Shown here piece after piece: positions 1 through 52,684 of a stretch of DNA of 52,684 nt (positions are counted from its first letter, which is position 1; each line of letters begins with the position of its first letter). The notes beneath the pieces are model-generated. The model saw only the letters and a list, made by a program, of their open reading frames with translations, made no database searches and was not told where the DNA came from. Location of the stretch: assembly GCA_903916355.1 (NCBI GenBank), contig CAIWWN010000003.1, positions 1 through 52,684 on the forward strand. The letters are read 5' to 3'. Source of the DNA: an uncultured Burkholderiales bacterium. GTDB taxonomy: Bacteria; Pseudomonadota; Gammaproteobacteria; Burkholderiales; Burkholderiaceae_C. A program made the position numbers and the translations under genes.

Positions 1-32
1 CACTCTTTCCCTACACGACGCTCTTCCGATCT
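1..32. other. Illumina TruSeq adapter remnant (assembly artefact)
   Basis: The first 32 bases match, from memory, the 3' 32 nt of the Illumina TruSeq universal / read 1 adapter, ending in GCTCTTCCGATCT. They are not genomic. The authentic sequence starts at about base 33, inside the coding sequence of the next gene. The end of the contig is therefore a library artefact and not a biological junction. Confidence 0.97.
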
Positions 33-33
33 C

Positions 34-1305
34 GAAGTGGGTGACATTCAAGTCAACTTAGTCGACAAAGCGCATCGCAGCGACAAGAGCCACGCCATTG
101 CCACCCGCCTGCGTCCAGCCTTGCAAAAAATCGGCCTGGCGCACGGCGCCAATGTGAAGGTGGTTGAAGTGCCGCCCGGCCCGCCGGTGCTCTCGCCCAT
201 CGTGGCCGAAATTTACGGCCCCGAGACCGAAGGTCGTCGCCAAGTGGCCAAAGCCGTGCGCGCCGTGTTTGAAAAAACCGACGGTGTGGTCGATGTGGAC
301 GACAGCAGCATTGCCCAAGCACCACGCCAGTTGCTGTTGATTGACCGCAGCAAAGCCGCCCTCTTGGGCATCAGCCAACAAACCATCGTCACCACCTTGC
401 GCGCCGGTCTGGCCGGTGAAGCCAGCACCTATTTGCACGACGGCAGCAAGTACCCGGTTCCGGCCTTGATTCAACTGCCCGCCACCCAGCACGGCAACTT
501 GAATGCCTTGCTGCAATTGAGCGTGCGTGCGGCCAATGGCAAGCTGGTGGCGATCCGCGAACTGGTCACGCTCAGCGACAGCGAGCGCGAACAACCCGTG
601 ATCCACAAAGACCTGTTGCCGGTGAACTTTGTCACCGCCGACATGGCGGGCAAAGTGGACAGCCCTTTGTACGGCATGTTCAAAATGCGCAGCGCGGTGA
701 AAGCCGTGGCCACGCCGGACGGACACGGCTTGGAAGAATATTTCATTCACCAACCCGACGACGCCTGGCGCGGCTACAGCCTGAAGTGGGACGGCGAGTC
801 GCAAATGACCTACGAAACCTTCCGCGACATGGGCGCCGCCTACGGCGTGGGGCTGATCTTGATTTACCTGTTGGTGGTGGCGCAGTTTGGCTCGTACTTG
901 ACGCCACTGATCATCATGGCGCCGATTCCTTTGACGATCATTGGCGTGATGCCGGGCCACGCCTTGCTGGGGGCGCAGTACACCGCCACCAGCATGATCG
1001 GCATGATTGCGCTGGCCGGCATCATTGTGCGCAACTCGATCTTACTGGTGGACTTCATCAACCTGCAAATTGGGCAGGGCATGCCCTTTAAGCAAGCGAT
1101 CGTGCAATCGGCCATCACCCGGGCGCAACCCATCATGCTGACCGGCCTGGCCGCCATGATGGGCGCCTTCTTTATCCTCGATGACCCGATCTTCAATGGC
1201 CTGGCCATTTCGCTCATCTTTGGTATTTCCGTCTCCACCGTGCTCACGCTGGTGGTCATCCCGACTTTGTATTACGTGGCCTATCGCCGCACCTACGAAG
1301 TCTGA
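34..1305 (+). CDS. RND efflux pump permease, 3' part only (5' end cut by contig edge)
   Basis: C-terminal part (about 423 residues) of a resistance-nodulation-division inner-membrane pump, whose full length in the family is about 1,050 residues. Seen: the second periplasmic porter/docking portion (residues 1-230), then the closing transmembrane block from residue 270 on (GLILIYLLVVAQFGSY, PLIIMAPIPLTIIG, SMIGMIALAGIIVRNSILLVDF, AISLIFGISVSTVLTLVVIPTLYY). The motif with IIVRNSILLVDF and the LVVIPTLYY end are typical of this family. The in-frame GTG at 37 is almost certainly an internal valine because the frame continues to the adapter boundary. The membrane-fusion and outer-membrane partners would lie off the left edge. 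The next three genes follow on the same strand and handle sulfane sulfur, so the pump may export a sulfur- or thiol-related compound; that is inference. Confidence 0.93.
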   Translation, partial: EVGDIQVNLVDKAHRSDKSHAIATRLRPALQKIGLAHGANVKVVEVPPGPPVLSPIVAEIYGPETEGRRQVAKAVRAVFEKTDGVVDVDDSSIAQAPRQLLLIDRSKAALLGISQQTIVTTLRAGLAGEASTYLHDGSKYPVPALIQLPATQHGNLNALLQLSVRAANGKLVAIRELVTLSDSEREQPVIHKDLLPVNFVTADMAGKVDSPLYGMFKMRSAVKAVATPDGHGLEEYFIHQPDDAWRGYSLKWDGESQMTYETFRDMGAAYGVGLILIYLLVVAQFGSYLTPLIIMAPIPLTIIGVMPGHALLGAQYTATSMIGMIALAGIIVRNSILLVDFINLQIGQGMPFKQAIVQSAITRAQPIMLTGLAAMMGAFFILDDPIFNGLAISLIFGISVSTVLTLVVIPTLYYVAYRRTYEV

Positions 1306-1335
1306 ATTTTTTCATCATCCTCAGGAGTTTGAATC

Positions 1336-1545
1336 ATGAAATCTTGGCAAATTGTGCGCTTGGTCGCAGGTACGTTCATCTTGGCATCATTGGCCATGGG
1401 CATCGAAGGCAGTCCCATTTTTGTCAACCCTTGGTGGCTGGCGTTCACCGCTTTTGTCGGCGCCAACTTGCTGCAAAGTGCGCTCACCCAGTGGTGCATG
1501 ATGGAATCGATTCTGCGCAAATTCGGTGTGCAGCGCGGCTGCTGA
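1336..1545 (+). CDS. DUF2892 / YgaP-type transmembrane domain protein
   Basis: 69-residue membrane protein with two hydrophobic helices (VRLVAGTFILASLAMGI and PWWLAFTAFVGANLLQSAL), the layout of the DUF2892 family. This is the domain that in YgaP is fused to a rhodanese. Here it is a separate gene 63 bp ahead of a rhodanese gene, a split arrangement of the same pair. The start is supported by a CAGGAG ribosome binding site at 1322-1327. It begins 30 bp after the RND gene and is probably cotranscribed. A likely role is moving sulfane sulfur or thiocyanate across the inner membrane; this is inferred from YgaP. A second, dead member of the family sits at 6480-6691. Confidence 0.85.
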   Translation: MKSWQIVRLVAGTFILASLAMGIEGSPIFVNPWWLAFTAFVGANLLQSALTQWCMMESILRKFGVQRGC

Positions 1546-1608
1546 TACACACGAAGCCGCCACTTTCGCACGCGTTGAAAGACTGAATTTTTTGAAAGCA
1601 AAAACCCC

Positions 1609-1989
1609 ATGAAAACTGCCCACGACCTGGTCACCGAAGCCAAAGCCGCCACCCACGAAATTTCCGTCCACGCCGCCTCGCAAGCGATCCGCGATGCCGA
1701 TGTGTTGCTGGACGTGCGCGAAGCCGACGAGTTTGCTGCAGGGCATTTGCCCGGTGCGATCCACACCTCGCGCGGCTTGCTGGAATTCAAACTCAGCGCC
1801 AGCCCCGACTTGTCCAACCGCGATCTGCGCGTGGTGCTGTACTGCAAAACCAGTGGCCGCGCCGCCCTGGCCGCTCAGGTGATGCACGAGATGGGCTACC
1901 GCCATGTCAGCTCCATTGCGGGCGGCTACGACGCGTGGGTGGCCGCAGGCCAGTCGGTGGTGAAACCCCAGCCACCGTCTTTTGACTGA
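1609..1989 (+). CDS. Single-domain rhodanese (sulfurtransferase)
   Basis: 126-residue rhodanese-like domain. The active-site loop is CKTSGR with the persulfide-carrying cysteine at residue 79. The LLDVREADEFAAGHLPGAIHT block (residues 33-53) and the GG.DAW end are typical. It moves sulfane sulfur between a persulfide donor and an acceptor such as glutathione. It lies between a DUF2892 membrane protein and a persulfide-dioxygenase-like enzyme, consistent with a sulfide/persulfide detoxification chain in which it feeds or drains glutathione persulfide. No signal peptide is seen, so it is cytoplasmic. Confidence 0.93.
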   Translation: MKTAHDLVTEAKAATHEISVHAASQAIRDADVLLDVREADEFAAGHLPGAIHTSRGLLEFKLSASPDLSNRDLRVVLYCKTSGRAALAAQVMHEMGYRHVSSIAGGYDAWVAAGQSVVKPQPPSFD

Positions 1990-2032
1990 AGCCGGTTAAA
2001 TTCAAGCATCTCCTTCACTGATTGCGGCTGCA

Positions 2033-2926
2033 ATGACTCTGACTGCCTCTTCGCCCACTGTCCCATCTCCCTTGGTGCACGGGATCTTTGATCCGCAGAC
2101 TTGGACCGTCACCTATGTGGTGTACGAAAAGCCGGGCTCGGCCTGCGCCATCATCGACTCGGTGCTCGACTACGACCCCAAGTCCGGCCGCACCCGGCAC
2201 CACAGCGCCGATCAGGTGATTGCCTTTGTGAAGGCGCAGCAACTGCAAGTGGCGTGGATTTTGGAAACCCATGCCCATGCCGACCACCTGTCGGCCGCGC
2301 AATACCTGAAAGCGCAGCTGGGCGGCCAGATCGCCATTGGCGCGCACATCACCCAGGTGCAAAGCGTGTTCAAAGGGGTCTTCAACCTGGAGTCCGAGTT
2401 TCCGGTGGACGGTTCGCAATTTGACCGCTTGCTCAAGCAAGGCGAGCACATCCAAGTCGGCGCGCTGCAAGCGCAGGTGCTATTGGTGCCGGGCCACACG
2501 CCCGCTTGCGTGGCCTACCAATTTGGCGATGCGGTGTTTGTCGGTGACACGCTGTTCATGCCCGATGTGGGCACGGCGCGCTGTGATTTTCCGGGGGGCG
2601 ACGCCCGGGCTTTGTATGCCTCGGTGCAACGCATTTTGCGTTTGCCTAGCGAGACGCGCCTCTTCATGTGCCACGACTACCCGCCCGACAACGCACGCCC
2701 CGTGGCGTTTGAAACCACGGTGGCCGCCCAGCGCGCACACAACGTGCACGTGCATGACGGCATCGACGAAGCCGCCTTCGTCGCCATGCGCACCCAGCGC
2801 GACGCCACGCTGGAGATGCCCCTGCTGATCTTGCCTGCGATCCAGCTCAACATCCGCGCCGGTGCCCTGCCGCCGCCTGAAGCCAATGGCGTGAGTTACT
2901 TGAAGATTCCGCTGAACGCGCTTTGA
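2033..2926 (+). CDS. MBL-fold persulfide dioxygenase-like protein (ETHE1/Blh type)
   Basis: 297-residue metallo-beta-lactamase fold. Metal site: THAHADH with His80, His82, Asp84, His85; PGHTP with His155; GDTLF with Asp172; MCHDY with His214. The mononuclear-iron persulfide dioxygenases (ETHE1, SdoA/B, Blh) use this pattern and oxidise glutathione persulfide to sulfite. The CDFPGGDA segment (residues 184-191) is typical of them. It directly follows a rhodanese, which supports this reading over glyoxalase II. The last 138 bp of the gene recur at 6921-7058. The 3' end is followed by a hairpin at 3035-3065. Confidence 0.88.
   Translation: MTLTASSPTVPSPLVHGIFDPQTWTVTYVVYEKPGSACAIIDSVLDYDPKSGRTRHHSADQVIAFVKAQQLQVAWILETHAHADHLSAAQYLKAQLGGQIAIGAHITQVQSVFKGVFNLESEFPVDGSQFDRLLKQGEHIQVGALQAQVLLVPGHTPACVAYQFGDAVFVGDTLFMPDVGTARCDFPGGDARALYASVQRILRLPSETRLFMCHDYPPDNARPVAFETTVAAQRAHNVHVHDGIDEAAFVAMRTQRDATLEMPLLILPAIQLNIRAGALPPPEANGVSYLKIPLNAL
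2789..2926 (+). repeat. Direct repeat, left copy (3' end of the persulfide-dioxygenase gene)
   Basis: These 138 bp recur in the same orientation at 6921-7058 with 133 of 138 bases identical. The first 100 or so bases are identical and all five differences lie in the last 40. Homology stops exactly at the TGA on the right and at base 2789 on the left. The two copies bracket the TRAP receptor / AroQ / IclR block. Confidence 0.95.
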
Positions 2927-3034
2927 ATTCACACAGTCATCGCCTGCATCGGCGTGCGCCATGCAGGATGGCGTTGAATGGGAAATGCGCAATAAGGTCA
3001 AGCACCTTTGGAGAGGCGGCTGAAAAGGGGAGCC

Positions 3035-3065
3035 CCAAAGCGCTACTTTATGCCCAGCGCTTTGG
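3035..3065. terminator. Hairpin between convergent genes
   Basis: Perfect 10-bp inverted repeat CCAAAGCGCT / AGCGCTTTGG with an 11-nt loop, in the 160-bp gap between the + strand dioxygenase gene and the - strand TRAP receptor gene. It has no clear T-run, so it could be a bidirectional attenuating hairpin rather than a classic intrinsic terminator. Confidence 0.5.
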
Positions 3066-3086
3066 AAACCCCGCAGTTCGTGACGT

Positions 3087-4097
3087 TCAAAGTTTAGACA
3101 CGCGCTCCAGTTCGCTCGTGAAGAGCTTGACCACTGCCGGGTCATAAGACGCGGCAAATTTCTCGTGAACCGCTTTGACTGCAGAACGCATGCGTGCCTG
3201 CTCTGACGCAGCGATGGTGTTGAACACCATGCCCTTGGCCTTCAGTTCCACCACGGCTTTGCTGGACACTTCGCGGCTCGCCACGCGTTGATAATTTTGC
3301 GCCTCAGTTGCAGCGTCCTGAATCAGTTTCTGTTCGGCAGCTGAAAGCTTTTCCCAAAAGCGTTTGCTGATTTGAATCGGGTTGGTCGCGTACACGTGGT
3401 TCGTTTCGCTCACGTACTTGTTCACTTCGTAGAACTTGCTCGACAGAATCACGGCGTAAGGATTTTCTTGACCGTCGACGGCTTTGTTTTCAAGCGCGCC
3501 ATAGAGCTCGGCGAAAGGCATGGGAACCGGATTTGCCTTGAATGTCTTGAAGGTTTCGATGAACACCGGGTTCGGAATCACTCGCAGCTTGAGGCCGTCC
3601 AGATCCTCGCCTTTGGTGATGGGGCGCTTGCTGTTGGTGACATTGCGAAAGCCCAAGTCAAAGAACCCCAACACCACGATGCCCTTGTCGTTCAGTCGGG
3701 CATTGAGCATCTTGCCCAGCGGGCCGTCCACCATCGCGTCGGCCTGACGTGGGTTGCTGAAGAGGAAAGGGAAATCGAGCAGACCGAATTCCTTGACCAC
3801 ACCGGCCAAAGAGGTGGTCGATGCCACCAACATTTCCTGTATGCCCCCCATCATCGCCGACTGTTGCTGCAACTCGTTGCCAAGTTGGCTGCTGGCGAAT
3901 TCGTTCACCTTGATTTTTCCGCCGCTTTTGGCAGCGACGAGTTCGGCAAACTTTTTGACGCCCATGCTGGTCGGGTGATCGGTGTTGTTCAAGTGGCCAA
4001 ATTTGATCGTGCGTTCTTGAATGTCCTGGGCCAACACTGCGGTGTTGACGGCCAGGAGGCCGAGAATGGCGGCGAGTTTTTTCAGTTTCGTTTTCAT
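3087..4097 (-). CDS. TRAP transporter solute-binding protein (DctP family)
   Basis: About 336-residue periplasmic receptor. It opens with a signal peptide (MKTKLKKLAAILGLLAVNT..AVLAQ), followed by a DctP fold with KLRVIPNPVFIETFKTFKA and the P..ELYGALENKAVDGQENP motif. The start at 4097 is preferred because GGAGA precedes it and it opens the signal peptide; an upstream in-frame start at 4133 would bury the signal. It lies 59 bp after the DUF4286-like gene on the same strand. No DctQ or DctM membrane subunit is present in the window, so it is an orphan receptor that must borrow membrane subunits. Family members bind carboxylates (C4-acids, sugar acids, aromatic acids); the AroQ neighbour suggests a cyclic polyol acid, by inference only. 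Confidence 0.92.
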   Translation of the reverse strand: MKTKLKKLAAILGLLAVNTAVLAQDIQERTIKFGHLNNTDHPTSMGVKKFAELVAAKSGGKIKVNEFASSQLGNELQQQSAMMGGIQEMLVASTTSLAGVVKEFGLLDFPFLFSNPRQADAMVDGPLGKMLNARLNDKGIVVLGFFDLGFRNVTNSKRPITKGEDLDGLKLRVIPNPVFIETFKTFKANPVPMPFAELYGALENKAVDGQENPYAVILSSKFYEVNKYVSETNHVYATNPIQISKRFWEKLSAAEQKLIQDAATEAQNYQRVASREVSSKAVVELKAKGMVFNTIAASEQARMRSAVKAVHEKFAASYDPAVVKLFTSELERVSKL

Positions 4098-4156
4098 GTC
4101 ATCTCCAGTGGTAATTAATTGATTGCGGTCCATGAGCCATGGACCTGTTGGGGTGG

Positions 4157-4837
4157 TCAGCGAACATCTGGCGGTATGGCGGTGTAGGCCAGAGAAAAGA
4201 GTTGGCAGGATTCAGGCAATGCACCGGATGCACGCAGGCTGGCTTCGGAGAGTTCTTCGCCCTCCAGCTTTCGCATTGCGTCAAGGTCATAGCCACTAAC
4301 CACGATGATCCAGTCGGCAGCGCGATCGGCGTTGCCGCGGATTTTTTGTTCGGTGGTCGCAGCCATCGCGGGCGCTTCGTGACGCAGCACGTGCAGGCCG
4401 ACAATCCCCGGGCGTTGTGAAACGGATTCAGCCAGCGCTGCGAGCTGGCCTTGCAGTGCTTCGGCCTGTCCCTCGGCGGGTGAACAACGGACCGTCAGCG
4501 CGTGCCGCGCCGTCACACCGCCATGGCTGTGAACCACCTGGCACTGGGTGCGCACCATGTTGCGGTGCAAGGGCATCATTTTCGTCGACCAAGGCGTGGG
4601 CGCATTGAGCCTTGCGACATAGGGGGCTGATGCCAGCACGGCATGGTCTTGCAGTTCGTACATCACAAAGAAGCCTTCGCCGCCCGAGACATGGGTCCAG
4701 CGCGTCGCCCGCAAGAATCCCGCAATCGACAGGCGCTCAGGGACGTGCTCGTGGGCATGCCAGTGCTCCCACTCTGGTCGCACATCGTCCGATACATCCC
4801 ACCACATGGCCAGTGCGGCCTTTCCAAGCATTGACAT
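4157..4837 (-). CDS. Dimeric alpha/beta-barrel (EthD/DUF4286-like) protein
   Basis: 226 residues with two ferredoxin-like repeats. The first (1-110) carries WWDVSDDVRPEWEHWHAHEHVPERL and GFLRATRW and ends in NAPTPWSTKM, a pattern I associate with DUF4286-type proteins. The second (115-220) is a weaker repeat. His26, His28 and His31 in the WHAHEHVPER stretch are candidate functional residues. No exact function is assigned; proteins of this fold include small isomerases, monooxygenases and dye-binding proteins. It starts 8 bp after the aroQ stop, so it is cotranscribed with it and probably acts on the same compound. Confidence 0.6.
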   Translation of the reverse strand: MSMLGKAALAMWWDVSDDVRPEWEHWHAHEHVPERLSIAGFLRATRWTHVSGGEGFFVMYELQDHAVLASAPYVARLNAPTPWSTKMMPLHRNMVRTQCQVVHSHGGVTARHALTVRCSPAEGQAEALQGQLAALAESVSQRPGIVGLHVLRHEAPAMAATTEQKIRGNADRAADWIIVVSGYDLDAMRKLEGEELSEASLRASGALPESCQLFSLAYTAIPPDVR

Positions 4838-4845
4838 GGTGGTCC

Positions 4846-5283
4846 TCAGGCGAGTCGTTCTGCCACCGCGCGCACGGCGAGCAGATAGCCGGCGGGGCCG
4901 AGTCCACAGATGACGCCGTTAGCGACCTGGGAAACGAGGGAATGTGTGTAGGGCGCGGGTCGCTGGTGAATGTTGGTGAGGTGGACTTCGATGAGCGGCT
5001 TGCGCAGCAGCTTCAAGGCGTCCAGCACTGGCACACATCCGAACGAGAAGCCGGCCGGGTTGATGATCACGGCAGCATCCTTCTGGGCTGCCTCCTGGAT
5101 CCAGTCCACCAGAACCCCTTCGTGGTTGGTCTGGCGAAAGTCGCAGTGCAGGCCGAGCGACTCGGCCAGTTGGCGTGAGGAGGCTTCGATTTCGGCCAGT
5201 GTCGTCGTGCCATACAGGCCCGGCTCTCGTGTGCCGAGCATGTTCAGGTTGGAGCCATTCAGAATGAAAAGGGGATGCGGCAT
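4846..5283 (-). CDS. aroQ: Type II 3-dehydroquinate dehydratase-like protein, divergent active site
   Basis: 145 residues, the normal length for type II dehydroquinases. Conserved by the M. tuberculosis numbering as I recall it: Asn12, Arg19, Tyr24, Asn75, Glu99, His101. Not conserved: the usual NPGAYTH loop is NPAGFSF here, so His81 is Phe, and the usual Arg112 is Tyr. Both normally contact substrate or support catalysis. The gene is not with shikimate genes but leads a small operon with a DUF4286-like protein and a TRAP receptor, divergent from an IclR regulator. It is therefore more likely a catabolic dehydroquinase paralogue or an enzyme with changed substrate than the biosynthetic AroQ. 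Confidence 0.8.
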   Translation of the reverse strand: MPHPLFILNGSNLNMLGTREPGLYGTTTLAEIEASSRQLAESLGLHCDFRQTNHEGVLVDWIQEAAQKDAAVIINPAGFSFGCVPVLDALKLLRKPLIEVHLTNIHQRPAPYTHSLVSQVANGVICGLGPAGYLLAVRAVAERLA

Positions 5284-5335
5284 GGTGGTGGTTTGTGTTG
5301 GTTTTATTGATTGTGTAGAGTTTGCGATGCCTGCA

Positions 5336-5348
5336 TTCCATTTTGGAA
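5336..5348. promoter_or_regulatory. Inverted repeat, candidate IclR operator
   Basis: TTCCA-TTT-TGGAA, a perfect 5-bp-arm inverted repeat in the 140-bp divergent gap between aroQ (-) and iclR (+). IclR-family operators often contain such TTCC/GGAA arms. An AT-rich stretch follows at 5350-5382 and would suit overlapping promoters. Position supports control of both directions by the adjacent regulator; this is inferred. Confidence 0.5.
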
Positions 5349-5423
5349 ACGTATTTTATATAATAAAAAATAGGCAATATCTAAAGTGACTGAGCTCGAG
5401 ACCATTTGAGAAAGAACTGCACC

Positions 5424-6215
5424 ATGACTCTCGCCCTCGACCGAGGCCTCTCCCTTCTTGAGCAACTGTGCGGACAGCCCGAAGGCATGCCTTTGACGGC
5501 ATTGGCAGATGAATTGGATATTCCTCGCAGCGCCTGCCACCGCCTTCTCACTGAATTGCAAAGGCGCGGCTATGTGCGCCAGGTGCGCAACCAAGGTGAA
5601 TACCTGCTCACAGCAAAGATAGCGTCAATGGGGCTGGAACTCCTGAGCAGCAAGGGCATCGTCGACATCGCTGAGCCCGTACTCGAGCGATTGGCCAAGC
5701 AATCGGGCGAATTGGTCAGGTTGTCGATCGTGGATGACGACCGGCTGGTCTGGATCGCGAAGTCGCAAGGGACACGCATGGGAATGCGGTATGACCCCGA
5801 CATGGGGATGGACGCCCGCTTGTCGTGTACCGCCTCTGGCCACGCATGGCTTCTGACTCTGAGTGACGAACGCGCACTTGAATTGGTCAGTCGGCAGGGC
5901 TTTGGCCAACCCAAAGACTACGGCCCGAAGGCCCCCACCACGGTGCTGTCACTTTTAGACATGTTGCATGCTGCTCGCAAACGGGGTTTCGCGATGATCG
6001 ACGAGGTGTTTGCGCCGGGCATGACCGCGATGGCTGCGCCAGTGGTAAGGGGTCAAGAGACTGTTGGTGTGGTCAGCATTGCCGGTCCACGCCAAAGGCT
6101 CACGCCTGCACGCATGCAAGAACTTGCCACAGCCATATTGGCGGCCACGGCAGAACTGGGGCCTATCAGCCGAATCTCAACGCTATCCGGCAAGCCGCAG
6201 CTAGGCCGGTTCTAA
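5424..6215 (+). CDS. IclR-family transcriptional regulator
   Basis: 263 residues. The N-terminal winged helix (about residues 1-65) has the recognition helix in LDIPRSACHRLLTELQRRGY. The C-terminal IclR effector domain (about 75-255) includes SCTASGHAWL and RGFAMIDEVFAPGMTAMAAPV. ATG 5424 is preferred over an in-frame TTG at 5406 because the family usually starts close to the first helix. It is divergent from the aroQ / DUF4286-like / dctP operon, which is its likely target, probably with an aromatic or cyclic acid effector. Confidence 0.92.
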   Translation: MTLALDRGLSLLEQLCGQPEGMPLTALADELDIPRSACHRLLTELQRRGYVRQVRNQGEYLLTAKIASMGLELLSSKGIVDIAEPVLERLAKQSGELVRLSIVDDDRLVWIAKSQGTRMGMRYDPDMGMDARLSCTASGHAWLLTLSDERALELVSRQGFGQPKDYGPKAPTTVLSLLDMLHAARKRGFAMIDEVFAPGMTAMAAPVVRGQETVGVVSIAGPRQRLTPARMQELATAILAATAELGPISRISTLSGKPQLGRF

Positions 6216-6279
6216 CCGCTACGTAACGCAATGAGTGCGCTGGGTGAGCAACCCTGTTTTCTCGCTCGGCGGGAACGTC

Positions 6280-6348
6280 GGCTTTGGCGACGAGGCAGAC
6301 TTCAAGGATGACCGAGGGCTCTTCGTTGCGCACTGGACGCTCAGCGCC
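6280..6348 (+). pseudogene. Remnant of a vapC-type PIN toxin gene, last ~20 codons
   Basis: Translates to DEADFKDDRGLFVAHWTLSA, close to the C-terminal end of the intact VapC at 8365-8769 (NEADFKDYPGLVVENWALRT). At DNA level 45 of 57 bases agree between 6292-6348 and the 3' end of that gene. The reading frame runs on past the expected stop and nothing like the rest of a PIN domain lies upstream. It is a decayed relic of another vapC, not a copy of the present one. Confidence 0.65.
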
Positions 6349-6479
6349 AGAACGCCGGCTCTCTGCCGCTCAACGCACAAGCGGCCGCGGCACAAGTTAG
6401 TGTCAATCTCTTTGTTTTTTAGCTACGCACTGGCGCTAATTATGGAACCCTACAGCTTTGGCGCATCACTACGACCCGT

Positions 6480-6691
6480 TTATTCCAAAGACTTGGTTGC
6501 GCCGGGGATCAAACAGGTGTTGAAACCCATAAGGGTGTACGGGGCGCAAAAGCTGAAAAAGCGGTTGCCAAGACCACCGCCCCCACGATCCAACCCCACA
6601 GCCCGACTTGCTCGGTGGCCGCCAAGGCCATCAGAGTGATGCCCACCTAAATACGCGCCACGCGGTCAATGCTGTCAACTTTTTTGATCAT
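6480..6691 (-). pseudogene. Dead DUF2892 membrane protein gene
   Basis: Read on the - strand from ATG 6691: MIKKVDSIDRVARI, then TAG (6649-6647), then VGITLMALAATEQVGLWGWI and further. A one-base slip at the AGCTTTTGCGCC run (around 6547) is needed to recover the expected ending APYTLMGFNTC. The IDRVARI..G..L.AL....GLWGWI..V.L.T...FC..Y.L.GFNTC pattern is DUF2892. One in-frame stop plus one frameshift make it a pseudogene. It is opposite in orientation to the dioxygenase fragment beside it. Confidence 0.75.
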
Positions 6692-6920
6692 GATGAAATC
6701 TTCCTGGATGGTGTGTACACAGTCAGCTGACCGTTGCGGTGCATGCTGCTCTTTCGACGACTATTTTTTGGGTACCGCTAAACGATACTGCCACACACCA
6801 TGCGCACACTCCATAGATGGATTCATCTGCCATACGGTCATAGGACTCGGCTTCCAAGGGCCACGACCAGCCGCCCAAAAACACTCGCATCATCGCGTTT
6901 GAAACCCCAGCGGGGAGCAG

Positions 6921-7058
6921 CGCACCCAGCGCGACGCCACGCTGGAGATGCCCCTGCTGATCTTGCCTGCGATCCAGCTCAACATCCGCGCCGGTGCCCT
7001 GCCGCCGCCTGAAGCCAATGGTGTGAGCTACTTGAAGTTTCCACTCAACGCGCTTTGA
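6921..7058 (+). pseudogene. Second copy of the persulfide-dioxygenase 3' end (last 45 codons)
   Basis: Right copy of the 138-bp direct repeat; 133 of 138 bases match 2789-2926 and the TGA is retained. There is no N-terminal part upstream, so it cannot encode a working enzyme. Three of the five differences change the protein (Ile to Phe in YLKIP, plus changes at a wobble or neighbouring position), the others are silent or nearly so. It looks like a scar left by duplication, recombination or insertion at the dioxygenase gene. Confidence 0.93.
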
Positions 7059-7079
7059 ACTGGCGGTCTACCCAAGCAT

Positions 7080-7724
7080 TCAACAAGCCTCCATTCGCAC
7101 CAGCCCAGGTGTGGGCAAGGCGTTGAACGGGTTGAGATCGTCCGCTCGATTGCGTTCCATATAAATGCACTTGTTGCCGTTGCGCAGTCGCAATCGCCCA
7201 TCACCCAGACGCTCTTCGATCCAACTGCCGCCGCCCAACGCATTGGCAATACGGCTTTCCACCGTCAGCGGTTGACGGCGCCCGGCGCCTGCCTCTATGG
7301 CTGGGTGACGCGTTGCGCTCTGAGACTCCCAACCCTTGGGCAACTGCAAGTTCAATGGCGCAGAAGATTCCGCACTGATAGCGGCACCGACAGCCTCTCG
7401 GGGTAGCTCCACAACCAAGGGGGCCGCAGCCAGCGCCGGGCTCACAGGCGATGGCTTGATAGATGCGGCAAGAGTCGACTCACGTTCGGGCTGTCGTTGC
7501 ACGTCTAGGCGTGTGCTGAGCTTTGCAGGGTCAACTGTGTCTTGCATTAGAAACACTGTGACGGCCTTGCGAGTCGCAGTCTGTCGCTGTTGCGAATGGG
7601 GCATTTGCATCAACAACCACGCCGCGGTGATGTGCAGCAATACGACGCCCATCACAGTGAGAAATTTTCTCGAGGATGGCCAGACCGGGAATTGCGGGAG
7701 ACCGTGATGGCGCACTAAATTCAT
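7080..7724 (-). CDS. Membrane-anchored hypothetical protein
   Basis: About 214 residues, family not recognised. One transmembrane helix near the N-terminus (FLTVMGVVLLHITAAWLLM, residues 22-40), then a Pro/Ala/Ser-rich linker, then a compact C-terminal domain (about 155-214) with GGGSWIEERLGDGRLRLRNGNKC and a final Cys. It has the build of a TonB-like or periplasm-facing anchored protein, but no TonB motif is clear. ATG 7724 is preferred over TTG 7730. It is the only gene on this strand here; an AT-rich stretch at 7745-7800 would serve as its promoter. Confidence 0.65.
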   Translation of the reverse strand: MNLVRHHGLPQFPVWPSSRKFLTVMGVVLLHITAAWLLMQMPHSQQRQTATRKAVTVFLMQDTVDPAKLSTRLDVQRQPERESTLAASIKPSPVSPALAAAPLVVELPREAVGAAISAESSAPLNLQLPKGWESQSATRHPAIEAGAGRRQPLTVESRIANALGGGSWIEERLGDGRLRLRNGNKCIYMERNRADDLNPFNALPTPGLVRMEAC

Positions 7725-8052
7725 TGGCAATGTGTTTCTAGAAAGTTGAAAATAATAATATTAATTATTTCATTTTTCCTGGGTTATATCTTTAATTTTC
7801 CCCATACGGCCAACAAGCCTGAGAATGCTGCACACAGAGTCTGCTGGTCACGACCCACATATGGCTTTGACCGGCTGTGAGAATTGACTCAGTTTCAATG
7901 ATCCACGCGGCCAACCGCTTTCACGAAAATCGAAATCATGGAGCGCTCCTTTGAGGTGGTTTTTTACTTTCATATCCCAGCGAGCGAGCCTGCGAAATGT
8001 ACTTTGCCGGCCTGAATCCGAGACCGTAAAAAGCACATGCGCATCAATTTTT
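7725..8052. other. Intergenic stretch
   Basis: About 330 bp between the hypothetical membrane protein (-) and vapB (+). The left third (7745-7800) is strongly AT-rich and probably carries the promoter of the - strand gene. I see no recognisable gene or RNA in the rest. A short - strand open frame here (8087 down to 7848) matches no family I know. Confidence 0.6.
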
Positions 8053-8069
8053 GTATATACTGTATATAC
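8053..8069. promoter_or_regulatory. Tandem palindrome, candidate VapBC operator/promoter
   Basis: Two copies of the self-complementary octamer GTATATAC separated by one T, 21 bp upstream of the vapB start. TATACT occurs twice within it and could be the -10 element, so repressor bound here would block transcription. The strong AAGGAG ribosome site of vapB is at 8079-8084. VapBC complexes typically autoregulate through such palindromes. Confidence 0.65.
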
Positions 8070-8089
8070 TTTGAATTCAAGGAGCACTC

Positions 8090-8362
8090 ATGCTGACACG
8101 CGTATTCAAGAGCGGCAACTCGCTGGCCGTGCGCATCCCCAAAGAATTGGGGTTTGTCGACGCGGCCCAAGATGTGGAGGTCGAGCGCGTCGGTAACACC
8201 TTGGTCCTGCGTCTGGTGGCTCAGGAGACCTTGGCCGACATTGGGAGCGTCTTTGGAATGTTCAGCCCGGAGTTCATGGCCGAGGGGCGTGAGTTCCATG
8301 AAGAGCAGGAGCGTGATTGGCATGCAACGCCCGCACCGATGGCAACAACCGGGCAAGGCTGA
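8090..8362 (+). CDS. vapB: VapB antitoxin (AbrB/SpoVT fold)
   Basis: 90 residues. The N-terminal swapped-hairpin DNA-binding domain shows MLTRVFKSGNSLAVRIPKEL; the C-terminal tail (about 48-80) is acidic and would wrap the toxin. It neutralises the VapC ribonuclease and represses its own operon. It stops 2 bp before the vapC start. The start is supported by AAGGAG at 8079-8084. Confidence 0.93.
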   Translation: MLTRVFKSGNSLAVRIPKELGFVDAAQDVEVERVGNTLVLRLVAQETLADIGSVFGMFSPEFMAEGREFHEEQERDWHATPAPMATTGQG

Positions 8363-8364
8363 CC

Positions 8365-8769
8365 ATGCGCTACATGCTCGACACCAACATCTGCATTTAC
8401 CTCATCAAAAACCATCCGCCCCAGGTGTTGCGCCGGCTGGAAGCCCTGAACCAGGGTGATGCCGTGATGTCGGTGGTGACCTACGCTGAGCTGCGCGCAG
8501 GCCTGGAAATGCAATCCCTGAACAGGGCGCAGGACGAACGCGCCCTGTTGCTTTTGGTCAGCCGAATTCCCGTGTTGCCATTCACGCAATCTGATGCCGA
8601 AAGCTTTGGCGTGCTGAGAGCGGCTGTTCGCGACAGAAGCCGCAATGCCATGGACTGGTTGATCGCAGCGCATGCCGTGAATTCAGGCGTGATGCTGGTG
8701 ACCAACAATGAGGCAGACTTCAAAGACTACCCGGGGCTCGTTGTTGAGAACTGGGCGCTCAGGACCTAA
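8365..8769 (+). CDS. vapC: VapC toxin (PIN-domain ribonuclease)
   Basis: 134 residues from ATG 8365; a longer frame from 8317 would overlap vapB and is not used. PIN-domain acidic residues are visible: Asp6 (MLDTNICIYLI), Glu42 (TYAELRAG), Asp97 (AMDWLIAAHA) and Asp119 (NEADFKD). VapC toxins cut tRNA or rRNA. All key residues are present, so this module looks functional. Confidence 0.94.
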   Translation: MRYMLDTNICIYLIKNHPPQVLRRLEALNQGDAVMSVVTYAELRAGLEMQSLNRAQDERALLLLVSRIPVLPFTQSDAESFGVLRAAVRDRSRNAMDWLIAAHAVNSGVMLVTNNEADFKDYPGLVVENWALRT

Positions 8770-8785
8770 GAGCTGAGTGCACGCG

Positions 8786-9097
8786 TCAAGGCGCCAGATG
8801 GATCGGCTGCGCCACCAAACGCACGCCCAACGCAGCGCAAACGCGACTGATCGTCTCGAAGCGCGGTTTGCTCCCAGGGCGAAGCGCTTTGTACAGCGCC
8901 TCCCTTGCGATACCGGAATCCTTCGCTACCTGTGTCATTCCGCGCGCACGCGCAATGTCACCTATCGCAGCGGCCAATAGCGCCGGATCGTTCTCTTCCA
9001 GCACGTTGGTCAGATAGGCGGCCACCTCCTCTTCCGTGCTCAAGTATTCGGCTGCATCAAACTCTTGGAGTTCGGACAACTTCAATTTTTTGCTCAT
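8786..9097 (-). CDS. HigA-type addiction module antitoxin (HTH)
   Basis: 103 residues from ATG 9097 (an overlapping TTG at 9103 is less likely). It matches the 'probable addiction module antidote' family: L.LSELQEFDAAEYLSTEEEVAAYL in the first 35 residues, then an HTH with AIGDIARARGMTQVAKDSGIAREALYKAL. It lies 2 bp behind the toxin stop, toxin-first order as in higBA. It ends head-to-head with vapC. With the toxin gene broken, this antitoxin may be only an autoregulator now. Confidence 0.88.
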   Translation of the reverse strand: MSKKLKLSELQEFDAAEYLSTEEEVAAYLTNVLEENDPALLAAAIGDIARARGMTQVAKDSGIAREALYKALRPGSKPRFETISRVCAALGVRLVAQPIHLAP

Positions 9098-9099
9098 AG

Positions 9100-9399
9100 T
9101 CAATCTTCCAATGTCTTGACCAGCGCAATGGCTCGCCGAATGTCGGCCTGCTGAGTGGACTTGTAGCCACCGCCCAGCATCACGATCAACAGCTCACCAT
9201 GCTGGATGTAGTACATGCGCCAGCCTGGCCCAAAATGTTCACGCATCTCAAACACACCTTCGCCTGCTTTTTCCACGTCACCCAAATTGCCAAGCTGGGC
9301 CTTGCGCAACCGTTTGATGAGACGCTGACGCGTCAAACTGTCCTTCAGGCTCTTGAGCCAAGTTGAAAACTCATCGAGTTATTTCACCTTGTAGGTCAT
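9100..9399 (-). pseudogene. HigB/RelE-type toxin (Gp49-like), nonsense codon at position 7
   Basis: From ATG 9399 the frame reads MTYKVK, then TAA (9381-9379), then LDEFSTWLKSLKD and on without interruption to ..IRRAIALVKTLED. The whole 99-residue span has the normal length and sequence of the addiction-module killer family, with F..WL..LKD near the N-terminus and GPGWRMYY and GGGYKSTQ later. A C-to-T change at a Gln codon explains the stop. A TTG at 9336 could give a 78-residue product lacking the first helix, probably inactive. The toxin appears to have been switched off while its antitoxin was kept. Confidence 0.85.
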
Positions 9400-9405
9400 G
9401 TCGAA

Positions 9406-9427
9406 TTTGTAATCGAATGATTACAAA
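9406..9427. promoter_or_regulatory. Perfect 22-bp palindrome, candidate HigA operator
   Basis: Arms TTTGTAATC (9406-9414) and GATTACAAA (9419-9427), perfectly complementary, 4-nt spacer. It lies 6 bp upstream of the toxin ATG at 9399, where the antitoxin would bind to repress its own operon. It is not followed by a T-run on the - strand and is in the wrong place for a terminator of that operon. Confidence 0.7.
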
Positions 9428-9443
9428 AATCAACTCCGGAACG

Positions 9444-10103
9444 TCACTTATTCAATTGCGCGACCACACTCTGAACGCCCAGAATTGGGCTTGAAAAAAT
9501 TGGGATTTCCAAATCATTCAGGCGCTGTGCGGCTGGCGCCATAGAAGCCTGGGCCAACACGATCACATGGGCCGTGTGCGGCGCCGCAGCGCTGATGGCG
9601 GCAGAAACTGCTTCGATATAGGCGGTGCGATCGCCCCTCAAGAAATGAGCCCAAGCACCTTCGGTGACAAGATACTCAACTTCGATCTCAGCGCCCAATG
9701 CGAAGGCAGACTCGTCGAGAAGTCTTTTTGTAGGGCCAAGCGTACTTTCAAGCGCTGCGACGAGCAGTATTTTGGGACCCTGCCTGACCGCCTCATCAGC
9801 CATAGCGCGGTCAATCCGAACTGGAACGAATAGGCCATTGGTCGGAGTTCTCTCTGCTGCCCCACCAATGGTTGAGCAAGTGCAGACAACGATGGAAGCG
9901 CCTGTTGAAGCGGCTCTTGCCATCGCTTCTTGTACGCGCGTGACTAAAGCCGGATGATCTGCACCCATTCGCTGTGCATCGACCAACAGATCTTCTTCTA
10001 CAAAGTGCTCAACCTTCAAACCAGGATGAATTGCGTTGATCAGCCCTTCAAATGTCTCGACATGAACTGGCGACGTGTGAACAAATGCAATGTGTTTCTG
10101 CAT
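9444..10103 (-). CDS. Asp/Glu racemase-superfamily protein
   Basis: 219 residues from ATG 10103. The Asp/Glu/hydantoin racemase fold is indicated by VCTCSTIGG (Cys74/Cys76, residues 71-80), where the first catalytic cysteine of the family lies, and by IPIFSSPILGVQ at the end. The second catalytic cysteine expected in the C-terminal half is not obvious; that position reads VLAQASMA. It may therefore be a decarboxylase- or isomerase-like member rather than a two-base racemase. It starts 14 bp after the NiCoT gene stop, so it is likely cotranscribed, although no functional link is clear. Confidence 0.78.
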   Translation of the reverse strand: MQKHIAFVHTSPVHVETFEGLINAIHPGLKVEHFVEEDLLVDAQRMGADHPALVTRVQEAMARAASTGASIVVCTCSTIGGAAERTPTNGLFVPVRIDRAMADEAVRQGPKILLVAALESTLGPTKRLLDESAFALGAEIEVEYLVTEGAWAHFLRGDRTAYIEAVSAAISAAAPHTAHVIVLAQASMAPAAQRLNDLEIPIFSSPILGVQSVVAQLNK

Positions 10104-10116
10104 CGCCGTTGACCCC

Positions 10117-10932
10117 TCAGGCCCTGAGCGGCCGCTGCACAACCCAGCGGCTCACGCCATACAGCACCAACAGCGTAGCCGTCACACTCAGCCCCATCCA
10201 GGCGCCCCACTCCTCCAACAAGGTGGCCAAAAGGGGCAGATGCTGGCTGCCGTGGCTGACCAGCACCACGACCAAGGCCAAGGCGCCGACCACGCCGCTC
10301 ATCCAGCGCCCAACCTGAAGCGCCAGGTACTCGCTGCGCTGCACCAGCGTGTGCGTGAGCCAGCCATTGGCGGTGTCGGCCAAGACCATGCCAACACCAA
10401 AACCCACCGCCAGCAGCAGCACCACGCCAAAGCCGCCAAGCTCATGGCCCTTGGCCGCCATCAGGCCGGCTTGGGCCAAGGCGTCAAAAGAAATGGCAAA
10501 GGCAAAACCCACGCCCAAAGGGTGAGCCAACGGGCCCAGAACCCGCATGATCAGGCGCTGCGCAGGGCTGGTGCCGTGCGTGTGCGGGTGGCCGAGCCAG
10601 CATTGGCGCAGGTTGGCAAAGGCCAGCCACAGCAAAAAGGCGGTGGACAGCCACAAGCCGGTCGACTCCAGCCACTGCGGCAGTTCAACGTCTTGCCAGT
10701 AGAAAACCAGGGTGACCAAAAAGATATTCAGGCTGTGACCGCAAGCGAATTGAAAACCGGCCAAACGCGCCACGCCAAAGGCTGGGGGTTGGAGCTTGGA
10801 GTTCGTGCGGTAGCGCATGCGCGTCAAGCCGTCCACAGCGGCAATGTGGTCCGGGTCCAACCCATGGCGAAAGCCCAGCGCGGTGAGCAAGCCCAAGGTG
10901 ACCCAAAGAGAAGTTGAAGCCGAGGCGTCCAT
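10117..10932 (-). CDS. NiCoT-family nickel/cobalt transporter (HoxN/NixA type)
   Basis: 271 residues, about seven to eight transmembrane helices. It carries the family signature in the second helix, FRHGLDPDHIAAVD (HX4DH; His23, Asp28, His29), and GHSLNIFLVT and AFAISFDALAQAG farther on. It imports Ni2+ or Co2+. No urease, hydrogenase or cobalamin gene is in the window, so which metalloenzyme it serves cannot be told. Confidence 0.9.
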   Translation of the reverse strand: MDASASTSLWVTLGLLTALGFRHGLDPDHIAAVDGLTRMRYRTNSKLQPPAFGVARLAGFQFACGHSLNIFLVTLVFYWQDVELPQWLESTGLWLSTAFLLWLAFANLRQCWLGHPHTHGTSPAQRLIMRVLGPLAHPLGVGFAFAISFDALAQAGLMAAKGHELGGFGVVLLLAVGFGVGMVLADTANGWLTHTLVQRSEYLALQVGRWMSGVVGALALVVVLVSHGSQHLPLLATLLEEWGAWMGLSVTATLLVLYGVSRWVVQRPLRA

Positions 10933-11009
10933 GGTGTGAGGATTTTGACTTTCATCATACCGCCTCGGCGCGGGGCTCTGCGCTCAGACGCCCTGCCTAG
11001 CGGCGCGAT

Positions 11010-12392
11010 TTATGCGGCTCGCGTCAAGCTCTGCAGCACGGCTTTCAGGTCGGGTTGCGCGGCCAAGTTCATGCACAAGTCCCAGGCTTGGTTGGACTGC
11101 GCCAGGCCGATGATGGGTGCGCTTTGGTCGACAAACTTGGCTTTGAGCAGTTCACCGGTCATGGGCTTTTCCAAGCTGCCGATGGCGCGCTCGATGAAGA
11201 TGTGCAGTCTGCGGCCATCGGTGGTCTCTATCGTCACGTCCACCGAGGCTTCGTGGATCGCGCGGTCGACGATCAGCTCCACGCGGTCGCGCAAGGCGAT
11301 GGTGGTGGGTGACAAGACCATCTCGTCAGAATATTCATGCTCGCCCGCTTGGCCTTTGAGGATGGCCACCGCGCAAGAATGGAACACGCTGAACTTGCTC
11401 TCCAAACCGGTTTGCGGGGTTTTCTTGCCGGTCAGCTCTTGCACCAGCGGGTGGGCGCGCACGGTGATGCGGGTGATTTGATCGGCCGTCAAACCGTGCT
11501 GGTTGCGCAGTTGCACGCAGGCGTCGATGGCGGGGTGAATCACGATGCCGCAAGCAAAAGGCTTGTAGGTGTTGAGCGCGATTTCCCAGGTCTGGCCCAG
11601 GTTCTCGGTGATTTCAGCCCAGTCGGTTTTGTCAGAGAACACTTGCATCAGGCCGCGCGGCGCTTCCAGCGCGCGGTGCGAGGCGGTGAAGCCGTGACGC
11701 GCCATCAAGGCCGACATCAGGCCGGCTTTGGCCGCGGCGCCGGGGTGGAAAGGTTTGGTCATGGTGCCAAACTGCTCGCGCAAACCGACCGGCTGCGAAG
11801 CCGCAATGCCCAGCGCCATTTGCGTGTGCGCCGCGTCCAGGCCGAGCAAACGCGAGCACGCTGCAGCGCTGCCCAACATGCCGGTCGAGCCGGTGATGTG
11901 CCAGCCGCGGTCGTAGTGGTGCGGGTACACCGCGTTGCCCACGCGGCAAGACACTTCCACGCCCAACACCAAGGCGTCAATCACCTGACGGCCAGAGGCG
12001 CCAATGTGCTCGCCCAGCGCCAGCACCGCCGAAGCCACAGGGCCTGCGGGGTGGATGATGGTTTTCAGGTGCGTGTCGTCAAAGTCAAAAGTGTGCGAGC
12101 TGATGCCGTTGATCAAGGCGGCGTTGGCCATGTCGACCCGTTCGCTGCGGCCCAGCAAAGCGGCTTGCGGTGCGGGCTCCAGCTCTTGCACAGCGGCCAA
12201 GGCGGCTTGCACGGTTTCATGGGTGCTCGGACCCACCGCGCAACCGGCCCAGTTGGCAAAGGTGCGGTGCGCTTGCTGCTCGACCTCGTCGCTCCAGCCT
12301 TTGGAAGGATGGGTGGCAACGAAGTGGGCCAAGAGCGCCGTCACAGCGGGGGCATGGGCGTCTGCTGTGACGGTAGTGTTGCGTGCGGTCAT
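11010..12392 (-). CDS. MmgE/PrpD family protein (2-methylcitrate dehydratase / cis-aconitate decarboxylase fold)
   Basis: 460 residues, full family length. Helical N-terminal half with NGISSHTFDFDDTHLKTIIHPAGPV (about 98-122) and SQPVGLREQFGTMTKPFHPGAA, both highly typical; the C-terminal lid follows from about 270. No prpB or prpC lies nearby, so a methylcitrate-cycle role is unlikely; many members act on other branched or cyclic acids. A strong palindrome lies in its promoter at 12444-12465 and a GntR gene lies upstream on the same strand. Confidence 0.9.
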   Translation of the reverse strand: MTARNTTVTADAHAPAVTALLAHFVATHPSKGWSDEVEQQAHRTFANWAGCAVGPSTHETVQAALAAVQELEPAPQAALLGRSERVDMANAALINGISSHTFDFDDTHLKTIIHPAGPVASAVLALGEHIGASGRQVIDALVLGVEVSCRVGNAVYPHHYDRGWHITGSTGMLGSAAACSRLLGLDAAHTQMALGIAASQPVGLREQFGTMTKPFHPGAAAKAGLMSALMARHGFTASHRALEAPRGLMQVFSDKTDWAEITENLGQTWEIALNTYKPFACGIVIHPAIDACVQLRNQHGLTADQITRITVRAHPLVQELTGKKTPQTGLESKFSVFHSCAVAILKGQAGEHEYSDEMVLSPTTIALRDRVELIVDRAIHEASVDVTIETTDGRRLHIFIERAIGSLEKPMTGELLKAKFVDQSAPIIGLAQSNQAWDLCMNLAAQPDLKAVLQSLTRAA

Positions 12393-12443
12393 TGGAGGGG
12401 AACCCTTGCGAGAAATGAAAACAAGGGCGCATCATAAAACGAT

Positions 12444-12465
12444 TGCCAACTGTCAACAGTTGGCA
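12444..12465. promoter_or_regulatory. Perfect 22-bp palindrome in the mmgE/prpD-like promoter
   Basis: TGCCAACTGT and ACAGTTGGCA, perfect 10-bp arms with a CA centre, in the 102-bp gap between gntR and the mmgE-like gene. The TGT-CA-ACA core resembles the GT..AC half-site pattern bound by GntR/FCD regulators. Probably the operator through which the neighbouring GntR protein controls the mmgE-like gene. Confidence 0.6.
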
Positions 12466-12494
12466 GGCGTATTTCTCGCTCGTTGAGCGCTTCG

Positions 12495-13217
12495 TTAACG
12501 CCCCACCACCAAGCGCATCGCGGGCATGACTTGCTCGGCTTCGCTGCGCCGCTCCAGCGCTTGGCGCATGTTCATTTGCGCGACTTCGGTGTGTTCTTCT
12601 GCCAAGGCTTGGGCGCGCGCGCCCTCGCCGCGGCGCAAGGCATCGAGCAGCATGTGGTGTTGTCGGTGCGCATACATCATCCAGTCGCGGTCCTTGACCA
12701 TCGCGCCTTGCATGGGCAACATGGCCGAGGCCGGCGCGAAAGGCAGTTTGTCGTTCATTGCGATGGCGCGTTGCAGTGCCCGGTTGCCACTGGCTTCAAG
12801 GATCAGGGCGTGAAAGCGATCGTTCATGCTGACGTAGCGCGCATAGTCTTGGAGGGACAAGGTGCTGGAGGCCAACGCCAGGTCACCTTCGTCAAGGCAA
12901 GATTGCAAGTCCATGGCCACTTGCCGCGATAAACCGTGCTCGGCCACCAACCTGGCCGCCATGCCCTCGAGCAAACCGCGCACGGCAATCGCATCTGTCA
13001 CCTCGCGCACCGAAAACTGGCGCACCACAAAGCCGCCCGTGTCATTGGCTTGCACAAGGCCCTCTTGCTCCAAGGTGACCAGCGCGGCGCGAACGGGCGT
13101 GCGCGATGAACCCAGAAGCTCGGCAATTTGCTGCTCTGCCAAACGGCGTCCAGGCTCGAACTCACCACGCAAAATGCATTCGCGCAACTGCAGTAAAACG
13201 GTTTCTTGCAAACTCAT
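12495..13217 (-). CDS. GntR-family regulator (FadR/FCD subfamily)
   Basis: 240 residues from ATG 13217. An in-frame extension to 13466 runs over the divergent Rieske gene and is rejected. The winged helix spans about 5-70 (RRLAEQQIAELLGSSRTPVRAALVTLEQEGLV); the all-helical FCD effector domain spans about 78-220 (MNDRFHALILEASGN, with metal-binding His candidates). It is divergent from the Rieske/GS-like operon with only 64 bp between starts, and a GGTATACC-core palindrome lies in that gap. It is the most likely local regulator of that operon and of the mmgE-like gene downstream. Confidence 0.92.
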   Translation of the reverse strand: MSLQETVLLQLRECILRGEFEPGRRLAEQQIAELLGSSRTPVRAALVTLEQEGLVQANDTGGFVVRQFSVREVTDAIAVRGLLEGMAARLVAEHGLSRQVAMDLQSCLDEGDLALASSTLSLQDYARYVSMNDRFHALILEASGNRALQRAIAMNDKLPFAPASAMLPMQGAMVKDRDWMMYAHRQHHMLLDALRRGEGARAQALAEEHTEVAQMNMRQALERRSEAEQVMPAMRLVVGR

Positions 13218-13246
13218 GCCCCTGACTGTACACTGAATCAAAATTT

Positions 13247-13256
13247 CGGTATACCG
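13247..13256. promoter_or_regulatory. Palindrome CGGTATACCG, candidate GntR operator
   Basis: Perfect 10-bp palindrome midway between the divergent starts of gntR (13217) and the Rieske oxygenase gene (13282). FCD-type GntR proteins commonly bind GGTATACC-like sites. It would overlap promoters in both directions. Confidence 0.55.
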
Positions 13257-13281
13257 TTTTTGAAATTCAGAGGGCATCCCC

Positions 13282-14661
13282 ATGAAAGCAGAGCAAAACG
13301 AACTGTTGACCCGCATTGGGCCCGGCACACCATGTGGCGCCTTGTTGCGGCAGTACTGGCAACCTGTGGCCTTGCTGGACGAGTTTGACCCCCTCTTGGA
13401 GCCGCGCATGGCGGAACGCCCCATGAAGGCCGTCCGCCTGATGGGACAAGACCTGGTGCTTTTCAAAGACGAACAGAGCCGCTGGGGTTTGATAGACCGC
13501 GACTGTCCGCACCGCGGCGCCGACTTGGCTTTTGGCCGGCATGAAGGCGATGGCGTTCGCTGCCCCTTTCATGGCTGGAAATTCGACGTGTCAGGCCAAT
13601 GCCTGGAAACGCCGGGCGAGCCCGTGGGCAGCAAACTGTGTGAACGCGTCAAGCAACGCAGTTACCCGGTGATGGAGCAAAGCGGGGTGCTGTTTGCCTG
13701 GATGGGCGAAGAAGGCAAAGCGCCACCGTTTCCAAAGTTTGATTGTTTTGCTGCGCCAGCTAGCCATGTATTTGCTTTTAAGGGCATGTGGCAATGCAAT
13801 TGGCTGCAGGCCTTCGAGGTCGGCATCGATCCGTCGCACACCTCTTTTTTACACCGCTTTTTGAACGACGAATCACTGGAAGGCATCGGCGACAACCCGG
13901 GCGGCAAACAATTTCGCAGTGCCAGTGCGGGCGAGTTCAACGGCGAGCGCTGGCCCATGACGCGCATCATGCGCGAGTTCTGCCAGCCCGAGATCAGCTT
14001 TGAGCAAAAACCATGGGGCTTGCAACTCACCACCTTGCGGCCCATGACCGAGGACTTGACGCATGTGCGGGTGACGCATGAAATTTTTCCGCAGACTTTT
14101 GTGATCCCGCTTTCGGAGACACTCACCATCACCCAGATGCATGTGCCGATCGATGACACGCACACCTACTGGTACTCGTTCTTCACCAGTTTTGCCGGCC
14201 CTGTGGACAAACAAGCCATGCGTAACCAACGCACACAGTACATACCGCCGCCCCTGTACATCCCCCAATCGGGACGCCACAACGACTGGGGTTTTAACCC
14301 GCAAGAGCAACGCGAGTCGACCTATCTTGGCATGGGTGAAGACGATATCAATGTCCACGACCAATGGGCGGTAGAGAGCATGGGCGCTATTCAGGACCGC
14401 ACCCGCGAACACCTGGGCACCACAGACAAAGTGATCATGGCCAACCGCCGCATTTTGCTGCAGGCCATTGCCACGGTTCAGGCGGGTGGGTCTGCGCCTT
14501 TCATGGCCAACCCTGCAGAGTCCGCACACCAACAAGGACCCGACACCGTTGATGGCATTGCACCTGCAGGCACTTGGAACACCTGGTGGAAAGCCAGAGT
14601 TCAGGCCAAGCGCGATGGGGCGCCGTGGACTCAGCATCACAAAGACAAAGTGCCGGCGTGA
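13282..14661 (+). CDS. Rieske non-heme iron oxygenase, large (alpha) subunit
   Basis: 459 residues. Rieske 2Fe-2S centre: Cys75-Pro-His77 and Cys94-Pro-Phe-His97 within CPHRG and CPFHGWK. Mononuclear iron site: NWLQAFEVGIDPSHTSFLHR, with bridging Asp183 and His186/His191. The single-subunit-type C-terminal domain resembles the phthalate 4,5-dioxygenase / o-demethylase group. It inserts oxygen into an aromatic or N/O-methylated substrate using electrons relayed by a ferredoxin. The first gene of the operon; its TGA overlaps the GTG start of the GS-like gene. A ferredoxin follows two genes on, but no ferredoxin reductase is in the window. No separate beta subunit is present, as expected for this group. 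Confidence 0.92.
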   Translation: MKAEQNELLTRIGPGTPCGALLRQYWQPVALLDEFDPLLEPRMAERPMKAVRLMGQDLVLFKDEQSRWGLIDRDCPHRGADLAFGRHEGDGVRCPFHGWKFDVSGQCLETPGEPVGSKLCERVKQRSYPVMEQSGVLFAWMGEEGKAPPFPKFDCFAAPASHVFAFKGMWQCNWLQAFEVGIDPSHTSFLHRFLNDESLEGIGDNPGGKQFRSASAGEFNGERWPMTRIMREFCQPEISFEQKPWGLQLTTLRPMTEDLTHVRVTHEIFPQTFVIPLSETLTITQMHVPIDDTHTYWYSFFTSFAGPVDKQAMRNQRTQYIPPPLYIPQSGRHNDWGFNPQEQRESTYLGMGEDDINVHDQWAVESMGAIQDRTREHLGTTDKVIMANRRILLQAIATVQAGGSAPFMANPAESAHQQGPDTVDGIAPAGTWNTWWKARVQAKRDGAPWTQHHKDKVPA

Positions 14662-16136
14662 CAGCATTCGCAAGCTCTTGCGGCATGCGGGACACGGCAC
14701 GTGCAAAGGCCGTAGAACGCTTGCTTGAACTCGTACAAGCCAGTGGCCTGGAGTTGGTGCGTGTGGGCTGGTGCGACTTGCACGGTGTGGTCCGCGGCAA
14801 GACCTTGGTCGCCTCTGCTCTCCAGCGCGCTTTAGAAGAAGGCGTGGGCATGGTCAGCACGCTGATGCTCAAAGACACCTCAGACCGCACGGCCTTCAAA
14901 GTGTTCGAGCCAGGTGGCACCGACTCTTTGCCAGGCTTTGGGCAAGCCAATAATTTAGTTTTGTTGCCCGACCCTGAAAGCTTTCAGTTGCTGCCTTGGA
15001 CCGAGTCGACCGGCTGGCTGCGCGCCCAGCCCTGGTTCCCGGACGGACGTCCCGTCGAGATCGATACACGACGGGTATTGCAACGCGCGCTTGAGCGGCT
15101 CCATTCAGCGGGCCTGGCGATGCGCTGCGGTCTGGAAGTCGAGTTCCACATCTACAAGATAGAGAACACCGACGCACAAATGGACCCCGAGCTGGCCGCC
15201 TGGCCCGGCGATGCACCGCACGTGAGCATGATCCACCCGGGCTACAACTTACTGACCGAGTCCTGGTTTGACATGGCCGAGCCGGCCATGCGCATCGTGC
15301 AACGGACCGCGCAGGCGCTCGGTCTCCCCCTTTTGTCACTCGAAGCCGAGATGGGTCCCAGCCAAGTCGAAGCTGTGTTCGATGTTTCTGATGCCCTGAC
15401 CGCCGCCGACAACATGGTGCTGTTTCGCAATGCCGTCAAACAGGCCTTGCGACGCGCCGGCTACCATGCCACGTTCATGTGCAGGCCACCCTTTCCCAAC
15501 ATCATGTCCAGCGGCTGGCACCTGCACCAATCGCTGGTCGACGCATCGACCGGCCACAATGTATTTCAGCGCGAGACACCCGCGCAAGGCAGTACCTCAC
15601 TGGATGCGGGCTACAGCCTGTCCGATTTGGGTGAACACTACCTGGCCGGCCTGCTGGCCCATGCCCCCGGCATGACCGTTTTTTGTACACCGACAGCCAA
15701 CGGGTTCGGACGTTTCAAGCCGAATGCATTGGCACCGCAGTCGGTCCTGTGGGGCCGTGACAACCGCGGTGCGATGCTGCGCGTGATTGGCGAGTGTGGT
15801 GACCGCAGCACCCGCATTGAAAATCGGCTCGGCGAGTCAGGCGCCAATCCCTATTTGTACATGGCCTCGCAAATCCATGCGGGCATGGACGGCATCGAAC
15901 GCCAACTGCGTGCACCGCCAGCCACCAATGACCCCTACAACAACCAAGCCCACAAGTTGCCCTCCAATCTGGGTGAAGCGCTTGAAGCACTCGGCCAAGA
16001 CGCCAGCTTGGTCAAGGCCTTTGGCGCTGACTTTGTCGCTTATTACACGCAAATCAAAAGCGCAGAAGCTCTGCGTTTTGAGCAGGCCGAGGACAAAACC
16101 GAGTTCCATCGGCGTGAATATTTTGGCAGGATTTGA
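14658..16136 (+). CDS. Glutamine-synthetase-like gamma-glutamyl amide ligase
   Basis: About 492 residues. GTG 14658 overlaps the preceding TGA (GTGA); ATG 14685 is the alternative start. Beta-grasp N-domain (GWCDLHGVVRGK), then the catalytic domain with ATP/metal residues: GLEVEFHIYK (about 160), EAEMGPSQVEAVF, the His-containing MSSGWHLHQSL loop, and FGRFKPN..APQS..WG.DNRGAM with its substrate-binding arginines. This is the branch of PuuA, IpuC and AdoQ/TdnQ, which join glutamate to amines (putrescine, isopropylamine, aniline) rather than to ammonia. Next to a Rieske oxygenase this recalls the aniline pathway, where the amine is glutamylated before oxygenation. Confidence 0.88.
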   Translation: MTAFASSCGMRDTARAKAVERLLELVQASGLELVRVGWCDLHGVVRGKTLVASALQRALEEGVGMVSTLMLKDTSDRTAFKVFEPGGTDSLPGFGQANNLVLLPDPESFQLLPWTESTGWLRAQPWFPDGRPVEIDTRRVLQRALERLHSAGLAMRCGLEVEFHIYKIENTDAQMDPELAAWPGDAPHVSMIHPGYNLLTESWFDMAEPAMRIVQRTAQALGLPLLSLEAEMGPSQVEAVFDVSDALTAADNMVLFRNAVKQALRRAGYHATFMCRPPFPNIMSSGWHLHQSLVDASTGHNVFQRETPAQGSTSLDAGYSLSDLGEHYLAGLLAHAPGMTVFCTPTANGFGRFKPNALAPQSVLWGRDNRGAMLRVIGECGDRSTRIENRLGESGANPYLYMASQIHAGMDGIERQLRAPPATNDPYNNQAHKLPSNLGEALEALGQDASLVKAFGADFVAYYTQIKSAEALRFEQAEDKTEFHRREYFGRI

Positions 16137-16472
16137 ATGATCACCGTTCACTTTGTATCGATTGCAAACGATGGCGCTCGCCATCAAACGTCTGTGCAAA
16201 CCCTGCCAGGCCACAGCCTGATGGACGCCGCCAGCGATGCAGGCATTGAAGGCATTGCTGCAGACTGTGGTGGCTTGTTGACCTGCGCCACGTGCCATGT
16301 CATAGTGAACGAAGGTTGGTTAGAACAATTGCCACCAGCGAGTACCGACGAGCAAGCCATGCTCGACTTCACTGCGGTACCGCACAATAAAAACAGCCGC
16401 CTGAGTTGCCAGATACAACTGACCCAAGCCCTAGACGGTTTGACGGTCGCACTCCCAGCCACCCAGTACTGA
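16137..16472 (+). CDS. 2Fe-2S ferredoxin (adrenodoxin/FdxB type)
   Basis: 111 residues; cluster ligands in CGGLLTCATC (Cys44, Cys50, Cys53) and LSCQ (Cys90), the C-x5-C-x2-C-...-C spacing of vertebrate-type ferredoxins. It starts at the base after the GS-like stop. It most likely feeds electrons to the Rieske oxygenase at 13282. Its reductase must be encoded elsewhere. Confidence 0.92.
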   Translation: MITVHFVSIANDGARHQTSVQTLPGHSLMDAASDAGIEGIAADCGGLLTCATCHVIVNEGWLEQLPPASTDEQAMLDFTAVPHNKNSRLSCQIQLTQALDGLTVALPATQY

Positions 16473-17261
16473 ATGTCCAACATGGTTCAGCCTTATCTTG
16501 AATTAAGCGGCATCCAGAAAACATTTGGCACTGGCCTGTTGCAGACCCACGCACTGGGTCATATCGACCTGCGCGTTGTGGAAGGAGAATTTTTAGCGAT
16601 TGTCGGCCCGTCAGGTTGCGGCAAATCTACACTGCTTCAGATTGCCGCCGGTTTGACACCCGCATCTGCGGGCACCGTGCAGTTCAATGGCTTGCCGGTC
16701 AACGAACCACCATCGGGCATCGTGTACTTGTTTCAGCAGTATGGCAACTCGCTGTTCCCTTGGCGTACTGTGCTTGCAAACGTGGCTTTTGCTGTAGAAC
16801 ACAAGCCCGGCATGACACGCGCACTGGCTCGCGCTCACAGTCTTCGTTATCTGGAGATGGTCGGGCTGGCAGATTTCGCCCATCGCTATCCTTGGCAACT
16901 GTCTGGCGGCATGCAACAGCGCGTAACCATAGCCCGTGCACTTGCGGCTGAACCCCGCATTTTGTTGATGGATGAGCCCTTCAGCTCGGTTGACGCACTG
17001 ACTCGCTTGGAACTGCACGCCCTGATCTTAGACCTGTGGACTCGGCACCGCTTCACCGCCGTGCTTGTCACGCATGATGTCGACGAAGCCGTTTTTCTTG
17101 CTGACCGCATTGTGGTGCTGTCTTCCCGTCCCTCTAAAGTGAGTAAGGTCATTGAAACGGGATTGCCTCGTCCCCGTGACAGCATCAGCACCAGCGAGTC
17201 CGACCGGTTTTTGTCACTCCGACATGAAATTCTGTCCATGCTACTGGGACGATCGGCATGA
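16473..17261 (+). CDS. ABC transporter ATP-binding protein (SsuB/TauB/NrtD family)
   Basis: 262 residues. Walker A GPSGCGKST (about 48-56), Q-loop FQQYGNSLFPWRT, signature LSGGMQQR, Walker B ILLMDEPF, H-loop LVTHDVDEA. The Q-loop region with LFPWRTV is typical of the nitrate/sulfonate/taurine family. It powers the permease pair for uptake of the operon substrate. It begins right at the ferredoxin stop and its TGA overlaps the permease ATG. Confidence 0.93.
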   Translation: MSNMVQPYLELSGIQKTFGTGLLQTHALGHIDLRVVEGEFLAIVGPSGCGKSTLLQIAAGLTPASAGTVQFNGLPVNEPPSGIVYLFQQYGNSLFPWRTVLANVAFAVEHKPGMTRALARAHSLRYLEMVGLADFAHRYPWQLSGGMQQRVTIARALAAEPRILLMDEPFSSVDALTRLELHALILDLWTRHRFTAVLVTHDVDEAVFLADRIVVLSSRPSKVSKVIETGLPRPRDSISTSESDRFLSLRHEILSMLLGRSA

Positions 17262-18025
17262 AGCCATCGACCATCGAAAAAGCTTTGGGTGCGATGACCA
17301 TTGTCGCGATTCTGGCCGCGCTCGAGATTGCTGTGCGTATCGGTTACGTTAACGTCGCTTTAACACCTTCGCCATCGGTCGTGCTTGCAAAAACTGCTGG
17401 AATTATTGCTGCTGGCAGCTTATGGGAGCCGCTTAGAAGTACTTTGTATTTGCTCTTTACTGCTTATCTGTTGGGCTCTTTTTTGGCGATTGGTTTCGGA
17501 CTCCTGATGGGTCGCTTTCAACCACTGTATGACTTGTTTGAACCTCTCATTGAATTTTTAAGACCCCTTCCAAAACCAGCGCTCTTACCGCCACTCATTC
17601 TGTTTCTCGGATTGGGCGATGCGATGAAACTCACCGTGGTCGGAATGGGCGTTTTTTTTCCAGTGCTGGTCAACACCATACAAGGTGTGCGTGGGACGGA
17701 TCCGGTCCAACTCGATGTAGCTCGCACCTTGGGCCACTCACGCGCCAGTGCACTTGTTTCCGTGGTTTTGCCCAGCGCATTGCCGATGATTTTTGCAGGT
17801 CTTCGTGTCAGTCTCGGCTTAGGCCTGATTCTGGTCGTTATCGCCGAGATGCTTGCTGGCACAGGCGGTGTCGGCTACCTCATCATCGACATGCAACGCA
17901 GTTTCCAAGTCGCCAATATGTATGCATGGATTTTGATTTTGGCAGTTCTTGGTTTTGCGCTGAATTACTTGTTTTTGCAGTTTGAGCGCAAAGCCATCCC
18001 TTGGGCCATTCCCAGTTCAACCTGA
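17258..18025 (+). CDS. ABC transporter permease 1 (SsuC/TauC family)
   Basis: 255 residues, about six helices, with the EAA-loop sequence ARTLGHSRASALVSVVLPSALPMIFAGLRVSLGLGLILVVIAEML in the usual place. ATGA overlap with the ATPase gene. The third codon positions here are clearly richer in A/T than in the flanking housekeeping genes, a sign of foreign origin for this stretch. A second permease gene sits at 20648. Confidence 0.92.
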   Translation: MKPSTIEKALGAMTIVAILAALEIAVRIGYVNVALTPSPSVVLAKTAGIIAAGSLWEPLRSTLYLLFTAYLLGSFLAIGFGLLMGRFQPLYDLFEPLIEFLRPLPKPALLPPLILFLGLGDAMKLTVVGMGVFFPVLVNTIQGVRGTDPVQLDVARTLGHSRASALVSVVLPSALPMIFAGLRVSLGLGLILVVIAEMLAGTGGVGYLIIDMQRSFQVANMYAWILILAVLGFALNYLFLQFERKAIPWAIPSST

Positions 18026-18067
18026 GTTATCACCCTCACTTACCCACCTTTATTAGGAGAGTCTGAC

Positions 18068-19039
18068 ATGAATGCATCTTCACTCAAGCGACTGCTGCAG
18101 ATCGCCACTTTAGCGATCAGTGGGCTGCTGGCCTTGACGCCTGGCGCACAAGCGCAACCAACAAAAATTCGGGTCAGCACCATCCCGATTATCGATACAG
18201 CCCCCTTGCAAGTTGGTATTGCCAAGGGATTTTTTGCTGCCGAAGGTTTGGAGGTTGACACCACGCCGACTGCAGGCGGCGCAATGGGTTTGCCTGCACT
18301 GGCGGCAGGCCAGGTACAGATTACCTTCAGCAATATCATCTCAGTGGTATTGGGTGCCAAGCAGGGTCTTGGATTTGAAATCATAGCGGCAGGGAGCAAC
18401 ACGGGGGACAAAACACCGGATCTTGCAGCCCTGATTGCCAAGAAAGGAAGCACCATCAAGACGGGCAAAGACCTTGAAGGTAAACGCGTTGCGGTCAACA
18501 CACGCAACAACATCATTTGGCTCTACGCTCGCGCCTGGGTGCAGGCCACAGGCGGCAACCCCGATGCTGTGACCTACCTCGAAGTACCGTTCCCGCAAAT
18601 GGTTGATGCAGTCAAGGGGGATCGCGTGGATGCCGCTTTTGTGGTCGAACCTTTCTTGAGTGCAGGGGTATCTTCTGATGCTGTCAGTATTGTGGGTTGG
18701 CCCTATAACGCAGTGCAAAAACGCATCCCCGTGAGTCAATATGCGGCGACCAAAACATTCATCGCTCAAAACCCCGGCGTGATCGATCGCTGGGTTCGTG
18801 CTTACAACAAGGCAGTGGATTGGACCAACCAAAATCAAGGCTCCGAAGAGTGGACCAAAATCATCTCGGCCTATACACGTTTGGCACCAGAACAGATCCG
18901 TTCATTGAGCCTACCTGCTTATGAGAAGACCGTCGACCCTGCAAGCATAGACATGGTTGTCGAGCAAATGCGCAAGAACAAAATGATCGAAGGCCCCTTC
19001 GACAGCAAAGCATTGCTTTACCGTACGGCGGTCAAATAA
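18068..19039 (+). CDS. ABC transporter solute-binding protein (NMT1/SsuA-like)
   Basis: 323 residues with a signal peptide (cleavage probably near GAQA-QP, residue 29). Periplasmic binding fold: STIPIIDTAPLQVGIAKGFFAAEGLEV, KDLEGKRVAVN, DRVDAAFVVEPFL. Receptors of this type bind sulfonates, nitrate, pyrimidines, phthalate or similar small anions or heterocycles. Good ribosome site TAGGAGAG ahead of ATG 18068. It supplies the ABC permeases on either side. Confidence 0.93.
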   Translation: MNASSLKRLLQIATLAISGLLALTPGAQAQPTKIRVSTIPIIDTAPLQVGIAKGFFAAEGLEVDTTPTAGGAMGLPALAAGQVQITFSNIISVVLGAKQGLGFEIIAAGSNTGDKTPDLAALIAKKGSTIKTGKDLEGKRVAVNTRNNIIWLYARAWVQATGGNPDAVTYLEVPFPQMVDAVKGDRVDAAFVVEPFLSAGVSSDAVSIVGWPYNAVQKRIPVSQYAATKTFIAQNPGVIDRWVRAYNKAVDWTNQNQGSEEWTKIISAYTRLAPEQIRSLSLPAYEKTVDPASIDMVVEQMRKNKMIEGPFDSKALLYRTAVK

Positions 19040-19047
19040 GGCGCACC

Positions 19048-20658
19048 ATGCCAAGCCACACACAGTTACTGCTGGGCGACATCGTCACCATGGACCCGGC
19101 TCAGCCTCGCGCTGAGGCCATCGGCATCGTGGCCGGCAAGATCGTGGCTGTGGGTAGCGAAGCCGATGTACGCGCCAGATTGGGGGCCGTGAGTGAAACA
19201 CGCAGAATCAAAGGCACCCTCGTTCCAGGTCTCATTGACACGCACAATCATATGCACTGGACCGGGATGCAGAGCCGGTTGGTTGACCTCTCGCAATCGC
19301 GTTGCATAGCCGACATTCAGTCAGCCATTCGCGCTTATGCCCAGGCCTACCCCAACGAGACCTGGATCAGCAGCGGTAGCGGTTGGCATGTGGTGAATCT
19401 TCAAGAGCAGCGCTACCCCACACGGCAAGAGCTTGACGCCGCTTGCCCCGATCGACCTGTGTACCTGCCACGTGTTGGCCATGCAGCTGTGGCCAACACC
19501 ATGGCGCTCGATCTTGCGGGTATTCATTTACACACACCCGACCCCGAGGGTGGAAAAATACTGCGTGACAGTCAGGGCGTGCCCAACGGTATTTTGATGG
19601 AGCCACCCGCATTTGAACCCGTTGCGCGATTGGTGCCCCCTACCTCGATTAAAGACCAAGAGCAAGCATTGCGCAAAATTCAAAAGCGCTACCATGCGGC
19701 CGGATTGACGGGCGTCATGGACCCAGGCGTCACGCCTGAGATGATGCGAATCTACCAGTCCCTGTGGTCACGTGGCGAGCTCACAGTCCGCTCGGTGCTC
19801 ATGCCCCTGGCAGATTCAAGCCGCCCAGTCGAAGAAACTCTGGCTCGAATTTCATCAAGTGCCATGCGTACCGGTTTTGGCGATGCCTTCCTGAAGTTGG
19901 GTGGCGTCAAGCTGTTTTTAGATGGCGGCGCATCGTTAGGTACAGCGTTGATGCGAGAACCCTACCCGGACGAACGCTGCAACTGTGGCATTCAAGTCAC
20001 GCCAACCGAAACCTTTCGCCTGATTGCCAAGCGATGCGCTGAACAAGGCTGGTCCATGGGGGTCCATGTTGTTGGAGGTCAAGCAATCGATATTGCACTG
20101 GATGTTTTTTCCGAAATCAACGAAGAAATCCCCCTGCATGATTTGCGTTTTTCGTTGATACACGCTTACCTTTGGCCAGAGGCCCGCAACATTCAACAGG
20201 CCGCCAAAATGGGGGTCACAGTTGCAACGCAATGCTCCATGCAATACACCTTTGGTCCCATCTTGGTTCAGCGCTTTGGTGCCGCCATGATGGCCTTGGC
20301 CACGCCTGTTCGCAGTTGGCTGGATGGTGGCGTGAAGGTTGGTGGAGGTTCAGACTCTCCAGTGACCCCTTTTGAGCCTCTGCTGGGATTGTGGCAAGCG
20401 CGCAGCCGCAGCATTGCTGGCAGCGAAGAGCCTATAGGCCGTCTGCAGGCCATCAGCGGTGAAGAAGCCTTAGCGCTTTACACCCGCGATGCGGCTTATC
20501 TGTGTTTTTCAGAACATGAGCGCGGCATGATCAAAACAGGACTCTTGGCCGACTTCACTGTGCTCTCGGTCAATCCTGTGGACTGTGATCCTGATGCATT
20601 ACGAGACGCACAGGTATTAGGCACGGCTGTTGGTGGAGTGTGGGTGCATGGTGATTAA
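19048..20658 (+). CDS. Amidohydrolase (YtcJ-like, amidohydrolase-3 family)
   Basis: 536 residues. N-terminal beta-sandwich, then TIM-barrel metal site: DTHNHMH (His66, His68), KLGGVKLFLDGG, GVHVVGG, LIHA, and GGGSDSP with its Asp. YtcJ-family enzymes cleave C-N bonds; one characterised member is an N-substituted formamide deformylase. In this operon it could hydrolyse an N-acyl or gamma-glutamyl amide, or open a ring amide. It starts 8 bp after the receptor gene and overlaps the start of the second permease gene by 11 bp. No signal peptide is seen. Confidence 0.88.
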   Translation: MPSHTQLLLGDIVTMDPAQPRAEAIGIVAGKIVAVGSEADVRARLGAVSETRRIKGTLVPGLIDTHNHMHWTGMQSRLVDLSQSRCIADIQSAIRAYAQAYPNETWISSGSGWHVVNLQEQRYPTRQELDAACPDRPVYLPRVGHAAVANTMALDLAGIHLHTPDPEGGKILRDSQGVPNGILMEPPAFEPVARLVPPTSIKDQEQALRKIQKRYHAAGLTGVMDPGVTPEMMRIYQSLWSRGELTVRSVLMPLADSSRPVEETLARISSSAMRTGFGDAFLKLGGVKLFLDGGASLGTALMREPYPDERCNCGIQVTPTETFRLIAKRCAEQGWSMGVHVVGGQAIDIALDVFSEINEEIPLHDLRFSLIHAYLWPEARNIQQAAKMGVTVATQCSMQYTFGPILVQRFGAAMMALATPVRSWLDGGVKVGGGSDSPVTPFEPLLGLWQARSRSIAGSEEPIGRLQAISGEEALALYTRDAAYLCFSEHERGMIKTGLLADFTVLSVNPVDCDPDALRDAQVLGTAVGGVWVHGD

Positions 20659-21418
20659 AAAGTGGCTGTCCCGAGCATCTGGCTTTGCGCTGGTCGCAGG
20701 CTTGTTGTTATTGTGGCAATTGTCCTCACTGTACTGGGTGCAAAGTACCAACTGGCCCCCAGTCAGTGAGATTGCAAAAGCCTTAATCGCTGGCATGCGC
20801 TCTGGTGAACTACCCGAAGTATTTGGGTCCAGCCTCTATCGTATGTTGTTGGGCTACGCTGGTGGAGTCGCTGTAGCGGTGGCCTTGGGACTGTGTATGG
20901 CAACAGTGCGCTGGGTTCGCGCGTCACTCGAGCCTATGCTCGAATTTCTTCGCCCCATCCCTATCCCGGCTATCGTGCCCCCCCTGATCCTTATCTTGGG
21001 CGTTGACGATGCAATGAAGATTTTTGTGGTGGCTTTTTCTGCATTCTTCCCGGTGTTGATCAATACCATTGCGGGCGTTCGATCAGTGGAACCCACCGCA
21101 CTGGCCGTGGCCCGAACATTCAAACACAGTCGTATCGCAGTTGTTTTGAAAGTCATCGTGCCTGCCAGCCTGCCCTACATTTTGGCGGGCATGAGAGTGA
21201 GTTTGGCGCTCGCACTGATCGTCACGGTTGTGGCTGAAATGATCGCTGGTTCGGCCGGTATTGGTTATTACATCCTGACGATGCAGTACGCCATGCGAGC
21301 GAGCGACATGTACGCCTCCATTTTCTTGTTGGCGGCCACGGGCTACTTTCTCAATCGACTGATTTTGTCTGTAGAACACAGCGTTCTGCATTGGTACCAC
21401 CGCAACGCCAAAACCTAG
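20648..21418 (+). CDS. ABC transporter permease 2 (SsuC/TauC family)
   Basis: 256 residues from ATG 20648, supported by GGTGGAG upstream; the GTG at 20630 is less likely. Six-helix permease with the same EAA block as the first permease (ARTFKHSRIAVVLKVIVPASLPYILAGMRVSLALALIVTVVAEMI). The two permeases are related but clearly different. With a single ATPase and receptor in the operon, they probably form a heterodimer, unlike the usual homodimer of this family. Confidence 0.9.
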   Translation: MVIKKWLSRASGFALVAGLLLLWQLSSLYWVQSTNWPPVSEIAKALIAGMRSGELPEVFGSSLYRMLLGYAGGVAVAVALGLCMATVRWVRASLEPMLEFLRPIPIPAIVPPLILILGVDDAMKIFVVAFSAFFPVLINTIAGVRSVEPTALAVARTFKHSRIAVVLKVIVPASLPYILAGMRVSLALALIVTVVAEMIAGSAGIGYYILTMQYAMRASDMYASIFLLAATGYFLNRLILSVEHSVLHWYHRNAKT

Positions 21419-21426
21419 AGGTGCTT

Positions 21427-22323
21427 ATGCAAAAATGGACCATCGGCAACACCACGGTGACGCGCATCGAAGAGCAACTCGGCGCAGGTAGCTTTCCTCC
21501 AGAGCAGTACTTCACAGGTTTCGACCGCGAAGTCCTGAACCAGAACTTGGATTGGCTGGTGCCACACCACTACATTCCCTCGCAAGACGCACTCATCACC
21601 AGTGTGCATTCTTGGCTCATTCAAACACCTCATCACACCATCCTTCTCGACAGTTGCTCGGGCAACCATAAGGATCGCCACTGGTGGCCACGATTTCACC
21701 AACTCAATACACCCTTTTTAGAGCGACTTGCCGAAGCTGGTGTGCAACCAACCGACATCAGCATGGTGTTGTGCACGCATTTGCATGCAGACCACATAGG
21801 ATGGAACACTTGCCTGCAAAACGGACGATGGGTGCCAACCTTCCCAAATGCGAAGTACCTTTTTTCACGCATTGAAAACGACTACTGGGATCCATCGAAA
21901 AACCCAAGCCTTGTTGATGACCCTGCGCGTCGTATTGCTTATGTGGACAGCGTATTGCCAGTCATTGATGCAGGCCAAGCACAGCTGGTGGAAGGCGTCC
22001 ATCAGATTGACGACAACCTTTTGGTCGAACCCGCACCGGGCCACACACCAGGTCACATCTTGCTCAAGTTAAACGACACCCAAGGGAGTGGCGTTTTTTG
22101 TGGCGACGTCATTCACCATCCCCTCCAAATTTACGCGCCTGATTGGAACACCCAGTTTTGTCAAAGTCCTGAGCAAGCCCGTGCCACTCGTCGTCGCATG
22201 CTGTGCTATTGCGCAGAGACCGGTGCCAAACTTTTTCCGACGCACTTTGGCGCTCCCCATGTCACAGAGATTGAAGACAAATCAGGCAAATTTGCGGCTC
22301 AATTTATTCCATCACAAGGGTAA
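21427..22323 (+). CDS. MBL-fold hydrolase (AHL-lactonase-like)
   Basis: 298 residues from ATG 21427, with AGAGGTG as ribosome site; 21391 would overlap the permease. Dinuclear metal motif THLHADHIG (His118, His120, Asp122, His123), APGHTPGH with its His, GDVIHH with Asp, and a late His (FPTHFG). Sequence outline is that of lactonase/MBL hydrolases with a long N-terminal lead-in. In the operon it probably opens a lactone or lactam intermediate. Last gene of the operon; it ends 34 bp before a convergent GntR pseudogene. Confidence 0.87.
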   Translation: MQKWTIGNTTVTRIEEQLGAGSFPPEQYFTGFDREVLNQNLDWLVPHHYIPSQDALITSVHSWLIQTPHHTILLDSCSGNHKDRHWWPRFHQLNTPFLERLAEAGVQPTDISMVLCTHLHADHIGWNTCLQNGRWVPTFPNAKYLFSRIENDYWDPSKNPSLVDDPARRIAYVDSVLPVIDAGQAQLVEGVHQIDDNLLVEPAPGHTPGHILLKLNDTQGSGVFCGDVIHHPLQIYAPDWNTQFCQSPEQARATRRRMLCYCAETGAKLFPTHFGAPHVTEIEDKSGKFAAQFIPSQG

Positions 22324-22357
22324 GGGCCAGAAGGCATGATGCACATGCAGCCCACAA

Positions 22358-23077
22358 TTATTTTTTATTACCAATTTGAACAGTCGCCGCCAATCGGTCC
22401 CAGCCGTGGGCCACGTGCTCTGCCAAGGCTTGTTCAGCCCGCTTGGTATCACGAAGCACCAAGGCATCCAGAATGGCACGATGCTCTTGGTTGGATATTT
22501 TCAAGCTGCCCTCTTGCACCAAGCCCCGCTGGCGAAACAAGTGCGCTTGATTCACAGTAGCCATGTACATGGTGGCCAGCATGGCATTGTCAGCAATGTG
22601 CATCAACTGATCATGAAACGCCAAATTAACCTGGTAGTACTTGGGCATGTCCTACCGCTCGGCGGCCTCTTCCATGGCGACCAACTGAGCGTCCAGCGCC
22701 TTCAGTTGCAGGTCCGTGATGCGTTGTGCGGCCAGACGTCCAATCAGGCCTGACAACGCGCCACGCACCTCGTACAACTGGCGAGCATCATTGAGCGACA
22801 TCTCACGCACGAAAACACCCAGATTGACCACGCTGACCAGCAAGCCCGCTTCTTCGAGGCTGCGACAAGCCTCGCGCACAGGACCGCGACTGACATCAAG
22901 TCGCAAGGCCAACTCGCTTTCATTGATCCGCTCACCGGCTTTGAGTTGCCCCGAGCCAATCAGGTGGGCAATTTCTTCGCGCACGATGGATGTCAGGGTG
23001 CGCTGCCGTCGCTGACGAATTTGCGCCACAGCCGAAGAAGTGCTGGCAGTTTTGGAAGTCAGTGTGGTGGAACGCAT
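22358..23077 (-). pseudogene. GntR-family (FCD) regulator interrupted by an amber codon
   Basis: A 240-codon frame on the - strand with one in-frame TAG at 22654-22652 (codon 142). N-terminal half: winged helix with INESELALRLDVSRGPVREACRSLEEAGLL. C-terminal half resumes in the same frame as MPKYYQVNLAFHDQLMHIADN, the metal-binding FCD helix, with HRAILDALVLRD.KRAEQALAEHV farther on. Everything else is intact, so a single-base change explains the stop. It converges on the catabolic operon and could have been its second regulator. Confidence 0.85.
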
Positions 23078-23100
23078 CTCAACCAATTTTAGGGTGTGCG

Positions 23101-24240
23101 TTATAAACTTCGACCGATAAGCTCTTTCATGATTTCATTGGTGCCGCCGTAAATGCGCTGCACGCGGGCGTCGGCCCAGGCCCGGGTGACAAAGGTCTCC
23201 CACATATAACCGTAGCCGCCATGAATTTGCACGCATGTATCCAGCACCTTGCATTGCATGTCGGTGCACCAGGCTTTGGCCATAGAGGCGGTCACTGCGT
23301 CGAGCTCACCTTTCATTAAAGACTCTATGCAGCGGTCGACAAACACGCGGCCCACTTGGATTTCAGTCTTCATGTCGGCCAGTTGGAACTTGATGTTCTG
23401 GAACTTGGCAATTTCCTGGCCGAACGCATGCCGGTCATGGGCATAGGTCACCGTGTGGGCCAACGCAGCTTCTGCGCAGGCCAGGCCAGAAATGGCAATC
23501 TGCAAGCGTTCCCAAGGCAACTCTTGCATCAGGTAGATGAAGCCCTGGTTCTCACCGCCCAACAAATTGCCCGCAGGCACCATCACATTGTCAAAGAACA
23601 ACTCGCAGGTGTCTTGGGCTTTCAAGCCGGCCTTTTTCAAAGGCTTGCCTTTGGTAAAACCCGCCAAATGGGCGTCCACCAGCAGCAAGCTCGTACCCTT
23701 GGCACCCGCATCGGGCTTGGTTTTGGCCACCACAATCACAAAGTCAGACAAATAGCCATTGGTGATGAAGGTCTTGGAGCCGTTCAAACGGTAATGGTCG
23801 CCTTCTAAAACGGCCGTTGTGCGTATACCTTGCAAATCAGAGCCCGCAGAAGGTTCGGTCATGGCAATGGCACCGATCATCTCGCCACGCGCCATGGCAG
23901 GCAGGTACTTGGCCTTGATCGCCTCAGTGCCGTAATGGAGCAAATATGGCGCCACGATCTCGGAGTGCAAACTCCAACCCAAGCCCGTGGCATTGATGCG
24001 GGCAATTTCCTCCATCAACACCACCGAGAACAATTTGTCGCCGCCAGCACCGCCGAATTCTTCGGGCATCGTGCCGCACAAATAGCCCGCTTGCGCGGCC
24101 TTCAGCCAGGCCTCGCGGTCCACATATTGCTGATCCTCCCAACGCGCGTGATGCGGCACAACTTCTTTGTCCAGAAAACGCCGCAAGGCATCCCGGTACT
24201 GCTCGTGTTCTTCGTTAAAAAGGCTCCGCGTCAAGGCCAT
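23101..24240 (-). CDS. Acyl-CoA dehydrogenase
   Basis: 379 residues, full length. Motifs: AMTEPSAGSDLQGI (flavin/substrate loop), FITNGYLSDFVIVVAKT, FGQEIAKFQNIKFQLADM, CVQIHGGYGYMWE, and RIYGGTNEIMKELI at the C-terminus. The catalytic Glu is not at the usual Y-E-G-T site (here Y-G-G-T), so it is of the long-chain/isovaleryl type, with Glu expected near LPWERL. It oxidises an acyl-CoA with electron-transferring flavoprotein. It ends 23 bp before the start of the broken gntR. Confidence 0.93.
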   Translation of the reverse strand: MALTRSLFNEEHEQYRDALRRFLDKEVVPHHARWEDQQYVDREAWLKAAQAGYLCGTMPEEFGGAGGDKLFSVVLMEEIARINATGLGWSLHSEIVAPYLLHYGTEAIKAKYLPAMARGEMIGAIAMTEPSAGSDLQGIRTTAVLEGDHYRLNGSKTFITNGYLSDFVIVVAKTKPDAGAKGTSLLLVDAHLAGFTKGKPLKKAGLKAQDTCELFFDNVMVPAGNLLGGENQGFIYLMQELPWERLQIAISGLACAEAALAHTVTYAHDRHAFGQEIAKFQNIKFQLADMKTEIQVGRVFVDRCIESLMKGELDAVTASMAKAWCTDMQCKVLDTCVQIHGGYGYMWETFVTRAWADARVQRIYGGTNEIMKELIGRSL

Positions 24241-24462
24241 TTCGTGTCTCCATTCTTATCTTGAAGTTGCTATTGTGAGGTCTTTTGGGCTTAAAGTTCT
24301 GCAAAATCCAAGGGCTTGGGCCGCGAAGGCGACTGATCTTGCACTCGCTCCTTTAAAATAGGGGCAAGTGACATTTGGACCTGAGGCTTCGATTGATCTA
24401 AGTCATCTCCGGTTAACCATGCCGCACCTACACTTTGAAATCTTAAGGCTTGCTTCTGCGCT

Positions 24463-25575
24463 ATGACCACTCCTTTGACGACTTCTTCTCAGCCCATCCC
24501 CCTGGATCAACCCGTACCCCACCGCAAGGTATTGCGCGAATGGTTGATCCCCTTGTCGGGCCGTACTTATTTCAGCGCCTTTTTCTTGTTGATCATGGAC
24601 TACGCGCTGTTTTTCGCGCTGATCACCGGCACGGTGATGTTCGCTGCCGTCTGGGCCAAGTTGGCCTGTGGTTTGGCCGCTGGTTTTGTGATTGGCCGCT
24701 TGTTCATCATCGGGCATGACGCCTGCCACCAAAGCCTCACGCCCAACCGCGAGCTGAACAAGGTCTTGGGGCGCATCGCCTTTTTGCCCTCCCTAACACC
24801 CTACAGCCTGTGGGACACCGGCCACAACGTGGTGCACCATGGCTACACCAACCTCAAAGGCGTGGACTTTGTCTGGACGCCGTTGACCACCGAAGAATTT
24901 GCCGCGCTCCCGTTCATGCAGCGCCTGCTCGAGCGTGCTTACCGCAGTGGCTGGGCGCCGGGCTTGTATTACATGATTGAGATTTGGTGGAAGCGCGAGT
25001 TCTTCCCGAACAAGACCCACATGCCCACGCGCCGCCCGATCTTCTTTAAAGACAGCATGCTGGTCACCATTTTCGGCGCCCTGTGGGTGGCCGTCATCTC
25101 GGCCGCTGCTTTAGCCACCGAGCAATCCGTGGCCTTGAGCTTGCTGCTCAGCGTGGCGGTGCCGTTTTTCTTCTGGAACTCGATGATCGGCTTTGTGGTG
25201 TACGTGCACCACACCCATGTAAAGGTGTCTTGGCACAATGAAAAAAGCGCCTGGATGAAGGCCCAGCCCTTCGTGTCCACCACGGTGCACCTGACCTTCA
25301 ACTTCAACATCGGCGCCATGCTGCACCACATCATGGAGCACACCGCCCACCATGTGGACATGAGCATTCCGCTGTACAAACTCAAGCAGGCGCAAACCAA
25401 ACTGGAAGAAATGTTGCCCGGTCGCATCATCGTTCAGCCTTTCTCGTGGCGCTGGTACTTCCAGACTGCGCATGACTGCAAGCTGTATGACTTCACACGC
25501 GAATGCTGGACCGACTTCACCGGCAAAAAAACCAGTCCGGTGCGAGGCAATCTGCCACCGGTGGTTGCGGCCTAA
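24463..25575 (+). CDS. Membrane fatty acid desaturase (DesA/FADS family)
   Basis: 370 residues. Three histidine boxes for the di-iron centre: HDACH (about 85), HNVVHH (about 120), HIMEHTAHH (about 288). Four or so membrane helices between. The C-terminal QPFSWRWYFQTAHDCKLYDF is typical of bacterial delta-12/omega-type acyl-lipid desaturases. It introduces a double bond into membrane acyl chains. Single gene, convergent with pgk. Confidence 0.9.
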   Translation: MTTPLTTSSQPIPLDQPVPHRKVLREWLIPLSGRTYFSAFFLLIMDYALFFALITGTVMFAAVWAKLACGLAAGFVIGRLFIIGHDACHQSLTPNRELNKVLGRIAFLPSLTPYSLWDTGHNVVHHGYTNLKGVDFVWTPLTTEEFAALPFMQRLLERAYRSGWAPGLYYMIEIWWKREFFPNKTHMPTRRPIFFKDSMLVTIFGALWVAVISAAALATEQSVALSLLLSVAVPFFFWNSMIGFVVYVHHTHVKVSWHNEKSAWMKAQPFVSTTVHLTFNFNIGAMLHHIMEHTAHHVDMSIPLYKLKQAQTKLEEMLPGRIIVQPFSWRWYFQTAHDCKLYDFTRECWTDFTGKKTSPVRGNLPPVVAA

Positions 25576-25587
25576 ATCGCTTAGGCG

Positions 25588-26781
25588 TTAACCGGCTGCC
25601 CGCTTCATCAAGATTTCAAAGGCGGGCAAGGTCTTGCCTTCCAGCACTTCCAAAAACGCACCGCCGCCGGTAGAGATGTAGCCCATCTGCTTTTCAATGC
25701 CGTACTTGGCAATGGCGGCCAAGGTGTCGCCACCGCCCGCAATGCTGAAGGCACTGGACTCGGCAATGGCCTGTGCAATCACTTTGGTGCCGTTTTCAAA
25801 TGCCGCAAATTCAAACACGCCGACCGGACCGTTCCACACGATGGTGCCTGCGACTTTGAGCTGCGCGGCCAGCTTGGCAGCGGTCTCTGGGCCAATGTCC
25901 AAAATCAAATCGTCGTCAGCCACCTCGGTGGCTTTTTTGACCGTGGCCACCGCGTCGGCGGCAAAGGTTTTGGCGGTCACCACGTCGGTGGGGATCGGCA
26001 CTTCTGCGCCACGCGCTTTCATGATCTCGATCACGGCTCTGGCTTGGTCCAGCAAATCCGGCTCGGCCAAGCTCTTGCCAATGTTCAAGCCCGCCGCCAG
26101 CATGAAGGTGTTGGCAATGCCGCCGCCCACAATCAGTTGGTCCACGTTGTTGGCCAGACTTTTCAAAATGGTCAGCTTGGTCGAGACCTTGCTGCCCGCC
26201 ACAATGGCGGCCAGCGGTCGCTTCGGGTTGGCCAGGGCTTTGCTGATGGCGTCAATCTCAGCGGCCAGCAACGGGCCGGCACAGGCAATGGGCGCGAACT
26301 GGGCAATGCCATAGGTCGTGCCTTCGGCGCGGTGCGCGGTGCCAAACGCATCGTGCACAAAAATATCGCACAGGGCGGCGAGCTTGTGCGCCAGTTCGGG
26401 GGCGTTTTTCTTCTCGCCTTTGTTCACGCGGCAGTTCTCCAGCATCACCAACTGGCCCGGCGCGACGCTGACGCCGTCGACCCAGTTGGCGATCAGTGGG
26501 ACATCGCGTCCCAGCAATTCGCCCAGGCGCTTGGCCACGGGGGCCAGAGAATCTGCGGCTTGGAAATCACCTTCGGTGGGGCGGCCCAAGTGGCTGGTCA
26601 CCATCACCGCGGCGCCGGCGTCCAGCGCCATTTGAATGCAAGGCACCGAGGCGCGAATGCGCGTGTCTTCGGTGATGTGGCCGTCAACGCCCTGCGGCAC
26701 GTTCAGGTCGGCGCGGATGAAAACGCGTTGGCCCTGGGCAGAGCCGTTGGCGCACAAATCAGAAAAGCGGATGACGTTCAT
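25588..26781 (-). CDS. pgk: Phosphoglycerate kinase
   Basis: 397 residues, normal length. Seen: RADLNVP (substrate site), [34 protein letters not shown] and the ATP-loop [13 protein letters not shown] near the end. Catalyses the ATP-forming step 1,3-bisphosphoglycerate to 3-phosphoglycerate in glycolysis, or the reverse. Stands alone here, not with gapA or fba. Confidence 0.97.
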
Positions 26782-26880
26782 GAGGATCTGACCGGATGGT
26801 GATAACTGCCGCCATTTTAAGAGCCTGCACTGACAAACACTGACGCGCAGGGTTCGTTCTGGCCTTGTTACCGGCCCGAG

Positions 26881-27228
26881 TTACCAGCCCCAGCCCAAAT
26901 GCAAGGGCAAATACACCGCCATGCCCAGCACGATGGTGATCAACACATCGCGGCGCCAAAAATACACCGCAGCCCCCACGGCGGCGGCGTACAGCCGTGC
27001 ATCTTGCAGCGTGTGAATCAACTGGCCCTGCTGCATCACAATCTCAGGAACCACCACCGCCGACAGCGCGGCAATGGGCGCGTACTGCAAGCCGCGTTGC
27101 GCCCAATGCGGCAAATGCCATGACGCGTCAGATAAAAAGAAAAAGCTGCGGGTGATCACCGTGACGGCCGCCAGGCCGAAGATCACCGCCAAGGTCCACG
27201 CATCGGTGCCGTTCCAGAGTTCACTCAT
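26881..27228 (-). CDS. azlD: AzlD-family branched-chain amino acid exporter, small subunit
   Basis: 115 residues from ATG 27228; a longer frame to 27495 is out-of-frame azlC sequence. Three to four hydrophobic helices with TVITRSFFFL and ALSAVVVPEIVM, as in AzlD. Start overlaps the azlC stop (ATGA). Pairs with AzlC to export branched-chain amino acids. Confidence 0.9.
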   Translation of the reverse strand: MSELWNGTDAWTLAVIFGLAAVTVITRSFFFLSDASWHLPHWAQRGLQYAPIAALSAVVVPEIVMQQGQLIHTLQDARLYAAAVGAAVYFWRRDVLITIVLGMAVYLPLHLGWGW

Positions 27229-27944
27229 TTGACGCCTCGCACGCGTTCCACCGTCAAACACAAGATCACCGCGGCGGCGATCGCCACCACGATGTTCAGC
27301 TTCAAAGGCAGGGCGTAGGCCGCCACCGCCGCCGTTCCAGCAACCAAGGACGACAAGACGCGCATGCGCGAACTGGCCAAGGAGCACTGAATGCCGAGCA
27401 AACACAAAATGCCTGCAAAACCTAAGCCCCAAGCGGGTGGAATGCCGTTGGCCAGGGTCACCCCGATCAAACTGGAGGTCACCCAGCTGAACCAATTCAA
27501 ACCATCGTTGCCCGCCAGATAGGCCTCTTGCGCCAGCCGCGCCTCAGGCGTTTCGCCCGGTTGCTTGAATCGCTTGGTGAACAAGACATAGCTCACATCG
27601 GCCGTCATGTAGCCGTGACCCAAGCGACGCCACAGTGGCAGATGAATCAAAAAGGGGCGCAGATGCAGGCTGAAGACCACAAAGCGCAAGTTCACGCAAA
27701 ACCCGGTGGCCAAAATCACCCAGGCGGGCGCGCCGGCCACGATCAAGGGAATGGCGGCCAGTTGCGAGCTGCCGGCAAACACCAGCAACGTCATGATCAC
27801 AGACTCCAAAGGGCTCATGCCCGACTTGACCATGGCCACCCCCGTCATCAGCCCCCAGGCGGCAATGCCCAAAGCCTGCGGGGCCAAATCGCGCATGCCG
27901 CGGCGAAACTCAGGATGGCGGTAAAGCGAGGGCAAAAACAACAC
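27225..27944 (-). CDS. azlC: AzlC-family branched-chain amino acid exporter, large subunit
   Basis: 239 residues from GTG 27944. Typical AzlC features: GIAAWGLMTGVAMVKSGMS, FAGSSQLAAIPLI, and NLRFVVFSLHLRPF. About seven helices. It begins 15 bp after the fmt stop, so it is likely in the def-fmt-azlC-azlD operon. Confidence 0.92.
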   Translation of the reverse strand: MLFLPSLYRHPEFRRGMRDLAPQALGIAAWGLMTGVAMVKSGMSPLESVIMTLLVFAGSSQLAAIPLIVAGAPAWVILATGFCVNLRFVVFSLHLRPFLIHLPLWRRLGHGYMTADVSYVLFTKRFKQPGETPEARLAQEAYLAGNDGLNWFSWVTSSLIGVTLANGIPPAWGLGFAGILCLLGIQCSLASSRMRVLSSLVAGTAAVAAYALPLKLNIVVAIAAAVILCLTVERVRGVK

Positions 27945-27959
27945 AGAAGGCGATCGGCT

Positions 27960-28928
27960 TCAAACCGCCCCGGTCAGTGGCTGACCGGGCTGCAGCGCAA
28001 AGCCGAGCAAAAAAACAGCCGCGCTGACGCGCTTGCCGCCAGGCCGCTGCAACTGCGTGATGCGCAGCGCGCCTTCGCCACAGGCCACACACAGGCCTTG
28101 CGCATCCGCGCTGAGCACGGTGCCGGGGGCGTCGCCAGGAGGGCCGAGCACCACTTGGGCGCGCCAGAGTTTGACGGTCTCTGTGATGGCCTCGCTGTGC
28201 ATCACGCAAGACACGCCGGGGAACGGGTCGAAGGCGCGCACGCGCCGCTCCAGCACCGCAGCGGGCAGGGTCCAGTCCACGCTGGACTCGGCCTTTTCAA
28301 TTTTGTGGGCGTAGGTCACGCCTTCGCTCGGTTGCACCTGCGGCTGAAACTGACCCACTTGCGTGAGCGCCTGCACGATCATGCGGCCACCTAAATCGGC
28401 CAATTTGTCGTGCAGCGCGGCGGTGGTGTCGGCAGGCTCAATCGCCAGGTCTTGGCACAGCAGCATGTCGCCGGTGTCCAGCCCAGCGTCCATTTGCATG
28501 ATGGTCACGCCGGTGCGTGCATCGCCAGCTTCAATCGCCCGGTGAATCGGCGCCGCACCGCGCCAGCGCGGCAGCAACGAGGCATGGATGTTCAAGCAAC
28601 CGTGGCGCGGTGCGTCCAGCACCCATTGGGGCAAGATCAAACCGTAGGCGGCGACGATCATCACATCGGCCTGCGCCTGCGCAATGGCCGCTTGGGCGGC
28701 TTGCGCGTCGTCGGGAAATTTGCCGTCGAGGCGCAGGCTGCGCGGTTGCGCGACCGGAATCTGGTGCGCCAAGGCGAACTGTTTGACGGCTGAGGCCTGC
28801 AACTTCATGCCGCGACCGGCAGGGCGGTCGGGCTGTGACATGACCAAGACGATCTCGTGCCCAGCGGCATGCAGCTGCGCCAGCGCGACGCTGGCAAATT
28901 CGGGGGTGCCCGCAAAAATCACACGCAT
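27960..28928 (-). CDS. fmt: Methionyl-tRNA formyltransferase
   Basis: 322 residues. Formyl-transfer signature [21 protein letters not shown] with the preceding catalytic Asn-Ile-His (NIHASLL) and [19 protein letters not shown]-terminal Rossmann [14 protein letters not shown]-terminal OB-like domain. Formylates initiator Met-tRNA. Starts 12 bp after def, the usual pairing. Confidence 0.97.
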
Positions 28929-28940
28929 GGTTGGGGCTTT

Positions 28941-29456
28941 TCAGTCTTCTTCTTCGTCGTCGCGCAGGGCTTTGAGTAACTTGGTTTTGATGCGGTTGCG
29001 CTTCAAAGGCGAGAGGTACTCGACAAACACTTTGCCCATCAGGTGATCGAGCTCGTGCTGAATGCACACCGCCAGCAAGCCCTCGGCCTCGATGGTGCGC
29101 ACTTGGCCGTCGGCGTCCATGGCTTTGACCTTGACCTGGGTGGCGCGCTCCACGCCGTCGTAAATACCGGGCACCGACAAACAGCCTTCTTCGCCTTTGA
29201 CGCGCTCGTCACCCAACCAAGTGATTTCGGGGTTGATCAGCACCAGCGGCTGATCGCGGTCCTCCGACGTGTCGATCACCACCAGGCGCACATGCACATC
29301 GATTTGCGTCGCGGCCAGGCCGATGCCACTGGCGTCGTACATGGTTTCCAGCATGTCGGCAATCAAGGCGAGAATGCGCGCGTCCACCGCGGCCACGGGT
29401 TTGGCCACCGTGTGCAACTTGGGGTCGGGGTATCGAAGAATCGTGAGCAGAGCCAT
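28941..29456 (-). CDS. def: Peptide deformylase
   Basis: 171 residues from ATG 29456. Motifs GIGLAATQ (about 47), EGCLSVPG with the metal Cys, and QHELDHLMG with the metal histidines and catalytic Glu. Removes formyl from nascent proteins. No Shine-Dalgarno is visible ahead of the ATG, and a good sigma-70 promoter ends 12 bp upstream, so the transcript may be nearly leaderless. Confidence 0.96.
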
Positions 29457-29467
29457 GGCAAGCAAAA

Positions 29468-29497
29468 AGTATCTGGGTAAGCTCGTATTTTCGTCAA
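29468..29497 (-). promoter_or_regulatory. Sigma-70 promoter of def-fmt operon
   Basis: -35 TTGACG (29497-29492), 18-bp spacer, -10 GATACT (29473-29468) on the - strand. The expected start of transcription (about 29461) is only about 5 nt from the def ATG. Confidence 0.5.
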
Positions 29498-29650
29498 TTT
29501 AAAGCCCCTGCGTTGCCCTTGCGCCTAAATCGCCTTGCTTTTTCCAGATGCGGCCCCAAAACCGGGGGCCATGCACCCGTCTCGCCGCGCTTTTGACAAG
29601 GCCAAGCCCTTGCCGCCACAATCATCTCCAAAAGGCACAGGGAGAGGGTC

Positions 29651-30805
29651 ATGATCTCGTCACAAGACGAGTTGGGCGCTTGGTTGCGTCTGAGTTTGAG
29701 CAAAGGTGTCGGCAACGATGCAATACGGCGTTTGCTCGCCGCCTTCGGATTGCCAGCCGCCTTGTTCGGCCAAAGCGAAACTGGTTTGCGACAAGTCGTC
29801 TCGACCCGGCAAGCCCGGGCACTGCAGCAACAGCCCGAGGGCTGGCAAGCTTTACTTGACGACACATGGACCTGGCTGCAGGCGCCCGGCATGCCCGGAG
29901 TGCAGCGCGCCATCGTGACCTGGGGGGACAGCGACTACCCCCGTGCGCTGTTGGACATACCTGACCCGCCGATGATTTTGTATGCGCTGGGACAAACCGC
30001 TGGACTGGAAAAACTCACTGCGTCGTCCTGCATCGCCATGGTCGGCAGCCGCAACCCCACGCCACAGGGCACGCAAAACGCGCAGGCCTTTGCGCAGTCT
30101 TTGAGCGCAGCAGGGCTGACCGTGGTTTCGGGTTTGGCGCTGGGCATTGACGGCGCAGCGCATGAAGGGGCTTTGAGGGGCGCCTCACCCGAGGCCTTGG
30201 CCACCATCGCCGTGGTGGGCACAGGCTTGGACCGGGTCTACCCGAAACACCATCTGGCCCTGGCACACCGCATTGCCCAGCATGGTTTGATTTTGAGCGA
30301 ATACCCCTTGGGCACGCCGCCACTGAACGCCAACTTCCCCAAGCGCAACCGCATCATTGCCGGTTTGTCGCAAGCCACTTTGGTGGTCGAGGCGGCGCTC
30401 AAGTCCGGCTCGCTGATCACCGCCAAACAAGCCGTGGAGCAGGGCAAAGAAGTGCTGGCGATTCCAGGCTCGATACATTCCACGCAGGCCAAAGGCTGTC
30501 ACGCGCTGATCAAACAAGGCGCCAAGCTGGTCGAGTCGGCGCAAGATGTGCTCGAAGAACTGCGCCCCGATCCATTCAAAGCCGCGACCTTGGCCGTGAC
30601 AGACGCTTCAGGACCCGACGAGGAGACGCCCGAGGACCAGGGCTTGCTGGTTCACTTGGGCTTTGACCCGGTGCACCTGGATGCACTGCAAGCGCGCTGC
30701 GGCCTGGACACGGCCAGCCTGCAAACTCAACTGATGATTCTGGAGCTGAACGGCCAGGTGGCGCGTTTACCCGGCGGCTTGTTTCAACGCCTGGCGCGCG
30801 GCTGA
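29651..30805 (+). CDS. dprA: DNA-processing protein DprA
   Basis: 384 residues. N-terminal helical domain, Rossmann-like core with MVGSRNPTP.GTQNAQAF and VVSGLALGIDGAAHEGAL (about 130-180), FPKRNRIIAGLS, and a C-terminal winged helix (about 320-380). Loads RecA on incoming single-stranded DNA during natural transformation. Start has a GGGAGAGGG ribosome site. Divergent from def. Confidence 0.96.
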   Translation: MISSQDELGAWLRLSLSKGVGNDAIRRLLAAFGLPAALFGQSETGLRQVVSTRQARALQQQPEGWQALLDDTWTWLQAPGMPGVQRAIVTWGDSDYPRALLDIPDPPMILYALGQTAGLEKLTASSCIAMVGSRNPTPQGTQNAQAFAQSLSAAGLTVVSGLALGIDGAAHEGALRGASPEALATIAVVGTGLDRVYPKHHLALAHRIAQHGLILSEYPLGTPPLNANFPKRNRIIAGLSQATLVVEAALKSGSLITAKQAVEQGKEVLAIPGSIHSTQAKGCHALIKQGAKLVESAQDVLEELRPDPFKAATLAVTDASGPDEETPEDQGLLVHLGFDPVHLDALQARCGLDTASLQTQLMILELNGQVARLPGGLFQRLARG

Positions 30806-30818
30806 GCCCCCAAAGAAA

Positions 30819-30850
30819 ATGCCCGCACCAGCCTGAGCTTGTGCGGGCAT
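30819..30850 (-). terminator. Intrinsic terminator between dprA and secF
   Basis: Perfect 10-bp stem ATGCCCGCAC / GTGCGGGCAT with a 12-nt loop. On the - strand the stem is followed by TTTTCTTTG, so it terminates secDF; it may also stop dprA transcription from the other side. Confidence 0.75.
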
Positions 30851-30874
30851 GACATGCCAATCTGCGCGGGTGGC

Positions 30875-31828
30875 TTAGACCACAGCCCCTGCGTTTTCGC
30901 CGTCTTGGTCACCGTCTTTTTTTACCGGGGCTTTGATCAGGTCTTCGCGCTGGATACCCAGCCACATGGCAATGGCGGCAGCCACAAACACCGACGAGTA
31001 AATACCGAAGCAAATACCAATGGTCAAGGCCATGGCGAAGTAATGCAGTGTCTCGCCGCCAAACAGCAGCATGGACAAGACCATGATCTGGGTGCAACCG
31101 TGGGTGATGATGGTGCGGCTGATGGTGGAGGTGATCGCGTTGTCGATGATCTCCACCGTGTTGAGCTTGCGAAAGCGGCGAAAGTTCTCTCGAATCCGGT
31201 CAAAAATCACCACCGATTCGTTGACCGAGTAACCCAGCACCGCCAGCACCGCCGCCAACACCGCCAGCGAAAACTCCCACTGGAAGAAAGCAAAAAAGCC
31301 CAGGATGATGATCACGTCATGCAGGTTGGCAATCACCGCGGCCACCGCAAATTTCCATTCAAAGCGAACGGCCAAATACAGCATGATGCCGACCACCACA
31401 AAGGCCAAGGCCTTGAGACCGTCGGTGGCCAACTCTTCGCCCACTTGCGGCCCGACAAATTCGGTGCGGCGCATGGTGGCTTGTGCGTTGTCGGTTTTGA
31501 GCGCCGCCATGACGCGATCGCTTTGCTCCGCCGAGCTAACGCCGGCTTGCGCGGGCAAGCGAATCATCACATCACGGGAGCTGCCAAAGTTTTGCACCTG
31601 CACATCATTAAAGCCCAGGCCCGCCACAATGCCACGCACCTTGCCCACATCCGCCGCCTGGGTGTAGCTCACTTCCATGACGGTGCCGCCAGTGAACTCA
31701 ACCGACAAATGCAGGCCGCGCGAGAACAGGAAGAACACCGCGAGCAAGAAGGTCACTAAGGAAATCGCGTTGAACACCAACGCGTTCTTCATGAACGGGA
31801 TGTTTTTTTTGATCTTGAAAAATTCCAT
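30875..31828 (-). CDS. secF: Protein translocase subunit SecF
   Basis: 317 residues. N-terminal helix, periplasmic P4-like segment with VEFTGGTVMEVSY, then five helices including GYSVNESVVIFDRIRENFR and TISRTIITHGCTQI, the diagnostic SecF motifs. Works with SecD to pull preproteins through SecYEG using the proton gradient. Starts 14 bp after secD. Confidence 0.97.
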   Translation of the reverse strand: MEFFKIKKNIPFMKNALVFNAISLVTFLLAVFFLFSRGLHLSVEFTGGTVMEVSYTQAADVGKVRGIVAGLGFNDVQVQNFGSSRDVMIRLPAQAGVSSAEQSDRVMAALKTDNAQATMRRTEFVGPQVGEELATDGLKALAFVVVGIMLYLAVRFEWKFAVAAVIANLHDVIIILGFFAFFQWEFSLAVLAAVLAVLGYSVNESVVIFDRIRENFRRFRKLNTVEIIDNAITSTISRTIITHGCTQIMVLSMLLFGGETLHYFAMALTIGICFGIYSSVFVAAAIAMWLGIQREDLIKAPVKKDGDQDGENAGAVV

Positions 31829-31842
31829 GATGGCGCTCCCGC

Positions 31843-33729
31843 TTATGCTTTGTCAGTGGTGGCCACGGCCGAGGACTCAGGGCGCCACACCGTACCTATG
31901 CGCACCGACTGCAATTTCTTTTGGCGGCCATACCAGAGGTTGACCAAGCCGCGCGAGAAGAACACGGCAGAGAACATGCTGGTCAAAATGCCGATGCAAT
32001 GCACTACGGCAAAACCGCGCACAGGGCCAGAGCCAAAGGCCAGCAAGGCCACGCCGGCGATCAAGGTGGTGATGTTGGAGTCCAAAATGGTCGCCCACGC
32101 GCGGTCGTAACCCGCATGGATGGCCGCTTGCGGGCTGATGCCACTGCGTAACTCTTCGCGCACGCGCTCGTTGATCAGCACGTTCGAGTCAATCGCCATG
32201 CCCAGTGCCAACGCCATCGCCGCCATACCGGGCAAAGTCAAGGTGGCTTGCAACATGGACAGCACGGCCACCAGCAGCAGCAAGTTCACCGCCAAGGCAA
32301 TGCCCGACACCAAGCCAAACACCATGTAGTAAACGCACATGAAAGCCACGATCACCAAGAAACCCCAGGTCACGCTGTGAAAGCCCTTGGCAATGTTCTC
32401 GGCGCCCAAGCTGGGGCCAATGGTGCGTTCTTCGATGATTTCCATCGGCGCGGCCAGCGAGCCGGCGCGCAGCAACAAGGCCGTGTCGTTGGCTTCCTGC
32501 GAGCTCATGCGGCCCGAGATTTGCACACGCCCGCCACCGATCTCAGACCGGATCACCGGTGCGGTCACGACTTCGCCCTTGCCTTTTTCAAACAGCAAAA
32601 TGGCCATGCGCTTGCCCACGTTTTCGCGGGTCACGTCTTTGAAAATGCGTGCGCCTTTGGCGTCCAGCGACAGGTTGACCACCGGCTCTTGGGTCTGGCT
32701 GTCAAAGCCAGGCTGCGCATCGGTCAGGTTGTCGCCGGTCAAGATGACTTGTTTCTTCACCACCACCGGTTGACCGGTGCGCTCCAAATAACGCTCAGCG
32801 CCAAACGGCACGGGACCCGAGCCCACCTCCGCGGTGCGCGCTTCGGTGCTTTCGTCGACCATCCGCACTTCCAGCGTAGCGGTGCGGCCCAGAATGTCCT
32901 TGGCCTTGGCCGTGTCTTGCACGCCCGGCAACTGCACCACGATGCGGTCCAACCCTTGCTGCTGGATCACCGGCTCGGCCACGCCGAGTTCGTTGATCCG
33001 GTTGTGCAGCGTGGTGATGTTTTGCTTCAAGGCCTGCTCTTGCACCTTGCGCGCGGCTTCGGGCTTGATGGTCAACGCGAGTTTGAACTCGGTGCCTTCG
33101 GTGCTTTCCACGGTCAACAGATCGGGAAATTGGCCCGACAGCACGCCTTTGGCGGCATCCACCTGTGCGGAGTCGCGCAAGCGAATTTCAATCGATTGGC
33201 CATTGCGGCTGATGCCACCGTGGCGCACATCCTTTTCACGCAGGGTGACGCGAATGTCGCCGGCAAGCGCTTCCATTTTTTGCGTCAAGGCCGCTTTCAT
33301 GTCCACTTGCAACATGAAGTGCACGCCACCGCGCAAGTCCAGGCCCAAATACATGGGCGCGGAATGCAAAGCGGTGAGCCAGTTGGGCGAGCGCGAAATC
33401 AAATTCAACGCCACCACATAGGCCGGGTCGGCGGCGTCAGGCACCAGGGCTTTTTGAATCAGGTCCTTGGCTTTGAGCTGGGCGTCGGTGGTCTCGAAAC
33501 GCGCACGAATCGAGGTTCCTTCTAACGCAATCAAACTCGCGGGTACGCCACCCACCTTCAAAGCCTCTTCGACCTTGGACAGGGTGCTGGTGTCCACCTT
33601 GAACATGACCTTGCTCGAGGACACCTGTACGGCGGGCGCCTCACCAAAGAAATTGGGCAAGGTGTAGATCACCCCCAACAACAGCGCGATCACGATGATC
33701 GCGTACTTCCATACCGGGTAACGGTTCAT
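31843..33729 (-). CDS. secD: Protein translocase subunit SecD
   Basis: 628 residues. N-terminal helix, large periplasmic region with GLDLRGGVHFMLQVD and, at the C-terminal membrane part, ALGMAIDSNVLINERVREELR and MFSAVFFSRGLVNL. Partner of SecF. Follows yajC in the usual yajC-secD-secF order. Confidence 0.97.
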   Translation of the reverse strand: MNRYPVWKYAIIVIALLLGVIYTLPNFFGEAPAVQVSSSKVMFKVDTSTLSKVEEALKVGGVPASLIALEGTSIRARFETTDAQLKAKDLIQKALVPDAADPAYVVALNLISRSPNWLTALHSAPMYLGLDLRGGVHFMLQVDMKAALTQKMEALAGDIRVTLREKDVRHGGISRNGQSIEIRLRDSAQVDAAKGVLSGQFPDLLTVESTEGTEFKLALTIKPEAARKVQEQALKQNITTLHNRINELGVAEPVIQQQGLDRIVVQLPGVQDTAKAKDILGRTATLEVRMVDESTEARTAEVGSGPVPFGAERYLERTGQPVVVKKQVILTGDNLTDAQPGFDSQTQEPVVNLSLDAKGARIFKDVTRENVGKRMAILLFEKGKGEVVTAPVIRSEIGGGRVQISGRMSSQEANDTALLLRAGSLAAPMEIIEERTIGPSLGAENIAKGFHSVTWGFLVIVAFMCVYYMVFGLVSGIALAVNLLLLVAVLSMLQATLTLPGMAAMALALGMAIDSNVLINERVREELRSGISPQAAIHAGYDRAWATILDSNITTLIAGVALLAFGSGPVRGFAVVHCIGILTSMFSAVFFSRGLVNLWYGRQKKLQSVRIGTVWRPESSAVATTDKA

Positions 33730-33766
33730 GATGATCGCGGGGGTAAACGGTTAAAGAATCAGTGAC

Positions 33767-34102
33767 TTATTTGACGGTGCCTTTAGGCAAGACTTGCACC
33801 ACGGCTGAGCGCTGCATTTGCACTTCCACGCCATTGGCGATTTCCACGCTCAAATAACCTTCGCCCATTTTGCTGACTTTGCCCAACAAGCCGCCGGCGG
33901 TGATGATTTCGTCGCCCTTGGCCAAAGCCTCGATCATGGTTTTGTGCTCTTTTTGCTTTTTCATTTGTGGACGGATCATCACAAAGTAAAGCACGCCAAA
34001 CATCAAGAGCAAGGGCAGCATGCTCATCAAAGAGGACTGAATGTCGGTACCCGTGGCGGCGGCCACGGCAGGGGCGGTTTGTGCAAAAGCGGATGAAAAC
34101 AT
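33767..34102 (-). CDS. yajC: Preprotein translocase subunit YajC
   Basis: 111 residues from ATG 34102, supported by GGAG at the right distance. One transmembrane helix (MLPLLLMFGVLYFVMIRPQMK) followed by a cytoplasmic domain with EIITAGGLLGKV. Accessory to SecDF. First gene of the operon. Confidence 0.95.
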   Translation of the reverse strand: MFSSAFAQTAPAVAAATGTDIQSSLMSMLPLLLMFGVLYFVMIRPQMKKQKEHKTMIEALAKGDEIITAGGLLGKVSKMGEGYLSVEIANGVEVQMQRSAVVQVLPKGTVK

Positions 34103-34231
34103 CACCGAACTCCAATTAATCAAAAAAACCCCGCCACAGCCAGCCCAACGCCGCCCGAACAGGTCAGCCTGCGATTGTATGCGGGGCTATGATGTGCGCC
34201 AAAGTCCTTGCACTTTCAAGCGATTGACCGA

Positions 34232-35098
34232 ATGACTCCTGTACGTCTGCCCGTTTTGCCGATAACCGCCCTGATGGGCAGCCTGGTGTCTTTGTGCATC
34301 GGCACCTCGTTCGCCAAACACCTGTTCCCTGCCGTGGGCGCTGAAGGCACCACCACCTACCGCCTGGTGTTTGCCATGGCGATGCTGATGCTCTTTTGGC
34401 GGCCCTGGCGCAGAAGCTGGACTTGGGCCGATCTGCCGCCACTGGCGCTGTACGGCGTCAACTTGGGGGTGATGAACCTGCTGTTTTACCGGGCGCTGGA
34501 GACCATTCCTTTTGGTTTGGCGGTGGCCATCGAGTTCACCGGCCCCCTGGCAGTGGCCGTGTACACCTCACGCAAACCGCTGGATTACCTGTGGGTGCTG
34601 CTGGCCATGGCCGGACTGGGCTTGATCTTGCCCTGGCCCGGTGCCACAGACGCGTTGAACCCCTTGGGTATGGGCTTTGCCCTCGCCGCCGGCGGCTGCT
34701 GGGCTTTGTACATCGTCATTGGCCAACGGGTGGCGGGACGCTACGGCGCTTTGGCCACGCCCATGGGCATGCTGTTCGCCGCCTTGGTGGTCACGCCGGT
34801 GGGCTGGAGCGTGGCGGGGCCGGCTTTGTTCAATCCCCATTTGCTTTTGGCCGGTCTGGCCGTGGCCTTGCTGTCCAGCGCCATTCCCTACACGCTGGAG
34901 ATGTACGCCCTGCAGCATTTGCCCAAACACACGTTCAGCCTGCTGCTCAGCTTGGAGCCAGCGGTTGGCGCTTTGGCCGGTTGGCTGGTGTTGTCGGAGC
35001 CGCTCAGCGCGCAGCAACTGAGCGCCATGGGTTTGATCATGCTGGCGTCCATGGGCAGCGCTTACGCGATGCAGCGCCCCGCTCGCTCACCAACTTGA
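34232..35098 (+). CDS. EamA-family exporter (RhtA-like)
   Basis: 288 residues, ten helices in two EamA repeats. Closest in feel to RhtA (threonine/homoserine export): LYGVNLGVMNLLFYRALETIPFGLAVAIEFTGPLAVA and LSSAIPYTLEMYALQHLPKHTFSLLLSLEPA. Start at 34232 is preferred over 34208. Divergent from yajC. Confidence 0.88.
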   Translation: MTPVRLPVLPITALMGSLVSLCIGTSFAKHLFPAVGAEGTTTYRLVFAMAMLMLFWRPWRRSWTWADLPPLALYGVNLGVMNLLFYRALETIPFGLAVAIEFTGPLAVAVYTSRKPLDYLWVLLAMAGLGLILPWPGATDALNPLGMGFALAAGGCWALYIVIGQRVAGRYGALATPMGMLFAALVVTPVGWSVAGPALFNPHLLLAGLAVALLSSAIPYTLEMYALQHLPKHTFSLLLSLEPAVGALAGWLVLSEPLSAQQLSAMGLIMLASMGSAYAMQRPARSPT

Positions 35099-35131
35099 AG
35101 GCCTGGGCGGCAAAGCAAGCGCCATGCAAAA

Positions 35132-35149
35132 CGGCGCCCGAAGGCGCCG
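35132..35149 (+). terminator. Intrinsic terminator after the EamA exporter
   Basis: CGGCGCC-CGAA-GGCGCCG stem with a stable tetraloop, followed by CTTTGCGTTTC on the + strand. 33 bp past the exporter stop codon. Confidence 0.7.
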
Positions 35150-35206
35150 CTTTGCGTTTCATCCCTTCACAGGGTGAAGGGGTGAACCCGAGGGTGAACT
35201 CGAGAA

Positions 35207-35767
35207 TTAAGCCTTGGCTTTCACTTTGGTCAAAGCGGACTTCACAGCGGCTTCAGCTTGGTTGGTAGCGGCTTTGAAGCTGGATTCAGCAGTTTGAGCA
35301 GCTTGTTTAGCGGCTTTTTGTGCGTTTTCCATGGCCGTGTTGCCAGCTTCGATGGCGGACTTGATGGCGGCCACAGCAGCGTCAGAACCAGCAGGCGCGT
35401 TTTTCAGGCTGGTTTCCAGCACGGTGGTGAAAGCTTTTTGCGCTTCAGCCATTTTGCCTTCGGTGGCCTTGGCCAATTGAGCGCTGGTGCTGGTGGCGAT
35501 GTCGACCAAATGACGGCCGTAAGCAGCCGACTTTTCGTACACGGGCTGGCCCAAGCTGGCTTGAACGGCAGCCAGGTCCTGAGGTGTTTTCACAGCCAAC
35601 AGGGTTTCCAGACCGGAGAAAGACTCGCTGAAAGCGGCTTTAGAAGCGGCCATATTCAGTTCAACCACGCGCTCGAAACCGGCCATCACGGTTTTGGACA
35701 TGTCAGTGGCCGCAGCCAAGTTGGCTTTTTGAGCAGCGATCAGTTGGTCAGCATTGAAAGTAGTCAT
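35207..35767 (-). CDS. phaP: Phasin (PHB granule-associated protein)
   Basis: 186 residues from ATG 35767 (AAGGAAAA ribosome site). Phasin_2-type: amphipathic, Ala-rich helices with no Cys; ADQLIAAQKANLAAATDMSKT near the start, GQPVYEKSAAYGRHLVDIATST in the centre, and a Lys/Ala-rich helical end. Coats polyhydroxybutyrate granules and controls their size. A lone gene here. Confidence 0.93.
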   Translation of the reverse strand: MTTFNADQLIAAQKANLAAATDMSKTVMAGFERVVELNMAASKAAFSESFSGLETLLAVKTPQDLAAVQASLGQPVYEKSAAYGRHLVDIATSTSAQLAKATEGKMAEAQKAFTTVLETSLKNAPAGSDAAVAAIKSAIEAGNTAMENAQKAAKQAAQTAESSFKAATNQAEAAVKSALTKVKAKA

Positions 35768-35886
35768 GGTGTTTTCCTTAAGAGAAGTTGTTACAGTGAG
35801 TCGATTGTTGCACCGCAGCAAAGTCAAGGCAAGGGAAAACCCGGGTTTTCGGCCACTTTAGAGTGCAGACTCAAAGATCGCCAATT

Positions 35887-36246
35887 TCAAGCCTTCTTTA
35901 AAAAAGCGGCTTTGAGCATGAAGTTGCCGCCGTCCATCTTGCAATCCACCTCATGGTCACCGTCCACCAGGCGAATGCTTTTCACCTTGGTGCCTTTTTT
36001 CAATACGGTCGATGAGCCTTTGACCTTCAAGTCTTTGACCAAAATCACCGCATCACCATCGGCCAAGGGATTGCCGTTGGCATCCCGGATCACGCCATCG
36101 CCCGCAGGGGCTTCGTCATCAGTGGCTTGACCGCCTTCAGCGGGCCACTCAAAACCACAATCGGCACACACCAGGTTGTTGCCATCGGGGTAGGTGTTCT
36201 CTTGGCCGCATTGTGGGCAGGCGGTTAGGGATGCAGTAGAGGTCAT
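35887..36246 (-). CDS. yjdM: PhnA/YjdM-type zinc-ribbon protein
   Basis: 119 residues from ATG 36246. N-terminal zinc ribbon CPQCG..(15)..CADCGFEW, C-terminal SH3-like PhnA domain with GDAVILVKDLKVKGSSTVLKKGTKVKSIRLVDGDHEVDCK. Family name comes from an old link to phosphonate use; the true function is not known. Longer upstream frame to 36351 is not supported. Confidence 0.93.
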   Translation of the reverse strand: MTSTASLTACPQCGQENTYPDGNNLVCADCGFEWPAEGGQATDDEAPAGDGVIRDANGNPLADGDAVILVKDLKVKGSSTVLKKGTKVKSIRLVDGDHEVDCKMDGGNFMLKAAFLKKA

Positions 36247-36371
36247 GGGATCTTGGAAGCTGCAGCGCGAGCTGAAGCTGGGGGTATTTGAAGAAAAACT
36301 CCACCAAGCAAGTTGAGGCGAAGTTGAGTTTATTGCGCTGACGGGGATCATAAGTCAGCGCCCCCTTGAAA

Positions 36372-36569
36372 TCACTCCAGAGTACTGTCGCGCCTATCGG
36401 CCTCTGCAATGATCGCGTTCATTTCAGCCATCACCTGATCATGCGGAATGCTGGGGCGCGGATCGTCTAGGCTTGCTTGCACTTTGGCCCTGACCCACAC
36501 CACATAATGTGTTGACGGCTTCTGCGTTTCCATAAATTCTGAATCCCATCGGGAAAGGATTTCATTCAT
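36372..36569 (-). CDS. Orphan antitoxin / stability-determinant-like protein
   Basis: 65 residues from ATG 36569. VWVRAKVQASLDDPRPSIPHDQVMAEMNAIIAEAD is characteristic of the small stability-determinant antitoxins that pair with ParE/RelE-type toxins. No toxin gene follows: the 125 bp to yjdM hold no frame that reads like one. It lies 72 bp downstream of the TOTE-type helicase gene on the same strand. Confidence 0.65.
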   Translation of the reverse strand: MNEILSRWDSEFMETQKPSTHYVVWVRAKVQASLDDPRPSIPHDQVMAEMNAIIAEADRRDSTLE

Positions 36570-36641
36570 ACAAACCAGGGGACATGCTGTCATTTTAAAG
36601 TCGACCATCCGTCTGTTGGCTTAAACATACAAATCACCAGT

Positions 36642-39014
36642 TTAGCCTTTGGTGCCCAGCCGATACCCCATTGCCCGATAACCACGCTGCCGCTTATCCC
36701 ACATACGCAGCAGCGCTGGGTGGCCGGTATCGACAAAGTCGATGATGCGCACATCGGTCTTGGTCGCGTGCTCGCGGTGCAGTCGGCCTGCGTATTGCTG
36801 CAACGTCCCCTTCCACGACACCGGCATGGCCAGCACCAAGGTATCCAGCGGGGGATGATCGAACCCTTCTCCAACCAACTTGCCGGTCGCCAGCAGGACA
36901 CGCGGCGCATCAGGTGGCAACGCGCCCAGTTCCGCGATCAGTGCGGCGCGCTGCTTCTTAGCTATCCGCCCGTGCAAGACAAACAAGGATGGCACCTTGT
37001 CGCCCAAGGCAGTTTGTATGGCATCGAGATGTTCGGTGCGCTCGGTCAGCACCAGCACCTTGCGGCCCTGGCCGTAAGCGTTGATGACCTCGGCAGCAAT
37101 CGCGTCCGTTCGGGCTTGATCAATGGCAAGGTGCCGGAATACATCCTGAATCCCCGCCTCCTGCGGCAAATCTATCGGCGAGTGCAACATGCAGGGCGTG
37201 ACCGCCAGATCGTGCGGCGCACCTGTGGGCTTGGCTGCGGTGTGGCGAGTTGGCCCGCATTGCATGAAAATAATCGGCTGCTGACCATCACGGCGGATCG
37301 GTGTGGCCGTCAGCCCGAGCACGTATTTGGCTTTGGCCTGCTTCAAAATCGCATCGAACGATGCCGCGCCGACGTGATGGCATTCGTCCACGATCACGTG
37401 GCCGTAGTTTTCGACCAGCGGATTCACTTCGCCCTGGCGCGACAGCGATTGCATCACCGCAATGTCGATTTTTCCGGTTGGTTTCGCCTTGCCGCCGCCG
37501 ATGGTGCCGACCACACCCTTGCCAACGCCCAAGAATGATTGCAGGCGCTCCTGCCATTGTTTGAGCAGTTCGGTTCGATGCACCAGCACCAGCGTGTTGA
37601 CGCCACGGCGAGCAATCATCGCAGCGGCCGTCACCGTTTTGCCAAAGGCCGTCGGCGCGCACAGGACGCCCGCATCGTGATGCAGCATGGCGGCCACGGC
37701 GAACTCTTGATCTGGCCGCAAAGTACCCGCAAACTCGACGTCCAGTGGCAAGCCCACGTATCGCTCGTCGACCATCTCGCAGTCAATTGAGTTGTCACGA
37801 AGTAGCGACAGCGCGGCATCTAGGCAACCGCGCGGCAACGCAATATGGTTGGGGTGGTTTTCGGCGCAACCAATCACACGCGGTTCATCCCACACCGAAA
37901 AGCGCATCGCCTGCTTTTTGTAAAACTCGGGATTCTGGAATGCTGCCAAACGAATCAGTCGGTTGGCCAGTGACTGCGGGAGCTGAGTCTTTTCAAAATA
38001 GATCAGGTTGGCCAGCGTCACCGTAAGCGACTTCGGCATCGGTCCGACCAGCTTCTTGCTGACGGATGTGGATTTTTTCCAAGGCTCTTTCTGGTCTTCC
38101 TCGTCAATGAAAGTCACATCGAGTGGGTGAGTGCTCCCCGTCGCGCGAAGGATGGTGGGCTCGATGTCGTGCGCAGGCATTGGCACAATGGCTGCTAGGA
38201 AGGCCCACTGATCTTGGTAAGGCCGGAAGTCAGCATCCACAAATACACTGCATCCGTTCTCACGCGGATGCTTCTGCAGTGGCAGCGCGATCAGATTGCC
38301 GAAACCGCCTTTGGGCATTGAATCCTGATTGGGAAACAAGCGGTCGTAGGATTCGAGTTTGAGTTGGCGAGTACGGGCGCAGGTGTGGCTGATGATGGCC
38401 GTACCAAGTCGGCGTGCGTCCCGAGCCGACACGCTGCCGGTGAAGAAAATCCAGGCATGCGCACCATTGCCGGAACGTGATATTTCAAGAGCGACGGGCA
38501 CCCCCAGTTCGATACAGGACTGGTAAAACGCTTTGGCATCCTCGCGCCATTGCGCTTCATCGAAATCAGCGGCGAGAAAATGGCAGGTGTCGTCGGTCAG
38601 CAGCGGATAGACCCCAACGGTGCGTTTTCCAGCAAGGTGCTCGAAGATCACCTGATCCGACAAGGGAATCAGCAGACGGTTATTGCACTCGCCACACTTG
38701 ATACGCGGCTTTTCGCAAACACCGGCCAGCCACTCATTGCCACATGCAGGTGCATAGCCTGAGTTGCCGGTGGTTTTGCTTTCCCAGCGGATTGGGTAGA
38801 CATCGGTGCGGCCACGAAACAACCGACGAAACAGCGCTACCTTTTCAGCGGTGGAAAGACGCGATGGCGCTGGTTCTGGCTCCGGGACAGGCGGCGCATG
38901 TTCAGGCGGGGTCGGTTGTTGCGGCAATCTCCATTCGACTCCATGACCGTCCAGCAGCGCAATGAGGCGGGCATTCTCGCTTTGCAGAGAGGTCAACTGA
39001 TCGCGATCAATCAT
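36642..39014 (-). CDS. TOTE-type primase-helicase (AEP primase + SF2 helicase)
   Basis: 790 residues from ATG 39014. N-terminal coiled-coil/linker with a Pro-rich stretch (10-50); a possible zinc knuckle (Cys91, Cys100, Cys107, Cys110); archaeo-eukaryotic primase core with catalytic FLAADFD (Asp150, Asp152) and SRSGNGAHAWIFF (His186); then a superfamily 2 helicase: APTAFGKT (453-460), DECHH (543-547), LTATPIRRDG (568-577), VGEGFDHPPLD (714-724), QQYAGRLHRE (739-748). I know this primase-helicase pairing from the TOTE conflict systems described by the Aravind group. Its ATG overlaps the stop of the preceding gene by 8 bp. Confidence 0.85.
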   Translation of the reverse strand: MIDRDQLTSLQSENARLIALLDGHGVEWRLPQQPTPPEHAPPVPEPEPAPSRLSTAEKVALFRRLFRGRTDVYPIRWESKTTGNSGYAPACGNEWLAGVCEKPRIKCGECNNRLLIPLSDQVIFEHLAGKRTVGVYPLLTDDTCHFLAADFDEAQWREDAKAFYQSCIELGVPVALEISRSGNGAHAWIFFTGSVSARDARRLGTAIISHTCARTRQLKLESYDRLFPNQDSMPKGGFGNLIALPLQKHPRENGCSVFVDADFRPYQDQWAFLAAIVPMPAHDIEPTILRATGSTHPLDVTFIDEEDQKEPWKKSTSVSKKLVGPMPKSLTVTLANLIYFEKTQLPQSLANRLIRLAAFQNPEFYKKQAMRFSVWDEPRVIGCAENHPNHIALPRGCLDAALSLLRDNSIDCEMVDERYVGLPLDVEFAGTLRPDQEFAVAAMLHHDAGVLCAPTAFGKTVTAAAMIARRGVNTLVLVHRTELLKQWQERLQSFLGVGKGVVGTIGGGKAKPTGKIDIAVMQSLSRQGEVNPLVENYGHVIVDECHHVGAASFDAILKQAKAKYVLGLTATPIRRDGQQPIIFMQCGPTRHTAAKPTGAPHDLAVTPCMLHSPIDLPQEAGIQDVFRHLAIDQARTDAIAAEVINAYGQGRKVLVLTERTEHLDAIQTALGDKVPSLFVLHGRIAKKQRAALIAELGALPPDAPRVLLATGKLVGEGFDHPPLDTLVLAMPVSWKGTLQQYAGRLHREHATKTDVRIIDFVDTGHPALLRMWDKRQRGYRAMGYRLGTKG

Positions 39015-39552
39015 CGGCCCCGTACTCGGCAAGCAAGTCGTCCATATCGTCACCGACGCCATAGCCGAAGTTGTGACAGGTGCTGCGCACGGCATCCAAC
39101 CTGTCCCATAAGGGCTGGCGTTGCGCATCAGCCAAACTGGCGATGGTTTTTAAGGCCTGCTCGAACATCCGCACCAGCGCGTCGAAGTAGCCTTCATCCT
39201 GCAGCCCAACTTCATGACTGAACCCTGCTGCCCGTTCGCAGTAAAACACCATCAGTTCGGCCAGACCTTCCGCTTGGCCAATGGCTTTTTTGTAATCGGC
39301 GATAGGCTTTTTAGCTTTGGCAACAGAGGTGTCTTGATTCTTGAACATGTCGGGCCAAAGCCAGCGGTCGATGGTGACCTTGTACGGCTTGAGCACGTCG
39401 TCGCCAAGACTCAGGCGAGCGTGGAAGAATGCTTGGTTGTCCTTGTTGGCCGCGTAGAGGTCTTGCAGCAGTCCGAGCAAACCAGCGCGGTCGAAATCCA
39501 AGAGTTTCGTCTTGACGTTGCTCCAGCTGGGCGTGTTCGTCTTCGTGGCCAT
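39007..39552 (-). CDS. DUF6155-like helical protein
   Basis: 181 residues. Helix-rich: VKTKLLDFDRAGLLGLLQDLYAANKDNQAFFHARL resembles DUF6155; function unknown to me. Its stop overlaps the start of the primase-helicase gene and it begins 5 bp after rhuM, so it is translationally coupled to both. It could be a dedicated accessory, sensor or adaptor of the helicase. Confidence 0.6.
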   Translation of the reverse strand: MATKTNTPSWSNVKTKLLDFDRAGLLGLLQDLYAANKDNQAFFHARLSLGDDVLKPYKVTIDRWLWPDMFKNQDTSVAKAKKPIADYKKAIGQAEGLAELMVFYCERAAGFSHEVGLQDEGYFDALVRMFEQALKTIASLADAQRQPLWDRLDAVRSTCHNFGYGVGDDMDDLLAEYGADD

Positions 39553-39557
39553 AGCCG

Positions 39558-40631
39558 CTATTCCTCGGCGGCATCGGGTTGGCGGCCGGATTCAATATGC
39601 TTGATCACCCGATCAAAATCGCTCTCAAACAACCGGTCTTGCACGATGCGGTATTTTTCGAATTCACTTTCGGCGTGTGCCTTGGCAATTTCTGCCGTCA
39701 CCTTGCCTGCGTCCTGCAGCACCTCCCGGTCCCACAGTTTCAGGAAGCCGCTAAGGCGCTCCTCCCAATCCGCCATGGTCATGGGCATGCGGCGCATGGC
39801 TTGAAGTTCTGCCATGTCGAGATAGGCCGAGACAATTCGCTGCATCTGCGCCATCTCGAACTCCGACAGGTAGTTCTTGGCAATGGCAACGTCGTATTTG
39901 TGAACCTTCCCTTGGGGCGCGCCCTCCCAACTGGTCAGGCCCATGTTTTCTTGTCTGTGATCAGCCCGGTCCACAATCACTTCTGCCGCTGTCTGGCCGT
40001 GAATGGCGTAATGCAGCTTGTTCTGAACCGCCGCAAAAAAGCGCTTGGTCGCCGCAGCCGATGTGTCGTAGTCGAGCGAGGTCGCGTAGATGTCGGTGAT
40101 CTTTTGGTAGAACTTGCGCTCGGATGCGCGGATTTCCCGAACTTTTTCCAGCTGCCGCTCGAAGAATTCATCCGTTAGAACGCTGCCGCCGCTCTTCAAG
40201 CGCTCCGAATCCATGACCCAGCCTTGAATCGTGTAATCCTTGACGATCTGGTTGGCCCACTTGCGGAACTGAACGGCGCGTTCGTTTTCAATCTTGAAAC
40301 CCACGGCGATGATGGCCTGCAGGCTGTAGTGATCCACCTTGCGCTGAACTTCACGCTCGCCTTCGGTTTGAACCATTAAGTACGGCTTAACAGTTGCCTC
40401 GCGCTCCAGCTCGTTGTCGGCATAGATGCGCTTCAGATGTTGACTGATGGCTGGCACCGACACATCGTAGAGCGTGGCCATCATCTTCTGCGTGAGCCAG
40501 AGGTTTTCATCCTCGTAGCGCATTTCCACGCTGCTTTGCGCCTTGCCAGTGGCAGCCACAAAGGTCAGGTATTCGGCCGCTGAGGATCGGACGAGGGAGA
40601 CTTCGCTTTTCTTGGGGGGGCGCTTATTCAT
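39558..40631 (-). CDS. RhuM-family protein
   Basis: 357 residues. Virulence-RhuM family: YEDENLWLTQKMMATLYDVSVPAISQHLKRIYADNELE (about 39-77), KVDHYSLQAIIAVGFKIENERAVQFRKWANQIVKDYTIQGW, and a C-terminal half with a Fic/DOC-like or YhcG-associated helical domain. Thought to be DNA-binding (KilA-N/Bro-like front part). Often found on plasmids and islands near restriction or toxin genes. Its ATG overlapped the TGA of the intact DUF1016 gene (see next). Confidence 0.85.
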   Translation of the reverse strand: MNKRPPKKSEVSLVRSSAAEYLTFVAATGKAQSSVEMRYEDENLWLTQKMMATLYDVSVPAISQHLKRIYADNELEREATVKPYLMVQTEGEREVQRKVDHYSLQAIIAVGFKIENERAVQFRKWANQIVKDYTIQGWVMDSERLKSGGSVLTDEFFERQLEKVREIRASERKFYQKITDIYATSLDYDTSAAATKRFFAAVQNKLHYAIHGQTAAEVIVDRADHRQENMGLTSWEGAPQGKVHKYDVAIAKNYLSEFEMAQMQRIVSAYLDMAELQAMRRMPMTMADWEERLSGFLKLWDREVLQDAGKVTAEIAKAHAESEFEKYRIVQDRLFESDFDRVIKHIESGRQPDAAEE

Positions 40632-40724
40632 TTTGCAAAGTCCCCCAACTCGCTCTCAATCTGCTCGATACTGGGCAAACTGGTTTGCAGGGTTTCCGGC
40701 AAGGCAGGGCAAGGATGAGTTCCA

Positions 40725-40761
40725 CCGCAAAAAGTGCCGCAGCCTGTGGCACTTTTTGTGG
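40725..40761. repeat. Long palindrome in the DUF1016 remnant (copy 1)
   Basis: Two 18-base arms around a single C at 40743, 16 of 18 pairs complementary. Coding on the - strand for VPQAAALF. Same centre sequence (CAG-C-CTG) as the palindrome at 40793-40819. Confidence 0.8.
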
Positions 40762-40792
40762 GGTGGGTTGCGCCAAAGATGCGCCCGTATCT

Positions 40793-40819
40793 ATTTGTGC
40801 CACAGCCTGTGGCACAAAT
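40793..40819. repeat. Long palindrome in the DUF1016 remnant (copy 2)
   Basis: Perfect 13-bp arms (ATTTGTGCCACAG / CTGTGGCACAAAT) around a single C at 40806. Coding on the - strand for VPQAVAQI. Confidence 0.9.
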
Positions 40820-41188
40820 TCCAGATCGGCGTATTCGCGAGAAAAAGCCAGCATGCGTTTGATATTGCGCTCGGAAAAGCCCTTTTCTTCCGGCAGTTCG
40901 TTATGCAGATCGCGCGCCAGGCGTGGAATCACCGCTGCACCCCAGCCTTCTTGCTGTTGGCGGGTGTGGATCAGGGCGCCGATATCCCAATACAGGCGAA
41001 TGAGCTCGGCATTGGCAGCCAACATCGCCCGCGTTTGCGCATGGCGCACACGCTGCTTGATGTCGCCCAGCAATGCGGCGTAATCGGTGGGCGCGAGGGA
41101 AAAAGGTTGATCGCTCATGCTTGCTTCCTTCACGCCACCGTGACCTGAATGCAAGGAATCTTGACGCGTGAGTCTTCGCTAAAAATCA

Positions 41189-42328
41189 TCAGATCACTTC
41201 TCCCTGTACTTGTTTTGTGTTTGTCAGTCCGACCCACTTGGCCCCGCGCCCCTTGCCTGTCGGAGCAATCAGGCCTTCGGCTTTCATGGTTCGCAATACC
41301 AGCCGCACCATGTCGCGGCTGATGCCGGGGCAGGCTTCTTCAATTTCAGAAATAGAAAAAGGTAAATTGCGCTTGCGTATTTCTGCCCGCACCCGGTCGC
41401 CCTTAGCACCACGTCCACGCTCAATGGTACCGACTAGTGCTTCGAATTCCTCATAAGCGCGCAGCAATGCACCCCAAAAGTAGTCGAGCCATGGGGCGAT
41501 ATTTTGTGTACCCTCGTGCCAACCCTGCGAGCTGGCCTCTAGCGTCTCGTAGTAGCTCTCCTTCGATTCCTCGAAGATTCGCTCCAGACTGATGAAGCGG
41601 CCCACGGTGTAGTCGGCGTGGTAGAGCAGTTGCAAGGTGAGCAGCCGAGCCATGCGGCCGTTGCCATCAGGGAATGGATGCACGCATAAGAAATCAAGGA
41701 TGACCAGCGGCACCAGCACCAGTGGGTCAGCCAGGTGCTGATCTAGCGCTGACAGGTAGCGCGCAACGGTGTCCGTCATCGCCATGGGCGTGAGGTGGGC
41801 CGCTACGGGGCGAAATCGAATGCGCGAACTGCCATCGGGGTGGCGCTCAATGATGTCGTTGTTGGTGGCTTTCCAGTGACCACCCGGCTGCGGCATATAG
41901 CGGTACAAGATGCTATGCAGCTGCAGGACCATGCACTCTGAGAAGGGCATTTGTTCTCCGCTTTCATGAATCAGCCCTAAGGCATCGCGGTAGCCAGCGA
42001 CTTTTTGTTCGGAGCGGCTCTTGGGCGTGGCGTTTTTGAGTACCAGTGACTTGAGTCGGTGGGCTGCAACGACAACACCTTCGAGTCGGTTGGAGGACTC
42101 CGTCGATTCGACAACTGCCACTTGCCGCAGGTCGCTCAGCACCTCAGGCGATTGCGCAACATATAAAAGCTGTTTGCCCCGGTACTCGCCCAGCGCGCGC
42201 AGCGTTGCCAGTTGCTGCGTGTCAAACCGCAGTTTGGCTAGGTAGTCCGGCATCAGTGAGTGCATGGCTCTTAGAAGGCTTGAGTAATGGGGGTAATATT
42301 GATGCGTATCGGGGTATTTATCAACCAT
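41189..42328 (-). CDS. Fic-domain protein (class II, self-inhibited AMPylase-like)
   Basis: 379 residues from ATG 42328 (AGGGG ribosome site); an in-frame extension to 42514 runs across the tRNA and is rejected. Fic motif HPFPDGNGRMAR (His217) is complete. Inhibitory helix motif SNRLEG (Ser79...Glu83-Gly84) is N-terminal, so it is class II. N-terminal helical domain, Fic core about 110-260, C-terminal winged helix about 315-379. Transfers AMP or a similar nucleotide moiety to a target, or removes it. The first gene of the conflict island, 70 bp before the DUF1016 remnant, all same strand. Confidence 0.92.
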   Translation of the reverse strand: MVDKYPDTHQYYPHYSSLLRAMHSLMPDYLAKLRFDTQQLATLRALGEYRGKQLLYVAQSPEVLSDLRQVAVVESTESSNRLEGVVVAAHRLKSLVLKNATPKSRSEQKVAGYRDALGLIHESGEQMPFSECMVLQLHSILYRYMPQPGGHWKATNNDIIERHPDGSSRIRFRPVAAHLTPMAMTDTVARYLSALDQHLADPLVLVPLVILDFLCVHPFPDGNGRMARLLTLQLLYHADYTVGRFISLERIFEESKESYYETLEASSQGWHEGTQNIAPWLDYFWGALLRAYEEFEALVGTIERGRGAKGDRVRAEIRKRNLPFSISEIEEACPGISRDMVRLVLRTMKAEGLIAPTGKGRGAKWVGLTNTKQVQGEVI

Positions 42329-42357
42329 ATTACCCCTATTTTCCCGATGATTACCCC
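42290..42357. repeat. GGGGTAAT repeats around the fic start
   Basis: GGGGTAATAT at 42290-42299 is matched by its reverse complement at 42327-42336, and the - strand reads GGGGTAAT again at 42357-42350. In the fic mRNA the first pair would form a stem that hides the AGGGG ribosome site and the AUG. May be an operator or a translational switch. Confidence 0.55.
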
Positions 42358-42442
42358 ATTCGAATTTGCTGCCAGATTGATCGGGATCGGAAATTACCGC
42401 GAAATCATAAAGCTCCCAAACCCTTGTTGCTCCAGCTTTTCC

Positions 42443-42476
42443 CAAAAAAACAAACACGCCACCGCGAAGGGTGGCG
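42443..42476 (-). terminator. Terminator of tRNA-Arg
   Basis: CGCCACC-CTTCGC-GGTGGCG stem on the - strand (42476-42457), followed by TGTTTGTTTTTTTGGG. It lies 10 bp after the tRNA 3' end. Confidence 0.85.
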
Positions 42477-42486
42477 AAGTTGCGTG

Positions 42487-42562
42487 TGGTGCGGCTGGCG
42501 GGGATCGAACCCACGACCCTTGGCTTCGGAGGCCAATACTCTATCCACTGAGCTACAGCCGC
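42487..42562 (-). tRNA. tRNA-Arg (anticodon CCG)
   Basis: 76 nt with an encoded 3' CCA. Acceptor stem GCGGCTG / CAGCCGC, D-arm with AGCTCAGT, anticodon arm TTGGC-CTCCGAA-GCCAA with anticodon CCG, T-arm GTGGGTTCGATCCCC. Reads CGG. Its 3' end faces the fic-rhuM-TOTE island, the usual place for integration of mobile elements. Confidence 0.97.
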
Positions 42563-42679
42563 ATCAAGGAAGCCGGAATTATCTCACGCGACGTCCTGAA
42601 CGCTCCATGCCATGGGGGTGAGATACCCGCTTTCTGCAATATGCGCTTGCCGCTGCAAGGTCAGCACAAGTTGATTGGC

Positions 42680-42685
42680 TATAAT
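42680..42685 (+). promoter_or_regulatory. Candidate -10 element upstream of the cytochrome c5-like gene
   Basis: TATAAT, perfect -10 consensus, 67 bp upstream of the ATG at 42752. No good -35 is seen at 17 bp, so confidence is low. Confidence 0.35.
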
Positions 42686-42751
42686 TGAAGGCTGAATCTT
42701 GTCAAACGTCATGCTTTTTCGTTTGATATCCTGACCCCCTTAGAGGACGCT

Positions 42752-43279
42752 ATGAGCGACAACCACCACGATCAAGCACACGAAGACCATACGGGTCCTG
42801 TGAAGACACCGATGCAAATGCTGCTGCTGAGCTTCTTTTCATTCGTGGTTCCCATTTTCTTGATCATTGGCTTGGTCTTTTATGTGACCTCGGCCAACAA
42901 AGAAGCGCCTGGCGCTGACGACTCTGAAAGAGGTGTGGCCATGCGCATCCAAAAGGTGGGCACGGTCGAAGTGCGTGATGCCAACCGCCCTCTCAAGTCA
43001 GGCGAAGAAGTTTACAAAGCCCAGTGTTCTGCTTGCCACGCCACAGGCGCTGCAGGCTCGCCTAAGTTTGGTGACGCGGCGGCTTGGGGCCCACGTATCA
43101 AGACCGGTTTGGATGCCTTGATGAATTCGGCCCTCAAAGGCAAGGGCGCCATGGGCGCGCAAGGCGGCGGCGATTTCTCTGACATCGAAGTCGGTCGTGC
43201 AGCAGCCTTCATGGCCAACGCCGCTGGTGCGAAATTTGAAGAACCTAAGGCACCGGCCGCTCCCGCCGAAGCCAAATAA
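42752..43279 (+). CDS. Membrane-anchored cytochrome c5-family protein
   Basis: 175 residues. Single N-terminal membrane anchor (MLLLSFFSFVVPIFLIIGLVFYVT, about 23-46), then a c-type cytochrome domain with the haem-binding CSACH (about 93) and GPRIKTG, ALKGKGAMGAQGG, where the axial Met is expected in the KGAMGAQGG stretch. An Ala/Pro-rich tail follows. Periplasmic electron carrier, probably to a terminal oxidase. Confidence 0.92.
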   Translation: MSDNHHDQAHEDHTGPVKTPMQMLLLSFFSFVVPIFLIIGLVFYVTSANKEAPGADDSERGVAMRIQKVGTVEVRDANRPLKSGEEVYKAQCSACHATGAAGSPKFGDAAAWGPRIKTGLDALMNSALKGKGAMGAQGGGDFSDIEVGRAAAFMANAAGAKFEEPKAPAAPAEAK

Positions 43280-43300
43280 AGCGCTTAGCGCATCAGATCA

Positions 43301-43324
43301 AACCGACCTGCGGGTCGGTTTTTT
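43301..43324 (+). terminator. Intrinsic terminator of the cytochrome gene
   Basis: AACCGACC-TGCG-GGTCGGTT stem followed by four T, 21 bp past the stop codon. Confidence 0.9.
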
Positions 43325-43350
43325 GATGACAGGTCCCTACACGACGCTTG

Positions 43351-43881
43351 TCACAGCCCTTGCGGACTGCGCACAAACGAAAAGCGCTGTGGCAACTCAG
43401 CCGCCAGGGCCTCTTGGGGTGACCAGTCACCAGCCTCGACGCGCTGCGCGACAGTGTTCACGTCCATGCTGTGCACCAGTCCCAAGCCCAGGTCCGTGCT
43501 CAGGTAAACGCGCCCGGTTTCATCCAACAAACATTGAAGGTAGTTCGCGGCTCGCCCCGTGTGCGAGGTGATGCTGCCGTCAGCAGCCAAACGCCAGACC
43601 CAAGGGGCAGCCTGCAACTCAATGAAAACCCTTTGCGGACCGTTTTGAAAATACCAGCGGCCTTGCGCATCGGCTTCGTAATTGCGGGCAATGAAGTCGA
43701 TCAATTTACTGTGCGTGAGCAGTGAGCCTTTAGCCTCAACCCGGCCACTGGTGAACGTGCCTTGCGCTTGGGCCGCGTCATCGCGCATGAACCACTGGCC
43801 GCGCTCATCCAAGCCCAGCCAACCAAAGCAGTCGGGCACATTCGGCCATTTGGCCATGGCCTGTTTGACGATGTCATCCAT
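43351..43881 (-). CDS. Conserved beta-proteobacterial protein of unknown function
   Basis: 176 residues. Not linked to a named function. MDDIVKQAMAKWPNVPDCFGWLGLDERGQWFMRDD and RNYEADAQGRWYFQNGPQRVFIELQAAPWVW are blocks I have seen in Comamonadaceae conserved hypothetical proteins of this length. Beta-rich by appearance, soluble. Its start overlaps the yheT-like stop by 8 bp, so the two are cotranscribed. Confidence 0.75.
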   Translation of the reverse strand: MDDIVKQAMAKWPNVPDCFGWLGLDERGQWFMRDDAAQAQGTFTSGRVEAKGSLLTHSKLIDFIARNYEADAQGRWYFQNGPQRVFIELQAAPWVWRLAADGSITSHTGRAANYLQCLLDETGRVYLSTDLGLGLVHSMDVNTVAQRVEAGDWSPQEALAAELPQRFSFVRSPQGL

Positions 43882-44869
43882 GCTGCAGTTTCTCCATCAA
43901 CCAACCGCCGACCGCCTGTGGCATGTGAGCCAAATGACCAGGCGGCAAACCCAAGGGGAAGCCCACATGCCCGCCTTGCGCCGGTTGCCACAGTGTCACA
44001 TGGTGGCTGACCTGGTCGGGCGCAGGCAAACTGCGGGCCGGAATAAAAGGGTCGTTGCGCGCATTCAAGGCCAAGGCCGGGATTTGAATATGCTGCATAT
44101 GCGGCAAGGCCGAAGCCTTGGCCCAATAATCTGGGGTATCGACAAAGCCGTGCAGCGGCGCGGTGAACACATTGTCAAACTCATACAGGTCTGTGGCTGC
44201 GCTCAGGCGCTCGGCATCAAACAGGCCCGGGTACTGCCGCCATTTGGCCATGGCCTTGGGCTTCATGCTGCGTAAAAACATACGGGTATAGACCTGCCGA
44301 TTAAAGCCTTGGCCAATGGCCAGACCACTCGCGGCCAAATCCAGTGGCGAGCAAATCGAGGCCACCGCCTTGACCGTGTGCGCCGCCGCCGCGCCGTGCT
44401 CTCCGGCCCAGCGCATCAAGGCATTGCCGCCCAATGAAACACCGGCCCCCACCAAGGGTAGCGCAGCGTTCTTTTGCGCCAAGCGCTTGAGTATCCAATC
44501 GATCTCAACATGATCGCCTGAATGGTAGGCGCGCGGCGCCAGGTTCAACTCGCCGCTGCAGCCCCTAAAGTGGGGAATCGCCAATTCGAACTTGTTTTGT
44601 AAAGCCCAATGGGCAAAGGCTTGCGCATAGTGACTGGCTGAAGAGCCCTCAAGACCATGGAACAGCGCCAACATCGGCCGGCTTTGTTCTGTGTCTGGGG
44701 CCTGTTTCAAGAAGTCCACGTCAATGAAGTCCCCGTCCGGCGTGGTCCACCGCTCTCGCTGAAATTGCGGCGCTTGTGCTGGCGCTGGCGAGGTCCGCGC
44801 AGACAGGGCAGGCCAAATGGTTTGCATGTGGCCGCCCGGTAACCACCAAGGCGCCCGATAGGCGGTCAA
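43874..44869 (-). CDS. YheT-family alpha/beta hydrolase
   Basis: 331 residues. Opening YRAPWWLPGGHMQTIWPAL is the YheT signature. Catalytic triad: GVSLGGNALM (nucleophile Ser), NARNDPFIP (Asp), GGHVGF (His). LFHGLEGSSASHYAQAFAH is the oxyanion region. The only suitable start is TTG 44869, which overlaps the preceding TGA (TTGA); the first ATG lies inside the conserved motif. Confidence 0.88.
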   Translation of the reverse strand: MTAYRAPWWLPGGHMQTIWPALSARTSPAPAQAPQFQRERWTTPDGDFIDVDFLKQAPDTEQSRPMLALFHGLEGSSASHYAQAFAHWALQNKFELAIPHFRGCSGELNLAPRAYHSGDHVEIDWILKRLAQKNAALPLVGAGVSLGGNALMRWAGEHGAAAAHTVKAVASICSPLDLAASGLAIGQGFNRQVYTRMFLRSMKPKAMAKWRQYPGLFDAERLSAATDLYEFDNVFTAPLHGFVDTPDYWAKASALPHMQHIQIPALALNARNDPFIPARSLPAPDQVSHHVTLWQPAQGGHVGFPLGLPPGHLAHMPQAVGGWLMEKLQHG

Positions 44870-45315
44870 TGCAACACCACCGGCGCCACCCCCACATCGT
44901 TGGCATCGTTGGCAGTACCTGGACTGGTGTGGTGCGCCACCAGGCGCCAACCTTGCGCCGTTTTGTGAAAGACGTTGGTGGCGATGACCCAGGCTTTGTG
45001 GGGCCCCTGTGGTGTCATCACCTCCACGCGCTCCACCAGATGGTGCACCGCGCTCGCAAGCGACTCGATTTTGTGAATCCGCTCTGGAAAGGCCTGGATA
45101 TTGCCATTGGCAAACATGGCCTCAAACGCAGCACGAATCGCTCCTGCGCCAATCATGCGCGGTCCGCCCGGGTGCACGCAGACAATGTCTTCTTCGTCGG
45201 CCCAGCACGCCATCAATTGATCGATGTTGGCATGCCGCAAGGCTTCATAAAAAGCAATTTCAATATCATCTGCACGGCCACCCAGCGTGGCAGCGCGAAG
45301 TTTGGCTTGAGTCAT
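44866..45315 (-). CDS. SnoaL/NTF2-like small protein
   Basis: 149 residues. SnoaL-like/ketosteroid-isomerase fold: IEIAFYEALRHANIDQLMACWADEEDIVCVHPGGPRMIGAGAIRAAFEAMF at the front, and RLVAHHTSP near the end, as in SgcJ/YybH-like proteins. Function unknown. Its stop overlaps the YheT start, so it is the first gene of a three-gene set. Confidence 0.83.
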   Translation of the reverse strand: MTQAKLRAATLGGRADDIEIAFYEALRHANIDQLMACWADEEDIVCVHPGGPRMIGAGAIRAAFEAMFANGNIQAFPERIHKIESLASAVHHLVERVEVMTPQGPHKAWVIATNVFHKTAQGWRLVAHHTSPGTANDANDVGVAPVVLH

Positions 45316-45352
45316 AAAACATCAGTCTGAGCGGAGCAAGTGCCTATTGTGC

Positions 45353-45383
45353 AGGCAAAAAAATACCCAGCCGAGGCTGGGTA
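45353..45383 (-). terminator. Intrinsic terminator of the atp operon
   Basis: TACCCAGCC-TC-GGCTGGGTA stem on the - strand (45383-45364) followed by seven T. It lies 22 bp past the atpC stop. Confidence 0.9.
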
Positions 45384-45405
45384 CTTGCGGGTCACAAGCT
45401 TGCGC

Positions 45406-45822
45406 TTATTTGCTGCCACGGAATCGGCGCAGAGCAGACAGTTGCGCAGCGAGCACAGCGAGTTCTGATTGGGCGCGTGCCATATCAAAATCGTCTTTGG
45501 CATTGCGCAATGACTCTTCAGCCTGGGCCTTGGCGGCATTGGCCTTTTCTTCGTCCAGGTCTTTGCCGCGAATCGCGGTGTCTGACAAGACGGTGACACA
45601 GTCGGGTTGAACTTCCAGAATGCCACCGGCCACGAAGATGAACTCTTCAGCGCCGTCGGCCGTTTGGATGCGCACCGAACCGGGTTTGATTCGGGTGATC
45701 AACGGTGTGTGGCGGGGGTAGATCCCCAATTCGCCAGACTCGCCGGGAAGTGCCACAAAACGGGCTTCACCCGAGAAGATGGATTCTTCGGCACTGACCA
45801 CATTGACGTGGATGGTGTTCAT
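45406..45822 (-). CDS. atpC: ATP synthase F1 subunit epsilon
   Basis: 138 residues. N-terminal beta-sandwich with [43 protein letters not shown]-terminal helical hairpin (about 90-135). Central-stalk subunit, inhibits ATP hydrolysis. Last gene of the operon. Confidence 0.97.
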
Positions 45823-45891
45823 ATCAACTCCTGAAAAATGGTGAATGTGAAGCCAAAGGGCTGCTCGCTCTCGCGCACAGCCCGATGGGCT

Positions 45892-48218
<2,327 letters not shown>

Positions 48219-48245
48219 CAGAGGCTCCTTTTGGTCAGGTAGAAA

Positions 48246-49799
48246 TTAAGCAAAGCTTTTCTTGAAAGCGGCCACAGCGGTGGTCAATTCAGCCTCGGCT
48301 TCCTTGTCCAATGCTTGTGTGCTTTCCAGTTTGGCCAACAAAGCCACGCACTTGTCTTTGAGGTAAGCGTGCAAGCCGTGCTCAAAAGCCAAAACTTGTT
48401 TGACTTCGATGTCGTCCATGAAGCCCTTGTTCACTGCGAACAGTGAGGCACCCATCAAACTGATGGGCAAAGGGCTGTACTGGGCTTGCTTGAGCAATTC
48501 AGTCACGCGGGCACCGCGGTCCAGTTGCTTACGGGTGGACTCGTCCAGATCCGAAGCGAACTGCGCAAACGCGGCCAATTCACGGTACTGAGCCAAGTCG
48601 GTACGGATACCGCCAGACTGGCCTTTGATGATCTTGGTCTGAGCCGAGCTACCCACGCGAGACACCGAAATACCGGCGTTGATCGCAGGGCGGATACCGG
48701 CGTTGAACAACGAGGTTTCCAAGAAAATCTGACCGTCGGTGATCGAAATCACGTTGGTGGGCACGAAGGCAGACACGTCGCCGGCTTGGGTTTCAATGAT
48801 CGGCAGTGCGGTCAAAGAACCGGTCTTGCCTTTGACGGCGCCTTTGGTGAAATGTTCGACATAGTCGGCATTCACGCGAGCTGCACGTTCGAGCAAACGG
48901 CTGTGGAGATAGAACACGTCGCCAGGGTACGCTTCGCGGCCTGGTGGGCGACGCAACAGCAAAGACACCTGACGGTAAGCCACGGCTTGCTTAGACAGAT
49001 CGTCATACACGATCAATGCGTCTTCGCCGCGGTCACGGAAGTATTCGCCCATGGTGCAGCCAGAGTAGGCTGACACGTACTGCATCGCTGCAGATTCAGA
49101 AGCGGAAGCGGCCACGACAATGGTGTAATCCATGGCGCCAGCTTGTTCCAAAGCGCGCACCACGTTTTTGATCGAAGAGGCTTTTTGGCCAATCGCGACA
49201 TAAACGCAGGTCATGTTCTGACCTTTTTGGTTGATGATCGCGTCGATGGCCACAGCGGTCTTGCCGGTCTGACGGTCACCAATGATCAATTCGCGTTGAC
49301 CACGGCCCACGGGCACCATGGAGTCAATTGACTTCAGGCCGGTTTGCATCGGCTGATCGACTGATTTACGTGCGATCACGCCAGGGGCGACTTTTTCGAT
49401 CACGTCGGTCATTTTGGCGTTGATAGGGCCTTTGCCGTCGATCGGTTGACCCAGGGCGTTGACCACGCGGCCAATCAATTCCGGGCCCACGGGCACTTCC
49501 AAAATACGGCCTGTGCACTTGACAATGTCGCCTTCTGAAATGTGCTCGTACTCACCCAAGATCACGGAGCCCACGGAGTCACGCTCCAAGTTCAACGCGA
49601 GACCGAAAGTGGGAACGCCTTCAGCGGTGGCTGGAAACTCCAACATCTCGCCTTGCATCACATCCGACAGACCGTGCACGCGCACGATACCGTCTGTCAC
49701 CGACACCACGGTGCCTTGATTGCGAATGTCTGCGTCGGCAGACAAGCCTTGAATTCGGCTCTTGATCAGTTCAGAAATTTCTGCGGGATTGAGTTGCAT
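48246..49799 (-). CDS. atpA: ATP synthase F1 subunit alpha
   Basis: 517 residues. [19 protein letters not shown] start, Walker [85 protein letters not shown]. Non-catalytic nucleotide-binding subunit. Confidence 0.98.
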
Positions 49800-49843
49800 G
49801 ACTCTTTCCTTCTTTCTTTAAATAGGTCCGGTCTCTGGCCGCT

Positions 49844-50374
49844 TTACGCGGTCAGAGCCGCTTTCATTTGTTCCAGACGGGTCTTGACGGAAGTGTCGAG
49901 CACCTCATCACCCACGACCACACGAATGCCACCGATGAGTGACGCATCGATCTCCACACGCAGATGGAGTTTGCGGGCAAAGCGTTTTTCCAGCGTAGAG
50001 GACAGATCCGCCAATGCAGTTGCATCAATCGGAAAGGCGCTGAACACGGTGGCGTCTGCAGTGCCGCTCTGTGCATTTTTCAGGGCACGGAATTGCTGGG
50101 CAATTTCGGGCACTGCGACAAGTCGGCGATTCTCAATCACCAGTCGCAGGTAGTTTTGTCCTTCCTCAGGCAGCGCGGTTTTCACCACACCCGAGATCAG
50201 ATCAAACAATTGCGCATCGGACACCTTGGGGCTCTCGGCAAACTCGAGCAATTGCGTGTTTTGCGCAATGGCGGCGAGTTCGTCAAGCCAAGATGCTGCG
50301 CCTGAGAGGTCAGCGGCCTGGGCTTTGAAAAGCGCTTCGGCGTAAGGACGGGCGATGGTTGCAAGTTCAGCCAT
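49844..50374 (-). CDS. atpH: ATP synthase F1 subunit delta
   Basis: 176 residues. [19 protein letters not shown]-like opening ([19 protein letters not shown]) and the C-terminal [31 protein letters not shown] motif. Peripheral-stalk cap. Confidence 0.97.
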
Positions 50375-50394
50375 GGTCTTCTCTGGCGGTGTGA

Positions 50395-50865
50395 TTACAG
50401 CTCGGTCTTCAGACGGCTCAAGAGTTCTGTGTGAACGCCAGCGTTGACTTCTTTGCGGAGAATCTGCTCAGCGCCTTTGACAGCCAAGACCGCGACTTGC
50501 TCACGCAATGCCTCACGGGCTTTCACCACTTGCTGCTCGGCTTCCACCTTGGCAGCTGCAATGATCTTGTTACCTTCTTCAGTGGCACGTGCTTTGGCAT
50601 CTTCAACGATGACCATGGCACGTCGTTCGGCGTCAGCCAAACGTGTGGCCGTTTCAGAGCGCGATTGGCTTAACTCGGCCTCAACACGGTGGTAAGCCGT
50701 GGCGAGTTCGGTTTTGGCTTTTTCTGCTGCTGCAAGGCCGCCGGCGATTTTGTGTGCGCGTTCATCCAAGGCGTTTGCAATGGGCGGCCACACGAATTTC
50801 ATCGTGAACCACACCAAGATTGCGAAAACTACAGCTTGGAAAAACAGGGTTGCATTGATACTCAC
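50395..50865 (-). CDS. atpF: ATP synthase Fo subunit b
   Basis: 156 residues. N-terminal membrane helix ([24 protein letters not shown]), then a long charged helix (about 35-150) forming the peripheral-stalk coiled coil. Confidence 0.97.
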
Positions 50866-50896
50866 GGCAACACCTTTCTTTTGGTCGTTGCAGGAA

Positions 50897-51196
<300 letters not shown>

Positions 51197-52042
51197 TCAG
51201 TGAGCGTCGTGCGCTTGGCCGATGTAGACCAGCGTCAACATCATGAAAATAAAGGCCTGCAAAGCCACGATCATGATGTGGAAGATAGCCCAGATAGACC
51301 CGGCAATCACGTGACCGATAGGCAACAAAACGCCTGTCAATGACATGGCTGCAGTGCCGCCCATTAAGGCGATCAACATGAAAATCAGTTCGCCGGCATA
51401 CATGTTGCCAAACAGTCGCATGCCGTGCGATACGGTTTTGGCGACAAATTCAATCATCTGAAAAACGAAATTGAAGGGCCACAAAATAGGATGTGCGCCG
51501 AAGGGTGCTGTGGTCAACTCATGGAACCAACCGCCAATGCCTTTGATCTTGATGTTGTAGAACACACAAATCAGCAGCACCGAAGTCGACATGCCAAGCG
51601 TGGTCGACAAATCGGCCGTAGGCACCACGCGGAAGTAATGGATGCTGTGATCCACGCCAGTCCACTCAAAGATTTTATGGAACAAGTCCACGGGCAAAAA
51701 GTCCATGGAGTTGAGCAAGAAGATCCACACGAACACCGTCAACGCCAAAGGGGCGACCAGCTTGCGGCTTTCGGCGTTGTGCACGATGCCCTTGGCCTGG
51801 TTGTCGACCATTTCGACCAACAACTCGATGGCGGCCTGGAAACGACCCGGCACACCCGAAGTAACGCTGCGTGCCGCTTTCCACAAGAGCAAGCTGCCCA
51901 CCAAACCCAACACGACCGACCAGATCATCGAGTCAATATTGAAGACGGAGAAATCGATCACACCCGCCATCGGCTTGTTTTGCCAATGGGTCAAGTGGTG
52001 ACCAATGTATTCACCTGCAGTAGGAGCAGTTTCAGCGGACAT
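51197..52042 (-). CDS. atpB: ATP synthase Fo subunit a
   Basis: 281 residues from ATG 52042; a longer frame to 52093 overlaps atpI more deeply. Five or six helices with GMRLFGNMYAGELIF carrying the essential Arg, and GSIWAIFHIMIVALQAFIFMMLTLVYIG. Starts 11 bp inside atpI. Confidence 0.97.
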   Translation of the reverse strand: MSAETAPTAGEYIGHHLTHWQNKPMAGVIDFSVFNIDSMIWSVVLGLVGSLLLWKAARSVTSGVPGRFQAAIELLVEMVDNQAKGIVHNAESRKLVAPLALTVFVWIFLLNSMDFLPVDLFHKIFEWTGVDHSIHYFRVVPTADLSTTLGMSTSVLLICVFYNIKIKGIGGWFHELTTAPFGAHPILWPFNFVFQMIEFVAKTVSHGMRLFGNMYAGELIFMLIALMGGTAAMSLTGVLLPIGHVIAGSIWAIFHIMIVALQAFIFMMLTLVYIGQAHDAH

Positions 52043-52538
52043 TCTTGTGCTCTGTATTGAAATTGACTTTTGGATAAAACACCGAGCGAACACCCAGTGC
52101 TATCCAATAAACCTTCATTGTTAAAACCAAGCCCACCAACATGGCAGGCCAACTGACTTGCGAGACCACCCTTGGCGCCACCAACAACATGGCCAAGGTC
52201 AGTCCAATTTTGACGATTTCCCACAACAGGAAACCAAACACGGCCGCCCCCACATTCACCGAGGACGCTGGGCTTGTCATCCCCCTGGCAAACAAAGCCG
52301 CGGGGATCACCACCGACAAAGCACCGTAACCCACCGACAGGGCCACCACAGAATCTGTGGCCCACCCCGCCAGCAAAGCCGCTACGGCACCTACTGAAAT
52401 TTGCACACCGACCACCCGCCAAACGGAGAGCAGCGGCATTTTTTGTCTCAACTGCTGCACCTCTTGCGCAGTCAATGGCTGGAACGTGCCTGCCTCTTGC
52501 AGCTCATCTGTTTCTTCCAGAGGCTTGATTTTGATCAC
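52032..52538 (-). CDS. atpI: ATP synthase assembly protein AtpI
   Basis: 168 residues from GTG 52538. Cytoplasmic lead-in of about 35 residues, then four helices (AVAALLAGWATDSVVALSVGYG, LSVVIPAALFARGM, GFLLWEIVKIGLTLAMLL, WPAMLVGLVLTMKVYWIAL). Helps assemble the c-ring. Overlaps atpB by 11 bp. Confidence 0.9.
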   Translation of the reverse strand: MIKIKPLEETDELQEAGTFQPLTAQEVQQLRQKMPLLSVWRVVGVQISVGAVAALLAGWATDSVVALSVGYGALSVVIPAALFARGMTSPASSVNVGAAVFGFLLWEIVKIGLTLAMLLVAPRVVSQVSWPAMLVGLVLTMKVYWIALGVRSVFYPKVNFNTEHKNVR

Positions 52539-52589
52539 GAAGCATTACACCCAGGTTACAAAACAGACATACGCAAAGCGCAGCCCTCG

Positions 52590-52619
52590 ATTATAGGGGA
52601 TAACCCATGCGTTGTGCAA
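52590..52619 (-). promoter_or_regulatory. Sigma-70 promoter of the atp operon
   Basis: -35 TTGCAC (52619-52614), 18-bp spacer, perfect -10 TATAAT (52595-52590) on the - strand. Start of transcription expected near 52583, giving a leader of about 45 nt before the atpI GTG. Confidence 0.75.
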
Positions 52620-52684
52620 GCTGGGTCCTTGTTTTGCGCCAGTGGCCCTTGTTCTTGTGACGTACGGCACAATCTATTTGGCTG

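Follow-up and report, generated by a model that had tools for sequence, protein, structure and literature searches.

A two-module operon joining a predicted γ-glutamyl arylamine ligase to a LigXa-type Rieske oxygenase looks like a recurrent cousin of the aniline-breakdown system

A gene cluster in the window, the whole 52,684-nt stretch of DNA that was analyzed and to which all coordinates refer, appears to be a recurrent, little-noticed relative of the system for aniline breakdown that here carries rare extra genes for uptake and hydrolysis. Its nine genes form two modules, a core (rhoA, gsL, and fdx) and a cassette (an ABC importer, ytcJ, and mbl). Degraders of the pollutants aniline, chloroaniline, and naphthylamine are known to glutamylate the amine before a Rieske enzyme oxidizes it. 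The features of the cluster were as follows.

12495–13217, − strand: gntR, GntR/FCD transcriptional regulator, divergent (Pfam GntR and FCD; ATG at 13217 chosen by eye)
13206–13234, + strand: promoter-like TTGCAA-17 bp-TACACT, pointing into the operon (pattern survey)
13247–13256, no strand assigned: probable GntR operator, perfect palindrome CGGTATACCG, immediately downstream of the −10
13269–13274, + strand: RBS-like AGAGGG ahead of the Rieske ATG (from the sequence)
13282–14661, + strand: rhoA, Rieske oxygenase α, LigXa/phthalate 4,5-dioxygenase type (Pfam Rieske and LigXa_C)
14658 (GTG)–16136, + strand: gsL, predicted γ-glutamyl arylamine ligase, GoaS-like (Gln-synt_C, sequence and fold searches)
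16137–16472, + strand: fdx, [2Fe-2S] ferredoxin (Pfam Fer2)
16473–17261, + strand: abcA, ABC ATPase (ABC_tran; nearest nitrate/taurine types, under their cut-offs)
17258–18025, + strand: perm1, ABC permease (BPD_transp_1)
18068–19039, + strand: sbp, NMT1/THI5-like periplasmic receptor (NMT1 domain)
19048–20658, + strand: ytcJ, Amidohydro_3 metal-dependent hydrolase (Pfam)
20648–21418, + strand: perm2, second ABC permease (BPD_transp_1)
21427–22323, + strand: mbl, MBL-fold hydrolase (Lactamase_B; HxHxDH motif by eye; lactonase-like, under lactonase cut-offs)

All nine open reading frames, with starts picked by eye, were real and co-directional on the + strand, as the original prediction had stated; gsL overlapped the end of rhoA by 4 bp (GTGA), perm1 overlapped abcA by 4 bp, and perm2 overlapped ytcJ by 11 bp. 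Their Pfam domains were Rieske with LigXa_C, Gln-synt_C, Fer2, ABC_tran, BPD_transp_1 (twice), NMT1, Amidohydro_3, and Lactamase_B. Also in agreement with that prediction, no oxygenase β subunit, reductase, or class-I GATase was found among the ten proteins scanned (the nine genes plus gntR). A missing GATase proved usual in this clade; three GATase/PuuD queries had no match in the examined sequence of 80 named core loci, and a linked reductase was rare at those loci, with a weak opposite-strand sister-type match at L100 and an aniline-type match at L059. None of the seven genes from fdx to mbl (GC3s 0.498–0.594) reached the minimum among 24 flanking genes (0.608), which bears out the more A/T-rich codon use claimed for 16500–22300, while rhoA, gsL, and gntR (0.666–0.711) were within the flank range. 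Codon likelihood showed a weaker shift, with z of −1.99 to −3.39 in five of the seven genes and unremarkable values for fdx (z −1.33) and mbl (z −1.28). An MmgE/PrpD gene upstream (11010–12392) was left out of the system, as it had no match of at least 60 bits in the examined sequence of the 80 named loci.

The core recurred among relatives. All 72 testable loci found through the Rieske gene had the ligase gene behind it, and of 39 regions located by way of the ligase, 38 had a Rieske gene adjoining it, in two samples that share some genomes; the exception was the main-type ligase of L124, with no Rieske neighbor, and the aniline-type L140 was set aside. Ferredoxin followed gsL at 54 of 70 eligible loci. 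Main-type ligases were present in 52 of 299 sampled family genomes (about one in six) and absent from three same-genus genomes in that sample, and the core occupied chromosomal loci of Limnohabitans, Polaromonas, Ramlibacter, and Hydrogenophaga. Co-occurrence of the predicted gene set held for the ligase and Rieske pair and failed for all nine genes together, with the cassette beside 2 of 80 named cores (61 of which cover 8 kb downstream and 60 of which cover 6 kb upstream). As the sbp receptor was also found in only 1 of 299 family genomes, an indivisible nine-gene single pathway was rejected, and the ABC, YtcJ, and MBL genes were regarded as an accessory cassette.

The ligase gsL grouped with the NpaA1/AtdA1-type ligases of naphthylamine and aniline breakdown, apart from glutamine synthetase, as expected for the glutamyl-amide-type ligase originally proposed; the rooting of this tree is unsure because its PuuA and GlnA rows form very long branches. 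The nearest solved structure was NpaA1 (8wwu, 8wwv, and 8x6z) at 356 bits, followed by the next match at 153, and the top 13 rows of a Foldseek search with the gsL model were all NpaA1 (TM 0.81–0.84), the ligase of 1-naphthylamine glutamylation. Scores were under the NCBIfam cut-offs for GlnA, GS-III, and PuuA types (207 versus 429 bits and 217 versus 470 bits for type I and type III glutamine synthetase), and these cut-offs together with the fold search led us to reject gsL as a true glutamine synthetase or a PuuA or GmaS enzyme. A GoaS function, glutamylating organic amines and not ammonia, is predicted for gsL from its sequence. Neither grouping with glutamine synthetases nor a lack of gene co-occurrence, the two outcomes named beforehand as fatal to the prediction, was observed.

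In NpaA1, Phe75 is a tunnel residue, F75A nearly abolished aniline use, and W235A lost all activity (partial text of PMC11335346). The Phe75 position was Lys in the window and in all 111 distinct relatives examined, made up of 93 main and 18 sister ligases, and position 80 (NpaA1 numbering) was Arg in 91 of 93 main ligases (Lys in one, His in one) and Arg or Lys in 17 of 18 sister ligases; these counts omit 6 of 124 regions without a ligase of at least 380 residues (L041, L043, L081, L087, L095, and L101), take each of six genomes represented twice only once, and make no use of L175 and L184, which are without annotation. Lys was likewise found in all five additional plasmid-borne ligases that have no linked β subunit, and in none of seven ligases beside an α/β Rieske oxygenase. 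The aniline tunnel residues F75, F86, and W235 correspond to K75, F86, and M235 in the window, with F86 alone retained, and position 235 among relatives was mostly Leu, Phe, or Met. The acidic pair equivalent to NpaA1 E232/E234 was invariant in 21 of 21. Lys in place of Phe75, mostly with Arg at position 80, suggests that the substrate of gsL is an anionic aryl amine. The Lys/Arg loop falls in a low-confidence region of the gsL model (residues 68–97), and Lys75 could serve assembly instead of substrate contact.

The oxygenase rhoA belongs to the LigXa/phthalate-dioxygenase type, with CxH/CxxH, 2-His-1-Asp, LigXa_C, and no β subunit, and its PDB matches were 9ina, 7fhr, and 7fjl. Residues C75, H77, C94, H97, D183, H186, H191, and D355/D360 were invariant in 104 main and 18 sister regions (duplicates included), with the metal-binding Asp assigned by position and not by structure. 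A β subunit, sought at the loci by one aniline-type query and by annotation, is not expected for Rieske oxygenases of this type. The best NCBIfam match of fdx was fdx_isc, under its cut-off. The genome of the window carried two Fpr-like reductases, consistent with the unlinked reductase proposed below, as well as a protocatechuate 4,5-dioxygenase-like gene.

The operon is probably controlled by GntR, judging from the DNA upstream of the core, where promoter and operator were conserved among relatives. A divergent gntR homologue was present at 34 of 75 eligible named loci. Where a divergent gntR was present, 30 of 36 loci had the promoter-like pattern, compared with none of 43 loci without gntR and 28 of 4000 random windows, and a degenerate form of the operator occurred at 35 of 36, 1 of 43, and 50 of 4000, respectively. 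Of 46 main-group gaps between gntR and rhoA, among which three pairs each come from a single genome represented twice, 27 contained the palindrome GGTATACC, and the 58 gapped loci together (1.07 Mb) had 30 copies. In many sister loci the DNA ahead of the Rieske gene carried different, TTGCATGCAA-like palindromes. The region originally delimited began at 13247, which is the exact first base of CGGTATACCG.

We give an even chance to a mechanism in which this two-module, probably GntR-controlled operon serves an aminobenzoate-like amine that is glutamylated and then oxidized by the Rieske enzyme, with the cassette supplying a masked precursor. This supply step, confined to the window and two relatives, would begin with import of the precursor by the NMT1-type ABC transporter; the YtcJ amidohydrolase would free the amine ahead of glutamylation, and the MBL enzyme may serve to open an ester or a lactone. 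In an ATP-driven reaction on an anionic aryl amine, for which an aminobenzoate is the likeliest candidate, gsL would couple the amino group to the γ-carboxyl of glutamate. The single α subunit rhoA would then oxidize the γ-glutamyl anilide, with the linked fdx and a ferredoxin reductase encoded elsewhere supplying the electrons. If the carbon that bears the amide is attacked, as in aniline oxidation, the products would be glutamine and a dihydroxybenzoate (a protocatechuate or gentisate-type product), which would proceed to ring cleavage.

The cassette has the NMT1 receptor, ATPase, and permeases of an NMT1/THI5 (NitT/TauT) importer. It occurred twice more, in L035 with the gene order of the window and in L051 beyond gntR and inverted; the core led to both of them, and solo cassettes were detectable only in the 299-genome receptor survey. 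The receptor sbp was 82% and 68% identical to those of the other two cassettes, and the MBL hydrolase was present in two of the three, with a match in L035 and none in the L051 cassette. PDB matches of ytcJ were 3icj and 3igh, both uncharacterized hydrolases; those of sbp were weak, and its predicted model (pLDDT 36.9, three sequences) was set aside. Since ytcJ lies amid the importer genes, the imported compound is at least as likely to be hydrolyzed before glutamylation as after it, and the claim that both hydrolases act at the pathway end was unsupported. Because the cassette was seen only three times, its link with the core could be accidental. That it is unrelated in function and was simply inserted behind the core promoter is somewhat unlikely; its low GC3s, the rarity of its receptor, and its absence downstream of the closest relative L034 (whose examined sequence has just 630 bp upstream) agree with such an insertion, but the two arrangements beside the same core argue against it, as does the distant cluster L178, which pairs a ligase and a LigXa_C protein with an importer of NMT1 type that has two permeases.

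The neighborhoods of some relatives also pointed to aminobenzoates, with TRAP importers and genes for PnbB, nitroreductase, and the protocatechuate or gentisate pathways. A TRAP receptor lay downstream at 28 of 57 loci, FAA hydrolase was found at 31 of 59 and gentisate dioxygenase at 16 of 60, and neither TRAP nor gentisate-type genes were nearby at 23 of 57. Genes of the PnbB family (4-hydroxylaminobenzoate lyase) and for nitroreductase were located near L116 and, by annotation (DUF4863), near L182, and pcaGH was adjacent at L178. Gentisate genes were the commonest linked pathway and are not a simple outcome of lateral dioxygenation of glutamyl-aminobenzoate. The core might instead para-hydroxylate glutamyl-aminobenzoate to 5-(glutamylamino)salicylate, followed by deglutamylation and cleavage by gentisate/5-aminosalicylate dioxygenase in gentisate-type catabolism. 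A fumarylpyruvate-type FAA hydrolase gene directly behind fdx at 13 loci and gentisate dioxygenase within 15 kb of the main-type ligase in 16 of 52 family genomes are in line with this route, and Comamonas QT12 degrades 3-aminobenzoate through 5-aminosalicylate (partial text of PMC9584955). A GGACT gene, divergent at 12 Limnohabitans-type loci, could release the amine, but these loci had no gentisate genes within the examined sequence. As gentisate dioxygenase was absent in 26 of 52 ligase genomes and had no match at E ≤ 1e-60 in the genome of the window, the para-hydroxylation route is unlikely. Gentisate as an obligate product was rejected, given the window genome and the loss of the gentisate dioxygenase excess once 16 physically adjacent cases were omitted (10/36 vs. 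44/247, p = 0.17).

LigXa/VanA-type Rieske enzymes frequently dealkylate, which would suit an aliphatic or benzylic amine of the isopropylamine type that the ligase masks and the Rieske enzyme hydroxylates at a carbon near the nitrogen. Isopropylamine breakdown likewise has a GS-like ligase (partial text of PMC11335346); however, the recognized linked genes are aromatic (gentisate, 3-hydroxybenzoate, protocatechuate, and PnbB) and gsL is distant from the PuuA and GmaS types in a comparison set outside which the isopropylamine ligase falls, making this substrate class improbable. A ligase and Rieske pair acting on a neutral aryl amine (aniline or toluidine) like aniline dioxygenase, with a Lys/Arg loop unrelated to substrate, is highly doubtful: NpaA1 is the nearest solved structure, the acidic amine pocket is retained, the chemical logic is alike, and aniline-type ligases do not always have Trp at 235 (Phe in L118), but positions where F75A and W235A cripple NpaA1 (partial text of PMC11335346) are here Lys (75) and, in most cases, Leu, Phe, or Met (235), the Rieske enzyme is from a different subfamily without a linked β subunit, and no GATase/PuuD match was found in the examined sequence of the 80 named loci.

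Returning to glutamylation of an aminobenzoate, a broader proposal, held with slightly less than even confidence, is that Lys-type GoaS, a single-α LigXa-type Rieske oxygenase, and ferredoxin constitute a second glutamylation-dependent aromatic-amine oxygenase class for carboxylated aryl amines (aminobenzoates, perhaps vitamin-derived p-aminobenzoate), to which the window adds an acquired module importing and de-acylating a masked aminobenzoate upstream in the pathway. If true, the glutamylation strategy recurs at chromosomal loci of four genera, where it serves acidic aryl amines (aminobenzoates, for example), and Lys75/Arg80 (NpaA1 numbering) would be a two-residue genome signature separating acid-arylamine from aniline ligases. 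The system also provides a candidate GntR operator and a directly assayable receptor.

Literature titles and abstract openings, a scope mostly outside subscription journals, yielded no cluster of LigXa-type Rieske, GS-like, and ferredoxin genes. The 5-aminosalicylate dioxygenase of a mab-type route is related to gentisate dioxygenase by family match. Compared by text and not by sequence, the mab cluster of Comamonas QT12 (3-aminobenzoate) possibly serves the same substrate class, and "glutamine synthetase," "ferredoxin," and "Rieske" are absent from the main text of the paper on it (PMC9584955). Phthalate 4,5-dioxygenase/LigXa oxygenases have the same domain make-up as rhoA, likewise without a β subunit. 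To our knowledge, they do not partner a glutamylating ligase. Plasmid clusters of Cupriavidus HN-2, Polaromonas JS666, Methylobacterium nodulans, Novosphingobium SA1, and Caballeronia insecticola, of which we know of no study, also combine a Rieske α without an annotated β subunit, a Lys-type ligase, and ferredoxin. Three of the five have GntR, several have GATase, PuuD-like, or glutaminase genes, and some have PnbB/DUF4863 and nitroreductase; unlike the window, each carries an FAD ferredoxin reductase. With the aniline and 1-naphthylamine systems (AtdA, TdnQ, and NpaA1-A5), the window shares a GS-like arylamine ligase beside a Rieske oxygenase, the ligase being nearest NpaA1 in sequence and fold. 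The aniline five-gene system has a GATase-like amidase, a β subunit, and a linked reductase, whereas the window is without all three and has a LigXa/phthalate-type Rieske enzyme with a separate ferredoxin. Its ligase has Lys75/Arg80 in place of the Phe75/Ser80 of the aniline and 1-naphthylamine systems, and its gene order is Rieske-ligase-ferredoxin, in contrast to the ligase-GATase-α-β-reductase order of the aniline system.

The recurrence of the Rieske and ligase genes was assessed from both sides. The genome-collection scan with the Rieske protein alone gave at least 589 confirmed relatives, and among the best 80, kept as named loci, a ligase gene followed the Rieske gene in all 72 with enough sequence, a ferredoxin gene was present in 54 of 70 eligible loci, and a divergent gntR in 34 of 75. 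In the reverse search from the ligase (39 regions read, the aniline-type L140 set aside, some genomes common to both samples), the Rieske gene of the main (Comamonadaceae-type) and sister clades adjoined the ligase gene in 38 of 39 regions, the exception being L124. The sample included three genomes of the same genus, none of which gave a ligase match. These loci showed a recurrent Rieske-ligase(-ferredoxin) unit, by sequence of the glutamyl organic amide synthetase (GoaS) kind, with its own regulator and a candidate operator in about half of them. The core operon often had a fourth gene just behind fdx, for a small ABM-domain protein (~100 aa; 19/63 eligible loci, including L044, L047, L053 and L062).

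All nine genes of the original prediction were found at 13247-22323 on the forward strand with the domains it had given them, downstream of a divergent GntR/FCD regulator gene. The ligase gene gsL most plausibly starts, from the sequence, at GTG 14658, overlapping the Rieske stop by 4 bases, and its relatives aligned from about that codon onward. Overlaps also occurred between the ATPase and permease 1 genes (4 bp) and between ytcJ and permease 2 (11 bp). Behind the cassette, on the reverse strand (22358-23086), a further GntR-family gene is broken by one in-frame stop and is a pseudogene or a sequence error. An adapter-like stretch at the contig start (1-32; one exact match, none expected), in which the first ORF begins, is an assembly artefact, its sequence presumably that of an Illumina adapter.

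The gntR-rhoA gap held two elements:
13206-13234, reading into the operon: promoter-like TTGCAA-17-TACACT
13247-13256, after the promoter-like element: perfect palindrome CGGTATACCG

Motifs were counted in the window and in 78 of the 80 named loci, the 79 sequences that extended 250 bp or more upstream. A match to the degenerate operator pattern occurred in 35 of 36 sequences with a divergent gntR versus 1 of 43 without, and the promoter pattern in 30/36 versus 0/43; random windows from the same loci gave 50/4000 and 28/4000, respectively. Since gntR and these patterns co-occurred across loci, the regulator gene and its putative operator site are gained and lost together. Of 46 main-group gaps (three gap pairs being the same genome twice), 27 contained the exact core GGTATACC, against none of 12 in the sister clade; the whole 1.07 Mb of the 58 gapped loci contained 30 copies. 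The sister clade often carried TTGCATGCAA-like palindromes upstream of its Rieske genes instead (e.g., L130, L132, L137), which may be the operator for its own GntR.

The expectation that gsL encodes a glutamyl-amide-type ligase and not a true glutamine synthetase was borne out, as its scores stayed under the NCBIfam thresholds for GlnA (207 of 429), type III (217 of 470) and PuuA-type (220 of 650) proteins, and its best solved relative was NpaA1 (8wwu, 8wwv, 8x6z; 356 bits, next 153). According to the accessible text of PMC11335346, these codes belong to the enzyme that glutamylates 1-naphthylamine. A fold search with the AlphaFold model of gsL (pLDDT 81.6, pTM 0.87) gave NpaA1 chains as its top 13 rows. 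In a 47-row tree, whose outgroups formed very long branches and left the root unsure, a single branch set apart each of three groups: 23 Comamonadaceae-type ligases (support 99/99), 10 ligases of the sister plasmid group (83/80) and 5 of the aniline type (88/89, or 100/100 with ungrouped rows left aside).

In NpaA1, according to the same accessible text (PMC11335346), the amine tunnel is lined by loop V68'-M81' of the adjacent subunit, aniline use was almost lost in the F75A and F86A variants, and W235A abolished all activity. At position 75 (NpaA1 numbering), Lys was found in the window, in 93/93 distinct main and 18/18 sister ligases (118 regions including the window and duplicates), and in 5/5 extra plasmid ligases (L178, L180-L183). 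Ligases beside alpha/beta Rieske genes had F, V or H there (Lys 0/7: L118, L119, L120, L140, L173, L176, L177). The Rieske gene adjoined the ligase in 116 of 117 fetched signature regions (98/99 main, 18/18 sister), and an aniline-type beta query had no match in those 117. Position 80 was Arg in 91 of 93 distinct main ligases (one K, one H) and Arg/Lys in 17 of 18 sister ligases. The acidic pair matching NpaA1 E232/E234 was kept in 21/21 (window E229, E231). Position 235 was Leu, Phe, Met or Ile in main ligases and not always Trp in aniline types (L118, Phe). The Lys/Arg loop, low-confidence in the gsL monomer model (residues 68-97), may give the tunnel a positively charged entrance suited to an anionic aryl amine.

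LigXa/phthalate-dioxygenase-type Rieske enzymes are not known to need a beta subunit. RhoA was a LigXa_C Rieske protein with phthalate-dioxygenase-type enzymes as its nearest structures, and C75, H77, C94, H97, D183, H186, H191 and D360 were invariant in every one of the 104 main and 18 sister regions compared, counting duplicates. Among the 80 named loci, the sister-type reductase matched only in L100 (33%, opposite strand) and the aniline-type reductase only in L059 (31%); 11 of 17 sister loci had a sister-type reductase nearby. Two Fpr-like reductases were encoded in the window genome, scoring 140 and 152 bits against a cut-off of 390, and the closest match there to the sister reductase reached 35%. 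Possible split Rieske oxygenases lay beside Lys-type ligases in L178 (407-1648, a LigXa_C protein without a Rieske domain match) and L180 (11840-13513, an oxygenase alpha gene next to a small Rieske protein annotated on its own).

Of the predicted gene set, the Rieske and ligase genes, and often the ferredoxin gene, recurred widely; the ABC/YtcJ cassette was confined to the window, L035 (same order, MBL included) and L051 (inverted, other side of gntR, no MBL match). None was seen in the remaining named loci (61/80 with 8 kb downstream, 60/80 with 6 kb upstream), and the receptor at E <= 1e-60 matched only the window's own genome among 299 family genomes, showing that attachment of this importer/hydrolase cassette to the core is rare. 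Receptor identity among the three carriers was 82% and 68%, and that of their ligases 65% and 69%. L034, the closest core relative, lacked the cassette downstream, where genes for a TonB receptor and an ExbB-type protein lay (630 bp upstream examined). Deviant codon use, predicted as a sign of transfer, was upheld by GC3s, which from fdx to mbl (0.498-0.594) fell under all 24 flank genes (lowest 0.608; seven of the 24 hand-picked), but codon likelihood marked only five of the seven genes from fdx to mbl. The values of rhoA, gsL and gntR were inside the flank range, and the ferredoxin gene is on the foreign side by GC3s. We read the operon as a core plus an acquired cassette.

Downstream of the core, genes were identified by one representative each (NCBIfam or Pfam). 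An FAA hydrolase (fumarylpyruvate-hydrolase type) gene occurred in 31/59 loci, directly behind fdx in 13; its representative passed the Pfam cut-off alone, and its naming rests on neighbouring genes. Gentisate dioxygenase (16/60 loci; 519 of 442 bits) and 3-hydroxybenzoate 6-monooxygenase (12/61; 544 of 459 bits) both passed, a TRAP receptor gene was found in 28/57, and none of the four lay downstream in 23/57. In the 299-genome sample, gentisate dioxygenase was present in 26 of 52 main-type-ligase genomes (hand-picked at 49% identity or above, counting fragments and the genome of the window) versus 44 of 247 without the ligase (p=3e-6); 16 of those 26 genes were physically adjacent to the ligase, and the remainder showed no excess (p=0.17). 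The window genome had no gentisate dioxygenase at E <= 1e-60 but encoded a protein resembling protocatechuate 4,5-dioxygenase (576 bits against a subfamily cut-off of 317). Among distant relatives, Palleronia LCG004 (L178) carried pcaGH beside genes for the ligase, for a LigXa_C protein and for an NMT1-type ABC importer that has two permeases; PnbB and nitroreductase genes occurred in Methylobacterium nodulans (L116), and DUF4863 and nitroreductase genes, by annotation, in Caballeronia insecticola (L182). A CHMI-family tautomerase-like gene stood directly behind the ligase in alphaproteobacterial clusters (L117 11569 and L178 9430, by Pfam; L180 10368, by annotation).

A divergent GGACT (gamma-glutamylamine cyclotransferase family) gene preceded the core in 12 Limnohabitans-type loci, two confirmed by Pfam and the others by tblastn:
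just upstream of the Rieske gene: L067, L068, L070, L072, L073, L075, L076, L078, L088, L089, L090, L094

No gntR, TRAP or gentisate genes lay within the sequence covered for these 12 loci (four <13 kb), and the window genome had no GGACT gene. Beside the core, the GGACT gene may be only a local neighbour.

We propose that the ligase would glutamylate an aminobenzoate-like amine at the expense of ATP, that the Rieske enzyme would oxidise the glutamyl amide with loss of glutamine, and that ring cleavage would occur elsewhere; in the window, the cassette would import and hydrolyse a masked precursor. Protocatechuate as product is consistent with the window genome, with L178 and with the PnbB neighbours; the loci of Polaromonas, Ramlibacter and Hydrogenophaga are consistent with products of the gentisate type. 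A full-text literature search, with most subscription journals outside its coverage, found no description of the Rieske-ligase variant. The proposed chemistry is the same as that of aniline oxidation, as far as the accessible sources describe it, and the operon would therefore be a variant of a known strategy.
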